Positions 1 to 64,000 of a DNA stretch of 64,000 bases are shown piece by piece. A program made the position numbers and the translations under genes. Source of the stretch: Burkholderiales bacterium (GTDB taxonomy: Bacteria; Pseudomonadota; Gammaproteobacteria; Burkholderiales; SG8-41); contig JAIETP010000014.1 of NCBI GenBank assembly GCA_019744975.1, positions 1 to 64,000 on the forward strand, written 5' to 3'. The notes below the pieces were generated by a model. The model did no database searches, had not been told where the DNA came from, and saw only the letters and a program-made list of their open reading frames with translations. Positions within the stretch are counted from its first letter, which is position 1; the number at the start of each line of letters is the position of its first letter.

Positions 1-340
1 TCGCTTGCCGCTCATAACACCTCCTGTTAGCCTCAAGTTTAAGGCTCAAAGGTGTCTATCAAACCGGGGGCGATTCACACGCTTATTTTCTGGTTGATGT
101 CGAAGTACCGCTCCGTTATCACGGACGGAATAACGTTCATCTTCATATACGCACTGTTTTTCAAGACTGAAATCGTTAACATCAACAGCCTTCATATTGC
201 TCACTCATCTCGTTTTCTCTCATAACCAGCTATATACGACAAAAACTCCGGAAACATCCCGGAGGGCTGAGTAACATAGAAAAAGAATAGCCGAAATCCG
301 TTTTAACCGTAGTTATTGGCGCAAAACTCGCGGTGTTACC

Positions 341-610
341 CCTTGTGAGCCGCCGAGTAGCGCAGCGTGGCCGGGAGGCAGTCGGCGAGCACTGTGCGAG
401 CGCGCAGGAGCTCCAACGCCACAAGTCGTTCACACCCAAGCCAATATCCAGAAATAGATAAGGTGCGCGAGTTGCGCAGCCGCCCGGCCGCGCGAGCAAC
501 GCAGGGAAGTCCGAAGGACCGGCGAACCAGGGTGCCCTTTTCTTTGGTGACTTTCTTTTGGGCAAGCAAAAGAAAGTTACCAGCCGCCGGGCTGCCCCCG
601 GCGAAGTTGA
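341..610. repeat. Dispersed intergenic repeat, copy 1, with internal hairpin at 546..581
   Basis: Shares blocks with 9090..9306: 'gccgccgag.agcgcagc', 'gcagtcggcgag.actgt', 'cgcagccgcccggc..gcgagca.c.cagggaag.ccg.a', 'agccgccgggct.cccccggcga'. Contains ggtgactttcttttg...caaaagaaagttacc inverted repeat. Confidence 0.75.
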
Positions 611-633
611 GGCACGAAAAACTGACTGGTGGT

Positions 634-735
634 GACACGCCCTTCGACAGGCTCAGGGCGAACGGTTGTTTTTGACTTCCTGGATTCCGGCTTGCCCCCA
701 AGGGGACTTCCTCCGGGGCGCGCAGGAATGACGAA
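634..735. repeat. Short intergenic repeats: 'cccttcgacaggctcagggcgaacgg' and 'cctggattccggctt...ggaatgacg'
   Basis: Both strings resemble intergenic repeats common in proteobacteria; the second recurs in shorter form at 9341..9369. Confidence 0.5.
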
Positions 736-775
736 TGTTTGATCGTGAGTTTGGGAGTTTTCAATCAACCAAAAA

Positions 776-801
776 CAAAACCCCGCCGCAGCAGGGTTTT
801 G
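776..801 (-). terminator. Candidate terminator hairpin downstream of the Bug receptor gene
   Basis: caaaaccc-cgccgcagca-gggttttg inverted repeat just past the stop of the minus-strand CDS. Confidence 0.5.
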
Positions 802-823
802 TCTCAGCAAATGATCAAACCGG

Positions 824-1795
824 TCAACCCGGTTTCGCCCCCGAAGCCTTAACCACCTTCGCCCATTTCTTGATCTCCGACTTGATGTAAGCCGAAAACT
901 GCTCCGGTGTGCCGTAGGTGATTTCAAAACCGACGCCTTCCAGCCGTTTCACCACTGCCGGATCCTGCAGCGATTTATGGATATCCGCATTGAGCCGCGT
1001 GATGATCGGCTTCGCCGTACCCGCCGGTGCCAGCACGCCGAACCACGAGCTCGACTCAAAACCGGGATAGGTCTCGGCGATGGTCGGGATGTCCTGCGTT
1101 GCCGGTGTGCGTTTGATGCCGGTGGTGACGATGCCGTTCAGCTTGCCCGAACGCACATGCGGCAGCGTCGATGCCATGCCGCTGATCATCACCTTGATGT
1201 GGCCGCCGACCAGGTCCGAGATCGCCTGGCCGCTGCCCTTGTATGGCACGTGCAGCATGTCGATGCCGGCCATGTCATTCAGCAGTTCACCGGTCAGGTG
1301 GCCGACGCTGGCCACGCCGGCCGTGGCGAAGGACACTTTTTTCGGATTGGCCTTGGTATAGGCGATAAATTCCTTGAAATTCTTCGCCGGCAGCGAGGGA
1401 TGCGTGACAAAAATATTGGAAGCACCCGCCACCTGGGTGATCGACGCAAAATCCTTCACCGGGTCGTAGGGCATCTTGTCGTACAGGCTGGGGCCGATGC
1501 CGAGATTGGCGATATAGCCGAGTACGATGCTGTAACCGTCAGGCGGTGCCTTGGCGACGATGGTCATGCCGATGTCGCCGTTGGCGCCGGGACGGTTGTC
1601 GACCACCACCTGCTGCCCCAGCAGTTCGGACAGTTTGCTGCCCATGGCGCGTGCCAGCGTGTCGGTGCTGCCGCCCGGAGCGTAAGGCACAACAAAACGC
1701 ACGGGGCGTGACGGATAGTTCTGCGCCATTGCCGTTGTGGTCGCGGCCAGCAAAGCCGCACCGAGGATGATGCACTGCCTCATACGCGCGCTCAT
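824..1795 (-). CDS. Bug/TctC family tripartite tricarboxylate transporter substrate-binding protein
   Basis: Signal peptide, then 'YPSRPVRFVVPYAPGGSTDTLAR', 'VDNRPGANGDIG', 'HVPYKGSGQAISDLVGG'. Confidence 0.9.
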   Translation of the reverse strand: MSARMRQCIILGAALLAATTTAMAQNYPSRPVRFVVPYAPGGSTDTLARAMGSKLSELLGQQVVVDNRPGANGDIGMTIVAKAPPDGYSIVLGYIANLGIGPSLYDKMPYDPVKDFASITQVAGASNIFVTHPSLPAKNFKEFIAYTKANPKKVSFATAGVASVGHLTGELLNDMAGIDMLHVPYKGSGQAISDLVGGHIKVMISGMASTLPHVRSGKLNGIVTTGIKRTPATQDIPTIAETYPGFESSSWFGVLAPAGTAKPIITRLNADIHKSLQDPAVVKRLEGVGFEITYGTPEQFSAYIKSEIKKWAKVVKASGAKPG

Positions 1796-1998
1796 CGCTG
1801 CAGCCCCGAGGGATCGTTGCGCCAGCGTTCCCAGGCACTGCGCTGATCTTCGCGGATCGACTCGTCTTCGAGCAAGCGGCGCACCAGCGCCGTCACGTCG
1901 GACTCGTAGATGCCTTCACGTTTTTTGTAATCCCAGGTTTTCCCCTGGGGAAAAACGGGCGAAGGCACGGGGGACTGCGGATCTTTGTGATCACTCAT
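1792..1998 (-). CDS. Small hypothetical protein (68 aa), translationally coupled to the Bug gene
   Basis: Stop overlaps the start of the downstream Bug CDS by 4 nt; polar and charged composition. Confidence 0.55.
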   Translation of the reverse strand: MSDHKDPQSPVPSPVFPQGKTWDYKKREGIYESDVTALVRRLLEDESIREDQRSAWERWRNDPSGLQR

Positions 1999-2036
1999 GA
2001 TGAATACCGGACGATGTTGAAAAGACAGCTTGGAAC

Positions 2037-2459
2037 TTACTGCGCCGCGGGGTCCGGCGTCAATTCGGGGTTACTGGCATAACAGGAACAGGTTTGCGAA
2101 ATATTGCCGGCGGGCAGGCGTTCAGCGCGCGGCGCAGCGGGCCGGAACCATTCGCCGATCGCATCGGCAAGCTCGATCATCACCAGCCCCGCAACCAGCA
2201 CGGCTGAGGCCCCCGAGGAAAATCGTACCTGGCCACCCGTTGCATTCAGCGGAGGCGGCGTGCCGAAGGAAGCACCGACGCGTGTATTGCCGAATTGTTT
2301 GCCGGCCTGCAGGCTGCTGCTGGTGGTGCTTGCCGTGCCGCCTGGACCCGTGGTCTGGTTGCCGTGCAAGGTGACCGCGCAACCGGGCAGCAGCCCCAGC
2401 GCAACAATCACCGTCAGTGCATTCAGCAAACGTTTCATGCGCCCAGTATAGCGCTGCAA
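2037..2459 (-). CDS. Putative lipoprotein
   Basis: 'MKRLLNALTVIVALGLLPGCAV' lipobox; likely start at that internal Met. Confidence 0.6.
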   Translation of the reverse strand: MQRYTGRMKRLLNALTVIVALGLLPGCAVTLHGNQTTGPGGTASTTSSSLQAGKQFGNTRVGASFGTPPPLNATGGQVRFSSGASAVLVAGLVMIELADAIGEWFRPAAPRAERLPAGNISQTCSCYASNPELTPDPAAQ

Positions 2460-2487
2460 AGCCTTATATAAAAATCAATAAAATCAA

Positions 2488-3645
2488 TTACTTATGGTTG
2501 TGCTGCGCAGGCGCTGCAGTAGCCACCATCTGCTCGCGTTTGAGCAGCAGCGGCGCCACCTGTTTGCCCGGTACCACATAGGCCCACTGCGAACGCGCCT
2601 GTTCCAGCATCACCCGCGCTTCAAGCCGCTGCCGGTTCTCGGCAAATTCCTTGTCGAGCTTCGCCGCGTCTTCGGCTTTTTCCTTCGGCTCCGGCTTGCG
2701 TGTTTTCGGCGGCGTGCCGGCGACACTGAAGCGCAGCACATAATCACCATCGGTGTGCGGCGCAAGTTTCACCGTGTACGTCAGATCGTCGAAGGTTTGC
2801 GCCGTGAATGTGACGGCTTTGTCGGTGCCGGTTTTGTCATCGAGGATTACGTCGGTAAACGCCAGCCCGGACCAGGCATTGTTCACGGTCACCGCGGCAC
2901 TGGGGTGGAGTTGGCCGCCGCCCGTGGCAAATTTCCACTGGCCCCATTCCTCGTCACGGGTGATTTTCCACGACGATGCAGCCGCATTGACGCCACCATC
3001 AGCGGCGAGTTGCAGCGTCTTGATGCGATCGATCTTGAAAAAGTCCTTGGCCAGCCAGGCGCCGGGACGCGCCACCGCTTTTTCCAGCGGATCGGACACC
3101 ACGAACACGTTGTCGCCCTTGCCCGCCACCAGAATATGCCGGCCGGCCGGCACACCGTCCTTGGCATTGGGCAGCGGATTCATCGGGTCCTTTTTCAGCG
3201 ACACCTTGCCGAGCACCATGCTGACCAGCACCTTGCCCGCGGCATCGCTCAGTTCGACCAGCGTGCCGGTGCCTTCCTTCGTATCCTTGCCCGGCGCCAG
3301 CAGGTTGAGGCGCCCATGCAGGCTCGCACCAACTGCTTCGGACTGCACCACTTTGACATCGAGCAGCTTCAGGATCAGCCCGCTGATCTCGGCGAAGTCC
3401 GCCGGGTAACCGCCGCGCTGCTCAACGCGCCAGACCTTGTCCTTCACCGCCAGCGTCACTTCCCCCGTCGCATCCTGCAGGCGCAGTTTGGCGACGTCGC
3501 TGACTTTCATCTGCGGCAGCAACTGGGCGCCAATTTTGGCACCACTGTCGCGGTAGGCGGTGATGTCCTGCCAGAACAGCGCAAAACCCGCGCCGCACAT
3601 GATGACGACGGCCAGCATCAGCCAGAGGAACTGTTTGCGGTTCAT
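2488..3645 (-). CDS. DUF4340-like membrane-anchored protein of a Gld-type ABC operon
   Basis: Starts [24 protein letters not shown]; overlaps the upstream GldG-like CDS by 4 nt (ATGA). The longer ORF to 3765 is judged an over-extension. Confidence 0.7.
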   Translation of the reverse strand: MNRKQFLWLMLAVVIMCGAGFALFWQDITAYRDSGAKIGAQLLPQMKVSDVAKLRLQDATGEVTLAVKDKVWRVEQRGGYPADFAEISGLILKLLDVKVVQSEAVGASLHGRLNLLAPGKDTKEGTGTLVELSDAAGKVLVSMVLGKVSLKKDPMNPLPNAKDGVPAGRHILVAGKGDNVFVVSDPLEKAVARPGAWLAKDFFKIDRIKTLQLAADGGVNAAASSWKITRDEEWGQWKFATGGGQLHPSAAVTVNNAWSGLAFTDVILDDKTGTDKAVTFTAQTFDDLTYTVKLAPHTDGDYVLRFSVAGTPPKTRKPEPKEKAEDAAKLDKEFAENRQRLEARVMLEQARSQWAYVVPGKQVAPLLLKREQMVATAAPAQHNHK

Positions 3646-5561
3646 GATGCGCGCGCCCCGCTTTGAATTCTCAGGTTGGCCTGGCGGCGCTTGATGATCG
3701 CCAGCGTGATGCCGAGCAACATCACCAGCAGCGGCACCAGGCCGATGTTGATGACCTTGGTCCACAGTTGCAGCGACTCGGTCTCCTCACGCAGGGTTTT
3801 GCGCACATCCTTCAGTTCCTTGCGCGTTTCCACCGATTTTTTGCGGAAGTTCTCCATCTCCGCCTGCTGTTCCGGCGTCAGGATCGCGCCACCGGTGGTG
3901 CTGCCGGAGGCACGCCCTTTCTGCAGCGCCTGCAGTTTTTCGGTGGTCTGGTTCAGCGTGTCTTCCAGCGCCTTGATCTTGCCGAGATAGGCTTCCTGCG
4001 CGCGGGCTTCCATCTGCTTGATCACGGTCAGCGGCCGGCTGAAGGCGGCACGGCTCCGGAGGTTGATCAGTGCACTGTCGCCGGCCATCTGTTCAACGAG
4101 GCCCTGCGCAAACGCCAAGTTGCCGTTGCGGGGCACGGCGACACGCTGGCCGAAGATTTCCTGGATGTCGACCGCGGCACCATCGGTCAGCATGTCGACG
4201 TCGCCGACGATGACCACGGTGTTTTCCGCAGCGGCTTCACGCAGATGTGATTTGCGGTCGGCCTCGAACTGCGCCGGATCCACCGGTTTGCCACGCGCAA
4301 AGGGATCGGCAGGTTTGCCGTTGGGGAACGCAGTCTTGAATTTACCGGTCAGGCGGAATGCCAGCGGCTCTTCCTTGCCCGAGGGCTGAAAACCGCGCGT
4401 CGACGGCTCGCCCGACAGCGTGGCAATGATCAGATCGGCCAGCATCGAGTTTTTCGAGGTATGCACCAGCGTGGTCTGTTTCAGGCCTTCCGGCAGCTTC
4501 AGCGTGAAACTGGCGCTGAACGGCATCAGCAAGGTGCCGACCTGGCTGGTCACCACGTCATCCAGGTTCAGCGCTTCGGTATTCAGCGACAGCAGCGTCG
4601 GCAGCAGGCGCGGGCCTTCGCCGCTGGCGAAGGTCAGGTCGGCGACGACCTTGCCGTTGCTCGGCTCCACGCCCCAGGCTTTGAACAGGTTGTACAGCGA
4701 GGACTGCCCGGCGGCGCTGCCGCCGAAGGGATTCTGCAGATCCGGTTGCTGGTCAAAATAGGCGTAGGTGTCGACGAAGGTGATCAGCTTGCCACCGCGC
4801 AGCACGAACTGGTCCAGCGCGTATTCCGTGGTTTCGAGAATGTCGCGTGGATGGATGACCAGCAGCACCTTGATGTCATCGGCGATTTTGGTCGCGTCCA
4901 ATTTGACTTCGCGCACGTCAAAAATGCGCTTCAGTTCGGAGGCCAGCACCCAGGGCTCGGTGGGCTGCTGCTTTTTCACCGGATCCAGCGAGCGGCCGAG
5001 CACCGGCAGGTTGCTCATGATGCCGATCACCGGCTTTTTCGCCTGGGCGACCTGCGAGATCGAACGCGTGATGTCGTATTCGAGCAGGCGTTCGCGATCC
5101 GGCGTCAGCACCGGAATCGAGGACTTCTGATCGAGGAAGGACACCGCGAGGCCGAGATAGAATTTCTCGCCGGTGTTGGTCATCTGGCCTTCGACGTTGT
5201 CCAGCGCCGCAGAATCCTCGGCGTCGGAATCCGGTTCAGGATTGAATTTCTCGATGATCACCTTGCCGTTGGACGCGGACTTGTATTCATTGAGCAGATC
5301 CTCGACACGGCCGGCGAAGGTTTTCAGCCCCGGCGGCACCGCGGCGCTGCCTTGGGTGTAATAGAGGCGGATTTTCACCGGCGCCTCGAGCCGCGACAGG
5401 ATCGAACGGGTGCCGTCGGACAGCGTGTAGACGCGACCTTCAGTCAGGTCAACGCGCGCGTTGAATGCGCTGAAAATGAAATTCGTGGCGATCAGGATCA
5501 GCGCCAGCGCGAGGATGCCGCCGGCCGAATACATCAATGTTTCAAGATTCTTGTTTTTCAT
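3642..5561 (-). CDS. GldG-like ABC-associated auxiliary protein
   Basis: N-terminal TM, '[37 protein letters not shown]', C-terminal TM; in operon with ABC permease and ATPase. Confidence 0.8.
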
Positions 5562-5567
5562 GTTTTG

Positions 5568-6311
5568 TCACCCCGCGCGCTGGTTGCGGATGATCACGCC
5601 GGTGGTGAACAGCATGAAGCCGATCACCGAGGCGAAAAACACCACGTCACGCGTGTCGAGTACACCGCGCTGGAAACCTTCGAAATGCGTCATCACCGAG
5701 AACGCGGCGACGATATCCACCACCACCGGACTGGCAAAACGCGTCAGCAGGTCGGTCACCGGCGTGTAACCGGCGAGGATCAGGAACAGGCAGATCATCA
5801 CCGACAGGATGAAGCTGATCACCTGGTTGCGCGTCAGCGCGGAGGTCATGCATGTCACCGCGAGGTAGGCACCGGCCAGCATCAGGCTGCCGACATAACC
5901 GGCGAAAATCACGCCGTTGTCGGGGTCGCCGAAATAGTTGACGGTGATCGCCACCGGGAAGGTCAGCGCCAGCGCCAGCGCGAGGAACAGCCAGGAGGCG
6001 AGGAACTTGCCGACAATGGCCTGCCAGCTGGTGATGGGCATGGTCAGCAGCAGTTCCATCGTGCCGAGCCGTCGCTCTTCCGACCACAGCCGCATGCCGA
6101 CCGCCGGCACCAGGAACAGGTACAGCCAGGGGTGCCAGGTAAAGAACGACACCAGCGAGGCTTCGCCGCGCTCGAAGAAATTGCCGATGGTAAAGGTGAA
6201 AAAACCCGTCAACAGCAGGAATATGACCAGGAACACGTAGGCGATCGGCGAGGTGAAATAACCCGACAGCTCGCGTTTCATGATGGTGCGGATATTGGCA
6301 AAAGCGTTCAT
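5568..6311 (-). CDS. ABC-2 type permease (GldF-like)
   Basis: '[32 protein letters not shown]'; multiple TM segments. Confidence 0.85.
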
Positions 6312-7078
6312 GCGTGCACCCCGTGTTTGACGGTGTCCGGCAGCGTGATCGCGCGGAATACCTCGTCCAGTTTGCCTTCCGGCGACCGCGCCTTCAGTTC
6401 CGCCGGCGTGCCGCTGGCGACAATGCGGCCGCGGTCGATGATGATCACTCGGGTGCAGGCCGCCTCGACTTCCTCGAGGATATGGGTCGAAAAAATCACC
6501 ACCTTGTTTTCACCGAGGCGCTTGATCAGGCCGCGCACTTCGTGTTTCTGGTTGGGGTCGAGCCCGTCGGTCGGTTCGTCGAGGATCAGCACATCCGGGT
6601 CATGAATCAGCGACTGCGCGAGGCAAGTCCGATGCTTGTATCCCTTCGACAGCGTGTCGATCGACTGGTAGAGCACGTTTTCGAGGAAGCAGAGTTCGAC
6701 CGCGCGGTGCACCGCGCGTTTGCGCGCGTCCCCCTGCAGGCCGCGCAGCTCGGCGCAGAAATTGAGAAAACCGTTGACCGTCATGTCGGCGTAACCGGGC
6801 GCATTCTCCGGCAGGTAACCGATCAGGCGTTTGGCGGCGATCGGATTTTCAACCATGTCGTGGCCGCCGACGGTGATCCTGCCCGAAGTCGGCGGATAGT
6901 AGCCGGTGATCATGCGCATGGTGGTTGATTTGCCTGCACCATTGGGGCCGAGGAACCCCAGCACTTCGCCGCGCTCGACGCTGAACGACACATCATTCAC
7001 CGCGAGTTTCGGGCCGAAGGCCTTGACCAGATGTTCGACACTAATCAATTTCTCTCTCCGTTCATGCACGTCCGTCAC
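6308..7078 (-). CDS. ABC transporter ATP-binding protein (GldA-like)
   Basis: Walker [18 protein letters not shown] signature region, '[14 protein letters not shown]', H-loop 'FSTHILEE'. Confidence 0.9.
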
Positions 7079-7254
7079 CTGCGGCCGCGCGTTTTTGTGG
7101 CGTGTTAGATAGGGCGGCTGCAGAAAAATTCAATACCGCCGCGTCACAACAAGACACTCATCGCCCGCTGCCGGGCGATTAACATAACCCATTGATTATA
7201 TTGGATTATTTGACATTACCGCCAATTCCTGCAGTCCCTCTGCGCCGGCGGCGG

Positions 7255-7330
7255 TGGTGCCGACAGTCTGAATCGAACAGACGACCTACCGCTTACAAGG
7301 CGGTTGCTCTACCAACTGAGCTATGCCGGC
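7255..7330 (-). tRNA. tRNA-Thr (anticodon TGT)
   Basis: Minus strand GCCGGCATAGCTCAGTTGGTAGAGCAACCGCCTTGTAAGCGGTAGGTCGTCTGTTCGATTCAGACTGTCGGCACCA; cloverleaf arms and encoded CCA. Confidence 0.95.
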
Positions 7331-7415
7331 GCGAGGCGGGATTATAACGCCTAGCCGCAAGGTGAGGCCCCTATAATTGCGCGGATTCCACTCTGCACCG
7401 GCTTCCGCAAAAGAC

Positions 7416-8300
7416 ATGAACAAAACACCTGTGGGCATCATCGGCACCGGCCTGATGGGCACGGCTTGCGCGCGGCGCTTGCTCGCAGCCGGTCACAGCG
7501 TGGCCGGTTATGACGTTGATGCGGCAAAAGCATCTGCGTTTGCCGCACTGGGCGGCCACAACTCGCCTTCCATCGCCACCCTCGCCCGCGACTGCCATAC
7601 CGTGGTGCTCGCCGTATTCAACACCGATCAGGTCGAAGCCGCCTGCGACGCCCTGCTCGCCGCACGGCCCGCGGGTCTGCCGCCACTGACGGCGATCTGC
7701 GTTAGCACCTGCGACCCGGATCGCATCGCAGCCCTCGCGCAGCGCCTGCCGGTTGATCGCCTGCATTTTGTCGAAATGCCGGTGTCCGGCACCAGCGACC
7801 AGACGGCACGCGGCGAAGCGCTGGGCCTGGTCGGTGGTGATCCGGCTGCCGCCGATGCAGTGAAGGATGTACTCGATGCCATCTGCCCGCGCCGCCACCA
7901 CCTCGGCGCCGCCGGCAACGGCGGTCGCGCAAAGCTGGCGATCAATCTGATCCTCGGCATCAACCGCGCCGCCCTCGCCGAAGGCCTGGTGTTCGCCGAA
8001 CGCATGGGACTGCCTCTCGACGCCTTTCTCGGAGTCGCCCGGGATTCCGCCGCCTATTCGCAGATCATGGATATCAAGGGCAAAAAAATGATCGACGGCG
8101 ATTTCACGCCTCACGGCAAGATTGCGCAGACCCTGAAGGATTTTTCATTGATGCTGGAACTGGCGCAGCGCCTGCAGCAGCAGTTGCCGCTGGCGACGAC
8201 CTATACCGGCATCGTCGAAGGTTGTATGGCACAGGGCGAGGCTGAATTCGATAACGCCGCAGTTATCAACGAAATCCGGAGGCGTTCTAGAGCGAGCTAA
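7416..8300 (+). CDS. NAD(P)-dependent beta-hydroxyacid dehydrogenase family (3-hydroxyisobutyrate dehydrogenase-like)
   Basis: 'VGIIGTGLMGTACARRLLAAGHSVAGYD', 'EMPVSGTSDQTARGEALGLVGGD', 'LAINLILGINRAALAEGLVFAERMG'. Confidence 0.85.
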   Translation: MNKTPVGIIGTGLMGTACARRLLAAGHSVAGYDVDAAKASAFAALGGHNSPSIATLARDCHTVVLAVFNTDQVEAACDALLAARPAGLPPLTAICVSTCDPDRIAALAQRLPVDRLHFVEMPVSGTSDQTARGEALGLVGGDPAAADAVKDVLDAICPRRHHLGAAGNGGRAKLAINLILGINRAALAEGLVFAERMGLPLDAFLGVARDSAAYSQIMDIKGKKMIDGDFTPHGKIAQTLKDFSLMLELAQRLQQQLPLATTYTGIVEGCMAQGEAEFDNAAVINEIRRRSRAS

Positions 8301-8368
8301 TGATGCCCGGCAGACCCTTAAAAGATACTTGGCCGGCACAAATCAACCAACAGAGTTAGTTCAGTTTC

Positions 8369-9046
8369 ATGAACACAACTACGCTCACGATAGAGTCGTT
8401 CTCGGAGAAAATTCCCGTAAACTTACTCGCGAAATCTGGGAAGGTTTTTTACTCCGGTCGCAACGCGTTCTCAGCTCCATCCACTTTATATGTACTCGGC
8501 GTCAATCCGGGCGGCGATCCCGCCGACCATGAAGCAAATACTATAGAGAGCCACACCCAGACAGTTCTGCACGCTAAAGCCGCAGACTGGAGCGCATACC
8601 GCGACGAGTCATGGGAAAAGGCGCCCCCAGGCACTTACGGGATGGCTCCTCGCGTTTTGCATTTGTTCACCGAACTTGGTGTCAGTCCAGGGAACGTCCC
8701 TTGTAGCAATTTAGTGTTCGTGCGCTCACGTCGTGAGGGCGACCTTAAAGACAACATGTCATCACTCGCCGATCAATGTTGGTCATTCCACGCACATGCA
8801 ATCGAACGGTTGCATCCAAGAGTCATTCTCTGCTTTGGAAAAACCGCGGGCAATTATGTGCGAAAGAAAGTTTATGCCAACAAGATGATTGGTGAGTTTG
8901 TTGAGAACAACAATAGACGTTGGCGCAGTCAGGTGTTTTCTAATACCCAAGGCTTGAAGGTACTCGTCGCAACTCACCCAAGCATTGCGGACTGGACTGC
9001 ACCATGCACGGACCCCACCCAGTTGGTAAGAGAATCACTTCGATGA
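8369..9046 (+). CDS. Uracil-DNA glycosylase superfamily-like protein
   Basis: 'LYVLGVNPGGDPADH', 'RVILCFGKTAGNYV', 'KVLVATHPSIADW' resemble UDG-fold motifs. Confidence 0.5.
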   Translation: MNTTTLTIESFSEKIPVNLLAKSGKVFYSGRNAFSAPSTLYVLGVNPGGDPADHEANTIESHTQTVLHAKAADWSAYRDESWEKAPPGTYGMAPRVLHLFTELGVSPGNVPCSNLVFVRSRREGDLKDNMSSLADQCWSFHAHAIERLHPRVILCFGKTAGNYVRKKVYANKMIGEFVENNNRRWRSQVFSNTQGLKVLVATHPSIADWTAPCTDPTQLVRESLR

Positions 9047-9089
9047 CGCAAAATTCCGAACTGGAAACAAGGACAGACTAACCACTCCC

Positions 9090-9306
9090 CCCTGTGAACC
9101 GCCGAGCAGCGCAGCCAAGCCGGGGGCAGTCGGCGAGGACTGTCTGAGCCCTCGCGCCGTTTGCGAGGGCGAGTTCCGCAGCCGCCCGGCTTGGCGAGCA
9201 GCACAGGGAAGCCCGCAGGGCCGGTGAGCCGGGGTCGCCTTCTTTTGGTTACTTTTCTTGGCGAGACAAGAAAAGTGACTAGCCGCCGGGCTACCCCCGG
9301 CGACCT
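9090..9306. repeat. Dispersed intergenic repeat, copy 2, with hairpin at 9247..9280
   Basis: Homologous blocks to 341..610; ggttacttttcttg-gcgaga-caagaaaagtgact. Confidence 0.75.
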
Positions 9307-9373
9307 TGTATTTGAGTTTGAAGTACTAAGACTACGCACACCCTGGATTCCGGCTTCCGCCGGAATGACAGCA

Positions 9374-9403
9374 TAAAAAAACGGCGCGGGATTTCCGCGC
9401 CGT
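9374..9403 (-). terminator. Rho-independent terminator of the amidohydrolase gene
   Basis: acggcgcgg-atttt-type loop-ccgcgccgt with a run of A on the plus strand (U-tract on minus). Confidence 0.75.
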
Positions 9404-9425
9404 CAGTTGCAACCTCGCTTACCGG

Positions 9426-10934
9426 TCAGGTATTTTTTATCGCATACCCATAAGCCATGTTGGTGCGATCCCCACCTTCACGGTCATAGGCCTGCTTGGC
9501 CAGCGCAAAGCGGTCATTGACCAGCGACGCACGGTGCTGCGCCGTCACGCCGTAGAGCCGGGCATTGTTCTCGCCGAAAATCGCCCGTTTGGTCGGACCG
9601 TCGGCCGCGCCCAGCATCGGGAAGCCGTACTTCTTGCGCATGTCTTCCGGAATTTCCAGCCGGCGCAGCGCCTCGATCTGCCATTGCGGTGCGCCGGTCC
9701 ACACCGCGTCCGTGCCCCATACCACGTGATCTGCCCCCAGGCCCTTGACCAACTGGCCCATCATCGCCGCGCACAACCGCGGTTCAGCCACGGTACTCTG
9801 GGCAAACAGCTGGCCGACGTCACCATAGACGTTTTTCACGCCGAATTTCGCCGGAATCTCGGCGAGGTCGGTGACCCAGTCGATGCGCCCGGTCTGCTCG
9901 AACTGCTCCATGCCCACCTTGTACGCGCCGCCGGTGAAACGGAATGCCGAGTGGTAGCAGATGAAGTTCAGCTGCGGCCAGTCCTTCGCTGCCTTGCCCA
10001 CGTCGCGCACGTCGGCGTATTCCAGCAGGTGGGGGAATTCCTTGGCGGTGGCGGGCGGATAAAGGCCCTTGTGGAAACAGACGTTACGCAGACTCGGCGT
10101 GGTTTTCGACGCCTTGACCAGTTTTTCGTAAAACGGATACAGCAATTTCTCGTCGTCGAGGCGCCACGGATGCTTGGCAAGCTGCTTGTTGGTGTTGTCA
10201 CCTACGGTGTAACCCTTGAACGAATCAGGCTTGAGCCTCTCCAGATCCTGGTCAACCTTGTCCATCCAGCCCGGCATGCCCGGCATGAAAATGGCGTGGG
10301 AGTACATGCGCTTGGTGCCCGCCTCCTTGTTGACCTTGGTCCGCGCATCGTCCTTCATTTCGTTGGTCAGGAACCAGTCGCGCGGCTCTTCCGAACCGGA
10401 GCCGGAAATCAGCGCGATCTTGGTGTCGGAGTCGAGGTAAATTTCCTTGAAGTAGTTGGGGAACTTCAGGTCATCAATGGTCTGCGGCTTGCCGACCAGC
10501 AGCGGATTCCAGCCGGCCTTGCCCACCGCTTCGCGCTGGCGCACAAAACCCATGATGCGGGTGTCATCTCTCAGAAAATGGGTGTGCATGTCCATGATGA
10601 ACTGGCCCTTCAGCGCATTGGCGCGTTCATTGGCCATTTCCGGGGTCGCAGCCTCCGCACGGCTCACCGCGTAGAGCGGGCCGTAGGTGTCGTTCATCGC
10701 GACAAATGCCGCCGCCATGCCGGCCGCGCTTTTGAAAAAGCGGCGGCGCGTGGTGTTGTGTTTTTTTGACATTTCATCGCCGATGGCCTTGACCCGCGCC
10801 TCGAACTCGCGCTGCTTCTCGGTCTGCGGCGTCGGCATGTACTCGTCACTGGAAATACATTGTGTCGGTATCGGCGACGGAAAAACGCTGGTTTCGGCGG
10901 CAACGACCTGAGCCAGCTCTTCTGGGGTAAGCAT
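9426..10934 (-). CDS. Tat-exported amidohydrolase (metal-dependent TIM-barrel hydrolase)
   Basis: Twin-arginine 'TRRRFFKSAAGMAAAFVAM', 'FIMDMHTHFL', 'VVWGTDAVWTG'. An internal start (MPTPQTEK...) is possible. Confidence 0.75.
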   Translation of the reverse strand: MLTPEELAQVVAAETSVFPSPIPTQCISSDEYMPTPQTEKQREFEARVKAIGDEMSKKHNTTRRRFFKSAAGMAAAFVAMNDTYGPLYAVSRAEAATPEMANERANALKGQFIMDMHTHFLRDDTRIMGFVRQREAVGKAGWNPLLVGKPQTIDDLKFPNYFKEIYLDSDTKIALISGSGSEEPRDWFLTNEMKDDARTKVNKEAGTKRMYSHAIFMPGMPGWMDKVDQDLERLKPDSFKGYTVGDNTNKQLAKHPWRLDDEKLLYPFYEKLVKASKTTPSLRNVCFHKGLYPPATAKEFPHLLEYADVRDVGKAAKDWPQLNFICYHSAFRFTGGAYKVGMEQFEQTGRIDWVTDLAEIPAKFGVKNVYGDVGQLFAQSTVAEPRLCAAMMGQLVKGLGADHVVWGTDAVWTGAPQWQIEALRRLEIPEDMRKKYGFPMLGAADGPTKRAIFGENNARLYGVTAQHRASLVNDRFALAKQAYDREGGDRTNMAYGYAIKNT

Positions 10935-11086
10935 GCGCGACTCCTGATGGATTAAAACGCGCTGAGCATCCGCCGTCCGGGGTGCCGCTGACGCGGCTTT
11001 TTTATGGCAGAACGTGGCTGGTGAAACGGCGTCGGAGGATTCTGCGACGCGTGCCGAATCGTGTCAAACGGCGCGGCGTGGAACGC

Positions 11087-11521
11087 TTATTTGACGACCT
11101 GCAGCCGCGGCCGGCCGGCCGGCGCCGGTGCATCGGGTTTGGGGTCTTCGGGCCCTTCGGGCGCCGATGCCGGCGGCAACGCACCGGCCGGAGCGGTCAG
11201 CTGCACCGGTGATTCTTCAGGGAAAAACAGGCCCTGGCCGTTTTCACGGGCAAAGATGCCCTGAACTGCGGCAAGCGGAATCGAGCACTCGCGCGACACG
11301 CCGCCGAAACGCGCTGAAAACTGGATCAAATCAGGGCCGATGGTCAGCTTGTGCGTCGCGTCGTAACTCAGGTTGAGCACGATTTCGCCGTTTTTGACAT
11401 GCTCCATCGGCACCCGCGTGTTTTCATCGACCTTCACCGACAGGTACGGCGTCATGCCGCTGTCGCAGGCCCACTCGTGAATGGCGCGGATCAGGTACGG
11501 CTTGGTCGAACGCTCGTTCAT
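11087..11521 (-). CDS. sspB: ClpXP specificity-enhancing factor SspB
   Basis: 'STKPYLIRAIHEWACDSGMTPYLSVKVDE', 'IVLNLSYDATHKLTIG', 'FSARFGGVSRECSIPLAAVQGIFARENGQGLFF'. Confidence 0.92.
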   Translation of the reverse strand: MNERSTKPYLIRAIHEWACDSGMTPYLSVKVDENTRVPMEHVKNGEIVLNLSYDATHKLTIGPDLIQFSARFGGVSRECSIPLAAVQGIFARENGQGLFFPEESPVQLTAPAGALPPASAPEGPEDPKPDAPAPAGRPRLQVVK

Positions 11522-11528
11522 AAACCTA

Positions 11529-11610
11529 GCGCGGAGCGATGAGTGATGAATGATGAGCGAAAACCTGCACGCACCGGGTTTCGTTCATCATTCCGCGCTC
11601 CGCATTCATC
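11529..11610. repeat. Intergenic inverted repeat built of TGATGAATGATGAG-type units between sspB and sspA
   Basis: gaatgatgagcgaaaacc (11548..11565) against gggtttcgttcatcattc (11576..11593), flanked by gcggagcg / cgctccgc. Confidence 0.7.
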
Positions 11611-11613
11611 ACT

Positions 11614-12213
11614 TTATTTACGCATGACCTTTTCGGAAGCGGTCAGCGCGTCGATGTAAGCCGGGCGACTGAACAGCCGCTCGGCGTATTTCATCAGCGG
11701 CGCGGCCTGCTTGCCGAGCTGGATGCCGTAATGGTCAAGGCGCCACAGCAGCGGCGCGATGGCCACGTCGAGCATCGAGAACTCCTCGCCCAGCATGTAT
11801 TTCTGCTTGGCGAATACCGGTGCGATCTGGGTCAGGCTGTCGCGGATGGTCTGGCGGCCCTTGTCGGCCTGCTTCTGCGTGCCCTTTTCGATGTGGATGA
11901 CATGCGAGAACATTTCCTGCTCGAAGCGGAACAGGAACAGCCGCGCCCGCGCGCGCATCACCGGATCCGCCGGCATCAGCTGTGGATGCGGGAAACGGTC
12001 GTCGATGTATTCGTTGATGATGTTCGATTCGTAGAGAATCAGATCGCGTTCGACCAGCACCGGCACCTGGTTGTACGGATTCATCACCGCGAGGTCTTCC
12101 GGCTTGTTGAACAGGTCGACGTCGATGATCTGGAAATCCATGTCTTTTTCGTACAACACGAAGCGGCAGCGTTGGCTGAAAGGACAGGTGGTGCCGGAGT
12201 AGAGTGTCATCAT
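11614..12213 (-). CDS. sspA: Stringent starvation protein A (GST fold)
   Basis: 'LYSGTTCPFSQRCRFVLYEKDMDFQIIDVDLFNKPEDLAVMNPYNQVPVLVERDLILYESNIINEYIDDRFPHPQLMP'. Confidence 0.93.
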   Translation of the reverse strand: MMTLYSGTTCPFSQRCRFVLYEKDMDFQIIDVDLFNKPEDLAVMNPYNQVPVLVERDLILYESNIINEYIDDRFPHPQLMPADPVMRARARLFLFRFEQEMFSHVIHIEKGTQKQADKGRQTIRDSLTQIAPVFAKQKYMLGEEFSMLDVAIAPLLWRLDHYGIQLGKQAAPLMKYAERLFSRPAYIDALTASEKVMRK

Positions 12214-12336
12214 GATGTTTTATCCGTAGCGGAACAGCAGGTCAGTCGGTAAGGCGGCCAGAGGAAGAAAAGGAACGTTGGGCAAGTGACGGGCCGTGAC
12301 GCGATGAATGCGCACGGCCCCGGCGGTCGACTGAAT

Positions 12337-13101
12337 TTAATGCACGTCTTTCCAGTACTCCTTCTTCAGGGCATAGACGAAAATGAACAGCAAGCCCAGC
12401 GCCATCAGCACAAAAAGACCGATGGTCTTGCGGTCGCTGCGCACCGGTTCAGCCATGAACACCATGTAGTTCACCAGGTCGGCAACCATTTCGTCATATT
12501 GGACGGGGGTCAGCAGGCCAGATTTATCGAGTTTCAGCGCCATTACGGATTTCATGTAACCCGCCCCTTGCACCTTGCGCTCGACCAGCACCTGCTCGCC
12601 CTGCAGCTCCCACAACACATGCGGCATGCCGACGTTGGCATACACGGTGTTGTTCCAGCCGGTGGGCCGTTCGGCATCGCGGTAGAAACCGCGCATGTAG
12701 GTATAGAGCCAGTCGGCGCCGCTGCCGTCGGCGGAAGCACGCGAACGCGCAATCACCGAAAGGTCCGGCGGCGCCGCGCCGAACCAGTTCTTGGCATCCT
12801 TCGGGTCCATCGCGATGCGCATCAGGTCACCGACCTTGACGCCGGTGAACACCAGGTTGTCACGGATCTGCGCATCCGTCAGGCCGATCTCCTGCAGCCG
12901 GTTGTAACGCATGTAGTTCGCGCTGTGGCAGTTCAGGCAGTAATTGGCGAAGTGCCGCGCGCCGCGCTGCAGAGATGCGTGGTCTTCTTCGTTGATCGGC
13001 GCACGATCCAGCTTGACCTCGGCACCGGCGGCCAGCGCGAGTGTCGGCACCAGCAACAGGGCCGCAAATAAGTATTTGATTTTATTCATGTTTTTGTTCA
13101 T
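12337..13101 (-). CDS. petC: Cytochrome c1 of the bc1 complex
   Basis: 'NYCLNCHSANYMRYNRL' CXXCH haem motif, C-terminal TM; starts MNKNMNKIKYLFAALLLVPTLALA. Confidence 0.93.
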   Translation of the reverse strand: MNKNMNKIKYLFAALLLVPTLALAAGAEVKLDRAPINEEDHASLQRGARHFANYCLNCHSANYMRYNRLQEIGLTDAQIRDNLVFTGVKVGDLMRIAMDPKDAKNWFGAAPPDLSVIARSRASADGSGADWLYTYMRGFYRDAERPTGWNNTVYANVGMPHVLWELQGEQVLVERKVQGAGYMKSVMALKLDKSGLLTPVQYDEMVADLVNYMVFMAEPVRSDRKTIGLFVLMALGLLFIFVYALKKEYWKDVH

Positions 13102-14543
13102 CACATGGTCACCCGATCCGGTTCCGGCTTGGTCTTGTCCATCGCCGAATACCAGGGCATCAGCAGGAAGAAGGCGAAATAAATCAGTGTGCCGATCTGC
13201 GAAATGATGGTGCCCATCGGCGTCACCACCTGCACACCGTAGTAACCGAGCACGAGGAAGGTGATGACAAAAATGCTCAGCGCGGCCTTGGACAGCGGAC
13301 CCTTGTAACGGATCGATTTCACCGGGCTGCGGTCCAGCCACGGCAGCAGGAAGAAAATCAGCGTCGCGGCGCCCATCATCGCCACGCCCCAGACTTTCGC
13401 TTCGATCGGGAAGGTGACGCCGAGAACGGTGAACGCCGGGCCTTTCATCAGGAAGATCAGCGCAAGGCCGATGGCAAAAGCCGCGTATTTGACGCGCTCG
13501 CTGCGCACGGTCAGCCAGATCAGCACCACATAGGCGGCCACGCCGATCGCCAGCACCAGCATGAAGTCCTCGGTGATCGCGCGCAGGATCGAGTAATACG
13601 GCGTGAAGTACCACACCGGGGCGATATGCGCCGGCGTCTTCAGCGGATCAGCCGGGATGAAATTGTTGTACTCGAGGAAGTAGCCGCCCATTTCCGGCGC
13701 GAAAAACACCACCATGAAAAACAGGAACAGGAACACCACCACGCCGACCATGTCCTTCACCGTGTAATACGGATGGAAGGGGATGCCGTCGAGCGGCCGG
13801 CCCTGCGCGTCCTTGTGTTTCTTGATCTCGACGCCGTCCGGGTTGTTCGAGCCGACTTCGTGCAGCGCCATGATGTGCGCGGCAACGAGCCCCAGCAGCA
13901 CCAGCGGCAGCGCGATCACGTGGAACGCAAAAAAGCGGTTCAGCGTGGCGTCCGAAATCACGAAGTCGCCGCGGATCCAGGTCGACAGGTCGGGGCCGAT
14001 CAGCGGCAGCGCGTCGAACAGGTTGATGATCACCTGCGCGCCCCAGAACGACATCTGCCCCCAAGGCAGCAGGTAGCCGAAGAAGGCCTCGGCCATCAGG
14101 CACAGGTAGATCAGCATGCCGAATATCCAGATCAGCTCGCGCGGCTGGCGGTATGAGCCGTACATCAGGCCGCGGAACATGTGCAGATAGATCACGACAA
14201 AAAACGCCGAGGCGCCGGTCGAGTGCATGTACCGGATGAACCAGCCCATCGGCACGTCGCGCATGATGTATTCGACGGAAGCAAACGCTTCAGCCGCCGA
14301 CGGCTTGTAATGCATCACCAGGAAAATGCCGGTGACGATCTGGATCACCAGCACCAGCATCGCCAGGCCGCCGAAGAAATACCAGAAGTTGAAATTTTTC
14401 GGCGCGTAGTACTGCGACAGGTGGTCGCGCCACAGCGACATCAGCGGAAAACGTTGATCAACCCAGGTCAGCACGCCGCTGATCGGGGCGTTGAGCGGGC
14501 CGGCGCCGGTGAACTGTACGGGTTCTTTGGGGGTAGCAGCCAT
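13101..14543 (-). CDS. petB: Cytochrome b of the bc1 complex
   Basis: 'FGGLAMLVLVIQIVTGIFLVMHYKP', 'FFGYLLPWGQMSFWGAQVI', 'PVWYFTPYYSILRA'. Confidence 0.96.
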   Translation of the reverse strand: MAATPKEPVQFTGAGPLNAPISGVLTWVDQRFPLMSLWRDHLSQYYAPKNFNFWYFFGGLAMLVLVIQIVTGIFLVMHYKPSAAEAFASVEYIMRDVPMGWFIRYMHSTGASAFFVVIYLHMFRGLMYGSYRQPRELIWIFGMLIYLCLMAEAFFGYLLPWGQMSFWGAQVIINLFDALPLIGPDLSTWIRGDFVISDATLNRFFAFHVIALPLVLLGLVAAHIMALHEVGSNNPDGVEIKKHKDAQGRPLDGIPFHPYYTVKDMVGVVVFLFLFFMVVFFAPEMGGYFLEYNNFIPADPLKTPAHIAPVWYFTPYYSILRAITEDFMLVLAIGVAAYVVLIWLTVRSERVKYAAFAIGLALIFLMKGPAFTVLGVTFPIEAKVWGVAMMGAATLIFFLLPWLDRSPVKSIRYKGPLSKAALSIFVITFLVLGYYGVQVVTPMGTIISQIGTLIYFAFFLLMPWYSAMDKTKPEPDRVTM

Positions 14544-14549
14544 TTTTGA

Positions 14550-15143
14550 TCAGGCTCCCTTGCTGTCTTCGCCGATCACGATGCGCGTGTCGGAGAGGTA
14601 TTTGTGCGGCGGCACCACCAGGTTGTCGGGCGCGGGCCGGTTTTTGTAAACACGGCCGGCCAGATCAAACAGCGAGCCGTGGCAGGGGCAGTAGAAGCCG
14701 CCCTGCCAGTTCGGATCAAAAGCTTCGGCCTGTTTGGCGAACTTGCCCACCGGCGAACAGCCGAGATGGGTGCAGATGCCGACGACGACCAGATATTCAT
14801 CCTTGATCGCGCGCATTTCGTTGGTGGCGTACGCCGGCTGCATTTTCTTTTTCGACTGGGGATCGGCGACATTGCCGTCATTGGCGCGGATGGTCTCGAG
14901 CATTTCCTTGGTGCGGCGGACGATCCACACCGGCTTGCCCTGCCATTCGACGGTGACGCGTTCACCCGGCGCCAGCGTTGTGAGATCAACTTCCACCGGA
15001 GCACCGGCGGCCTTTGCGCGTTCCGACGGCAACATGCTCGCCACAAACGGCACTGCTGCCGCACCTGCCGCAACACCTCCGGCGACGGTCGTGGCAGCGA
15101 CCAGAAACTGCCGTTTTCCCTGATCGGTCTCTTTCTCGGACAT
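14550..15143 (-). CDS. petA: Rieske iron-sulfur subunit of the bc1 complex
   Basis: 'CTHLGCSP' and 'CPCHGSLFD' [2Fe-2S] ligand motifs. Confidence 0.96.
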   Translation of the reverse strand: MSEKETDQGKRQFLVAATTVAGGVAAGAAAVPFVASMLPSERAKAAGAPVEVDLTTLAPGERVTVEWQGKPVWIVRRTKEMLETIRANDGNVADPQSKKKMQPAYATNEMRAIKDEYLVVVGICTHLGCSPVGKFAKQAEAFDPNWQGGFYCPCHGSLFDLAGRVYKNRPAPDNLVVPPHKYLSDTRIVIGEDSKGA

Positions 15144-15344
15144 GCCTGTAGTCCCCTTTAGTACTTGCAGCGCTAAAAAGGCGACATTTTACACGCGGAC
15201 AGGGGTAAAAGTTAAGCGGAACCTGAAAAAGTCCTACTGATTCAGCAGCTTACCGGTGGCGCCGCGCAAGCTTGCGACAACGCAGCGCGCCCCGCGGGCG
15301 CAGGGCGCGGTCGATACACGATTCGTCAGTGAAAAACCGCCGGT

Positions 15345-15785
15345 TTACTGCGGCGGCGGATGCGGAATCACGCGCTGCCAGGGCGATGCGCAGGTCTGCG
15401 CATACGGGTAATACGTTTGTGACTCCGCACAGAAATACCAGGCCGGCGTTCCGGACGGCGACGGCGATTGTGCGGGCGCCTGCGTTTGTGCCGGCGCCTG
15501 CGCCACCTGTCCCTGTGCCGGCACCGGATTGCCGCGCTCGTCGTAATAGACCAAAGGCTCCCGCACCACGACCCGCTCGCGTACCACCACCGGAGGCGGC
15601 GAGTAGTAATACGACGACGCATACGGGTAATACCAGGGCGCAAACAGCAGCGGCGCACCGATGTAGACGCCGACCCGCGCATGTGAATGGCCATGGCCAT
15701 GACGATGGCCACGACCGCCGGCATCAGCCGGCAGGCTTGCGATCAGCATGACCGCAGCGAATGTCAGTATCAGGAATTTGCGCAT
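15345..15785 (-). CDS. Putative exported His-rich / proline-rich hypothetical protein
   Basis: MRKFLILTFAAVMLIASLPADAGGRGHRHGHGHSHARVG; Sec signal then His-rich stretch. Confidence 0.65.
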   Translation of the reverse strand: MRKFLILTFAAVMLIASLPADAGGRGHRHGHGHSHARVGVYIGAPLLFAPWYYPYASSYYYSPPPVVVRERVVVREPLVYYDERGNPVPAQGQVAQAPAQTQAPAQSPSPSGTPAWYFCAESQTYYPYAQTCASPWQRVIPHPPPQ

Positions 15786-15920
15786 GGGTATTCCCAAAAA
15801 TACGCCCAAAACAAGCAGGATGCTGCAATCATAGACCTGCAGCGCTGCACCAGGGGCGGCTAATTTGTTACAGAGTGTAACCACTTGCGCCGCAGGTAAA
15901 TCCCCTTGGCCGCGGCAGTG

Positions 15921-16931
15921 TCAGTCCAGCCACTTCGAACCTGCCGCTTCGGCCAGCGCAAAAGCCTGGGTGCCCCCGCCGACCATCCCGGAATAACGCG
16001 AGAAAAACAGATAGCCGTCGAACGGCGCCACAATTTCCTCGATGACTTCGTAGGTGTACATGTCCACCACCTGCCCGAGTTTGGTCCCGCCGGTCACCAG
16101 CGTCCCGAGTTGTTCCGGTTTTTCATAATAGGATTCGAGGTAACCGCTGTTTTTCGGACGCAGTTCCCGCCTGGCTTTGGTATCGAAATCGATCTGTCGC
16201 GGCGGTTTGGCATCTCCTTCGAGCATGCCGAGATGGCGCATCATGCCTTCGAGGCCGCGCATCATCATCGCGGTATAGTACTGCGAGGTTTCCGGGCCGA
16301 GATAACAGCCGCCGACCTCGGGATTCACCGCCGGCACACCGCGCGTATTGAGGTAATGCGCCGCAGCGCCGGCAAATTCGTTCTCGTGCACGAAAGGCGC
16401 ACCAAAGGCGCGGGCCAGTGCAATGTTTTTTTGCTTCAAAGCGCCGGGCGCCTTGCTGTTGTGATCCACCCTCGCCTGCAGCCGCCCGCCGCTGCCGCCG
16501 GAGTGGAAGTCGATCAGCGCATCGACATGGTGCAGCACATTCGCGGTGATCACAGCCGCGATCATCTGCGTGGTGTTGCCGCGCGCGTTGCCGGGATAAA
16601 CCTCGTGCAGGTCGGTGCGACCGTGCTGTTCCGGCGTCAGACGTCCGAAACCTGCCGTCGCCATCGGGTTGGCCACCGACACCAGCACGATGCGCCCTTT
16701 CAGCTTCGCCGTGTCCAGGCCATGGATGAATTCGCGGATGGCCATGGTTGCGAGGAATTCGTCGCCATGGGTGTTGGTGATGATGCCGAACACCGGCCCC
16801 GGCTGCCGGCCGGTAATGACATGCAGCGGCACGGCCAGCGTCGCGCCGTTCAGCATGGTGGTGACGGGCATGCGGGTGAACCAGCGGCCTTCGGACTGGT
16901 TGTGCCACAGCGGAACGGAATCAGGATTCAC
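15921..16931 (-). CDS. Succinylglutamate desuccinylase/aspartoacylase family zinc carboxypeptidase-like protein
   Basis: 'GIITNTHGDEFLATMAIREFIHG', 'ALIDFHSGGSGG', 'NPEVGGCYLGPE'. Confidence 0.85.
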   Translation of the reverse strand: MNPDSVPLWHNQSEGRWFTRMPVTTMLNGATLAVPLHVITGRQPGPVFGIITNTHGDEFLATMAIREFIHGLDTAKLKGRIVLVSVANPMATAGFGRLTPEQHGRTDLHEVYPGNARGNTTQMIAAVITANVLHHVDALIDFHSGGSGGRLQARVDHNSKAPGALKQKNIALARAFGAPFVHENEFAGAAAHYLNTRGVPAVNPEVGGCYLGPETSQYYTAMMMRGLEGMMRHLGMLEGDAKPPRQIDFDTKARRELRPKNSGYLESYYEKPEQLGTLVTGGTKLGQVVDMYTYEVIEEIVAPFDGYLFFSRYSGMVGGGTQAFALAEAAGSKWLD

Positions 16932-16955
16932 GGTCTGTCCTCTTTTGCGCTTTAA

Positions 16956-18584
16956 TCAAAAACGGAATACCAGCGAGGGTTCATCCATGCGGTCGCGGGG
17001 TTTGTGCATGCGTGCGGCCATTGCCAGCGCATGGGGCGCCGCCTCGAAGAGTATCTGCATCCGGCGTTCGTCCAGGCGCAGGCCGGCGCGCCGTGCCATC
17101 GTTTCCACGTGCGCGCGCGTCGTTGCATCGAGGTCGGCCGTTCCCGGTTCGTTGGCCCGGGTATCCACCGCCGGCGGCGAAACGCCGGGCGCAAGCAGGG
17201 GACGGCGCAGATGCCAGTCGGTGGCCAGCTGGTAGGCATGGCCGGCGCGCAGCACCTGCGCGTCGCCCGAAGGACGCGCCAGCAACTGCAGGCCCAGCGG
17301 CAGCCCGCTTTTTGAAAAACCGCAGGGCAGCACCAGCGCCGGCGTGCGCGCGACATTGGACGGCGTAAAGGCGTTGGAGCGCTGCCAGAAATTGAGCGTC
17401 TTGTGCGCATCCAGCCGCGGCGCCGGACCGAAACCGCAGGTGAGCAACACGTCATATCGTTCGACCAGCGGTTTCATTTCAGCCAGGTAGCGGCGATGCT
17501 CGCGCAGCGCCTGCACGTAATCCGCGGCCTGGAACAGGCAGGCGGGCAGGATGCGGCCGAGAAAATCGCGGCCGAAATCACCGGGCCGCGCGGCCAGCTG
17601 GTCCTGGTGAATCGCGAAGATCTCGCTCTCCGCGATGATGACCTTGATATCGAGTCCGTCCATCATCGGTCGCGCGCGGCAGTCTTCGACTTTTGCCCCG
17701 GCGCGGATGAACATCCGGATCGCCTCATCGAGCGCCGCCGCGTGCTCCGGGTGGGCAGGCAGATCCTCCTCCCAGTAATGGCGCAGTACGCCGACCTTCA
17801 AGCCACGGATGTCGGGGTTGAGTGCTGCGCGAAAATCAGGGATGTCCTGCCGGATGCTGCCTGCGTCCTGCGCATCGTAGCCGGCGATGGCCTGCAGCAG
17901 GATCGCGCAATCCTCCGCGCTGCGCGCCATCGGCCCGCAATGATCGAAGGTGAATGAATTGGGGATCACGCCGGCGCGGCTGACCAGCCCGTAAGTCGGC
18001 ATCAGTCCGGTAATGCCGCAGAACGACGCCGGTCCGCGGATCGAACCGCCGGTATCGGAGCCCAGCGCCGCCGGCGTCAGCCCGGCGGCGAGTGCCGCGC
18101 CGGCACCGCTGGATGAGCCGCCGGTGAAATGCGCAAGGTTCCACGGATTGCGCGATGGCGGCCACGGCAGGTCAAACGACGGTCCGCCGTGCGCGAACTC
18201 ATGGGTCTGCAGCTTGCCGAGCAACACCGCGCCCGCATCACGCAGTCTGCGGGTGGCGGTGGCATCCTCTGCGGGGATGTTGTCCGCGCAAATCCTGGAG
18301 CCGCCGGAAGTCAGGATTCCCCGTGTGTTGTAGATGTCCTTCAGCGCAAAAGGGATGCCGTGCAGCGGACCGCGGTAATCCCCGCGGGCGATTTCCTGCC
18401 CGGCCGCCGCTGCCTGCGCGCGCGCCATGTCCGCGGTGACCGTGATGTAGGCATTGAGCTGGGGATCCAGCGCGACGATGCGCGCCAGCATCGCCTCGGT
18501 CAGTTCAAGCGGCGAAAGTTTTTTCGCCTGAATCAGCCGCGCAATCCCGGCAATGCCGAGGAAATGCAGATCTGCTGTGCTCAT
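16956..18584 (-). CDS. Amidase signature family enzyme
   Basis: 'PLHGIPFALKDIYNTRGI', 'FTGGSSSGAGAALAAGLTPAALGSDTGGSIRGPASFCGITGLMPTYG' (Ser-cisSer-Lys). Confidence 0.93.
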   Translation of the reverse strand: MSTADLHFLGIAGIARLIQAKKLSPLELTEAMLARIVALDPQLNAYITVTADMARAQAAAAGQEIARGDYRGPLHGIPFALKDIYNTRGILTSGGSRICADNIPAEDATATRRLRDAGAVLLGKLQTHEFAHGGPSFDLPWPPSRNPWNLAHFTGGSSSGAGAALAAGLTPAALGSDTGGSIRGPASFCGITGLMPTYGLVSRAGVIPNSFTFDHCGPMARSAEDCAILLQAIAGYDAQDAGSIRQDIPDFRAALNPDIRGLKVGVLRHYWEEDLPAHPEHAAALDEAIRMFIRAGAKVEDCRARPMMDGLDIKVIIAESEIFAIHQDQLAARPGDFGRDFLGRILPACLFQAADYVQALREHRRYLAEMKPLVERYDVLLTCGFGPAPRLDAHKTLNFWQRSNAFTPSNVARTPALVLPCGFSKSGLPLGLQLLARPSGDAQVLRAGHAYQLATDWHLRRPLLAPGVSPPAVDTRANEPGTADLDATTRAHVETMARRAGLRLDERRMQILFEAAPHALAMAARMHKPRDRMDEPSLVFRF

Positions 18585-18635
18585 GTTGCGGGAACGGGAC
18601 TCGATGGTTATGGCCGTCCCCGGATTGTCGCATGT

Positions 18636-19613
18636 TCAGTCGATGGTTGCGCCCGCCGCTTTCACCAACTTGCCCAGCTTGGCAATGTCGCTGCGCAGAT
18701 GTTCCGTGAATTTCGCGGGCGTCATCATTACCGGCGCCGCGCCGTAGCCCGTCCAGATGTCCCTGACCTTCTGCAGGGCGAGCATTTTTCCGATTTCACC
18801 GTTCAGCTGGGCAACAACGTCGCCGGGCATGCCGGCGGGCCCCATCATGCCGCTGTAGAGTACGATGTCAAAACCCTTCAGGGTTTCAGTCATCGCCGGA
18901 ACCTCGGGTACCACCGGTGAACGGCTCATGCTCGTCACTCCCAGTGCACGCAGCTTGCCGGCCTTGATGTGCGGCAGGGCAGCCGGCGTGGTCGAAAAGC
19001 TGATCGACGCCTCGCCACCCAGCACTGCCGCCACCGCCGGCGCGCTGCCCTTGTACGGGATGTGCACCATCTTGACCTTGGCCATCGATTTCAGCGTTTC
19101 ACCCGAGAGATGCAGAATGGTGCCGTTACCGGAAGACGCATAGTTGATCTCGTCGGGCCGCGCCTTCGCCAGCGCCACCAGTTCGGCAACGGATTTCACC
19201 GGCAGCGAAGGATGCACGATCAGGATCAGCGGCGTCTGCGCGACCATCGAGACCTGCGAGAAATCCTGCACCGAATCGAAGGGCAATCTGGAATAAAGCG
19301 ATGCATTGATGGCATGCGTGGTGACATCGGTGAAATAAAGCGTGTAACCGTCAGCCGGGGACTTCGCGACCTGCGCCGCGGCCAGCGTGGTGCCGGCGCC
19401 CGGACGATTGTCCACGACAAATTGCTGGCCCTGGGTGGTGCTCAGGTGCTGCACGATCACCCGCGCCAGTCCGTCGGAAATGCCGCCTGGCGGAAACGGC
19501 ACAACGACACGAACGGGACGCAGGGGATATTGCTGTGCGCTGACAAGGCCTGCGGGAACGAACAATGCTGCGCCGAATGCAAACAGGGCGCAAAAACGCA
19601 AATGGCTGTTCAT
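18636..19613 (-). CDS. Bug/TctC family tripartite tricarboxylate transporter substrate-binding protein
   Basis: MNSHLRFCALFAFGAALFVPAGLVSAQQYPLRPVRVVVPFPPGGISDGLAR; VDNRPGAGTTLAA. Confidence 0.9.
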   Translation of the reverse strand: MNSHLRFCALFAFGAALFVPAGLVSAQQYPLRPVRVVVPFPPGGISDGLARVIVQHLSTTQGQQFVVDNRPGAGTTLAAAQVAKSPADGYTLYFTDVTTHAINASLYSRLPFDSVQDFSQVSMVAQTPLILIVHPSLPVKSVAELVALAKARPDEINYASSGNGTILHLSGETLKSMAKVKMVHIPYKGSAPAVAAVLGGEASISFSTTPAALPHIKAGKLRALGVTSMSRSPVVPEVPAMTETLKGFDIVLYSGMMGPAGMPGDVVAQLNGEIGKMLALQKVRDIWTGYGAAPVMMTPAKFTEHLRSDIAKLGKLVKAAGATID

Positions 19614-19778
19614 GAGAACTCCGGAGAAAATGTTGTGATGTGATGCGTGGATTTGGCAATACGTCATGCTACAGACGAGCTACAACCGAGCAACAACCAT
19701 GCCACGAAGAAAAACCATCCGGCCGCAGGACGGACAGCGGCTGCAGCCGGTTGCTGATCCTTCTGTGCGCGTCGATGT

Positions 19779-19804
19779 GGTGCAAAGCGCGGCGGCTTTG
19801 CACC
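19779..19804. other. Perfect 10-bp stem hairpin downstream of the Nif3-like gene
   Basis: ggtgcaaagc-gcggcg-gctttgcacc; no strong U-tract seen. Confidence 0.5.
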
Positions 19805-19824
19805 ATTCAACATCAACCCGGCGG

Positions 19825-20604
19825 CTAAACGGGATTTTCAATGTCGATAAAGCGGTGATTCAGACCAAAACGCTGTGCCAGGTGTTCACCCAGCGCCTGC
19901 ACGCCGTAACGCTCGGTGGCATGGTGGCCGGCGGCGATGTAGGCAACGCCGGATTCGCGCGCGGCATGCACGGTCTGCTCGGAAATTTCGCCGCTGATGT
20001 AGGCATCGACGCCGAGCGCGATCGCCTGTTCGAACAGGCCCTGCGCACCCCCGGTGCACCAGGCGACGCGGCGCAGCGGACGCGCCGGATCGCCAATCAC
20101 CAGAGGCGATCGTGCGATTTTTTTACCGATCAGGTCTGAAAACTGTGACAGCGTAGTGGCAACCGCCGGCGTGCCGTGCATACCGACGTTCTGCTCGCCG
20201 AAACGGCCGGACGGTGTCAGGCCGAGGCGTTGTGCCAACAGGGCGTTGTTGCCGACTTCGGAATGCACATCCAGCGGCAGGTGATAGGCAAAAAGGTTGA
20301 TGTCGTGTTCCAGCAGCAGGCCGATGCGGCGACGGCGCATGCCGGTGATGCGTCCGTCTTCACCGCGCCAGAAATAGCCGTGATGCACGATCAGCGCATC
20401 GGCGCCGGCGGCAAGCGCAGCTTCGATCAGAGCCGCGGATGCGGTGACGCCGGTGACCAGGTTCGCGATTTCGGCGCGCCCTTCCACCTGCAGGCCGTTT
20501 GGGCAATAATCGCGAAAATCAGGGACTTGCAGGTAATCCGCCAGATAAGCGTCGAGCGCAGCGCGTTGCATAAGCTCCCGTTCCACAAGCTTCATTGAAT
20601 TCAT
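19825..20604 (-). CDS. Nif3-like dinuclear metal centre protein (YbgI family)
   Basis: '[16 protein letters not shown]', '[14 protein letters not shown]', '[41 protein letters not shown]'. Exact start uncertain. Confidence 0.88.
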
Positions 20605-20644
20605 CAAACAGAAAACATTGTAACCGCGTCCGCGCGGCCCCTTC

Positions 20645-21811
20645 ATGCGAAAACTCTGGCTTGTATTCTGTCAAACAGCGACCGTCTGCCTGGCTGCGCT
20701 GTTCGTGGTCGGCACGCTGCGCCCCGACCTGCTGAACGGCAACACGCCGCAGGGCGCGGTGATCACCACCGTCAAACAGATGACGGGGGACGGCGCCGCG
20801 CCGCGCGCCGCCTCGTACAGCGATGCCGCGAAAAAAGCGATGCCGGCGGTGGTCAATATTTTCACGTCACAGGCGGTCAAGGCGCAGCAGCGGCATCCGC
20901 TGATGGATGATCCGGTATTCCGTTATTTTTTCGGCGACCAGGCCGAGGCGCAGAGCCAGCCCAGCACCAATCTGGGCTCCGGCGTGATCGTCAGCGAATC
21001 GGGTTACATCCTGACCAACAGCCATGTGGTCGAGGCTGCGGACAGCATCGAGGTCGCGCTGGCGGACACGCGGCGGGTCAACGCCAAGGTGGTCGGCACC
21101 GATCCCGAGTCCGATCTCGCGGTGCTGAAAATCGACCTGCCCAAGCTGCCGGCGATCACCTTCGCCCCGCCCGACGGCGCGCGCGTCGGCGACGTGGTGC
21201 TGGCCATCGGTAACCCCTTCGGCGTCGGGCAGACGGTGACCCTTGGCATCGTCAGCGCGCTGGGGCGCAGCCATCTCGGCATCAACACCTTTGAAAATTT
21301 CATCCAGACCGATGCCGCGATCAATCCCGGCAATTCCGGCGGCGCGCTGGTCGACATCAACGGCAACCTGCTCGGCATCAACACCGCGATTTATTCGCGC
21401 ACCCCCGGCGGCGCGTCACTGGGCATCGGCTTTGCGATCCCGGCCAGCACCGCAAAAACGGTGATGGAACAGATCATCCAGAACGGTTCGGTGCAGCGCG
21501 GCTGGATCGGCGTCGGTGTGCAGGAAATGACCCGGGAAATCGCCGAGTCGTTCAAATTGCCGGGCACGACGCGCGGCGCGCTGATCACCGAAGTATTCCG
21601 CGGCACACCCGCCGACCGCGGCGGCATGAAAGTCGGCGATGTACTGGTTGCCGTCGACGGCAAGACAGTCACCGACTCGTCAACCATGCTCAACCTGATC
21701 GCCGCACTGACCCCCGGCAGCCAGGCCACGCTGCGTGTCATCCGGGAAAGGAAGGAAATCGACCTGAAGGTGACGGTCGGCAAACGGCCGAAACAGCCGC
21801 GCAAAGAATGA
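20645..21811 (+). CDS. Membrane-anchored HtrA-type serine protease (DegS/DegQ-like)
   Basis: TM anchor, '[12 protein letters not shown]', '[10 protein letters not shown]', '[24 protein letters not shown]', one PDZ domain. Confidence 0.93.
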
Positions 21812-21847
21812 TCACTAAGCCGGTAACCCCGACCGGCGGCTCCAGCG

Positions 21848-21868
21848 GGCTAAGCCGTAGGCTTAGCC
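21848..21868. terminator. Candidate bidirectional hairpin between convergent degS-like and tatC
   Basis: ggctaagcc-gta-ggcttagcc perfect stem; no clear U-tract. Confidence 0.4.
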
Positions 21869-21948
21869 GGCAACAGCGGCCGGCACCTTAATCCGTGGCA
21901 AGTTCGACCGCGAATCCATCTGACCTGGTTTGTGCTTAACCAGCGATC

Positions 21949-22770
21949 TTAGTTGCCGGAACGCGAACGTTCTTCGGCGGCGATACGATCGAGTTCCGCT
22001 TCCTGCGCTGCATCCGACGGTGGGCTGTAGTTTTCCGCAGCATCGCCCTCCTCGCTGCGCGGGCGCGGCGGCACAAACCTCGCTGCGAACAAGCCCAGCT
22101 CGAACAACAGGCACATCGGTATCGCCAGCAGCAGCTGTGACACCACGTCCGGCGGGGTGACTATCGCCGCGATGATGAAGGCAATGACAATGAAATAGGG
22201 CCGGATGTCGCGCAACTGCTGCAGTGTCACGATACCCATGCGCGTCAGCATCACCACCACGATCGGGGTCTCGAAAGTCAGGCCGAAGGCCATGAACATG
22301 GTGAGCACGAAATTGAGATAGTTCTCGATGTCCGGCGCCACCGAAATGCTTTTCGGCGCGATCTGGTTGATGAAGTGGAACACGGTGTTGAATACGAAGA
22401 AATAACAGAACGCGATGCCGATCACGAACAGCACCGTGCTCATCACCACCAGCGGCAGCACCAGGCGCTTTTCGTGGTTGTAGAGGCCGGGCGCGATGAA
22501 CGACCAGGCCTGGAACAGCGTGTAGGGCAGCGTGATCATGAAGGCCACCATCATCGCCACCTTGACCGGCACCAGGAACGGCGTGATCACACCGGTGGCG
22601 ATCATTTTTGCACCTTCAGGCAAAGCGCTCATCATCGGCGTTGCCAGCAGGTCGTAGAGATCGGAGGCAAACGGGATCAGCACCAGCAGCACCAGGCCGA
22701 ACGCGATCAGCGCGCGCAGCAACCGGTCGCGCAACTCGACCAGGTGGGAAATAAAGGTGTCTTCGGTCAC
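21949..22770 (-). CDS. tatC: Sec-independent protein translocase TatC
   Basis: 'FISHLVELRDRLLRALIAFG', 'FGLTFETPIVVVMLTRMGIV', 'RPYFIVIAFIIAAIVTPPDVVSQ'. Confidence 0.95.
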   Translation of the reverse strand: MTEDTFISHLVELRDRLLRALIAFGLVLLVLIPFASDLYDLLATPMMSALPEGAKMIATGVITPFLVPVKVAMMVAFMITLPYTLFQAWSFIAPGLYNHEKRLVLPLVVMSTVLFVIGIAFCYFFVFNTVFHFINQIAPKSISVAPDIENYLNFVLTMFMAFGLTFETPIVVVMLTRMGIVTLQQLRDIRPYFIVIAFIIAAIVTPPDVVSQLLLAIPMCLLFELGLFAARFVPPRPRSEEGDAAENYSPPSDAAQEAELDRIAAEERSRSGN

Positions 22771-22782
22771 TGCGCGTTTCTT

Positions 22783-23142
22783 TTATGCCGGCTTGACAGG
22801 GTCCGGCACGGCGGGAACTTCGGGTGCGGCCGGCGTGGCATCTGCGGTGGCTGCCGGCTTATCGGCCGTAATTTTGTTCATTTCGGTTTCAGCGGACTGG
22901 ACTTCGGCGGTCACCGACTGCTCGACCGAGCGCACGGTGTCCTGCATGCTTGATTGCAGCTTGCGCAGGTCGTCGAGCGCCATTTCGCGGCTGATGTCGG
23001 ATTTCACGTCGTTGACATAACGCTGCATGCGACCGAACAGGTGGCCAACGGTGCGCGCGACCTTGGGCAGTTTTTCCGGGCCAATGACGATCAGCGCCAC
23101 CACGGCAATGACCATCAGTTCGGAGAAGCCGATATCGAACAT
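22783..23142 (-). CDS. tatB: Sec-independent protein translocase TatB
   Basis: 'MFDIGFSELMVIAVVALIVIGPEKLPKVARTVG'. Confidence 0.95.
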   Translation of the reverse strand: MFDIGFSELMVIAVVALIVIGPEKLPKVARTVGHLFGRMQRYVNDVKSDISREMALDDLRKLQSSMQDTVRSVEQSVTAEVQSAETEMNKITADKPAATADATPAAPEVPAVPDPVKPA

Positions 23143-23150
23143 GATGAGGC

Positions 23151-23235
23151 GTGAAGAGTGAAGGGGTGAATGCGTGAAGGGGTGCGACGGGCTCGGGAAA
23201 ATTCCCGGACTTAGCCTTTACCCTTCACCATCAAC
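23151..23235. repeat. Degenerate GTGAAGGG-type octamer repeat between tatB and tatA
   Basis: gtgaaga gtgaaggg gtgaatgc gtgaaggg gtg, followed by tttacccttcaccatcaaccc in opposite sense. Confidence 0.65.
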
Positions 23236-23238
23236 CCG

Positions 23239-23469
23239 TCAGGACTTCGTGGTTTCCTTGCGCGCTTCGCCGTCGATGGTCTGCCCGGTCGAGGGCGGGA
23301 TTTCGGTCTTGGTTTCGGCGGACTTGTCGTCGCCGGATTTCACGCCTTCCTTGAAACCCTTGACCGCACCGCCGAGGTCGGAGCCGATGTTGCGCAGTTT
23401 TTTGGTGCCGAATATCAGAACCACCACCAGCAACACGATCAACCAATGCCAGATGCTGAACGAACCCAT
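23239..23469 (-). CDS. tatA: Sec-independent protein translocase TatA
   Basis: '[42 protein letters not shown]'. Confidence 0.95.
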
Positions 23470-23541
23470 AACAAGCTCCTCATGATCCGTGCATGTGCAC
23501 GGGGTGGAAATCCATTTGCGCGATATCGCGCCCTGCCGCAG

Positions 23542-23877
23542 TCACGGCCCCTGCTTGCGCGACGCTTTTTCGGCCACGCCGGATACGCCTTCGCGCCGTT
23601 GCAATTCGGCGAGCACATCTTCCGGACCGGCACCATGCCAGGCCAGCAGTACCAGCGTATGAAACCACAGGTCGGCCGTTTCGCGGACCAGGTGCAGTTT
23701 ATCACCCTCCTTCGAGGCAAGAAGCGTCTCCGCCGCCTCCTCCAGCACCTTGCGCAGGATCGCATCCTCGCCCTTGGCCAGCAGGCCGGCGACGTACGAA
23801 CCCGATGCATCGGCGCCCTTGCGCGCGGTGATGGTCTCGCCCAGCCGCAGCAGTATGTCTTTGTCGATGTTGGCCAT
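23542..23877 (-). CDS. hisE: Phosphoribosyl-ATP pyrophosphatase
   Basis: 'SYVAGLLAKGEDAILRKVLEEAAETLLASKEGD', 'VRETADLWFHTLVLLAWHG'. Confidence 0.93.
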   Translation of the reverse strand: MANIDKDILLRLGETITARKGADASGSYVAGLLAKGEDAILRKVLEEAAETLLASKEGDKLHLVRETADLWFHTLVLLAWHGAGPEDVLAELQRREGVSGVAEKASRKQGP

Positions 23878-23884
23878 TACAGTG

Positions 23885-24274
23885 CTACGGTTTCTTGTAA
23901 ATCATTTTGGGATCCTTCAACACCGGATCAACCTCGACCCAGTCGCCGTTGCGCAATTCATGAAAAAAGCAGCTGTGCCGCCCGGTGTGGCAGGCAATGC
24001 CGCCGACCTGCTCGACTTCGAACAGCAATACATCCGTATCGCAATCGAGCCGGATCGACTTCACCTTCTGCACATGACCGGACTCTTCGCCCTTGTGCCA
24101 GAGTTTTTTTCGCGACCGCGACCAGTAATGAGCCTCGCCGGTGGCCGCGGTCTGCTGCAGCGCTTCGCGGTTCACCCACGCGACCGTCAGCACCCGCCCC
24201 GAGCCCGTTTCCTGTGTCACCACCGGGATCAGCCCGTCGACGCCCCAGTGTATGCGGTTCAGCCAGTCTGACAC
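23885..24274 (-). CDS. hisI: Phosphoribosyl-AMP cyclohydrolase
   Basis: '[77 protein letters not shown]'. Confidence 0.96.
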
Positions 24275-24374
24275 CCTGTTCTCCTGTTGCCCGGGAAAGC
24301 TGACCCGGAAATTTATAACTATTTGATTTTAATTGTATTTTTATTAAACTTCAAATCAACGCTTCGAGTCCAGC

Positions 24375-25145
24375 TTATAAGCGGACCTCAATACCCCGCT
24401 GCGCCATACGCTCCTTGGCTTGGCGCACCGTGTATTCGCCAAAATGAAAAATGCTCGCGGCGAGCACCGCGTCGGCGTGGCCGATGGTAACGCCGTCGGC
24501 CAGATGGTCGAGGTTTCCGACACCACCGCTGGCGATGATCGGAATATCCAGCGCCGATGAAAACGCACTGGTCAGTTCGAGATCGAATCCGACACGCGTA
24601 CCGTCACGATCCATGCTGGTGAGCAGGATTTCGCCCGCGCCCAGCGCCTGCATTTTCTTGCCCCACTCCACCGCATCCAGTCCCGTGGCCTTGCGACCGC
24701 CGTGGGTATACACCTCCCAGCGCAAGGGTCCGTCTCCGGCAACACGTTTGGCGTCGACGGCGACGACGATGCACTGCGCACCATAACGGCCGCTGGCATC
24801 GGCAACGAGCTGCGGATTCTGCACTGCGGACGTGTTGATGCTGACCTTGTCGGCGCCGGCATTGAGCAGGCGGCGCACATCTTCCACCGAGCGCACGCCG
24901 CCGCCAACCGTCAGCGGTATGAACACTTGTGCTGCGACGGACTCGATGATGTGCAGGATCAGGCCGCGATCATCGCTGCTTGCCGTGATGTCGAGAAAGG
25001 TCAGTTCGTCGGCACCCTGGTCATCGTAGCGGCGCGCGATTTCGACCGGATCACCCGCATCCTTCAGCTCGACAAAATTGACACCCTTGACCACGCGGCC
25101 GGCGGTGACGTCGAGACAGGGAATGATGCGTTTGGCGAGGGACAT
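24375..25145 (-). CDS. hisF: Imidazole glycerol phosphate synthase subunit HisF
   Basis: '[56 protein letters not shown]'. Confidence 0.96.
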
Positions 25146-25152
25146 TGACGGC

Positions 25153-25234
25153 GTGAACGGGTGAACGGGTGAACGGGTGAACGGGTGAACGGGTGAACGG
25201 GTGAACGGGTGAACGGGTGAACGGGTGAACGGGT
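25153..25234. repeat. Tandem octamer repeat (GTGAACGG), about 10 copies
   Basis: Uninterrupted 'gtgaacgg' x10 from 25153 to 25232, immediately upstream of hisF. Confidence 0.95.
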
Positions 25235-25250
25235 ATAACCCCATCACTCC

Positions 25251-25313
25251 CCCTCTCCCCCGTTACCGGGGGAGAGGGCCGGGGAGAGGGGGCTCACTCG
25301 TTCACCCGTTCAC
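25251..25313. repeat. CCCTCTCCC/GGGAGAGGG palindrome plus inverted octamers (cgttcacccgttcac)
   Basis: ccctctcccccgttaccgggggagaggg, then ctcactcgttcacccgttcacttc. Confidence 0.8.
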
Positions 25314-26062
25314 TTCTCACCGCCTTTGGACAGTTTGTCGGCCAGCTTCTGCGCCGCCCTGAAATCCAGCGTGCCCTGGTACACCGCACGGCCGGTAATG
25401 GCGCCGGTGATGCCTTCGGCTTCGACCGCGCAGAGTTTTTTGACGTCTTCGAGATCGGTGATGCCGCCGCTGGCGATCACCGGCACGTTCAACTGCCGCG
25501 CCAGCGCCACCGTGGCTTCGATGTTGACGCCGGTCAACATGCCGTCGCGGCCGATGTCGGTGTAGATCACGGCTTCAACGCCGTAATCCTCGAATTTTTT
25601 CGCCAGGTCAACGACATCATGCCCGGTCATTTTCGACCAACCGTCAACCGCAACCTTGCCGTCCTTGGCATCCAGCGCAACGATGATATGCCCCTGGAAG
25701 GCGGTGCAGGCCTCCTGCAGAAAGCCCGGGGTTTTTACCGCAGCCGTGCCAATGACAATGTAGCTGATGCCGGCGTCGATATAGGCTTCGATGGTGTCGA
25801 GGTCGCGGATGCCGCCGCCCAGCTGCACCGGCAACTCGGTGCCCACCGCCTGGACAATGGCGCGAATCGCCGGCTGGTTCTTCGGCTTGCCGGCCGCGGC
25901 GCCGTTGAGATCAACCACATGCAGGCGACGCGCGCCCTGATCCAGCCATTGTTTGGCCATGGCGCCGGGATCTTCAGAAAATACCGTGGCATCCTTCATG
26001 TCGCCTTGTTTCAGGCGTACACAATGGCCGTCTTTCAGGTCAATGGCGGGAATAATCAGCAT
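25310..26062 (-). CDS. hisA: Phosphoribosylformimino-5-aminoimidazole carboxamide ribotide isomerase
   Basis: '[32 protein letters not shown]', '[31 protein letters not shown]'. Confidence 0.96.
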
Positions 26063-26284
26063 GGAATATGAACAAAGTGCGTGAGGGAAAGTGCGGGGAG
26101 GCGCGGCGAATTGCGAAACCGGGTTTGGCCGAAATGAGTGGGCGACAGATAAACCGGATCAAATTGGCATCAGAAGAATGCGTCACAAAAGCCGCGACTA
26201 AAAAGCATTGTTTGTGTGTATGTTCGTCAGGTATTAATCATACTACAGCGGCAGCAATTGCAAGCCGATGATTGCAAGCCGGTT

Positions 26285-26968
26285 TCAGGCCGCTGCCGCC
26301 GCACTGCCATTGGGTGTTGCATGCACCACCGGCTGCCACGCCACAAAGTTCGACAGCAGTTGCAGGCCCGCGGTGTGGCTTTTTTCGGGATGGAACTGCA
26401 CCGCGAACACATTGCCGCGCGCAGCGGCGCAGGCAAAACGGAAGGGATAGGCGCTCCAGCCGGCGACCAGCCCAGGATCGGCGGGCTCCGGATAATAACT
26501 GTGCACAAAATAAAAGCGGCTGCCGTCGGCGATGCCCTGCCACAGCGGATGCGGCATGGCCTGCATCACTTCATTCCAGCCCATGTGCGGCACCTTGAGT
26601 TTTTCTCCCCGCGCATCCACCATCCGCGCCGCCGGAAACCGCCGCACCATGCCGGGCAGCAGGCCGAGGCCGGGGGTGTCACCTTCTTCACTGTGCTCGA
26701 ACAACATCTGCAAACCGATGCAGATGCCGAGGAAGGGTTTGTCGCGCGCGGCATTGATCAGCGCGCCGCGCAGACCACGGGATTCCATTTCTCGCATGCA
26801 GTCGGGCATCGCGCCCTGTCCGGGAAACACCACACGGCCGGCCTTGGCCACATCATCGGGGTTGCCGGTCACCACCACCTTGCGGCCGGGCGCGACATGT
26901 TCGATGGCCTTGGACACCGAACGCAGGTTGCCCATGCCGTAGTCGATTACTGCGATGTCGATGGTCAT
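26285..26968 (-). CDS. hisH: Imidazole glycerol phosphate synthase subunit HisH
   Basis: 'IAVIDYGMGNLRSVSKAIEH', 'PFLGICIGLQMLFEHSEEG', 'VFAVQFHPEKSHTAGLQLLSNF'. Confidence 0.96.
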   Translation of the reverse strand: MTIDIAVIDYGMGNLRSVSKAIEHVAPGRKVVVTGNPDDVAKAGRVVFPGQGAMPDCMREMESRGLRGALINAARDKPFLGICIGLQMLFEHSEEGDTPGLGLLPGMVRRFPAARMVDARGEKLKVPHMGWNEVMQAMPHPLWQGIADGSRFYFVHSYYPEPADPGLVAGWSAYPFRFACAAARGNVFAVQFHPEKSHTAGLQLLSNFVAWQPVVHATPNGSAAAAA

Positions 26969-27056
26969 CGTGAAACTGTCAGCGGATCAGTGTGATGAAA
27001 GCTTGATTCAATGCGTGGGACGCAAGGCAAGGGTCGCGAAGCGCGCCGGAAAAAGC

Positions 27057-27644
27057 TTATAACTTTCCCTTGGTCGACGGCACGCCCTTCACCCGCGGAT
27101 CGAGTTCCACCGCCATGCGCAATGCACGACCGAAGGCCTTGAACAGGGTCTCCACCTGATGATGGGTGTTCGCGCCCTTCAGGTTGTCGAGGTGCAGCGT
27201 GACCTGGGCGTGGTTGACAAAACCCTGGAAAAATTCGCGCACCAGATCAACATCGAATTCACCGACGCGCGCACGCGTGAACTTGCCGGTCATTTCCAGC
27301 CCGGGACGCCCCGAGAGATCGACCACCACGCGTGACAGCGCCTCGTCGAGCGGCACATAAGCGTGGCCGTAACGGCGTACGCCTTTTTTGTCGCCGACCG
27401 CCTTGGCCAGCGCCTGACCGAGCGTGATGCCGATGTCTTCAACCGTGTGGTGGGCGTCGATATGCAGATCACCCTTGGCTTTGACCTCAAGGTCGACCAG
27501 TCCGTGACGTGCAATCTGGTCGAGCATATGGTCGAGGAAAGGCACACCACTGGCGAGTTTGGCGCGGCCACTGCCGTCGAGATTGATCTTGACGGTGATC
27601 TGCGTTTCCTGGGTGTCGCGGGTAATCTGTGCCTGCCGTGCCAT
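27057..27644 (-). CDS. hisB: Imidazoleglycerol-phosphate dehydratase
   Basis: '[47 protein letters not shown]'. Confidence 0.96.
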
Positions 27645-27723
27645 GATTGCCTGATCGTTTAGGTAAATCGTTCAGTAACTTGTTGATTACAGAGTATAAA
27701 CGAATTCGCGCTGACCCGCCGCT

Positions 27724-28791
27724 TCAGGCTGGCCCGAGAATTTCACGCAAGGCTTCGACCAGTCCTGCACATTGTTCGTCGGTGCCGACGGTAATGCGCA
27801 TGAATTCGGCAATGCGCGACGGTTTGCGGAAATGGCGGACGATGATGCTGCGTTCGCGCAATTTCGCGGCGATCCCGCCGCCGTCGCGGCCCGGTATTCG
27901 CGCGAATACAAAATTGGCGGCGGACGGCAGCACTTCGAAACCGAGGCCCTGCAGGTCCTGCACCAGCTTTTGTTTGGTAACAATAACCTTGCGGCACATC
28001 GCCTGAAAGTATTCGTCGTCTTCAATCGCCGCGGTGGCGCCGGCCTGGGCAAAACGGTCCAGCGGATAGGAATTAAAACTGTCCTTGACCCGGTTCAGCG
28101 CCTCGATAAAATCGGGGTGGCCGATGGCGTACCCGACGCGCAGCCCTGCCAGCGCCCGCGACTTCGACAAGGTGTGGGTCACCAGCAGCTGCGGATAACG
28201 GCTGACCAGCGGCACCACCGACTCGCCGCCGAAATCGACATAAGCCTCGTCGACCACCACCACTGATCCGCTATTCGCGCGCAGCAGGCGTTCGATTTCG
28301 GCGACCGGCACCAGGCAGCCGGTCGGCGCATTGGGATTCGGAAACACGATGCCGCCATTGGGTTTCAGGTAGTCATCGATAGCGATCTCAAAACCCGCGT
28401 TCAGCGGTACTTGTTCGTACGCAATATCGTAAAGACCGCAGTACACCGGATAAAAACTGTAGGTGATGTCCGGGAACAGCACCGGTTTGTCGTGTTTCAA
28501 CAGGCCGAGGAATACATGCGCCAGCACTTCATCGGAACCGTTGCCGACAAACACATGATCCGGTGTCAGGCCGTGGCGTTTGGCGATCGCGGTGCGCAGC
28601 CGGTCGCTGGCAGGGTCGGGATACAAGCGCAGCGAATCGCCAATTTCGGCGCGCAAAGCCTCCAGCACACGACGGCTGGGGCCATACGGACTTTCATTGG
28701 TGTTGAGCTTGATCAGATTGGCCAGCTTCGGCTGCTCGCCCGGCACATAGGGCGTCAGCCCCTGCACCACCTTGCTCCAGTAAGGATTCAT
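27724..28791 (-). CDS. hisC: Histidinol-phosphate aminotransferase
   Basis: '[21 protein letters not shown]', '[18 protein letters not shown]'; starts at [12 protein letters not shown]. Confidence 0.95.
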
Positions 28792-28799
28792 CGCGTCAA

Positions 28800-30092
28800 T
28801 CAGGGGCGAAAACGCATCGCGGCCGAACGGGCGTGCGCGGTCAAGCCCTCGCCTTCCGCGAGTTCCACTGCAACCTTGCCGAGTTTCGCGGCACCGGCCT
28901 GCGATACACGAATCACGCTGGAACGTTTCTGGAAATCGTAAACACCCAGCGGCGAAGAAAAGCGTGCGGTGCGTGACGTCGGCAGCACATGGTTCGGTCC
29001 CGCGCAATAATCGCCCAGCGCTTCCGAGGTGTACCGGCCGAGGAATATCGCGCCGGCATGGCGGATTTTCGGCAGCAAGGCCTGCGCATTTTCCACCGAC
29101 AGCTCCAGATGTTCCGGCGCGATGCGGTTGATCAGTGCGCAGGCCTCGTCGAGATCGCGCACCTGAATCAGTGCGCCGCGCCCCTTGAGCGAAGCCTCGA
29201 TCACCGCGCGCCGCGGCATGTCCTGCAATTGCCGCGTGATGCTGGCGGCAACGGCATCAAGATATTTTGCATCCGGCGCGAGCAGGATGGCCTGCGCCAG
29301 TTCATCGTGTTCCGCCTGGGAAAACAGATCCATCGCCACCCAGTCGGGGTCGGTGCTGCCATCGCCGACCACGAGGATTTCCGACGGCCCGGCCACCATG
29401 TCGATGCCGACCACGCCGAACACGCGGCGTTTTGCAGCAGCGACATAAGCATTGCCGGGCCCGACAATCTTGTCCACCTGCGGAATCGTCGCCGTGCCAT
29501 AGGCCAGCGCCGCGACGGCCTGCGCACCACCGATGGTGAATACGCGGTCCACGCCGCAGATCGCCGCAGCCGCCAATACCAGATCGTTTTTTTCTCCGCG
29601 CGGCGTCGGCACCACCATGATGATCTCGGTGACGCCGGCGACTTTCGCCGGCACCGCGTTCATGATCACCGACGACGGATACGCGGCCTTGCCGCCGGGC
29701 ACATACAGGCCGGCGCGGTCGAGCGCGGTGATCTGCTGGCCGAGCTCATTGCCCTCGGCATCGGTGTAGCCCCAGGACTGTGCGCGCTGCCGTTCATGAT
29801 AATCGCGCACGCGTGCGACAGCAGCCTCAAGGGCTTCGCGCCGGACGGCCGGAATACGTTTGAGCGCGGCCTGCAATTCAGTATGGGGGATTTCGAGTTC
29901 AGCCAAGGTGTTTGCGCTGACCCCATCGAATTTCCTGGTGTATTCCAGCACCGCGGCATCACCGCGTGCTTTTACGTCGGCCAGGATTGCAGCGACCGTG
30001 ACATCGACCTGCGGGTCCTGCGCAGCCTCAAACGCCAGCAGCCCGGCAAGCTGCGCGTCAAAATCGGCCTGGGTTGTAGCGAGGCGACGCAT
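28800..30092 (-). CDS. hisD: Histidinol dehydrogenase
   Basis: '[27 protein letters not shown]', '[14 protein letters not shown]', '[23 protein letters not shown]'. Confidence 0.96.
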
Positions 30093-30103
30093 GATCAGTT
30101 TGC

Positions 30104-30742
30104 CTAGGAAAATACAGCGCGGCCAAAAGCGTCGATCAGCGGCTGGATCTCCGCGCGTTTCAGTTTCAGCGCAGCCTGATTGACGATCAGCCGCGAACTC
30201 ACCTGTGCGATTTCCTCAACCGCCACCAGGTTGTTGGCTTTCAGCGTGCCGCCGGTACTGACGAGATCGACGATGGCATCGGCCAGCCCGGTCAGCGGCG
30301 CCAGTTCCATCGAACCGTAGAGTTTGATCAGGTCGACATGCATGCCTTTGGTCGCAAAGTGTTCACGCGCGGTCTGCACGTACTTGGTGGCGACCTTCAG
30401 CCGCGCGCCCCGGCGCACCGCGCCGGCATAGTCAAAATCCTTGCGCACCGCGACCATCATCCGGCATTTGGCGATTTTCAGGTCGAGCGGTTGATACAAG
30501 CCCGCGCTGCCGTGTTCATCGAGAATGTCCTTGCCGGCCACACCGAGGTCGGCGCCGCCGTATTGCACATACGTCGGCACATCGCTGGCGCGCACGATGA
30601 GCAGGCGCACGTCACGGCGGTTGGTGGCGAGGATCAGCTTGCGTGAGGCCTCGGGATTCTCGCGCGCAACGATGCCAGCGACCTTCAGCAGCGGCACGGT
30701 TTCGTCAAAAATGCGGCCCTTGGAGAGCGCAATGGTGATCAT
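30104..30742 (-). CDS. hisG: ATP phosphoribosyltransferase (short form)
   Basis: '[24 protein letters not shown]', '[32 protein letters not shown]'. Confidence 0.95.
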
Positions 30743-30912
30743 GGTTGTAGTCAGGCGAAAAGTCAGGCGAAAGATTGCACAAAAAAGTCTGCTGGCGTAC
30801 GCGCGGAAAGTCATGAATTGTAACGTATTTCAGTCGGAAGCCGGGGTGTCCGCGGTTCACGAAACCCGCCTCAGCGGTTACACTTCAGGCTTAATTGCCG
30901 ACCGCCGCCTTC

Positions 30913-30956
30913 ATGACCACCCGCATTTATGACCACCCGCATTAATGACCACCAAT
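30913..30956 (+). repeat. Triplicated start-codon region (16-bp spacing) of the second mlaF-like gene
   Basis: 'catgaccacccgcatt tatgaccacccgcatt aatgaccacc'; ATGs at 30913, 30929 and 30945. Confidence 0.9.
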
Positions 30957-31748
30957 AACATCGTAGAAATCCGCGATCTCGCCTTCTCTTATGGATCGCG
31001 CGAGATTTTCAAATCCGTCAACCTGACGATTCCGCGCGGCAAGGTGGTCGGCATCATGGGCGCCAGCGGCAGCGGCAAATCCACGCTGTTGCGGTTGATC
31101 GGCGCTCAACTGCATCCGTCGCGCGGCTCCGTCAACGTGCTCGGCCAGAACATCCATGCGCTCGACCGCGACGCGTTGTATCAACTGCGCCGCAAAATGG
31201 GCATGCAGTTCCAGCAGGGCGGCTTATTCACCGATCTGTCGGTGTTTGAAAACATCGCCTTCCAGATGCGCGAGAAAACCAGCCTGCCCGAAGACATGAT
31301 CAATGACCTGGTGCTGATGAAATTGAACGCCGTGGGCCTGCGCGGCGCGGCGCGGCTGATGCCCGCCGAATGTTCGGGCGGCATGGTGCGGCGCGTGGGC
31401 CTGGCGCGCGCGATAGCGCTCGATCCCGACCTGATCATCTACGACGAACCCTTCGCCGGGCTTGATCCGATATCCTGCAACGTCGTCGGCAAACTGATCC
31501 GCCGCTTGAACGACGCGCTGGGCGTTACATCGATTGTTGTCTCTTATGACGCGCAGGAATCGCTGAAAGCGATCGACTATGTTTATTTCCTGGCGGACGG
31601 CAAAGTTGTTGCTGAGGGCTCGACTGAAGACGTGAAAAAATCAGACGACCCGTTTGTGAAGCAATTCATCCGCGGTCTGCCCGATGGCCCGGTGCCCTTC
31701 CATTACCAGCACAACGCCTATGCCGCAGACCTCGATCTGACGGCATAA
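30945..31748 (+). CDS. MlaF-like ABC transporter ATP-binding protein (second copy, H-loop His replaced by Tyr)
   Basis: Walker A GASGSGKST, '[35 protein letters not shown]', then 'VVSYDAQESLKAIDY'. Confidence 0.9.
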   Translation: MTTNNIVEIRDLAFSYGSREIFKSVNLTIPRGKVVGIMGASGSGKSTLLRLIGAQLHPSRGSVNVLGQNIHALDRDALYQLRRKMGMQFQQGGLFTDLSVFENIAFQMREKTSLPEDMINDLVLMKLNAVGLRGAARLMPAECSGGMVRRVGLARAIALDPDLIIYDEPFAGLDPISCNVVGKLIRRLNDALGVTSIVVSYDAQESLKAIDYVYFLADGKVVAEGSTEDVKKSDDPFVKQFIRGLPDGPVPFHYQHNAYAADLDLTA

Positions 31749-31792
31749 ATAATAAATAAAATCAAATACTTACGTATTTATGCCGATGTGTG

Positions 31793-33061
<1,269 letters not shown>

Positions 33062-33064
33062 TTA

Positions 33065-33159
33065 GCCACAGAGTTCACAGAGAACACAGAGAAAAACAGA
33101 ACCAGAGAGGAACCGAATTGCATTTGATGTTCTCTGTGCACTCCGTGTCCTCTGTGGCT
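33065..33159. repeat. Intergenic inverted repeat (gccacagag...ctctgtggc) between bolA and murA
   Basis: gccacagagttcacagagaacacagagaa against ttctctgtgcactccgtgtcctctgtggc, with a few mismatches. Confidence 0.9.
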
Positions 33160-33167
33160 CAGGGTTT

Positions 33168-33407
33168 TCAGGTTTTTTCCACCCATTGCTCCGGCGTCAG
33201 CGTTTTCATCGACAGCGCGTGGATTTCCTCGCGCATGCGGTCGCCCAGCGCCTTGTACACCAGCTGATGCTGCTGGACCTTGTTTTTGCCCTGGAAGGCC
33301 GTACTGACGATCACCGCTTCCCAGTGATGGCCATCGCCCGCGACTTCAACATGCTGGCAGTCGAGTCCCGCCAGGATGGACTGTTTGATGCTGTCTGGTG
33401 TAACCAT
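33168..33407 (-). CDS. BolA family protein (IbaG-like)
   Basis: 'HVEVAGDGHHWEAVIVSTAFQGKNKVQQHQLVYKALGDRMREEIHALSMKTLTPEQW'. Confidence 0.93.
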   Translation of the reverse strand: MVTPDSIKQSILAGLDCQHVEVAGDGHHWEAVIVSTAFQGKNKVQQHQLVYKALGDRMREEIHALSMKTLTPEQWVEKT

Positions 33408-33432
33408 TTTTATTGCCTCTTCAAAGTCTCAA

Positions 33433-34188
33433 TTAATGCCGGAGCTTATAACCCGACTTCAGCAAAACCAGCGTCAGCCATGATAAGGCGATAAAACTGC
33501 CGCCGACAATCGCCATACTCAGCCACGGCGAGGTGTCGGAAGCGCCAAAAAAGCCGTAACGGAAGCCGTCGATCATGTAGAACACCGGGTTCAAGTGGGA
33601 CGCCGCCTGCCAGAATGCCGGCAACGACTGGATCGAATAAAACACGCCCGACAGGAAGGTCAGCGGCAGGATGATGAAGTTGGTGAACGCCGCCAGCTGG
33701 TCGATCTTGTCGGAGTAGATGCCGGCGACGATGCCCAGCGCGCCCATCGCCGCAGCGCCGGCGATGCCAAACAGCAGCACCCACAGCGGATGCGCCATCG
33801 GCAGTTGAATAAACCAGATCGACGCAAACAACACACCGACGCCGACGATGACGCCGCGAGCGACAGCGGCCAGCAGGTACGCCAGGAAAAACTCGCGATG
33901 CGACAGCGGCGGCAGCAGCACAAACACGATGTTGCCGGTCATTTTCGACTGCATCAGGCTGGAGGAGGCATTGGCGAAGGCATTCTGCAGCACCGACATC
34001 ATCGCAAGGCCGGGAATCAGGAAAGTCGCGTAATCGACGCCGGGAAATACCTCGATGCGGTCGCGCAGCGCGTGGCTGAACACCAGCAGGTAGAGCAGCG
34101 CCGTCAGCACGGGGGCGAGCACGGTCTGCACGCTGACTTTCCAGAAGCGCAGCCATTCCTTGTAGAACAGTGTGTAGAAGCCGGTCAT
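33433..34188 (-). CDS. ABC-2 type transporter permease (YadH-like)
   Basis: MTGFYTLFYKEWLRFWKVSVQTVLAPVLTALLYLLVFSHAL; six TM-like segments. Confidence 0.88.
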   Translation of the reverse strand: MTGFYTLFYKEWLRFWKVSVQTVLAPVLTALLYLLVFSHALRDRIEVFPGVDYATFLIPGLAMMSVLQNAFANASSSLMQSKMTGNIVFVLLPPLSHREFFLAYLLAAVARGVIVGVGVLFASIWFIQLPMAHPLWVLLFGIAGAAAMGALGIVAGIYSDKIDQLAAFTNFIILPLTFLSGVFYSIQSLPAFWQAASHLNPVFYMIDGFRYGFFGASDTSPWLSMAIVGGSFIALSWLTLVLLKSGYKLRH

Positions 34189-34197
34189 CGCACCCCT

Positions 34198-34300
34198 GTG
34201 AACGAGTGAACGGGTGAACGGGTGAACGAGTAAAAGCACGCGAGCAACGCCAGCGCGATGGTTCTCAACCCGTTCACCCGTTCACTATTCACTCGTTCAC
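34198..34300. repeat. Inverted octamer arrays (gtgaacgR) bracketing about 36 bp
   Basis: gtgaacga gtgaacgg gtgaacgg gtgaacga ... cccgttca cccgttca ctattca ctcgttca. Confidence 0.88.
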
Positions 34301-34311
34301 CGCTTTCACGT

Positions 34312-35211
34312 TCACGCCTTTCGCATGATCTGCACAAACACTTCCTCCAGATCGGGCTGCATGATTTCCATTTCCTTGACAGCCACCCGCCCCTCGCGCA
34401 GCGCCGCCATCACCCGCTCCACCTCCGCGTATTCCGGGAGTGCCAGGCGGATCGCGCCGTCATCACGCCGTTCCGCGACCAGCGGCTCCAGTTGTGGCGG
34501 CAGTAAACCAGCCAGCCGCAGTTCGACATAACAGCCGGAATGCAGCCGCAGCAGGTTCTCTGTTTTATCCAGCGCGACGATACGGCCCTGTTTCAGCATC
34601 GCCACCCGGCCACACAGCGCCTCGGCCTCTTCCAGGTAATGCGTGGTCAGCACGATGGTGTGACCATCATGATTAAGACGGCGGATGAACCGCCACAGCG
34701 CCTGACGCAGTTCAACATCGACCCCGGCGGTGGGTTCGTCTAGCACGATCACCGGCGGCTTGTGCACCAGCGCCTGCGCCACCAGCACGCGGCGTTTCAT
34801 GCCGCCGGACAACGCGCGCATGTTGGTGTCGGCCTTGTCGCTCAAGTCGAGGTTGTCGATGACCTCGTCGATCCATGCGCGGTTGTCGCGCAGTCCGAAA
34901 TAACCGGACTGGATGGTCAACGCCTCGCGCACCGTGAAAAACGGATCAAACACCAGTTCCTGCGGCACCACGCCCAGTGCGCGCCGCGCCTCGCGATACG
35001 CGCCGTTGACGTCATGGCCCATGATGCGCGCCGTGCCGCTGCTCGGGCGCGTCAATCCGGCGAGGATGCTGATCAGCGTGGTTTTACCGGCGCCGTTGGG
35101 GCCGAGCAGGCCGAAAAATTCGCCCGGCGCGACACTCAGGCTGACGCCCGCGAGTGCCTGCAGGCTGCCGTAACGCTTGGTAACGTCGGTGACTTCGATT
35201 GCTGGGGTCAT
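34312..35211 (-). CDS. ABC transporter ATP-binding protein (YadG-like)
   Basis: GPNGAGKTT, 'LSGGMKRRVLVAQALVHKPPVIVLDEPTAGVD', 'LTTHYLEEAE'. Confidence 0.92.
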   Translation of the reverse strand: MTPAIEVTDVTKRYGSLQALAGVSLSVAPGEFFGLLGPNGAGKTTLISILAGLTRPSSGTARIMGHDVNGAYREARRALGVVPQELVFDPFFTVREALTIQSGYFGLRDNRAWIDEVIDNLDLSDKADTNMRALSGGMKRRVLVAQALVHKPPVIVLDEPTAGVDVELRQALWRFIRRLNHDGHTIVLTTHYLEEAEALCGRVAMLKQGRIVALDKTENLLRLHSGCYVELRLAGLLPPQLEPLVAERRDDGAIRLALPEYAEVERVMAALREGRVAVKEMEIMQPDLEEVFVQIMRKA

Positions 35212-35244
35212 TGCTGCGGTCGGCGGGTGAACCCGCGCAACACT

Positions 35245-35526
35245 TTATTCCGCGCTCACGATTTCCGTGACGCCGTAGAGCTTTGCCAGGCTGGTGAGAT
35301 TGTCCGGAAGATTGACGTAACGAATGCGGCGGTTGGCGGCAAGCGCCGCGCGACGCCATTCAAACAGCAGGCTGACCGCGGCGGAATCGACTTCAGTGAC
35401 GCCGGAGAGATCCAGCGTGGTTTCCTGTTCCGTAAAGAGCCGCAGGCCGTCCTCGCGCAGCGCTAGTGCGTTTTCCAGGTTGACGGCGCCTTTCAGCGTA
35501 CAGCGCCCCTTGTTGCATTCAATCAT
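35245..35526 (-). CDS. mlaB: STAS domain protein, MlaB-like
   Basis: 'LFTEQETTLDLSGVTEVDSAAVSLLFEWRRAA'; position downstream of mlaC. Confidence 0.8.
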   Translation of the reverse strand: MIECNKGRCTLKGAVNLENALALREDGLRLFTEQETTLDLSGVTEVDSAAVSLLFEWRRAALAANRRIRYVNLPDNLTSLAKLYGVTEIVSAE

Positions 35527-35536
35527 GGGCAGCAGA

Positions 35537-36163
35537 TCATTTGACAGACTGCTGCGCCATCAGCGTGCGGTTTTTGTCGCGCAGGGTCTTGATCAGACCA
35601 TCCACGCCGTTTTTCTGGATCTCGGTGTTGAACGTCGTGCGATAACTCTCGACCAGACTGATGCCGCCGATCTTGACGTTGTAGACTTTCCAGCCGGAAT
35701 CGGTTTTTTCCATGCCGTAATCGACCTGCACCGGTTCACCGCCGCCGGACTGTCGGACCAGCGAACGAACCAGCACGTCAGTGTCATCGGCCGCCAGTTT
35801 CAGCGGGCGGTATTCGATTTTCTGATCCTTGTAGAGCAGCAGCGATGCGGTATAGGTCTGCACCAGCAGCGCGCGGAATTCCGCAACCAGCGCCTTGCGC
35901 TGCTCGGGATTCGCAGCACTCCAGTTTTTGCCCACCGCCAGTTGCGCCATGCCGGCAAAATTGAAATGCGGCGCGATCCTGCTCTCGATCAGTTCGCGCG
36001 CTTTTTTCTGATCACCGGCCTGGATCGCCTTGTCGTTGCGCAACGCCACCAGCACTTCGTCGGTGACGCTGCGTGCCAGCACATCGGGTGCGATCATCGC
36101 CTCAGCCGCATAAGCAGGCCAGGCAAATAATGAAAATATCAATAAAATCAAGTATTTATGCAT
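35537..36163 (-). CDS. mlaC: Phospholipid-binding protein MlaC
   Basis: MHKYLILLIFSLFAWPAYAAE signal; 'ESRIAPHFNFAGMAQLAVGKNWSAANPEQRKALVAEFRALLVQTY'. Confidence 0.92.
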   Translation of the reverse strand: MHKYLILLIFSLFAWPAYAAEAMIAPDVLARSVTDEVLVALRNDKAIQAGDQKKARELIESRIAPHFNFAGMAQLAVGKNWSAANPEQRKALVAEFRALLVQTYTASLLLYKDQKIEYRPLKLAADDTDVLVRSLVRQSGGGEPVQVDYGMEKTDSGWKVYNVKIGGISLVESYRTTFNTEIQKNGVDGLIKTLRDKNRTLMAQQSVK

Positions 36164-36197
36164 ATATCGCTCCGCACTCATCATTCATCACTCATCA

Positions 36198-36352
36198 TTA
36201 TTTTTGCGCCGGCGCCCCTTCAGCCGCCTTATTTTTTAGCCGGCGCCCCTTCAGCCGCCTTATTTTTTAGCCGGAGAACCTTCGGCTGCCTTATTTTTTA
36301 GCCGGAGAACCTTCGGCTGCCTTATTTTTTAGCCGGAGAACCTTCGGCTGCC
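36198..36352 (-). repeat. Five tandem 31-bp copies of the mlaD 3' end including its stop codon
   Basis: Units at 36322..36352, 36291..36321, 36260..36290 (identical), 36229..36259 and 36198..36228 (diverged): ttattttttagccggagaaccttcggctgcc. Confidence 0.96.
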
Positions 36353-36795
36353 TTATCAAACAGGAACTGACTGATCAGTTTTTCCAGCACCACCGCCGAC
36401 TGGGTCAGCCGGATATTATCGCCGGCCTTCAGCATCTGGTCGTCACCACCGCCCTCGAGCCCGACGTACTGCTCACCAAGCAGGCCGGAGGTCAGGATCG
36501 ACGCCGTGGTGTCCTTGGGAAATTTGTAGCCCTGATCAACGGCCAGGGTTACCTTGGCGGTAAACCGTTCGTTGTTGAACGTGATTGCGGTCACGCGACC
36601 GACGACCACGCCGGCGCTCTTGATCGGCGCGCGCGGCTTCAGGCCCCCGATGTTGTCGAAGTTGGCGGTGATCTGATAGGTCTCGCCGCCACCCAGGCTC
36701 GACATGTTGCCGACCTTGAATGCCAGGATCACCAGCGCGGCTACTCCCGCGACCACGAACAGACCCACCCATAAATCCAGCATTGAACGTTCCAT
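36322..36795 (-). CDS. mlaD: MlaD-type lipid-asymmetry substrate-binding protein (MCE domain)
   Basis: 'DLWVGLFVVAGVAALVILAFKVGN', 'YQITANFDNIGGLKPRAPIKSAGVVVGRVTAI'. Confidence 0.94.
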   Translation of the reverse strand: MERSMLDLWVGLFVVAGVAALVILAFKVGNMSSLGGGETYQITANFDNIGGLKPRAPIKSAGVVVGRVTAITFNNERFTAKVTLAVDQGYKFPKDTTASILTSGLLGEQYVGLEGGGDDQMLKAGDNIRLTQSAVVLEKLISQFLFDKAAEGSPAKK

Positions 36796-36815
36796 AATTA
36801 AGCACCTTTGTAAAT

Positions 36816-37610
36816 CTAAATACCTCTGAACATAAAGGAGGTCAGAATGAAATCCAGAGCCAGTACCGCCAGCGACGAAGTTACCACGGTGCGCGTCGTG
36901 GCGCCCGAAACGCCCTCTGCGGTCGGCGGCGCGTCATAACCCTCGAACAATGCAATCCAGGTAATGGCGACGCCGAACACAAAACTCTTGATCACGCCGT
37001 TGACGATGTCCTCGCGGACATCGACCGCGCTCTGCATTTGTGACCAGAACGAACCCTCATCGACGCCGATCAGCACCACGCCGACGACATAACCGCCGAA
37101 CACGCCCATCGCGCTGAACATCGCCGCCAGAAGCGGCATCGACAACACGCCGGCCCAGAACCGCGGAGCCACCACGCGCGCGATCGGATCGACCGCCATC
37201 ATTTCCATCGCCGACAGCTGTTCGGTGGCCTTCATCAGGCCGATCTCGGCGGTCATCGCCGAACCGGCGCGGCTGGCAAACAGCAGCGCCGACACCACCG
37301 GCCCCAGTTCGCGCACCAAAGACAGTGCGACCAGCACACCCAGCGCCGATTCGGAGCCGTAGGTAGTCAGCGTCTGGTAACCCTGCAGGCCGAGCACCAT
37401 GCCGACAAACAGCCCGGACACCAGGATGATCACCATCGACAACACCCCGGTGTAATAGAGCTCGCGAATGATCAGCCGCGGCCGCGCGAAGCTGGTCCCG
37501 GAATGTGCCAGCGTCAACCCGATGAAACGCGCCGCGTAACCGAGCCGCAGTACATTGTCGATGGCATTGGCGCCGATGCTGCGCAGCGAAGGCAGGGTTC
37601 TATGCGGCAT
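36816..37610 (-). CDS. mlaE: MlaE permease
   Basis: '[32 protein letters not shown]', '[31 protein letters not shown]'. Confidence 0.95.
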
Positions 37611-38439
37611 GGCGTCCCCCAAGAGGAGCTTCGCCGCGCCCGCCCAGCTTCAGCTCTGCGGCGTAATCACCACTCGGATACTGATAGGCCACCGGCCCCT
37701 CGGCCTCGCCACGCACAAACTGGCGCACCAGCGGATCCGCGTTGGCACGCAACTCTTCCGGCGTGCCGTGCGCCTTCATCTTGCCGTCAGACAGGTAATA
37801 CACATAATCCACCACGTCGAGCGCCTCCTGCACATCATGCGTTACCACCAGCGAAGTCGTGCCCAGCGTGTCATTCAATTCGCGCACCAGGTTGGCGATC
37901 ACGCCCAGAGATATCGGATCCAGCCCGGTAAACGGCTCGTCATACATCATGATCATCGGATCCAGCGCAATCGCCCGCGCCAACGCCACCCGCCGCGCCA
38001 TGCCGCCCGACAGTTCCGCCGGCATCAGCTTGTGCGCACCGCGCAGGCCCACCGCATGCAGTTTCATCATCACCAGGTCGCGGATCATGCTTTCCGGCAG
38101 ATTGGCATGTTCACGCATCTGGAACGCGACGTTGTCGTACACCGACAGGTCGGTGAACAGCGCGCCGAACTGGAACAGCATGCCCATGCGCCGGCGCATT
38201 TTGTAGATGCCTTCCTGGTCCAGCGCGCTGGTACACACGCCGTCCACCCAGACTTCGCCGGAAGTCGGCTTCATCACGCCGCCGATCAGCCGCAGCAGCG
38301 TGGTTTTGCCCGAACCGCTGATACCCATCAGCGCCACGACCTTGCCGCGGGGGATGGTCATGTTGATGCCGGTGAGTATCGGACGCCGCCCGTAGGCGAA
38401 ATTGACGTCCTTGATTTCAATCAGGTTTGCGGGGGGCAC
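37600..38439 (-). CDS. mlaF: MlaF ATP-binding protein
   Basis: GISGSGKTT, '[19 protein letters not shown]', '[12 protein letters not shown]', H-loop 'VVTHDVQE'. Confidence 0.95.
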
Positions 38440-38565
38440 GGAGGGCCAGTTAAAGCCGGAAATAAAGAGCGGATTCTAAACGAGAACGCCAGGGCCTGTT
38501 AACCATCATTTCATGGGCGCAACGCGGTGTTTACCCCCGAGGCGCTTTCGGCTAAGTTACACCGC

Positions 38566-39285
38566 ATGTCAGCATTCGCACTGCGCATCAGCAATCTGCA
38601 CAAATCCTATGGCAAGGCCGTCGCGCTGGCGGATTTATCGCTGGAGATTGCCGCCGGCGAATTTTTCGGCCTGGTCGGTGCCAACGGGGCCGGCAAAACC
38701 ACACTGATCAAGTGTGCCCTCGATTTCTGCGACATCAGTTCAGGCGCGATTGAAATTTTCGGCACGCCGCACCGCCAGACCGCCGCGCGCAGCCGGCTGG
38801 GCTTCCTGCCGGAACGGTTTGTGCCGCCCCACTACCTGAACGGCCGCGACTTCCTGCGTTACCTGGCCGAACTGCATCGCCGGCCCTACGACGAAACCCG
38901 CGCCAGCAGCATGCTCGCGGCCCTGGAACTGGACGGCAACGCCCTCGACAAACCGGTGCGGGCCTACTCCAAGGGCATGACCCAGAAACTCGGCCTCGCC
39001 GCCTGCCTGCTCTCCGGCAAGGACATGCTGATCCTCGACGAACCGACCAGCGGCCTTGACCCCAAGGCACGCGCGTTGTTGAAGCGCGAATTGAAGGCCC
39101 AGCATGACGCCGGACGCACCGTGCTGATGACCACACATGCGCTGCACGACGTCGGCGAAATGTGCAGTCGCATGGCGGTGGTGCATCGCGGGCAACTGCG
39201 GTTTGCCGGTACCCCCGCGGAATTCACCGCACTCTACCGCAGCACCGACCTGGAGCAGGCTTATCTTGCCTGTATTGCCGAATGA
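38566..39285 (+). CDS. ABC transporter ATP-binding protein, possible partner of the permease at 54968..55731
   Basis: GANGAGKTT, 'YSKGMTQKLGLAACLLSGKDMLILDEPTSGLDP', 'MTTHALHD'; no permease adjacent. Confidence 0.9.
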   Translation: MSAFALRISNLHKSYGKAVALADLSLEIAAGEFFGLVGANGAGKTTLIKCALDFCDISSGAIEIFGTPHRQTAARSRLGFLPERFVPPHYLNGRDFLRYLAELHRRPYDETRASSMLAALELDGNALDKPVRAYSKGMTQKLGLAACLLSGKDMLILDEPTSGLDPKARALLKRELKAQHDAGRTVLMTTHALHDVGEMCSRMAVVHRGQLRFAGTPAEFTALYRSTDLEQAYLACIAE

Positions 39286-39301
39286 GTTGCTGATGCCTGT
39301 G

Positions 39302-39319
39302 AACCGCGGCCCGCCGCGG
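39302..39319. other. Perfect short hairpin between the ABC ATPase and response regulator genes
   Basis: accgcgg-cccg-ccgcggt. Confidence 0.5.
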
Positions 39320-39398
39320 TATCAAGAGCACCGGCAATCTGGCACAATGCCCAATAATTTCAGCAAGTTAGAATATTTTTGATTTTCTGGACAAACGC

Positions 39399-40826
39399 AT
39401 GGCGGATCCGGCAAAACCCGAACTCCTGATTGTCGATGATGACGCCACGATCATCGACACGCTGAGTTATGTACTGGGCAGCGATTTCACCGTGATCACC
39501 GCAGAATCACGACCACACGCCAAAGCCCTGCTGCGCCAGCGCGACACACCGCCGCAACTGGCACTGATCGACCTCGGCCTGCCGCCGCGGCCGCACCGCC
39601 CCGACGAGGGTTTTCAACTGATTGCCGAACTGATCGCTGCGGCGCCGGCAATGAAAATCATCGTGCTGTCGGGTCAGAACGACGAAGCCAACGCCCGTCA
39701 CGCACGCACGCTGGGCGCCATCGATTTTGTCGCCAAACCAGCCGAACCCGCACAACTCAAGGCACTGCTGAAACAGGCGCTGAGCGTCACCTCCGCCGAA
39801 ACCGGCGGCGGCGTGTCCGGACTGCTCGGCAACAGTTCTCCGATGCAGAAGCTGCGCCAGCAGATCACGCAGTTCGCCGACGCACCATTCCCGGTGCTGA
39901 TCGAAGGTGAATCGGGCAGCGGCAAGGAACTGGTCGCGCAGGCACTGCACAAACAAAGCCGGCGTGCCGGCAAACCCTTTCTCGCATTGAACTGCGCGGC
40001 GATTTCGCCGACGCTGGTCGAACCGACGCTGTTTGGTTACGCCAAAGGGGCCTTCACCGGCGCCGTCACGGCGCGCGCCGGTTATTTCGAAGATGCGGTC
40101 GATTCGACGCTGTTCCTCGACGAAATCGGCGAATTGCCGATGGAACTGCAGGCCAAGCTGCTGCGCGTGCTCGAAAACGGCGAATTCCAGCGCGTCGGTG
40201 AAACCCAGAGCCGGGTGTCCAACGCGCGCGTGGTCGCCGCGACCAACCGCGACATGCGCAACGAAATCCGCCACAACAATTTCCGCGCCGACCTCTACCA
40301 CCGGCTGTCGGTGTTCACCATCAGTGTGCCTTCACTGCGCGATCTCGGTGAGGACAAACAACTGCTGCTCGAGCATTACCGTCAGTTTTATGCGGCGCAG
40401 ATCGGCACGCAGCCGGTCGAACTCGACCCTGATGCGCTGCGCCTGTGGCGCGAATACCCCTTCCCCGGCAATGTCCGCGAACTGCGCAACATCGTCATCA
40501 GGCTTTGCACCAAATATGCCGGCACCCGGATCACGCCGGACCTGCTGCAGGGCGAACTTGACCGCGAAAGCCTGGCGCCGGGCGGCGCGGGCATGCCCTC
40601 GCTGTCCGACGAAAGCGTGCTGCTCGACGCGGCCCGCCGCCAGCTCGAAGCCGATCCCGACTTCAGCCTGGACGAAGTGCTGAAACGCTGGGAACGCGGC
40701 TTCGTCGAGGCCGCGCTGGCACTGACCAACGGCAACCTGTCGCAGGCCGCCAAACGCCTCGGCGTACACCGCACCACGCTCTACAGCCGCATGCAATCCC
40801 ACGGCGAAGCCGGCGAGGTCAAATAA
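39399..40826 (+). CDS. Sigma-54-dependent response regulator (PrsR-like: REC, AAA+, Fis HTH)
   Basis: REC 'LLIVDDDATIIDTL', 'LIDLGLPP'; 'GESGSGKELVAQALH', GAFTGA; C-terminal 'NLSQAAKRLGVHRTTLYSRM'. Confidence 0.93.
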   Translation: MADPAKPELLIVDDDATIIDTLSYVLGSDFTVITAESRPHAKALLRQRDTPPQLALIDLGLPPRPHRPDEGFQLIAELIAAAPAMKIIVLSGQNDEANARHARTLGAIDFVAKPAEPAQLKALLKQALSVTSAETGGGVSGLLGNSSPMQKLRQQITQFADAPFPVLIEGESGSGKELVAQALHKQSRRAGKPFLALNCAAISPTLVEPTLFGYAKGAFTGAVTARAGYFEDAVDSTLFLDEIGELPMELQAKLLRVLENGEFQRVGETQSRVSNARVVAATNRDMRNEIRHNNFRADLYHRLSVFTISVPSLRDLGEDKQLLLEHYRQFYAAQIGTQPVELDPDALRLWREYPFPGNVRELRNIVIRLCTKYAGTRITPDLLQGELDRESLAPGGAGMPSLSDESVLLDAARRQLEADPDFSLDEVLKRWERGFVEAALALTNGNLSQAAKRLGVHRTTLYSRMQSHGEAGEVK

Positions 40827-40828
40827 GC

Positions 40829-42331
40829 ATGTATTACGAACATTTCGGACTGACGCAGGCGCCGTTCAAGATCACGCCCAACACCGATTTCTTTTTCGGC
40901 GGCGGCAACCGCGGCCCCATCCTTGAAGCGCTGATTTACGCGATCACCCAGGGCGAGGGCATCGTCAAGGTCACCGGCGAAGTCGGCAGCGGCAAAACGA
41001 TGCTCTGCAGCATGCTGCAGAGCCGGTTGCCCGAGCAGGTGGAGACCGTGTACCTGGCCAACCCCAGTGTCTCGCCCCAGGAAATCCTCCACGCCATCGC
41101 CTTCGAAATGCAGCTCGACATCGCCCGCGATGCCGGCCGGCTCAGCGTCATGCATGCGATCCAGGACTATCTGCTGCAGCGCCACGCCGAAGGCAAACGC
41201 GTGGTGCTGTTTGTCGAGGAATCGCAGGGCATGCCGATCGAAACGCTGGAAGAAATCCGGCTGCTGTCCAATCTTGAAACCAAATCCGACAAGCTGCTGC
41301 AGATCGTACTCTTCGGCCAGCCGGAGCTCGACGATAACCTGCGCGAAAACCGCATCCGCCAGTTGAAGGAACGCATCACCCACAGCTTCCGGCTGGAACC
41401 GCTGACCGCGCCGGAAACCCGCGAGTACCTGATGTTCCGTCTGCGTGCCGCGGGTTACCGCGGTCCCGACCTGTTCACCGATGCCATGGTCCGCGAAATC
41501 GCGCGCATCTCCGGCGGGCTGACCCGGCGCATCAACCTGATCACCGACAAGGCACTGCTCGCCGCCTTTTCGGAAAATACCCACAGCATTCGCCAGAAAC
41601 ATATCGATGCGGCCGTCCGCGACAGCGAGTTTGCGCAAAAACACCTGCCGCCGGCAGCACGCCCGCGCATGGCCCAGGGCATCGTGCTGCTGGGAGTTGG
41701 CATGGCCGCGGGTGCGGCGCTGTACGCGGTATTGGGCGTCAGCGGCAAACCCGCCACCGTCGAACCTGCTGTGACCCAAGCTGCGCCCGCCGCGCCGGTT
41801 GTAATTATTCCGGCGGTGCCGGCCGCACCGGCCCAGGCTGCCATAGTGGCACCCGCAGCACCGGTCGCGCCCAAGGAAGATGATAAAAAATCAGTAGAAA
41901 CAACAACTTATGAAGCAGCCCCAGCCGTATCTGCGGCCCCAGCCGCTGCGCCGAGCGGGGCAGCACCTGCTGTCGCCGCGCCCGCCGGCAGCAGCGCGCT
42001 ACTTGAAAGCCGGCTCGCAGCTACCACCGCTTGGCTGGCCGGCGCCAAGCCCCAGACCTACACCATCCAGCTGCTCGGATCGACCGACGACCAACAGCTT
42101 AACCAACATCTTAAATTCCTCTCCAACAGCATTGAAATTAATAGTCTTTTTGTGTATCGTACCCTCGCTAAAGGTGCGCCGGCACTGACTGTTGTCTGGG
42201 GTAGTTTCGACAGCCAGCGCGAAGCCCGTGAGGCAATGGCAAAATTACCGCCATTCCTGAAGGCTTACAGGCCGTTGTTGCGCACCGTGCAGGGGATCAG
42301 AGCGGAAGTCCGGAACCATAAAGCATCGTGA
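40829..42331 (+). CDS. mshM: ExeA/MshM-like AAA ATPase with a SPOR-like C-terminal domain
   Basis: 'MYYEHFGLTQAPFKITPNTDFFF', GEVGSGKTM; TM; Ala/Pro linker; 'TYTIQLLGSTDDQQLNQHLKFL...VVWGSFDSQREAREAMAKLP'. Confidence 0.88.
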   Translation: MYYEHFGLTQAPFKITPNTDFFFGGGNRGPILEALIYAITQGEGIVKVTGEVGSGKTMLCSMLQSRLPEQVETVYLANPSVSPQEILHAIAFEMQLDIARDAGRLSVMHAIQDYLLQRHAEGKRVVLFVEESQGMPIETLEEIRLLSNLETKSDKLLQIVLFGQPELDDNLRENRIRQLKERITHSFRLEPLTAPETREYLMFRLRAAGYRGPDLFTDAMVREIARISGGLTRRINLITDKALLAAFSENTHSIRQKHIDAAVRDSEFAQKHLPPAARPRMAQGIVLLGVGMAAGAALYAVLGVSGKPATVEPAVTQAAPAAPVVIIPAVPAAPAQAAIVAPAAPVAPKEDDKKSVETTTYEAAPAVSAAPAAAPSGAAPAVAAPAGSSALLESRLAATTAWLAGAKPQTYTIQLLGSTDDQQLNQHLKFLSNSIEINSLFVYRTLAKGAPALTVVWGSFDSQREAREAMAKLPPFLKAYRPLLRTVQGIRAEVRNHKAS

Positions 42332-42400
42332 CCACGAGCGCATGTTGATGTCTGCGGGATAAGTACAACAGTCCGCAATCCAAGGGGAGTAAGCAGAAAA

Positions 42401-44275
42401 ATGTCTGAACGGTCGTCCGACCAGAGGCAAGTCCAGCAGGACGGCCTGCGGAAAACCGGGGCTTCCTGTCCGGCAGCCGCTATTGTCCTAGCCTGCAGCG
42501 TCATGCTGCTCGCCGCTTGCGCGCCGTTCCAGACCAAAGTGACGCCTTCCGAGGGGCACATCACCACGCCGGCAGCCGCAAAAAAACCTGACTCAGCGAT
42601 TCCGCAGACCGCCCGCGTACCCACGCTGGTGCCTCCGCCCACGGCACAGATCAAACCGCAGACCTACAGCGTAGTCGTGCATGAAGTGCCGGTGAAGGAA
42701 CTGCTGCTGGCGCTCGCCCGCGACACCAAGCAGAACATCGACATCCACCCCGGCCTCAACGGCCTGGTCAGCCTGAACGCCATCAACGAGACGCTGCCGG
42801 CGATCCTTGAGCGCCTGACCAAACAGGTCAACCTGCGTTACCGGACCGAAGGCAACACCATCATCGTCTCACCCGATACGGCATACGTAAAAACCTATCG
42901 CGTCAACTACGTCAACATGACGCGTGACACCACATCGAACATCGGCGTCTCTGGTGAAATCTCCACCACATCCGCTGGTGGCACCGGTGGCGCCGCCGGC
43001 GCTACCACCTCGGGCTCCAACACTTCGGTCCGCTCGACCTCGAGCAACAATTTCTGGGATGAACTGCGCAACAACATCCGCGCCATCCTGAACTCGACCC
43101 GCCTGCAGACGCTGAGCGCCGATGCGCGCAGCGAGCGCCTTGCCTTGGTCAAACAGGAACAGGACAACCGAGTACGGCAAATCGAGGCCGCGAGCAAGGC
43201 CCTCACCGGTGCCGCGCCCCTGGCTTCCACCGTGATCAGCGCCTCCAGCACCAACCCGCAGCAGGCTTCTCTGGTCCCGGATGACGTCGTGGTCAACGCT
43301 GTCACCGGTACAGTCACCATCAATGCCACGGACAACCAGCACCAGTTGATCCAGCGCCATCTCGACAGTGTGACCTCAGCAATCCAGCGCCAGGTGCTGA
43401 TCGAAGCCACCATCGTCGAAGTCATCCTGTCGGACGCCTTCCAGGCCGGCATCGACTGGAGCCGGCTGCCGATCAGCGGCGGGCTGTCGATCACTCAGGC
43501 GCTGCTGGGAGGCTTCAACGCTGCTGCCACAGGCTCCGGTGCAGCCGCGGGCAATGCCCTGACAGTTGCATACACCAACCCGACGACCAATGTCGGCAAC
43601 ATCAGCGGCACCGTGAAACTGCTCGAGACATTCGGCGACTCGCGTGTACTGTCCAGCCCGAAGCTGATGGCGATGAACAACCAGACCGCGCTGCTCAAGG
43701 TCGTCGACAACCTGGTCTATTTCGAGATCAAGGCCGACACCACCACGCCGACCACCGGCCCCACCCTGACCACGTTCAACACCACCGCCAAAAGCGTGTC
43801 CGTCGGCGTGGTGATGGGCGTCACACCGCAGATCAACGAGGACGGCCGTGTACTGCTGAACGTGCGGCCCACGGTCACCCGGCTGAACTCGCAGCAGCCC
43901 TTCGTCAACGATCCCAATCCGAGCCTGTGCGACGCAACCCGCACCAACTGCATTGCCAACCCGGTCCCGCAGATCCAGGTCCGCGAAATGGAGTCGGTAT
44001 TGCAGGTCGTCAGCGGCCAGACAGTCATTCTCGGCGGTCTGATGCAGGATAACGCCAGCGTCGCTCGTGAGCAGATACCGGGCACCGACAGTCTGGGCGA
44101 ACCCCTGGCCAACCTGTTCCGCTTCCGCGACCAGCGCGCCAGAAAAAGCGAACTGGTGATCTTCCTGCGCCCGACCGTTGTATCCAATCCTTCGCTGGAC
44201 AGCGAAGAGCTGAAATTCTTCCAGCGTTTCCTGCCGCAACCCGAATCCGCTCCTGCGCCGCCCACTGCCCGATGA
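42401..44275 (+). CDS. mshL: Secretin of MSH/type IV pilus system (MshL-like)
   Basis: Lipobox 'VMLLAACAP'; secretin domain 'VLSSPKLMAMNNQTALLKV'; 'LQVVSGQTVILGGLMQDN'. Confidence 0.92.
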   Translation: MSERSSDQRQVQQDGLRKTGASCPAAAIVLACSVMLLAACAPFQTKVTPSEGHITTPAAAKKPDSAIPQTARVPTLVPPPTAQIKPQTYSVVVHEVPVKELLLALARDTKQNIDIHPGLNGLVSLNAINETLPAILERLTKQVNLRYRTEGNTIIVSPDTAYVKTYRVNYVNMTRDTTSNIGVSGEISTTSAGGTGGAAGATTSGSNTSVRSTSSNNFWDELRNNIRAILNSTRLQTLSADARSERLALVKQEQDNRVRQIEAASKALTGAAPLASTVISASSTNPQQASLVPDDVVVNAVTGTVTINATDNQHQLIQRHLDSVTSAIQRQVLIEATIVEVILSDAFQAGIDWSRLPISGGLSITQALLGGFNAAATGSGAAAGNALTVAYTNPTTNVGNISGTVKLLETFGDSRVLSSPKLMAMNNQTALLKVVDNLVYFEIKADTTTPTTGPTLTTFNTTAKSVSVGVVMGVTPQINEDGRVLLNVRPTVTRLNSQQPFVNDPNPSLCDATRTNCIANPVPQIQVREMESVLQVVSGQTVILGGLMQDNASVAREQIPGTDSLGEPLANLFRFRDQRARKSELVIFLRPTVVSNPSLDSEELKFFQRFLPQPESAPAPPTAR

Positions 44276-45471
44276 GCCTGTTGATGAAGGCCTTGGAAAA
44301 GGCCGCCAAGGATCGTGGCGAAGCGCAGCTGCCGGCAACAGAAGCTGCTCCAACGGCACCAGCCGCCGCATCTCCGGCCATGGAATTGTCGCTAGAGCCG
44401 CTGCAGGCTGACGCGCCCGTGTCACCGCCACCTGAGCCCACGCCAGCGCCTGGTGCTGCTGCAAACAAACGCAACGACCGCACTCAGCAGGCGCATGCTG
44501 CGACTGTAATGCAGGCGAGTTCGCGCGCACCGGCAAGCACTGCTGGGCCGCGTATCCGTCCGGTGATGGCGCTCGGACTGCTGGCGGGGGTCGTGACGCT
44601 GGGCTTTGCAATTTACGTCTACCTGCAAATCACCAATCCCGGGATGTTCATCCGCCAGCCCGCAACCGCGGCGAAACCGCCGGCGCCACTGGGACAAACC
44701 CCCGCACCGAAACAAGCGCCGATTGCCACAGGTAGCGTAATCGCGCCTGCAGATGCTGTTGCGCAAAATCGCGCTTCTGAACAACCAGCGCAAACCGCGC
44801 GGGCGACGGCCCCTGCGCCCGAACCGGCGCGACAGGCTGGTGCCACGGAAGCGCCGCGCAACATCATTCAGGTCAGCGCAACTGCCGCCGAACCGCAACT
44901 CAACCCGCAACTGAGCCAGGCTTATTCCGCGCTGCAGTCGGGAAAACTCGACGCCGCGCGCCAGCTCTACAGCGACGCTGCGCGCAATGAGCCGCGCGAC
45001 ATCAATGCGCTGCTCGGCCTGGCGACCATTGCCATGCAGGAAGGCCGCACCGAGGACGCCAACAGGCTGTACTTAAACGTACTCAATCTTGAACCACGCA
45101 ACCCGTATGCGCAGGCAGGACTGATCGCGATGATGGGCCGTGCCGATCCGGTGGCCGCTGAATCCAGGCTCAGACAGCTGATCTCCCGCGATCCGCTGCC
45201 CTCGCTTTATTTCACACTCGGCAACCTGTACGGCGACCAGTCGCGATGGGCCGAAGCGCAGCAGGCTTATTTCCAGGCACATCAGCTGGAACCGGCCAAT
45301 CCCGATTACGCCTACAACCTTGCAGTCGGACTCGAACATGTCGGCCAGCCAAAACTGGCCGCCAACTTCTACCAGCGCGCGGTCGATCAGGCCAAAACCA
45401 CAGGCCGCATCGGCTTCAATCTGGCCCAGGCACAGGACCGCATCCGTCAACTCGCCGCGCAGCCGCAATAA
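44272..45471 (+). CDS. mshN: TPR protein of the MSH pilus locus (MshN-like)
   Basis: 'MSLLMKALEKAAKDRGEA', one TM, several TPRs; 4-nt overlap with mshL-like CDS. Confidence 0.82.
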   Translation: MSLLMKALEKAAKDRGEAQLPATEAAPTAPAAASPAMELSLEPLQADAPVSPPPEPTPAPGAAANKRNDRTQQAHAATVMQASSRAPASTAGPRIRPVMALGLLAGVVTLGFAIYVYLQITNPGMFIRQPATAAKPPAPLGQTPAPKQAPIATGSVIAPADAVAQNRASEQPAQTARATAPAPEPARQAGATEAPRNIIQVSATAAEPQLNPQLSQAYSALQSGKLDAARQLYSDAARNEPRDINALLGLATIAMQEGRTEDANRLYLNVLNLEPRNPYAQAGLIAMMGRADPVAAESRLRQLISRDPLPSLYFTLGNLYGDQSRWAEAQQAYFQAHQLEPANPDYAYNLAVGLEHVGQPKLAANFYQRAVDQAKTTGRIGFNLAQAQDRIRQLAAQPQ

Positions 45472-45479
45472 CGGGACCT

Positions 45480-45664
45480 AGTGTCCTGAGTCTGGAATTC
45501 GAAGCATAAATGGCGGGCCGAATGAAACAGTATATGAATTTTTTTGCATGCGCGGCGCGGCGCGAAGTGCGACGAGACAGGGTTGGGCACCCGTCGAGGA
45601 GCACGACAAAGCTGCGGCGTGCAGGCAAAGAAATTCTGCGAGCAATTTCAGACTCAGGACACTG
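45480..45664. mobile_element. MITE-like / fold-back element
   Basis: Terminal inverted repeats gtgtcctgagtctggaatt / aatttcagactcaggacac (one mismatch); internal sequence is also imperfectly palindromic. Confidence 0.7.
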
Positions 45665-45674
45665 AGCTACCGCA

Positions 45675-47384
45675 ATGGCCGAACAACGGAAAAAACTGCG
45701 GCTGGGTGAACTGCTGGTGCAGCAGGGGCTGATCACCAAGGATCAGCTCGCGATCGTTCTCGCCGAACAGCGTAACAGCAACATCCCCCTAGGCCGCCTG
45801 CTGGTCAGACTCGGTTTCGTCACCGAAACCGCAATCCGCGACATCATGGCGCGCACCGTCGGCCAGGAATCGATCGACCTCGCCCAGGTCGTCGCCGACT
45901 CGGAAGCATTGAGCCTGGTACCCGAGGATTTCGCGCGGCGCAACCACGTGCTGCCGATCGCCTACGATCCCGCCGACCAGGTGCTGACCATCGCGACGAC
46001 AGAAATTTTCAACGTCGTCGCACTCGACCAGCTGCGCGCACTGCTGGGGCCCCAGGTGGAACTCAAGGCGCAGCTCGCCGCTGAGGCACAGCTCAGCGAC
46101 TATATCGACCTGTTCTACGGCCATGAACTGTCGGTCGACGGCATCCTCACCGAAATCGAAACCGGTGAAATCGACTACGAAAGCCTGCAGGCCGGCGGCG
46201 ACGACGAGTACACCCAGCCGATGGTGCGGCTGGTCAACGCCATCTTGGTTGATGCCGTCAAACGCGGGGCCTCCGACATCCATTTCGAGCCGGAATACGC
46301 GTTCATGCGTATCCGCTACCGCATCGACGGCGTGCTGGAAACCGTGCGCAGCCTGCACAAGACCTACATGCCCGGCATCACTGTGCGGGTCAAAGTGGTC
46401 AGCGACATGAACATCGCGGAGACCCGCGCCCCGCAGGACGGACGGCTGTCACTGACGTTGAACGGACGGCCGATTGATTTCCGCGTTTCCACCCAGCCAA
46501 CGATCTACGGCGAGAACATCGTGTTGCGCGTGCTGGACCGCGAAAAATCCATCGTCAATCTGGATCGCATGAACCTGCCCGCCGACACCATGACCAAGCT
46601 TGAGGTCATGCTGGCGCGGCCGGAAGGCATCCTCGTCGTCACCGGCCCCACCGGCAGCGGCAAAACCACCACGCTGTATTCGCTGCTGGCCCAGGTCAAT
46701 GACGAGACCGTCAACATCATGACGCTGGAAGACCCGGTCGAATACCCGCTGACCCTGATGCGCCAGACTTCGGTCAATGAAGTGGCGCGCATGGATTTCG
46801 CCAACGGTATTCGTTCAATCATGCGCCAGGACCCGGACATTATCCTGGTCGGCGAGGTGCGCGACCGCGAAACCGCGGAAATGGCCTTCCGCGCCGCAAT
46901 GACCGGTCACCAGGTGTTCACCACGCTGCACACCAACTCGGCGCTGGGCGCCTTCCCGCGGCTGCTCGACATCGGGATACAACCGGACATCATGGCCGGC
47001 AACATCATCGGCATCATTGCGCAACGCCTGGTGCGCCTGCTATGCATCCATTGCAAGGAAGCCTATGCGCCGTCCCAGGAAGAACGCGCACTGCTGGGCG
47101 TCGCTGCGGACTCCGCGTCCTTCCTCTACCGCCCGGTGGGCTGCAAACACTGCTCGAACAAGGGTTACCGCGGCCGCACCCCGATCATGGAACTGCTGGT
47201 GATGGATGCGGACATAGACGAACTGGTGGCGCGCCGCGCCACCGCCAAGGAACTGCGCGCCGAAGCCGTCTCCAAGGGTTTCCGCTCACTCGCCGAAGAA
47301 GGCATCGGCCGGGTGATTGACGGCAGCACCAGCCTCGCCGAAGTTGCACGCTCCGTCGACCTGACCGGAAGGCTGCGCCAATGA
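45675..47384 (+). CDS. mshE: Type IV pilus assembly ATPase (GspE/PilB/MshE family)
   Basis: 'GPTGSGKTTTLYSLLAQVND', 'RSIMRQDPDIILVGEVRDRETAEMAFRAAMTGHQVFTTLHTN', zinc-binding Cys cluster 'LCIHCKEAY...CKHC'. Confidence 0.95.
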   Translation: MAEQRKKLRLGELLVQQGLITKDQLAIVLAEQRNSNIPLGRLLVRLGFVTETAIRDIMARTVGQESIDLAQVVADSEALSLVPEDFARRNHVLPIAYDPADQVLTIATTEIFNVVALDQLRALLGPQVELKAQLAAEAQLSDYIDLFYGHELSVDGILTEIETGEIDYESLQAGGDDEYTQPMVRLVNAILVDAVKRGASDIHFEPEYAFMRIRYRIDGVLETVRSLHKTYMPGITVRVKVVSDMNIAETRAPQDGRLSLTLNGRPIDFRVSTQPTIYGENIVLRVLDREKSIVNLDRMNLPADTMTKLEVMLARPEGILVVTGPTGSGKTTTLYSLLAQVNDETVNIMTLEDPVEYPLTLMRQTSVNEVARMDFANGIRSIMRQDPDIILVGEVRDRETAEMAFRAAMTGHQVFTTLHTNSALGAFPRLLDIGIQPDIMAGNIIGIIAQRLVRLLCIHCKEAYAPSQEERALLGVAADSASFLYRPVGCKHCSNKGYRGRTPIMELLVMDADIDELVARRATAKELRAEAVSKGFRSLAEEGIGRVIDGSTSLAEVARSVDLTGRLRQ

Positions 47385-47427
47385 CCTCCCGCCTGTTGCA
47401 TCCCCTCTGCGCCTGATCCACTGAGCC

Positions 47428-48639
47428 GTGCCCTCCTTCCAATACAAGGCGATCGACAAAGTTGGCCAGCCCGCCCGTGGCGGCCTCGACGCGGTCAACG
47501 AAGTCGATCTGGAACTGCGCCTGCGCCGCATGGGGCTGGACCTGATCACCTGCAAACAGGTGGACCGGCAGACCTCGACCACGCTGGCCGCCGGTGGCGC
47601 CGTCACCCGGCAGGATCTGGTCAATTTCTGCTTCGACATGGAGCAGATGGTCCGCTCCGGCATCCCGATCATCGACGGCCTGCGCGACATGCGCGATTCC
47701 ATCGACTCGCCTCGCTTCCGCGAAGTGCTGACCATCATGACCGAGGACATGGAGGCCGGTAATGTGCTGTCGCAGTGTATGGCGACACATCCCGATGTCT
47801 TTGATCGCGTGTTCATCAGCCTGATCCGCGCCGGCGAACAATCCGGCCAGTTACCCGAAATCTTCAAGAACCTCTCGGAGAGCATCCGCTGGCAGGACGA
47901 ACTGATTTCGCAGACCCGGCGGCTGCTGATGTACCCGACGCTGACGCTGGTGGTGGTGCTCGCGGTGATGGCTGCCCTGCTGATATTCCTGGTACCGCAG
48001 ATTGCACAGCTCTTTAAATCCATGGGCATGGAATTGCCGATGCAGACAAGGGCATTGCTGGCAGTCTCCAGTGTCGCCAAGGATTTCTGGCTGCCCATCC
48101 TGCTGCTGCCGGTGGTTGCCGTGATCACGCTGGTGGTAACCGTCCGCCGATCCAACAAGGCGGCCTATCTCTGGGACTACGCCAAACTGCGCTTGCCCAT
48201 CGTCGGCCCGATCATCCAGAAAATCATCCTCTCCCGGTTCACCAATATTTTCGGTCTGATGTACCGCTCCGGGATCACCGTCCTCGACGCCATCCGCATC
48301 AGCGGCGAAGCAGTCGGCAACCGCGTGGTGGCCGATGGCCTGAACCGCGCCGTGCAGCAGATCGCTGCCGGCGACGGCATGACCGAATCCTTCAACAATC
48401 TGGGGCTCTTCCCTCCGCTGGTGATCCGTATGCTGCGGGTCGGCGAAGCCACCGGCGGGCTGGACGTGGCGCTGGCCAACGTGACCTATTTCTACAACCG
48501 GGATGTCAAGGATGCGGTAGACAAGGGCATGAAAATGCTCGGGCCGGCACTGACGCTGATTCTCGGCGGGATGATCGCCTTTGTGATCTGGGCGGTGCTC
48601 GGTCCTGTCTATGATATTCTCGGCAAACTGAAATTTTAG
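47428..48639 (+). CDS. mshG: Type II secretion F family inner-membrane protein (PilC/MshG-like)
   Basis: 'MPSFQYKAIDKVGQPARGGLDA', 'FCFDMEQMVRSGIPIIDGLRDM', 'RFTNIFGLMYRSGITVLDAIRISGE'; GTG start. Confidence 0.93.
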   Translation: MPSFQYKAIDKVGQPARGGLDAVNEVDLELRLRRMGLDLITCKQVDRQTSTTLAAGGAVTRQDLVNFCFDMEQMVRSGIPIIDGLRDMRDSIDSPRFREVLTIMTEDMEAGNVLSQCMATHPDVFDRVFISLIRAGEQSGQLPEIFKNLSESIRWQDELISQTRRLLMYPTLTLVVVLAVMAALLIFLVPQIAQLFKSMGMELPMQTRALLAVSSVAKDFWLPILLLPVVAVITLVVTVRRSNKAAYLWDYAKLRLPIVGPIIQKIILSRFTNIFGLMYRSGITVLDAIRISGEAVGNRVVADGLNRAVQQIAAGDGMTESFNNLGLFPPLVIRMLRVGEATGGLDVALANVTYFYNRDVKDAVDKGMKMLGPALTLILGGMIAFVIWAVLGPVYDILGKLKF

Positions 48640-48664
48640 CCACGGGATATCTCTAATCCCCATC

Positions 48665-50230
48665 ATGGCCAACAAACTCCTGCTCTGCATATCGGTGAAC
48701 GGCGCGACCGCGGCGCGCTGGAAAGGCGGGCGGCTGCACGACGTCGAAGTCTTCGCCAACGACGAAGCCGGCATCGCCGGATTCCGCGACTACGCCGCAG
48801 CCTCCGCGGGCACACCCGCGTTCATCATCGTTGACGCGGTCGAAGAGGATTATCGCTTCGAAACTCTGCCCCACGCCTCGGGCTCCGACCGTGCACAAAT
48901 GGTCGAGCGCAAACTGCGCCAGTATTACCGCTCATCGCCTTACTGCGCAGCCTCGCTGATCGGACGGGACGGCACCAAGCGCCGCGATGACCGTTTCCTG
49001 TTCTCGGCACTGACTAATCCGGAAATTGTCGCGCCCTGGCTGACGGTACTGACGCAAGCAGAATTGCCGGTGGGCGGCATTTACCTGCTGCCGATGGTGA
49101 TGCCCGGGCTGGTCGATGTTCTGGATGCAAAATCCGACAACCTGCTGCTGGTCGCCGTCCATCCGGCCGGTATACGGCTGACTTTTTTCCGTGAGGGTGC
49201 CTTCCGGCTGAGCCGGCTGAGCCGGGGCGATGCCACGGCGGGGCCGCAGGGCCGCGCCCTCGTCGACGAAATCTCCAATACCCGGCTCTACCTGCACGCA
49301 TTGCGCGCCGCAACGCTCGACGAGCCGGTCAACGTCGTGCTGCTCGATCATGCCGACCGGCTGGGCGAAACCGCCAAACTCATCGGCACCGACAATCCCA
49401 GCCTGCACTGCACGCGGCTCGGCCGGGGGGACATCGCCGCGCGCCTGAAACTCGATCCGATCCTGATCGAAAAATCGCCGGCCGCCATTTATCTGCATTT
49501 GCTCGGTGCAAAAATCCCGGGCAACAATCTGGCGTCCCCTGCCGTAATAGCGGGTTACAAACGTTATCAGTCGCGCCGTCAGCTGCTCGCGGCGAGTATT
49601 GCCGCGGCAGCGATCGGCATCATCTGGTCCGGATTCAACCTGTGGCAGCAGTACTCGATAGGCGATGAAACCGCTACAGCAACGCAGAGAACCGCGCAGG
49701 TCAATGCCGATTACCAGGTCGCCACCGGAAAATTCCCGTCCGCGCCAACCACTGCCGACAACCTGAAAAAAGCCACCGAGATTGCCGAAAAGCTGCAGTC
49801 CTCCGCGATTACTCCGGAGCGTTTTTTCCTGATCATCGGTCAGGCGCTGACCCCCAGCCCGGAAATCGCCATCACCGAACTCGACTGGCAATACAGCAAT
49901 TCAGAATTTGAACCTGGTGCCGCGGCAGGGGCTGCAGGCGCAGCACGCACGCCACCGCAAGCTGCTTCGGCCGCCTCAGGTCGCAAACAAAGTGGGCTGA
50001 TTGCGGGGCAGGTTCGGGATTTCAAGGGCGACTTCCGTGTTGCCATCAATTCGATTAACGCGCTGGCCGAGCGCCTGCGCAACGATCCCGCCGTCGATAA
50101 CGTGCGCGTCGTGCAATTGCCGCTCAACGTCAGCCCGACGCTTACGCTGTCGGGCAACACCTCCGACAACCCGGCGCAGGCGGGTGCAGCCGAGTTCAAG
50201 CTGGTCCTCGTACTCAAACAACCGTCATGA
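48665..50230 (+). CDS. MshI-like pilus biogenesis protein
   Basis: Actin-like N-terminal region, central TM 'LAASIAAAAIGIIWSGFNLW', periplasmic PilN-like C-terminus; position in operon. Confidence 0.65.
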   Translation: MANKLLLCISVNGATAARWKGGRLHDVEVFANDEAGIAGFRDYAAASAGTPAFIIVDAVEEDYRFETLPHASGSDRAQMVERKLRQYYRSSPYCAASLIGRDGTKRRDDRFLFSALTNPEIVAPWLTVLTQAELPVGGIYLLPMVMPGLVDVLDAKSDNLLLVAVHPAGIRLTFFREGAFRLSRLSRGDATAGPQGRALVDEISNTRLYLHALRAATLDEPVNVVLLDHADRLGETAKLIGTDNPSLHCTRLGRGDIAARLKLDPILIEKSPAAIYLHLLGAKIPGNNLASPAVIAGYKRYQSRRQLLAASIAAAAIGIIWSGFNLWQQYSIGDETATATQRTAQVNADYQVATGKFPSAPTTADNLKKATEIAEKLQSSAITPERFFLIIGQALTPSPEIAITELDWQYSNSEFEPGAAAGAAGAARTPPQAASAASGRKQSGLIAGQVRDFKGDFRVAINSINALAERLRNDPAVDNVRVVQLPLNVSPTLTLSGNTSDNPAQAGAAEFKLVLVLKQPS

Positions 50231-50838
50231 ACGCCGAAGAACTCAAGGCCCTGCGCGGGCCGCTGATCCTGCTGGTCGCGGTCCTGATCGCGGCCGCCGG
50301 CAGCATTTATTACACGCATCAGCTGGGTCAGCAGGAGCGCAGCAATCTGGCAAAACAACAAAGCCTGCTGCGGGACGCCCAGGCGCGGATGCGGCGCTCC
50401 GGTGACGAGGAAGTCATCATCACCCAGTACGTCGACAAGTACCGCCAGCTCCAGCAATCCGGCTTTATCGGTAATGAACAGCGCATCGAATGGCTCAATG
50501 CCTTGCGCCTGGCCAACGAACGCACGGATCTGTTCGGCGTCAATTACGGTATCGACGCCCAGCAGCCCTACGCCTACGCCGCGGAAGTCAACCCCGGACA
50601 GTTCGCGCTGCGCCAATCGGTGATGAAGCTGGAGTTTCAGTTGCTGCACGAACTCGACCTGCTGCGGTTTTTTGACGCACTGCGCGCCCAGAACAGCGGT
50701 TTGTTCCAGCTGGACCAGTGCATGATGCGCCGCACCGAAATCACGGCAGCCATCCGTTACCAGCCCAACATAGCCGCGAAATGCCAGCTGACCTGGATTA
50801 CCGCGACACCTGATGTCGTCTCGGGGGGGAAACCATGA
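50227..50838 (+). CDS. PilO/MshJ-like protein
   Basis: N-terminal TM 'GPLILLVAVLIAAAGSIYYTHQLG' then coiled region; overlaps neighbours by 4 nt. Confidence 0.6.
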   Translation: MNAEELKALRGPLILLVAVLIAAAGSIYYTHQLGQQERSNLAKQQSLLRDAQARMRRSGDEEVIITQYVDKYRQLQQSGFIGNEQRIEWLNALRLANERTDLFGVNYGIDAQQPYAYAAEVNPGQFALRQSVMKLEFQLLHELDLLRFFDALRAQNSGLFQLDQCMMRRTEITAAIRYQPNIAAKCQLTWITATPDVVSGGKP

Positions 50839-51368
50839 GCGCCATGAAATGGCTGACTGTCATTGTTCTGGGCACGGTGGCGATGTCTGCCCGTGCAGCA
50901 GATTCCGCAGCGGGAAGAATATTTTTTACCCCGGAGCAGCGCACTCAGCTCGACCTGCTGCGCAAACAGAAAGCGATCGCCTCGCAGGTACGCGACGAAC
51001 CGGTGCCGGAAACCGTCACCTTCAACGGCATCGTCCGCCGCAACGATGGCAAAACCACGGTTTGGCTCAATAACGAAGCGCTGTCGGAATCAGATCTGCG
51101 GAACAAACAATCCATCGTTGGCCGGATCGGGAAGGACGGACGGGTTACGCTGAGTGCGCAGCAGTCGGCGGTGGAACTCAAGGTCGGACAAAGTGCGACC
51201 CTGTTCTCGGGCAAGGTCGATGAGTCGTTTACCCAGCGTCCTGCCGCCGACAAAAAGAAACCGCAAGCCGACAGCAAATCGCCTTCCGAGCCCGGCATAA
51301 AGCCAGAAGCGCGCAGTGCCACCGATGCCCCGCAACTGGAAGGCGCACAAAAACCGCCGCCCAGATAA
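50835..51368 (+). CDS. MshK/PilP-like exported protein
   Basis: Signal peptide 'MKWLTVIVLGTVAMSARAAD'; 'FNGIVRRNDGKTTVWLNNEAL'. Confidence 0.6.
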   Translation: MSAMKWLTVIVLGTVAMSARAADSAAGRIFFTPEQRTQLDLLRKQKAIASQVRDEPVPETVTFNGIVRRNDGKTTVWLNNEALSESDLRNKQSIVGRIGKDGRVTLSAQQSAVELKVGQSATLFSGKVDESFTQRPAADKKKPQADSKSPSEPGIKPEARSATDAPQLEGAQKPPPR

Positions 51369-51378
51369 ATGCCCAATC

Positions 51379-52410
51379 ATGCGGAAATACGGTAAGTATT
51401 TGATTTTAAACAATTATTTTGAGCGTCAGCGAGGCCAGGCCCTGCTGGTGCTGCTGATATTGCTGGTCCTGGGCGGAGGCGCGGCATTCTACTTTTTCCT
51501 GAGTCCGAACAGTGCCGCCATTGAAAAAGACAAAATTACTGCTGCGGCACTGGCCCAGGCCAAGGCTGCGCTGATCGGGTACGCCGCGGGAGTTACTCTG
51601 TCCGGTGCCAGTCGCCTTGGGGATCTTCCCTGTCCGGACACCGATGACAGCGGACAGTCGGGCACCTCCTGCGGTAACGCTGCGGGCACCACAGGGCAGA
51701 CCTCGCGCATTGGCCGCTTGCCGTGGAGATCTCTCGGATTGCCTGATTTGCGGGATGGTGATGGCGAAAGGTTGTGGTATGCCGTATCCAGGAATTTCAA
51801 AAACAACTTTCGTTCCACATGCGCATCACCTGGCGACGCCGGCTGCCTCAACAGCGACACCCGCGGCACGATCACGGTGCGGAACAATACGGGCATCACG
51901 CTCCATGACGGTTCAAATCCGGACGCCCACACGCCCAGCGGCGTAATCGCAGTGATATTCGCTCCCGGCGGTGTTCTGCAAAGGCAGGGCGCGGTAACGG
52001 CACAGGATCGCAGTTGTAACGGTGGCAGTTGTTCTGCAGCCGGTGTTTGCACCAGCGCCCCCCTGACCGATACAGCGAAATGCAATCCAGCCAACTATCT
52101 CGACGTGGTCGGCCCCCCTGCACTCACGGTGACGGACGCAACCGCCTGTAACGGGACGGCGGGCGACTACGATTGCCTGGCGGTCAGCCCTCCCACCGCC
52201 AGCACCGTCGACAACAAACGTTTTGTCGTGGTCGTCGCCGGCAAAAGACTGTCAACCGTCGCGGGCGGGCAACCCCGCACCGCCGGAAACAAGGACAATC
52301 CCGCCAATTACCTCGAGGACGAGAACGGCAATAATACGGGGACATCCAATATCTACGGCCAGCAACTGCCAACCACGACGTTTAACGATACCCTGTTATT
52401 CCTGCAATGA
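51379..52410 (+). CDS. Prepilin-like minor pilin lacking Glu5
   Basis: 'ERQRGQALLVLLILLVLGGGAAFYFF'; 'KAALIGYAAG...LPCPDTD'; start at MRKYGKYLILNN. Confidence 0.65.
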   Translation: MRKYGKYLILNNYFERQRGQALLVLLILLVLGGGAAFYFFLSPNSAAIEKDKITAAALAQAKAALIGYAAGVTLSGASRLGDLPCPDTDDSGQSGTSCGNAAGTTGQTSRIGRLPWRSLGLPDLRDGDGERLWYAVSRNFKNNFRSTCASPGDAGCLNSDTRGTITVRNNTGITLHDGSNPDAHTPSGVIAVIFAPGGVLQRQGAVTAQDRSCNGGSCSAAGVCTSAPLTDTAKCNPANYLDVVGPPALTVTDATACNGTAGDYDCLAVSPPTASTVDNKRFVVVVAGKRLSTVAGGQPRTAGNKDNPANYLEDENGNNTGTSNIYGQQLPTTTFNDTLLFLQ

Positions 52411-53165
52411 CGCGACCCAACAACATGAATGCCCGCCTGAACCCCAAAAAGCGCCCGGCAGACCTGCGTGGTTTCTCGCTGATTGAAGTTGCCGTAGTAC
52501 TTTTCATCATGGTGTTGCTGCTCGGCAGCATCCTGGTGCCGCTCGCGACGCAAGTCGATCAGCGCCAGATCAGCGATACCCGCAAAACCCTGGATGAAAT
52601 TCATGACGTGCTGATCGGTTATGCGGTCACCAATGGAAACCTGCCTTGCCCCGCAATATCGGCAACCAACGGACTGGAAGCCCGTACCGCCGGGGCCTGC
52701 ACCAGCGGAACACGCGCCGGTTATCTTCCCTGGCAGACTCTGGGTGTTACCAAATCGGATGCATGGAACCACCTCTACCGCTACAGCGTCACACCCGCTT
52801 ATGCCAGCAGCACAGCACTGTTCACCCTGAGCACAAATCCCGACATCACTATCCAGACCAGAAACTCCGCCGGCGCGCTGGTCGGCCTCACCAACGCCAA
52901 CAGTGTGCCCGCTGTGATCATTTCCCATGGGAAAAACGGCTATGGATCCGTCGACGTCAATGGAACCGCGCAGGCATTTCCCGTCGGATGGCCGGCAAAC
53001 AATACTGACGAAAACACCAACACCACCGGCACTATCACTTTTGTCAGCCGCGACGCGCAGGGAACAAACGCCGGCGGGGCAGGCGGCGAATTCGATGACA
53101 TTGTGGTCTGGGTGTCGCGTTACACACTGGTCAACCGCATGGTATCCGCCGGCCGACTGCCCTAG
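52407..53165 (+). CDS. Type IV prepilin-like minor pilin
   Basis: 'RGFSLIEVAVVLFIMVLLLGSILVPL'; 'DVLIGYAVTNGNLPCPAISATNG'. Confidence 0.85.
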   Translation: MTRPNNMNARLNPKKRPADLRGFSLIEVAVVLFIMVLLLGSILVPLATQVDQRQISDTRKTLDEIHDVLIGYAVTNGNLPCPAISATNGLEARTAGACTSGTRAGYLPWQTLGVTKSDAWNHLYRYSVTPAYASSTALFTLSTNPDITIQTRNSAGALVGLTNANSVPAVIISHGKNGYGSVDVNGTAQAFPVGWPANNTDENTNTTGTITFVSRDAQGTNAGGAGGEFDDIVVWVSRYTLVNRMVSAGRLP

Positions 53166-53180
53166 GGGCCGTTAAAAAAC

Positions 53181-54914
53181 CTAACGCAAGCGCGCCAGTT
53201 CGAAACACACGCTGCCCTTGCGGTTTTCCGCCAGGGCCAGCGTATAACCGGACTGTTCGGCAAACTTCGCGGCCTGGAACAGGCCCACGCCAAGACCGCT
53301 TTCCGAAGCAACCGGCGCCTCGAGTATTTGATCAAGGATGGCCGGCGGCACCGGCATCCCGGTATCGCAGACGCGCAGCCGCGGTCCGGCCCCCAGCGTC
53401 ACCGTGACCTGCAAGCCGGCATCCGCCGCCACCTTGTAGAACGCGTTTTCGATCAGCGTGGCTGCCGCGCTGTCGAACAATTCCGTCGGCAAGCGCATGT
53501 CCGCCAGCCCTCCGGTTTCACGAAAAGTGATCGCCCGTCCGCTGTAACGCTGCTGCAGTCCCTGCCACCAGACTGCCGCATCCATTTCATTGGCCGCAGC
53601 GGCCACCGGCGACTTCAGTTTGTCGAGTGTGGTCCCCAGCCGCTGCGCAATCTGCGGCAGCTGGCGCTGCACCAGCGCGCGGAACGCCACATCATCATCC
53701 ACGCCGCGCATCTCCGCCGCCGCGCAGATCGAACGCAGCGACTGCAGCAGGTTTTTCACGTCATGGGTCAGCCGCGCACCCGTCTCATAAATGGCCTGGG
53801 TGTACGCCGACTGCTGGCGCAACTGCTCCTGGCGCAGGGCCTCGTAAAAATGGCCCACCATCTGCATCAGCAGCTTCAGGTGCAACAGCACCGCCGGTGA
53901 AAACGCCCGCGGTGCATACACGGTCAACTGGAGGGTGTCGGTTTCGAACTGCTCGGCGTGTGCACCCCTGGTCCCGACCGTGCCGTAAGACCATGCCGTG
54001 CTCCAGCCAAAACCGCTGACCCAGGGCAGTTCCAGCATGTATTCGAGCGCTTCGCGCAAAAACTGTTCGGGGCGGGTTTCAGTTCTCGCCAGTTCCGCCA
54101 GGTGCCGCATGCGCTGTTCGAACGGTAACCCCAGGCCGAGCAGGTAACTCGACAGCAGCGTGCCGAGGCCGCCGAAGCCCGCGTGCGGATTCCACAGCCA
54201 CGACAGCCCGAAGAGCAGGGAGGCAATGACCATCAGCACCTGCGCCAGGCCGAGCAGGTACTGACCGTGCGACACCTCCTGGATCACGAAACTGCCGAGC
54301 ACCAGCGCCACGACCAGCAGAAACAGCACCACGCTGTAGAACAGGTCGACCACCACCGGATTGCCCCGCCGGCGCTCGTCCTTGGGAATCGCCAGGATCA
54401 TCAGCGGCAGCAGCGGCATGCCGTAACGCACGAACCCGCCAACCCCCGACATCACGACGTACGAGGTAAACAACTGCGGCACCACCCACATCAGCAGCAT
54501 GGTCACCAGATAAACCGCCGCCAATATGGCCACAAAACGGTCGCCGCGGCCCACCGTTCCCGGCACACCGCCGCCGATCAGGCCGAACAGCACCGCCATC
54601 CAGGTCGCGATCAGCCACCAGTTACCGGCAACGGCAAAAAAGACGCCGACACCCAGCACCAGCAAGCCCCGGAGCATCGGGATCTGCCGCTCACCGCGCC
54701 ATACCGGCTGCCAGATCAGGAACAGGCCGAAATGCGCCAGCAACAAGCCGCGCGCCCACCACTCAAACACGTCCCAGGCGATCGCGCCATGCAGCGTCAG
54801 CAACATGGCCGCCAGCAGCAGGTTCAAATGCCGGGTCGGCGCCGTCGGTGCCGCCTGGCCGGCGGAAGACTGCGCGGGTGGCTGTGCGGCCGGGTGCAGC
54901 AATTCTTCAGGCAT
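53181..54914 (-). CDS. Multi-TM sensor histidine kinase
   Basis: About seven or eight TM segments; H-box-like 'TGARLTHDVKNLLQSLRSI'; 'LIENAFYKVA'; 'RVCDTGMPVPPAI'; 'SGLGVGLFQAAKFAEQSG'. Confidence 0.85.
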   Translation of the reverse strand: MPEELLHPAAQPPAQSSAGQAAPTAPTRHLNLLLAAMLLTLHGAIAWDVFEWWARGLLLAHFGLFLIWQPVWRGERQIPMLRGLLVLGVGVFFAVAGNWWLIATWMAVLFGLIGGGVPGTVGRGDRFVAILAAVYLVTMLLMWVVPQLFTSYVVMSGVGGFVRYGMPLLPLMILAIPKDERRRGNPVVVDLFYSVVLFLLVVALVLGSFVIQEVSHGQYLLGLAQVLMVIASLLFGLSWLWNPHAGFGGLGTLLSSYLLGLGLPFEQRMRHLAELARTETRPEQFLREALEYMLELPWVSGFGWSTAWSYGTVGTRGAHAEQFETDTLQLTVYAPRAFSPAVLLHLKLLMQMVGHFYEALRQEQLRQQSAYTQAIYETGARLTHDVKNLLQSLRSICAAAEMRGVDDDVAFRALVQRQLPQIAQRLGTTLDKLKSPVAAAANEMDAAVWWQGLQQRYSGRAITFRETGGLADMRLPTELFDSAAATLIENAFYKVAADAGLQVTVTLGAGPRLRVCDTGMPVPPAILDQILEAPVASESGLGVGLFQAAKFAEQSGYTLALAENRKGSVCFELARLR

Positions 54915-54967
54915 CGTGTTTGGCTATACTCTGTTAGGCCCTGATCAAAAGAATGATCCACAAAAAG

Positions 54968-55731
54968 TGCACATCAACACCATCTGCCGTTACACCGCGC
55001 TTGAAGCCATCCGCACCCGCGTCCCGGCAACCGCCTTGCTGACGCTGGTGGTGCTGCTAGTCGCCAGCCTGTTCATCCGCGAACTCGCGGTCACCGAAAC
55101 CACGCGTTTCCAGATCGGCTTTTATGCCACGGCCGCGCGCCTGTGTGCAGTGTTCATCGCCAGCCTCTATGTCCTGTCCAGCATCAGCCGCGAATTCAGC
55201 GACAAGGGCCTCGAAGTGCTGCTCGCGCTCGACGTGCCCCGCTCGCATTATATCTGCGGGAAGCTCGCCGGATTCATGCTGACTGCATGCGCCATCGCCG
55301 TCGTGCTCTCGCTGCCCTTGTGGATGCTGGCGCCGGCCGCCGCGGTGGCGATGTGGACGGCCTCGCTGGCGATTGAACTGGCGCTGGTGATCGCACTGTC
55401 GCTGTTCTGCATCGTCACGTTCACCCAGCTGCTGCCGGCAGCCGGCTTTGTCGCCGCCTTCTACCTGCTCGCACGCAGCGTGACAGCGATGCGCCTGATG
55501 GGCGGCAACCCGGTTGCCGGTCAGGATACCCTGTCGCACCAGGTCAGCCGCGGGCTGGTGGAGGGCCTCGGTTACCTGATGCCGGCACTGGACCGCTGGA
55601 CAGACACCGCCTGGCTGGTCAATGCCGCGCCCGAAGCCTCCGTGTTGCTGGGCATCGGCATACAAGGCGCCGTCTATATTGCACTGCTGGCAGCTGCCAC
55701 CCTGTTCGATTTTTACCGGCGGAGCCTGTAG
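54968..55731 (+). CDS. ABC-2 type transporter permease component
   Basis: 'YTALEAIRTRVPATALLTLVVLLVASLFIRELAV', 'SSISREFSDKGLEVLLALDVPRSHYICGKLAGF'. Start (probably GTG) is approximate; the longer ORF reads through the HK gene antisense. Confidence 0.78.
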
Positions 55732-56475
55732 TTGAAACTGGCCGGGCTTACCGATGAGCGGACTCTGCGCGCCGTGCCGCCTGCTGTCGCCGCGTTTTTC
55801 GTCATCATGTTCGCCCTGCAGTTGTTCCTGCACAGCCTGCAGCCGGCACCGCTTGCCCGCGCTTCAGCGCTGCCGCCGGCACCGGAGATTGCAGGATTAC
55901 GTGCCGCAAGTTTTGGTGAACCCGTCGCCACGGCGCAAATGCTGCTGCTCTACCTGCAGGCCTTCGACAACCAGCCCGGCATCAGCATCCCCTTCCGCGA
56001 CCTGGATTACGACCGTGTCACCGCCTGGCTGGACGCCGCATTGCGCCTTGATCCACACAGCGGGTATGCGCTGATGATGGCGTCCCAGCTGTATGCCCAG
56101 GTGCCCGACGCCGGCAAACAGCGCGCAATGTGCGAATTCGTCCATGCGCGATTCATTGAGGCGCCGGACGCGCGCTGGCGCTGGCTCGCCCACTGCGCGA
56201 TCATGGCCAAACACCGGCTGAAGGATCCGGCGCTGGCACTGCTTTATGCCGCTGACATCACCCGCCGCACCGGCCGCGCCTCCGGCTGGGCACGCCAGAT
56301 GCAGATTTTCATCCTCGAAGACATGGGAGAAACAGCCAGTGCCAAAGTGCTGCTAGGCGGCCTGCTGGCGACCGGCGAAGTCACTGATCCGAGCGAGCTC
56401 AATTTTCTGACCGAAAGGCTGCAAACACTCGAAAATGGCGAAAATCCGTCAGCAGCGTCGAAATCACGACAGTGA
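55732..56475 (+). CDS. Membrane-anchored TPR-like hypothetical protein
   Basis: TTG start directly at the previous stop; N-terminal TM 'AAFFVIMFALQLFLHSL'; alpha-helical repeats. Confidence 0.6.
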   Translation: MKLAGLTDERTLRAVPPAVAAFFVIMFALQLFLHSLQPAPLARASALPPAPEIAGLRAASFGEPVATAQMLLLYLQAFDNQPGISIPFRDLDYDRVTAWLDAALRLDPHSGYALMMASQLYAQVPDAGKQRAMCEFVHARFIEAPDARWRWLAHCAIMAKHRLKDPALALLYAADITRRTGRASGWARQMQIFILEDMGETASAKVLLGGLLATGEVTDPSELNFLTERLQTLENGENPSAASKSRQ

Positions 56476-56640
56476 TGCCGGATTCCTGGCACGCCTTGTC
56501 GCGGGCACTGATGGCTGGGAATGCCTGTCACCAGGCAGAATCAAAAATAATTCAATAAAAACAATATGTTATGTTACTATTTGCCATCCACCCGGCGCTT
56601 GGCAGAGTACGGCAAAGCAACCGGCGCTTGATGACTTCGA

Positions 56641-56656
56641 TGGTACGGAGTTTGCA
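56641..56656 (+). promoter_or_regulatory. Candidate sigma-54 -24/-12 promoter upstream of the pilin gene
   Basis: TGGTACGGAGTTTGCA against TGGCACGRNNNTTGCW: one mismatch, correct GG-N10-GC spacing, 48 bp before the ATG. Confidence 0.75.
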
Positions 56657-56704
56657 TATTCAGAGGTATCTAATTTTCCGCCCATGGGGCGGCGAGGGGA
56701 AAAA

Positions 56705-57385
56705 ATGAAACGTCAACAAGGGTTTACGCTAATCGAGATCGCCATCGTGCTGGTCATTATCGGCCTGCTGCTGGGCGGTGTGCTCAAAGGCCAGGAACTG
56801 ATCACCAGCGCCCGCGTGCGCAACATGATCACCACGCAGGACGGCATCAAGGCTGCCTACTTCGGCTTTCTGGACCGCTACCGCGCACTGCCGGGCGATT
56901 ACAATCAAGCCATTGCCAATATCCCCGGTTGCGGTACATGCACCAACGGCAATAACAACGGTCAAGTCCGATTTATCGCCGCCGGCGATACAGTCGACGA
57001 ACCCAATAACGTATGGGAACACCTCTCCAAGGCTGGGTTCATTACCGGAACCTATGTTTACGGCGCCGGCGCATCAGGAGCCGCACCCGCTGGATCGACA
57101 CCAGCCAATCCCTACGGCGTACCGATCCAGCTGGCTTTTGATGCCGTCTATCAAGACGCCGCGCCCACTCTCCGGCATAACCTGAAAACCGGCGCCAACG
57201 TTCCTTCGGACATCGCGGCAGAAGTGGATCGAAAAATTGATGACGGCCTGGCCACCGGCGGGCAAATGCGCTACTCCAGCTTTGGCGGCGCTTCGGCAGG
57301 CAGCGGCACTTGTTATATAGCAGTAGGGGGGGCTTGGCAGTCAGCCACCCCCAACTCCAACTGCGGCGCCGCTACGCTGTTCTGA
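56705..57385 (+). CDS. Type IV pilin (possible major pilin of the MSH-type locus)
   Basis: 'MKRQQGFTLIEIAIVLVIIGLLLGGVLKGQELITSARVRNM'; C-terminal Cys pair region. Confidence 0.88.
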   Translation: MKRQQGFTLIEIAIVLVIIGLLLGGVLKGQELITSARVRNMITTQDGIKAAYFGFLDRYRALPGDYNQAIANIPGCGTCTNGNNNGQVRFIAAGDTVDEPNNVWEHLSKAGFITGTYVYGAGASGAAPAGSTPANPYGVPIQLAFDAVYQDAAPTLRHNLKTGANVPSDIAAEVDRKIDDGLATGGQMRYSSFGGASAGSGTCYIAVGGAWQSATPNSNCGAATLF

Positions 57386-57398
57386 TACTGCAAGCCTG

Positions 57399-57428
57399 AA
57401 AAAAAGCCCGCTGAAGCGGGCTTTTTTT
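57399..57428. terminator. Bidirectional rho-independent terminator
   Basis: aaaaaaagcccgc-tgaa-gcgggcttttttt. Confidence 0.95.
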
Positions 57429-57466
57429 ATTGCTTCCTGTTGCTTACTTTTCGTCGTGCCGCCGGA

Positions 57467-59428
57467 TTAACCCTGCAGAAGTTTCATTTCCGCCGCCGCC
57501 ACCGCGGTCTCCGGCCCCAGCAGCACCACCACATCACCTTCCTCTATACGCATCTCCGGCGCCGGTGTCGTGGTGCGTACGTGGCGACGCCGCACCGCAG
57601 TAACTTCAACCCCGTCCAGCCCCAGTTCCAGCAGTTGCCGGCCGATGGCTTTGGCGCCGGTGGTGACCAGCACCGAATGCAGGCGCTGCTGCAGCGCCTG
57701 ATCTTCAATGTCGCTTTCATCGGTGATACCGCGGAAAAAACCGCGGAACAGATGATAACGGTGCTCCCGGGTCTCGCGGATGCGGCGCAATACCCGGTTC
57801 AGCGGCACCCCCGTCAGCATCATGGTGCTGGAGGCCAGCATCAGGCTCGCCTCCATCAGGTCTGCCACCACTTCAGTTGCCCCGGCGTTTTTCAGTTTTT
57901 CGACATCGCTGTCATCCAGCGTGCGCACCACCACCGGCAGTCCGGGCCTGGCCTCCTGCACCAACGCGATGATGCGCAGCGCCGACGCGGTATCGGTGTA
58001 AGTCACGATGACCACGCGCGCCCGCATCAGACCGGCAGCCAGCAGCACTTCGCGGCGCGCCGCATTGCCGTACACCACCCGCTCCCCCGCCGCGGTCGCC
58101 TCGCGGATGCGCTGCGGATCGTTGTCCAGCGCAATGGAGGGGACGCCTTCCTGGTCGAGTAGCCGCACCAGATTCTGGCCGCTGCGCCCATACCCGCAGA
58201 CCAGCACATGGGCGTCCGCCGCCATCGACTGCACGGCAATGTTGTGCAGCTGCATCGCCCGGCTGGTCCATTCCGTTGCACTCCAGCGGCGCACGATGGC
58301 TTCGCTGCGTTCAATGACGAAGGGGGCGATCAGCATCGACAGCACCATCACCGCCAGCACCGGCTGCAACACCTCTGGCGCCAGCAACCTGCTGCCGGCG
58401 GCATGGGCAAGAATCACGAAACCGAACTCACCGCAGGCACCAAGCGCGAGCCCGGCACGCAAGGCGACGCCGCTGGGCGCGCCAAACAGGCGGCTCAGGC
58501 AGAAAATCAGCGCGGTTTTCACCAGTACCAGCGACACCAGCAGCACGCTGACCCAGGCGTTGTCGATGACCACCCGCACATTGAGCAGCATGCCGATGGA
58601 AACAAAAAACAACCCGAGCAGTACGTCGCGGAAAGGTTTGATGTCCTCCTCGACCTGATAACGGTACTCGGTCTCGGAAATCAGTACGCCTGCGACAAAC
58701 GCCCCGAGCGCCAGCGACAGACCCGCCAGCTCGGTCATGTACGCGACGCCCAGCGTCACCAGCAGCACATTAAGCACGAACAATTCGGATGATTTCTGCC
58801 GCGCCACCACGTGAAACCAGGCACGCATCAGGCGCTGTCCCACGAACAGCAGCACGGTCAGCAAGACCACGGCCTTGACCAGTGCAAAACCGAGTGTGGG
58901 CAGCAGATTCTCCGGCGGCGCGCTCAATGCCGGGATCAGGATCAGCAAGGGCACCACTGCGATGTCCTGGAACAGCAGGACACCGATGATCTGCTGGCCG
59001 TGCGGCGAGTTGAGTTCGAAACGTTCAGCCAGCAGCTTGGCGAGGATGGCGGTGGACGACATCGCCAGCGCGCCGCCGAGCACGATGCCGCCCTGCCAGC
59101 TGAGGCCCAGGCCGGTGGCGATACCGAGTACCAGCAGCAGGGTAATCATCACCTGGGCTCCGCCCAGTCCAAACACGATGCGGCGCATCGTCACCAGGCG
59201 CGACAGGCTGAATTCGAGGCCGATGCTGAACATCAGGAACACCACGCCGATCTCGGCGAGGTCACGCACCTCATCCGTCGTGGTAATCCAGCCCAGCGCA
59301 TGCGGGCCGATCATCACGCCGACAATCAGGTAGCCGAGCAGCGGCGGCAGCTTGAGCGAGCGGAAGACCACCACCACCAGCACGGCGGCAGCCAGCAGCA
59401 CAAGGACGGGTTGCAGGGCAGTTTGCAT
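57467..59428 (-). CDS. CPA2-family cation:proton antiporter (KefB-like) with RCK domains
   Basis: 'LPPLLGYLIVGVMIGPHALG', 'LCGYGRSGQNLVRLLDQEGVPSIALDND'-type TrkA-N, TrkA-C tail. Confidence 0.93.
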   Translation of the reverse strand: MQTALQPVLVLLAAAVLVVVVFRSLKLPPLLGYLIVGVMIGPHALGWITTTDEVRDLAEIGVVFLMFSIGLEFSLSRLVTMRRIVFGLGGAQVMITLLLVLGIATGLGLSWQGGIVLGGALAMSSTAILAKLLAERFELNSPHGQQIIGVLLFQDIAVVPLLILIPALSAPPENLLPTLGFALVKAVVLLTVLLFVGQRLMRAWFHVVARQKSSELFVLNVLLVTLGVAYMTELAGLSLALGAFVAGVLISETEYRYQVEEDIKPFRDVLLGLFFVSIGMLLNVRVVIDNAWVSVLLVSLVLVKTALIFCLSRLFGAPSGVALRAGLALGACGEFGFVILAHAAGSRLLAPEVLQPVLAVMVLSMLIAPFVIERSEAIVRRWSATEWTSRAMQLHNIAVQSMAADAHVLVCGYGRSGQNLVRLLDQEGVPSIALDNDPQRIREATAAGERVVYGNAARREVLLAAGLMRARVVIVTYTDTASALRIIALVQEARPGLPVVVRTLDDSDVEKLKNAGATEVVADLMEASLMLASSTMMLTGVPLNRVLRRIRETREHRYHLFRGFFRGITDESDIEDQALQQRLHSVLVTTGAKAIGRQLLELGLDGVEVTAVRRRHVRTTTPAPEMRIEEGDVVVLLGPETAVAAAEMKLLQG

Positions 59429-59531
59429 GCGTTCGGGGGGTTGTGGGCGTTCTGAATATTGCCTTTTCTTCAATGAATTGCAAGCAACATCACCCCGGGT
59501 CCGGTGTCATCCCTTTGTTATAATTTCAGCG

Positions 59532-60536
59532 ATGAAGACTCCCTCCGATGCCACCGCAGTCAGCCCTGTAGTCAGCCCGGCGATTGCGGCTGCCCGGGAA
59601 GTCCTCGCGATCGAGGCGCGGGCCATTACCGACCTCATCCCGCGGGTCGATGCCGGATTCGAACAGGCGATCCAGATCATCCTGCTGTGCCGGGGACGCG
59701 TCGTCGTCAGCGGTATCGGCAAATCCGGCCACATCGCGCGCAAAATCGCCTCGACCCTGGCCAGCACCGGAACCCCTGCGTTTTTTGTGCACCCTGCCGA
59801 AGCCAGCCACGGCGACCTCGGCATGGTCACCCGCGATGACGTGTTCCTGGCGCTGTCCAATTCCGGCGAAAGCGCCGAACTGCTGACCCTGATCCCGGTG
59901 CTCAAGCGCCAGGGCGCAAAACTGCTGGCGCTGACCGGCAATGCCGCGTCCACGCTGGGCCGCGAAGCCGATGTACATCTCTACGCCGGCGCCGCGCAGG
60001 AGGCCTGCCCGCTCAATCTGGCGCCCACCGCCAGCACCACGGCCGCGCTGGCACTGGGTGACGCGATTGCAGTGGCGCTGATGCGTGCACGCGGTTTTAC
60101 GCAAGACGAATTCGCACTCTCCCATCCCGGCGGGGCGCTTGGCCGCAGGCTGCTGACACTGGTCCGCGATGTGATGCGCTCCGGCCCCGATGCGCCGCGC
60201 GTGTCCGCCAAGGCCACACTGACCGATGCCCTGCTTGAAATGTCACGCGGCCGGATGGGTATGACCGCCGTAGTTGATGAAACCCAAATCGTCGAAGGCA
60301 TTTTTACCGACGGTGACCTGCGCCGGGCGATTGAAAAAGGCCAGGATCTCCGGAAGACGGCGATCACCGACATCATGTCGCCGAATCCGCGCACCATCGG
60401 CCCGGACCGACTGGCCGCGGAAGCCGTCGAGATCATGGAACGCGGCAAAGTCACCCAGCTGCTGGTGGTCGACGACGGCAAACGGCTGCTGGGCGCATTG
60501 AACATCCATGACCTGTTCCGCGGCAAAGTAGTCTGA
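59532..60536 (+). CDS. kdsD: Arabinose-5-phosphate isomerase (KdsD/KpsF)
   Basis: SIS domain 'VVVSGIGKSGHIARKIASTLASTGTPAFFVHPAEASHGDLGMVTRDDVFLALSNSGES' plus CBS pair. Confidence 0.95.
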   Translation: MKTPSDATAVSPVVSPAIAAAREVLAIEARAITDLIPRVDAGFEQAIQIILLCRGRVVVSGIGKSGHIARKIASTLASTGTPAFFVHPAEASHGDLGMVTRDDVFLALSNSGESAELLTLIPVLKRQGAKLLALTGNAASTLGREADVHLYAGAAQEACPLNLAPTASTTAALALGDAIAVALMRARGFTQDEFALSHPGGALGRRLLTLVRDVMRSGPDAPRVSAKATLTDALLEMSRGRMGMTAVVDETQIVEGIFTDGDLRRAIEKGQDLRKTAITDIMSPNPRTIGPDRLAAEAVEIMERGKVTQLLVVDDGKRLLGALNIHDLFRGKVV

Positions 60537-60559
60537 CTGCCAGGTCACGAAAAACGCCC

Positions 60560-61132
60560 TTGGACCACACCTTGGATCGCAGCTTGGATAATTTTACAAA
60601 AACCCGTTCCACAAAAGCCCGGCCCATCCGGCTCGTCGCATTCGACATTGACGGCGTACTGACCGACGGCCGCTTGTATTACTCGGAAACCGGCGACGCG
60701 ATGAAGGCTTTCGACGTACGCGACGGCATGGGCATGAAACTGCTGCAGGACGCGGGCATCGAACTGGCCATCATCACCAGCCGGCGCGCGCCCAGCGTGC
60801 TGCTGCGCGCAAAGGACCTCGGCATCCGCCACGTGCAGCAGGGTGTTGCCGACAAACGCAGCGGTTTTGATGCATTACTCACCGAATTGGCGATTGCTCC
60901 GGAAGAAGCCGCATTCATGGGCGACGACCTGGTTGACCTGCCGGTGTTCCGCCGCTGCGGATTTGCCGTGACGGTGGCCAATGCACCGGCGCTGCTCAAA
61001 CGCCATGCCGATTACGTGACCCGCGCCACGGGCGGCCGCGGGGCGGTCCGCGAATTCTGCGAAATGCTGCTGCACAGCCGGGGCATGCTGGCGGCACAAA
61101 CCCGCCGCTTCCTTGACGCCACAGCGCACTGA
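60560..61132 (+). CDS. kdsC: 3-deoxy-D-manno-octulosonate-8-phosphate phosphatase
   Basis: 'LVAFDIDGVLTDGRLYYSETGDAMKAFDVRDGMGMKLL', 'FMGDDLVDLPVFRRCGFAVTVANA'. Confidence 0.95.
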   Translation: MDHTLDRSLDNFTKTRSTKARPIRLVAFDIDGVLTDGRLYYSETGDAMKAFDVRDGMGMKLLQDAGIELAIITSRRAPSVLLRAKDLGIRHVQQGVADKRSGFDALLTELAIAPEEAAFMGDDLVDLPVFRRCGFAVTVANAPALLKRHADYVTRATGGRGAVREFCEMLLHSRGMLAAQTRRFLDATAH

Positions 61133-61140
61133 AGCACACC

Positions 61141-61722
61141 GTGACCCGGTTTTCACAATTCTTTCCGCTGCTGCTGCTCGCCGTGCTGGCCAGTCTGACG
61201 TTCTGGCTGGACCAGGCAGTACAGCAGGGTGCAACGGGCAGCGGGACGGAACGGCATGATCCGGATTACATCGTCGACAAAATCGTCGCCCACCGCATGG
61301 ATGCCAATGGCGACGTCAAACACACGCTGTACGCCGAACGCATGACCCATTACCCGGATGACGACACCACGCACCTGGTGGCGCCGCGCTTCATCAGCAA
61401 CGCCTCGGCACGCGCACCGATGAGCATCACCTCGCGCACGGCCCGGGTATCCAGCGGCGGCGAACATATTTACTTTGAAACCGATGTGCGGGCGACACGC
61501 GCCGCCTATGCCGACCACAGCGAGATGGTCATGGAAACCAGTTTTCTCCATGTCACGCCGGATCAACACATCGCCCGCACCGATCGCCCGGTCACCGTCA
61601 CCGACGCCCATACCGTTGCCCGGGCGATTGGCTTAGAATTGAACAGTGAAACCCGCACCGTCAAGTTCCTGTCGCAGTTCAGAGGCACCTACCATGACCC
61701 CGATCGCGCAACCCGCCGTTAA
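61141..61722 (+). CDS. lptC: LPS export protein LptC
   Basis: N-terminal TM, 'DPDYIVDKIVAHRMDANGDVKHTLYAERMTHYPDDDTTHL'; GTG start. Confidence 0.9.
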   Translation: MTRFSQFFPLLLLAVLASLTFWLDQAVQQGATGSGTERHDPDYIVDKIVAHRMDANGDVKHTLYAERMTHYPDDDTTHLVAPRFISNASARAPMSITSRTARVSSGGEHIYFETDVRATRAAYADHSEMVMETSFLHVTPDQHIARTDRPVTVTDAHTVARAIGLELNSETRTVKFLSQFRGTYHDPDRATRR

Positions 61723-62341
61723 GCTGCGGCAGCGGTGGCTGCGCGCCGGCGTTGCCGCGGCCGTGGCGGCGCTGGTGTTCACCACAACGCCTGCGCTCGC
61801 GGAAAAGGCCGACCGGGAAAAACCGATCAATCTCGAGGCCGACCGTGTCACTGTCGACGACGCCAAACAGATTTCCACCTTCGAGGGCAAGGTTGTGCTG
61901 ACCCAGGGTACGCTGATCATCCGCGGCGACCGCATGGAAGTGCGGCAGGATAACCAGGGTTTCAAGGAGGGCGTCACCTGGGGCAACCTCGCCTACTTCC
62001 GGCAGAAGCGCGATGGTTACGACGAATACATTGAAGGCTGGGCAGAACGCATTGAATACGACAGCCGAGCCGACAAGATGCAGATGTTCAACCGCGCCTC
62101 GATGAAAAAAGGCACCGACGAAGTCCGCGGCAATTACATTTCCTACGATGCCAAGACGGAATTTTTCCAGGTCATCGGCGGCGGCGCCAAGGCAGCTTCC
62201 GCGGAAAACTCCGACGGCCGCGTCCGTGCCGTGATTCAGCCCAAACCCAAGGACAAACCGGCCGCCCAGTCGCCGGTGCCACTCAAACCCGACACCAATC
62301 TCACCGCGCCACGCGGCGAATTGCAAGCGCCGCCAAACTGA
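61694..62341 (+). CDS. lptA: LPS transport periplasmic protein LptA
   Basis: 'KPINLEADRVTVDDAKQISTFEGKVVLTQGTLIIRGDRMEVRQD'. Confidence 0.93.
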   Translation: MTPIAQPAVKLRQRWLRAGVAAAVAALVFTTTPALAEKADREKPINLEADRVTVDDAKQISTFEGKVVLTQGTLIIRGDRMEVRQDNQGFKEGVTWGNLAYFRQKRDGYDEYIEGWAERIEYDSRADKMQMFNRASMKKGTDEVRGNYISYDAKTEFFQVIGGGAKAASAENSDGRVRAVIQPKPKDKPAAQSPVPLKPDTNLTAPRGELQAPPN

Positions 62342-62356
62342 GCGCCGCCTTACACC

Positions 62357-63130
62357 GTGCAGCAATCACTGAATATCGAAACCCCGCAGGACGCCGCGAG
62401 GCCTGATACCTTCCTGCTGAAGGCGGAACGGCTCAGCAAACGTTACCGGGCGCGCACCGTGGTCAAAGACGTGTCGCTGGAGGTGCGCAGCGGTGAAGTC
62501 ATCGGTTTGCTGGGACCCAACGGCGCAGGCAAAACCACCTGCTTCTACATGATGGTGGGCCTGGTGGCGATGGACGGCGGCGAACTCTATCTTGACCAGA
62601 TGCGGCTGACGCATACGCCGATCCACCAGCGCGCACGCCTCGGCCTGAGTTACCTGCCGCAGGAAGCATCGATTTTCCGCCGGCTGTCGGTCGCCGACAA
62701 CGTACGCGCCATCCTCGAGCTGTACCACAGCGATGAGGCGGCCGTTGAAGCACGCCTCGATGAACTGCTGCAGGATCTGCACGTCGGTCATTTGCGCAAC
62801 AATCCGGCGATCAGCCTCTCCGGCGGCGAACGGCGGCGGGTGGAAATCGCCCGGGCACTGGCCACCGAACCCCGTTTCATCCTGCTCGACGAACCCTTTG
62901 CCGGCGTGGATCCGATCGCCGTCATTGAAATCCAGAAAATCATCGGTTTTCTGAGGGCGCGCGGCATCGGCGTGCTGATTACCGACCACAACGTGCGGGA
63001 AACCCTCGGCATCTGCGACCGTGCCTACATCATCAATGACGGCATGGTGCTCGCCTACGGCAAGCCCGACGAGATCGTTTATAATGAAAGCGTAAGAAAG
63101 GTCTATCTCGGTGAACATTTCCGCCTCTGA
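62357..63130 (+). CDS. lptB: LPS export ABC transporter ATP-binding protein LptB
   Basis: GPNGAGKTT, '[18 protein letters not shown]', '[36 protein letters not shown]'. Confidence 0.96.
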
Positions 63131-63236
63131 GATGGCCATTTCAGTTATTTCAGCTTATTCATTCAGCTTATCCAGAGTGAAAAGGCGCGCATAACCGCCC
63201 GCGCGCAACCCCGGCGATTCCCCTGTCCGGACCCCG

Positions 63237-64000
63237 ATGAAACATTCGTTACAGCTCAGACTCTCGCAACACCTGACGTTGACGCCGCAACTGCAGCAGT
63301 CGATCCGGCTGCTGCAGCTGTCCACGCTCGAACTCAACCAGGAAATCGAGAAGCTGCTGCAGGACAATCCGCTGCTGGAGCGGGAGGACGTGGAACCGCT
63401 GCCACCGCCGCCGCGTGACAGCACGGAGCAGACCGCCGCCGGTGAATCCTCGGCAACCACCGAAGCGGAAGCCACCGCACCCGGCGAGGATGGCGGCGCT
63501 TTTGATGCCATGGACGGCATCTCGTACGGCGGCAGCGGCGACGCCGAAGACGACGATTTTTCACCCCTGGCCGAGCAACCCGCCAGTCTGCGCGCCCACC
63601 TCGCCGGACAACTGTCACTGATGCACCTGTCGGACCGCGACAAACAGCTGGTTACGATGTTGATCGATTCACTGGATGACGGCGGTTACCTGCCGCAGTC
63701 GCTCGAGGAAATCGCGGCCATGCTGCCGCCGGAACTCGAAGTGGAACCGGAGGAACTGTCGATCGCGCTGCAGCACCTGCAACACCTGGAACCCACCGGC
63801 ATCGGCGCCCGCAGTCTCGCCGAATGCCTGAGTCTGCAGCTCGCCGTGCTGCCCGCCGATACACCGTACCGCGACGAGGCACTGGAAATCGTCCGCAACC
63901 ACCTTGACGCGCTGGCGACCCGGGATTTCGCCCGGCTGAAACGCGCGCTGAAATGCGATGACGCCTGCCTGCGCACGGTGCAAAAACTGATCGTCAGCCT
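63237..64000 (+). CDS. rpoN: RNA polymerase sigma-54 factor RpoN (3' end beyond window)
   Basis: 'MKHSLQLRLSQHLTLTPQLQQSIRLLQLSTLELNQEIEKLLQDNPLLERED'; follows lptB; open at window end. Confidence 0.93.
   Translation, partial: MKHSLQLRLSQHLTLTPQLQQSIRLLQLSTLELNQEIEKLLQDNPLLEREDVEPLPPPPRDSTEQTAAGESSATTEAEATAPGEDGGAFDAMDGISYGGSGDAEDDDFSPLAEQPASLRAHLAGQLSLMHLSDRDKQLVTMLIDSLDDGGYLPQSLEEIAAMLPPELEVEPEELSIALQHLQHLEPTGIGARSLAECLSLQLAVLPADTPYRDEALEIVRNHLDALATRDFARLKRALKCDDACLRTVQKLIVS

Follow-up and report, generated by a model that had tools for sequence, protein, structure and literature searches.

The 3′ end of mlaD, stop codon included, is repeated head-to-tail five times as a 31-bp unit in the 64-kb window (the whole stretch of DNA analyzed here), and we conclude, with a probability of about 0.78, that the array is a near-neutral, lineage-specific minisatellite that grew by slippage. 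TRF placed the array at 36198-36356 with a period of 31, 5.1 copies and 94% matches. Its score of 234 is the top TRF score in the window; when the whole window was simulated 60 times with a first-order Markov model, scores reached 67 at most. The five-fold repeat of the mlaD stop-codon region described in the initial annotation is correct. On the minus strand, which is the sense strand of the operon, the units run from 36354 to 36200 in the order A-A-A-B-B' (Table 1), the three identical and two diverged units of that annotation. Each unit holds the final ten mlaD codons and the first base (T) of the stop, and the TAA stop overlaps the AAG that opens the following unit. Types A and B mismatch at 5 of 31 bases, four of them at third codon positions (probability about 0.045, binomial, p = 1/3), and in B' the sequence GCGCAA replaces the GCTAAA of B, a change from Lys to Gln if read. 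The ending AAEG(S/A)PAKK-stop that had been claimed for every unit is present in units 1-4, while the last unit reads AAEGAPAQK-stop. Unit 1 is the sole translated unit and always terminates MlaD because every unit brings its own stop; the remaining four extend the mlaD-mlaC gap, inserting an extra 124 bp between the two genes. A whole-genome search found the 31-bp unit nowhere else in the genome, the other matches being to the adjacent 7-bp repeat, and a dispersed element was rejected because the unit is present at mlaD only.

Table 1. Repeat units, flanking genes and other repeat elements. Positions are those of the window unless a contig (C) of the G000 genome is given.
Feature	Position	Strand	Description and basis
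Unit 1, type A AAGGCAGCCGAAGGTTCTCCGGCTAAAAAAT	36324..36354	-	Translated mlaD end + T of stop codon; sequence, TRF
Unit 2, type A AAGGCAGCCGAAGGTTCTCCGGCTAAAAAAT	36293..36323	-	Identical to unit 1; non-coding; sequence, TRF
Unit 3, type A AAGGCAGCCGAAGGTTCTCCGGCTAAAAAAT	36262..36292	-	Identical to unit 1; non-coding; sequence, TRF
Unit 4, type B AAGGCGGCTGAAGGGGCGCCGGCTAAAAAAT	36231..36261	-	Non-coding; 31/31 identical to translated G020 unit
Unit 5, type B' AAGGCGGCTGAAGGGGCGCCGGCGCAAAAAT	36200..36230	-	Non-coding; stop TAA at 36200-36198; sequence
mlaD	36322..36795	-	157 aa, ending DKAAEGSPAKK-TAA; Pfam PF02470 MlaD, 80.7 bits
GTGATGA-type 7-bp repeat TGATGAGTGATGAATGATGAGTG	36175..36198	-	Between array and mlaC ribosome-binding site; sequence
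mlaC	35537..36163	-	Pfam PF05494 MlaC, 186.7 bits
GTGAACGR inverted pair	34198-34231 with 34270-34315	+ with -	
GTGAACGR inverted pair	25148-25234 with 25298-25313	+ with -	
GTGAACGR elements elsewhere, among others	G000 C1:85836-85945, C3:92954-93077, C7:178922-179074, C12:68021-68106, C17:44212-44364		
Four PF05635 genes	G000 C24:5270-5703, C9:55407-55712, C7:129669-129986, C20:31589-31882		23S_rRNA_IVP, four-helix bundle

The neighbors of the array form an mla operon by Pfam (MlaE, MlaD, MlaC, an ABC ATPase and STAS_2), arranged mlaF-mlaE-mlaD-mlaC-mlaB on the minus strand, and MlaD is 80-96% identical to its counterparts in 20 of 20 congeners. The conserved MHK/MNK start of the relatives indicates that mlaC probably begins at MHKYLIL (ATG 36163-36161), behind a GGAG; a longer mlaC frame opens at 36184. 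Across the genus, the mlaD-mlaC spacing ranges from -4 to about 150 bp, and the first long reading frame after the mlaD stop opens at distances of -4 to 137 bp. A stretch resembling the GTGATGA-type 7-bp repeat also occurs in the single-copy relatives G005 and G009. The mlaD-mlaC junction of G018 is filled by TAATTGG/TAACTGG tandem repeats and that of G005 by GTGATGA-type repeats, both unrelated to the 31-bp unit. With close relatives carrying differing tandem arrays at this position, the junction seems to collect repeats.

We compared the mlaD ends of 21 genomes of the genus, one genome per species and all with mlaD, and counted five units in the species analyzed here (G000), two in G020 and one in the other 19. 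A motif search of 74 family genomes recovered no further arrays. Counts of 5, 2 or 1 are at variance with a fixed copy number in relatives, which the initial annotation had named, together with no effect on expression, as a refutation, and they agree with its proposal that copy number can change without altering the MlaD C-terminus, as every unit holds the mlaD ending. The G020 MlaD is 96% identical to MlaD here, and its first (coding) unit equals unit B at all 31 of 31 bases; its second unit has drifted from GCG to GTG (Ala to Val) and from the stop TAA to CAA. The match of the non-coding unit B to a translated unit in G020, together with the third-position bias of the A/B differences, directly supports the earlier suggestion that the diverged units once coded to the extent that a diverged unit here corresponds to a coding ending, and a unit sequence that is translated in one lineage can, on the predicted frames, lie outside the coding sequence in another. 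The mlaE-mlaD DNA tree places G000 and G020 as sisters (support 91/96), so that one duplication in their ancestor is enough; the mlaC tree did not resolve the relationships of these species. Two features of a minisatellite or VNTR, head-to-tail units of about 10-100 bp (here 31 bp) beyond chance and a copy number that differs between relatives, describe this locus, and by the criteria that could be applied the array is a minisatellite.

As to its origin, the final 31 bp of mlaD, including the stop, would have been duplicated in tandem in the common ancestor of G000 and G020, probably by slipped-strand mispairing of the out-of-frame TAA in GA-TAA-G (Asp-Lys) with the stop TAA 31 bp on (ATAA...ATAA). 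Single-copy G018 has ATAA twice at exactly this 31 bp spacing, one being the stop codon and the other lying in GA-TAAG (Asp-Lys, out of frame). Because the match is just 4 bp and G018 also shows matches of this length with periods of 18 and 15, the seeding step is one that we infer. With the first unit always ending the protein, additional copies would only lengthen the untranslated RNA that separates mlaD from mlaC, and they would have been gained and then have diverged with little effect on fitness because the junction tolerates length change. Type A is now the coding type in G000, and its three identical units point to a recent amplification. The distal units decay in both species: the last unit of G020 has neither its stop (CAA) nor the original Ala, and the last unit here has the Lys to Gln change.

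The relationship between types A and B is less simple than a single line of descent. At fourfold sites, mlaD differs from G020 at 25 of 82 positions (30% divergence) and from G018 at 22 of 81. That unit B is unchanged across two species despite this divergence would be unexpected if B had been non-coding since the split; B may have been coding until recently, or alleles may have been exchanged. Because A keeps the ancestral GCC where B has the derived GCT, and because B is unchanged between the diverged species, A does not seem to have arisen from B by plain descent, and allele exchange or a formerly longer array likely underlies the A/B pattern. Recombination mapping did not locate a donor of type A: nucleotide identity to G005, G018 and G020 is ~87% along the region, and the fourfold differences to G020 and G018 are alike.

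An alternative to a near-neutral minisatellite is that the array serves as a rheostat, with copy number tuning the expression of mlaC (and mlaB) via mlaD-mlaC spacing, mRNA structure or decay. The added 124 bp separate genes that are read in the same direction within one operon, copy number differs among the species, and functional repeats between co-regulated genes are known: the 53-77 bp MIRUs in the senX3-regX3 intergenic region have reported promoter activity (PMC4213456). We nevertheless consider this role unlikely, as mlaD-mlaC spacing is unconstrained in the genus, the array is absent in 19 of the 21 congeners and the distal units decay. Folding of the array-region mRNA is on a par with that of shuffled controls (z = -0.01), on which basis a special RNA structure was rejected, and no promoter is predicted inside the array, nor any sigma-70-like site in 35200-37000. 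There is thus no sign of a control function for the array; the spacing, folding, promoter and decay results give no support to the tuning of mla mRNA put forward in the initial annotation. If copy number altered mlaC output, outer-membrane lipid transport would have a simple dial that mutation can turn, and nothing here indicates so. Similarly unlikely is an extended version, in which the array is a self-renewing gene end: the units, each with a full C-terminus and its stop, would serve as a reservoir, loss, gain or recombination of units would change which of them encodes the MlaD tail, and the length of the spacer would tune the output of mlaC. Tandem repeats covering stop codons numbered 6 on G000 contig C1 as compared to 2.9 expected (P = 0.06), and enrichment in three relatives was likewise not significant. 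A genome-wide tie of tandem repeats to stop codons was rejected on these four contigs, 0.65 Mb in total, made up of the rest of one G000 contig and parts of the three relatives.

The unit length of 31 is not divisible by 3 and there is a stop in each unit, so that a frameshifted reading ends in a later unit. Perhaps the array buffers frameshifts, a slip either way in the A6 tract still ending on the native KAAEGSPAKK tail; in G000, the loss of one A yields a 10-aa extension and the gain of one A yields 21 aa, both ending KAAEGSPAKK. Such fail-safe termination is very unlikely to account for the array, as the effect follows automatically from array geometry. In the single-copy congeners G018 and G005, stops are reached even sooner (2-6 codons, all frames), so the array gives no clear gain in frame safety. 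The genome is a 44-contig draft in which the 93 bp of identical A units are open to short-read miscounting, but the creation of the repeat or its copy number by the assembler, a further refutation named at the outset, is hard to credit: the array contains diverged as well as identical units, and a pure artefact is ruled out because G020, a separate assembly, carries a two-copy unit at the same locus. Least probable is an antisense terminator, in which a 9-bp hairpin of type A, with CCTTATTTTTT after it on the plus strand, stops antisense transcription; two plus-strand terminator-like sites are predicted within the array and the A unit has an antisense folding energy of -11.9 kcal/mol (z = -3.2; B, -6.6), but no known plus-strand gene reads into the array, this 9-bp hairpin is formed neither by B nor by the units of G020, and the T tract is not directly after the stem. 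Read as a near-neutral minisatellite, the array is a clean example of a repeat growing across a stop codon without harm to the gene.

Tandem arrays of 7-8 bp units are abundant throughout the G000 genome. GTGAACGR octamers gave 110 octamer-pair matches in the genome and 0 in a reversed-pattern control, and their arrays are mostly inverted pairs in which tandem octamers face a CGTTCAC array across a short core. A CCCTCTCCCC...GGGGAGAGGG palindrome commonly occupies this core, and one core consists of a complete 23S_rRNA_IVP gene (PF05635). The genome has four PF05635 genes: the three whose ends were read are flanked on both sides by tandem 7-8 bp arrays, with a unit that differs from gene to gene (GTGAACGR, GTGATTAG-type and TCAATCC-type), and next to the fourth, on the one side read, is a TCATCAC-type array; gene-free GTGAACGR versions are numerous. 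The arrays and PF05635 genes look like a mobile element family, and the gene-free versions suggest gene-less, non-autonomous copies, an association that looks more interesting than the mlaD array. For a hisF-like frame in the window (24375-25247, minus strand), an opening is also available 5′ of the likely start, inside the octamer array, so that an automatic start call there would add a repetitive N-terminus. Two longer tandem repeats on contig C1 have GCGGCTCGGGTTACAGCCGC-like units, one spanning a predicted stop with 1.9 copies of 103 bp (C1:325678-325873) and one in non-coding DNA with 2.4 copies of 68 bp (C1:91757-91917).

Several known repeat systems resemble the mlaD array in part. REP and BIME elements form a conserved stable hairpin in the transcript, whereas the mlaD array folds like shuffled sequence, and units A and B fold differently. 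MIRUs are dispersed in the mycobacterial genome. Like the mlaD units, they occur in tandem between two genes of the same operon and orientation and vary in number and type, in their case between strains (PMC4213456). The mlaD unit, in contrast, is copied locally from the end of mlaD itself, with no promoter-like site predicted, and the whole-genome search placed it at one site rather than at several loci. The TAACTGA heptamers of Beggiatoaceae, found at 169 sites and mostly just upstream of start codons, are likewise tandem repeats at gene junctions, and some of their arrays overlap the upstream stop and give stops in three frames (PMC4679880); they are a 7-bp family, whereas the mlaD unit is 31 bp long and occurs at a single site. 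The tandem repeats of Borg elements also can have their first unit within a gene end, evolve fast and are absent in close relatives, but they are perfect and pervasive (PMC9879509), whereas the mlaD array is single and partly diverged. We found no account in the literature of a bacterial stop-codon region repeated in tandem, and the literature naming mlaD, mlaC and "tandem repeat" together holds a single mention of each, in lipooligosaccharide work. The closest likeness is to bacterial minisatellites or VNTRs, which arise by slipped-strand mispairing and share with the mlaD array short head-to-tail units, a copy number differing between relatives and a mix of identical and diverged units. The difference is that the mlaD unit straddles a stop codon, with one unit coding and the others untranslated copies of the ending, and this stop-codon-spanning position is a variant of the minisatellite, not a new kind of system.
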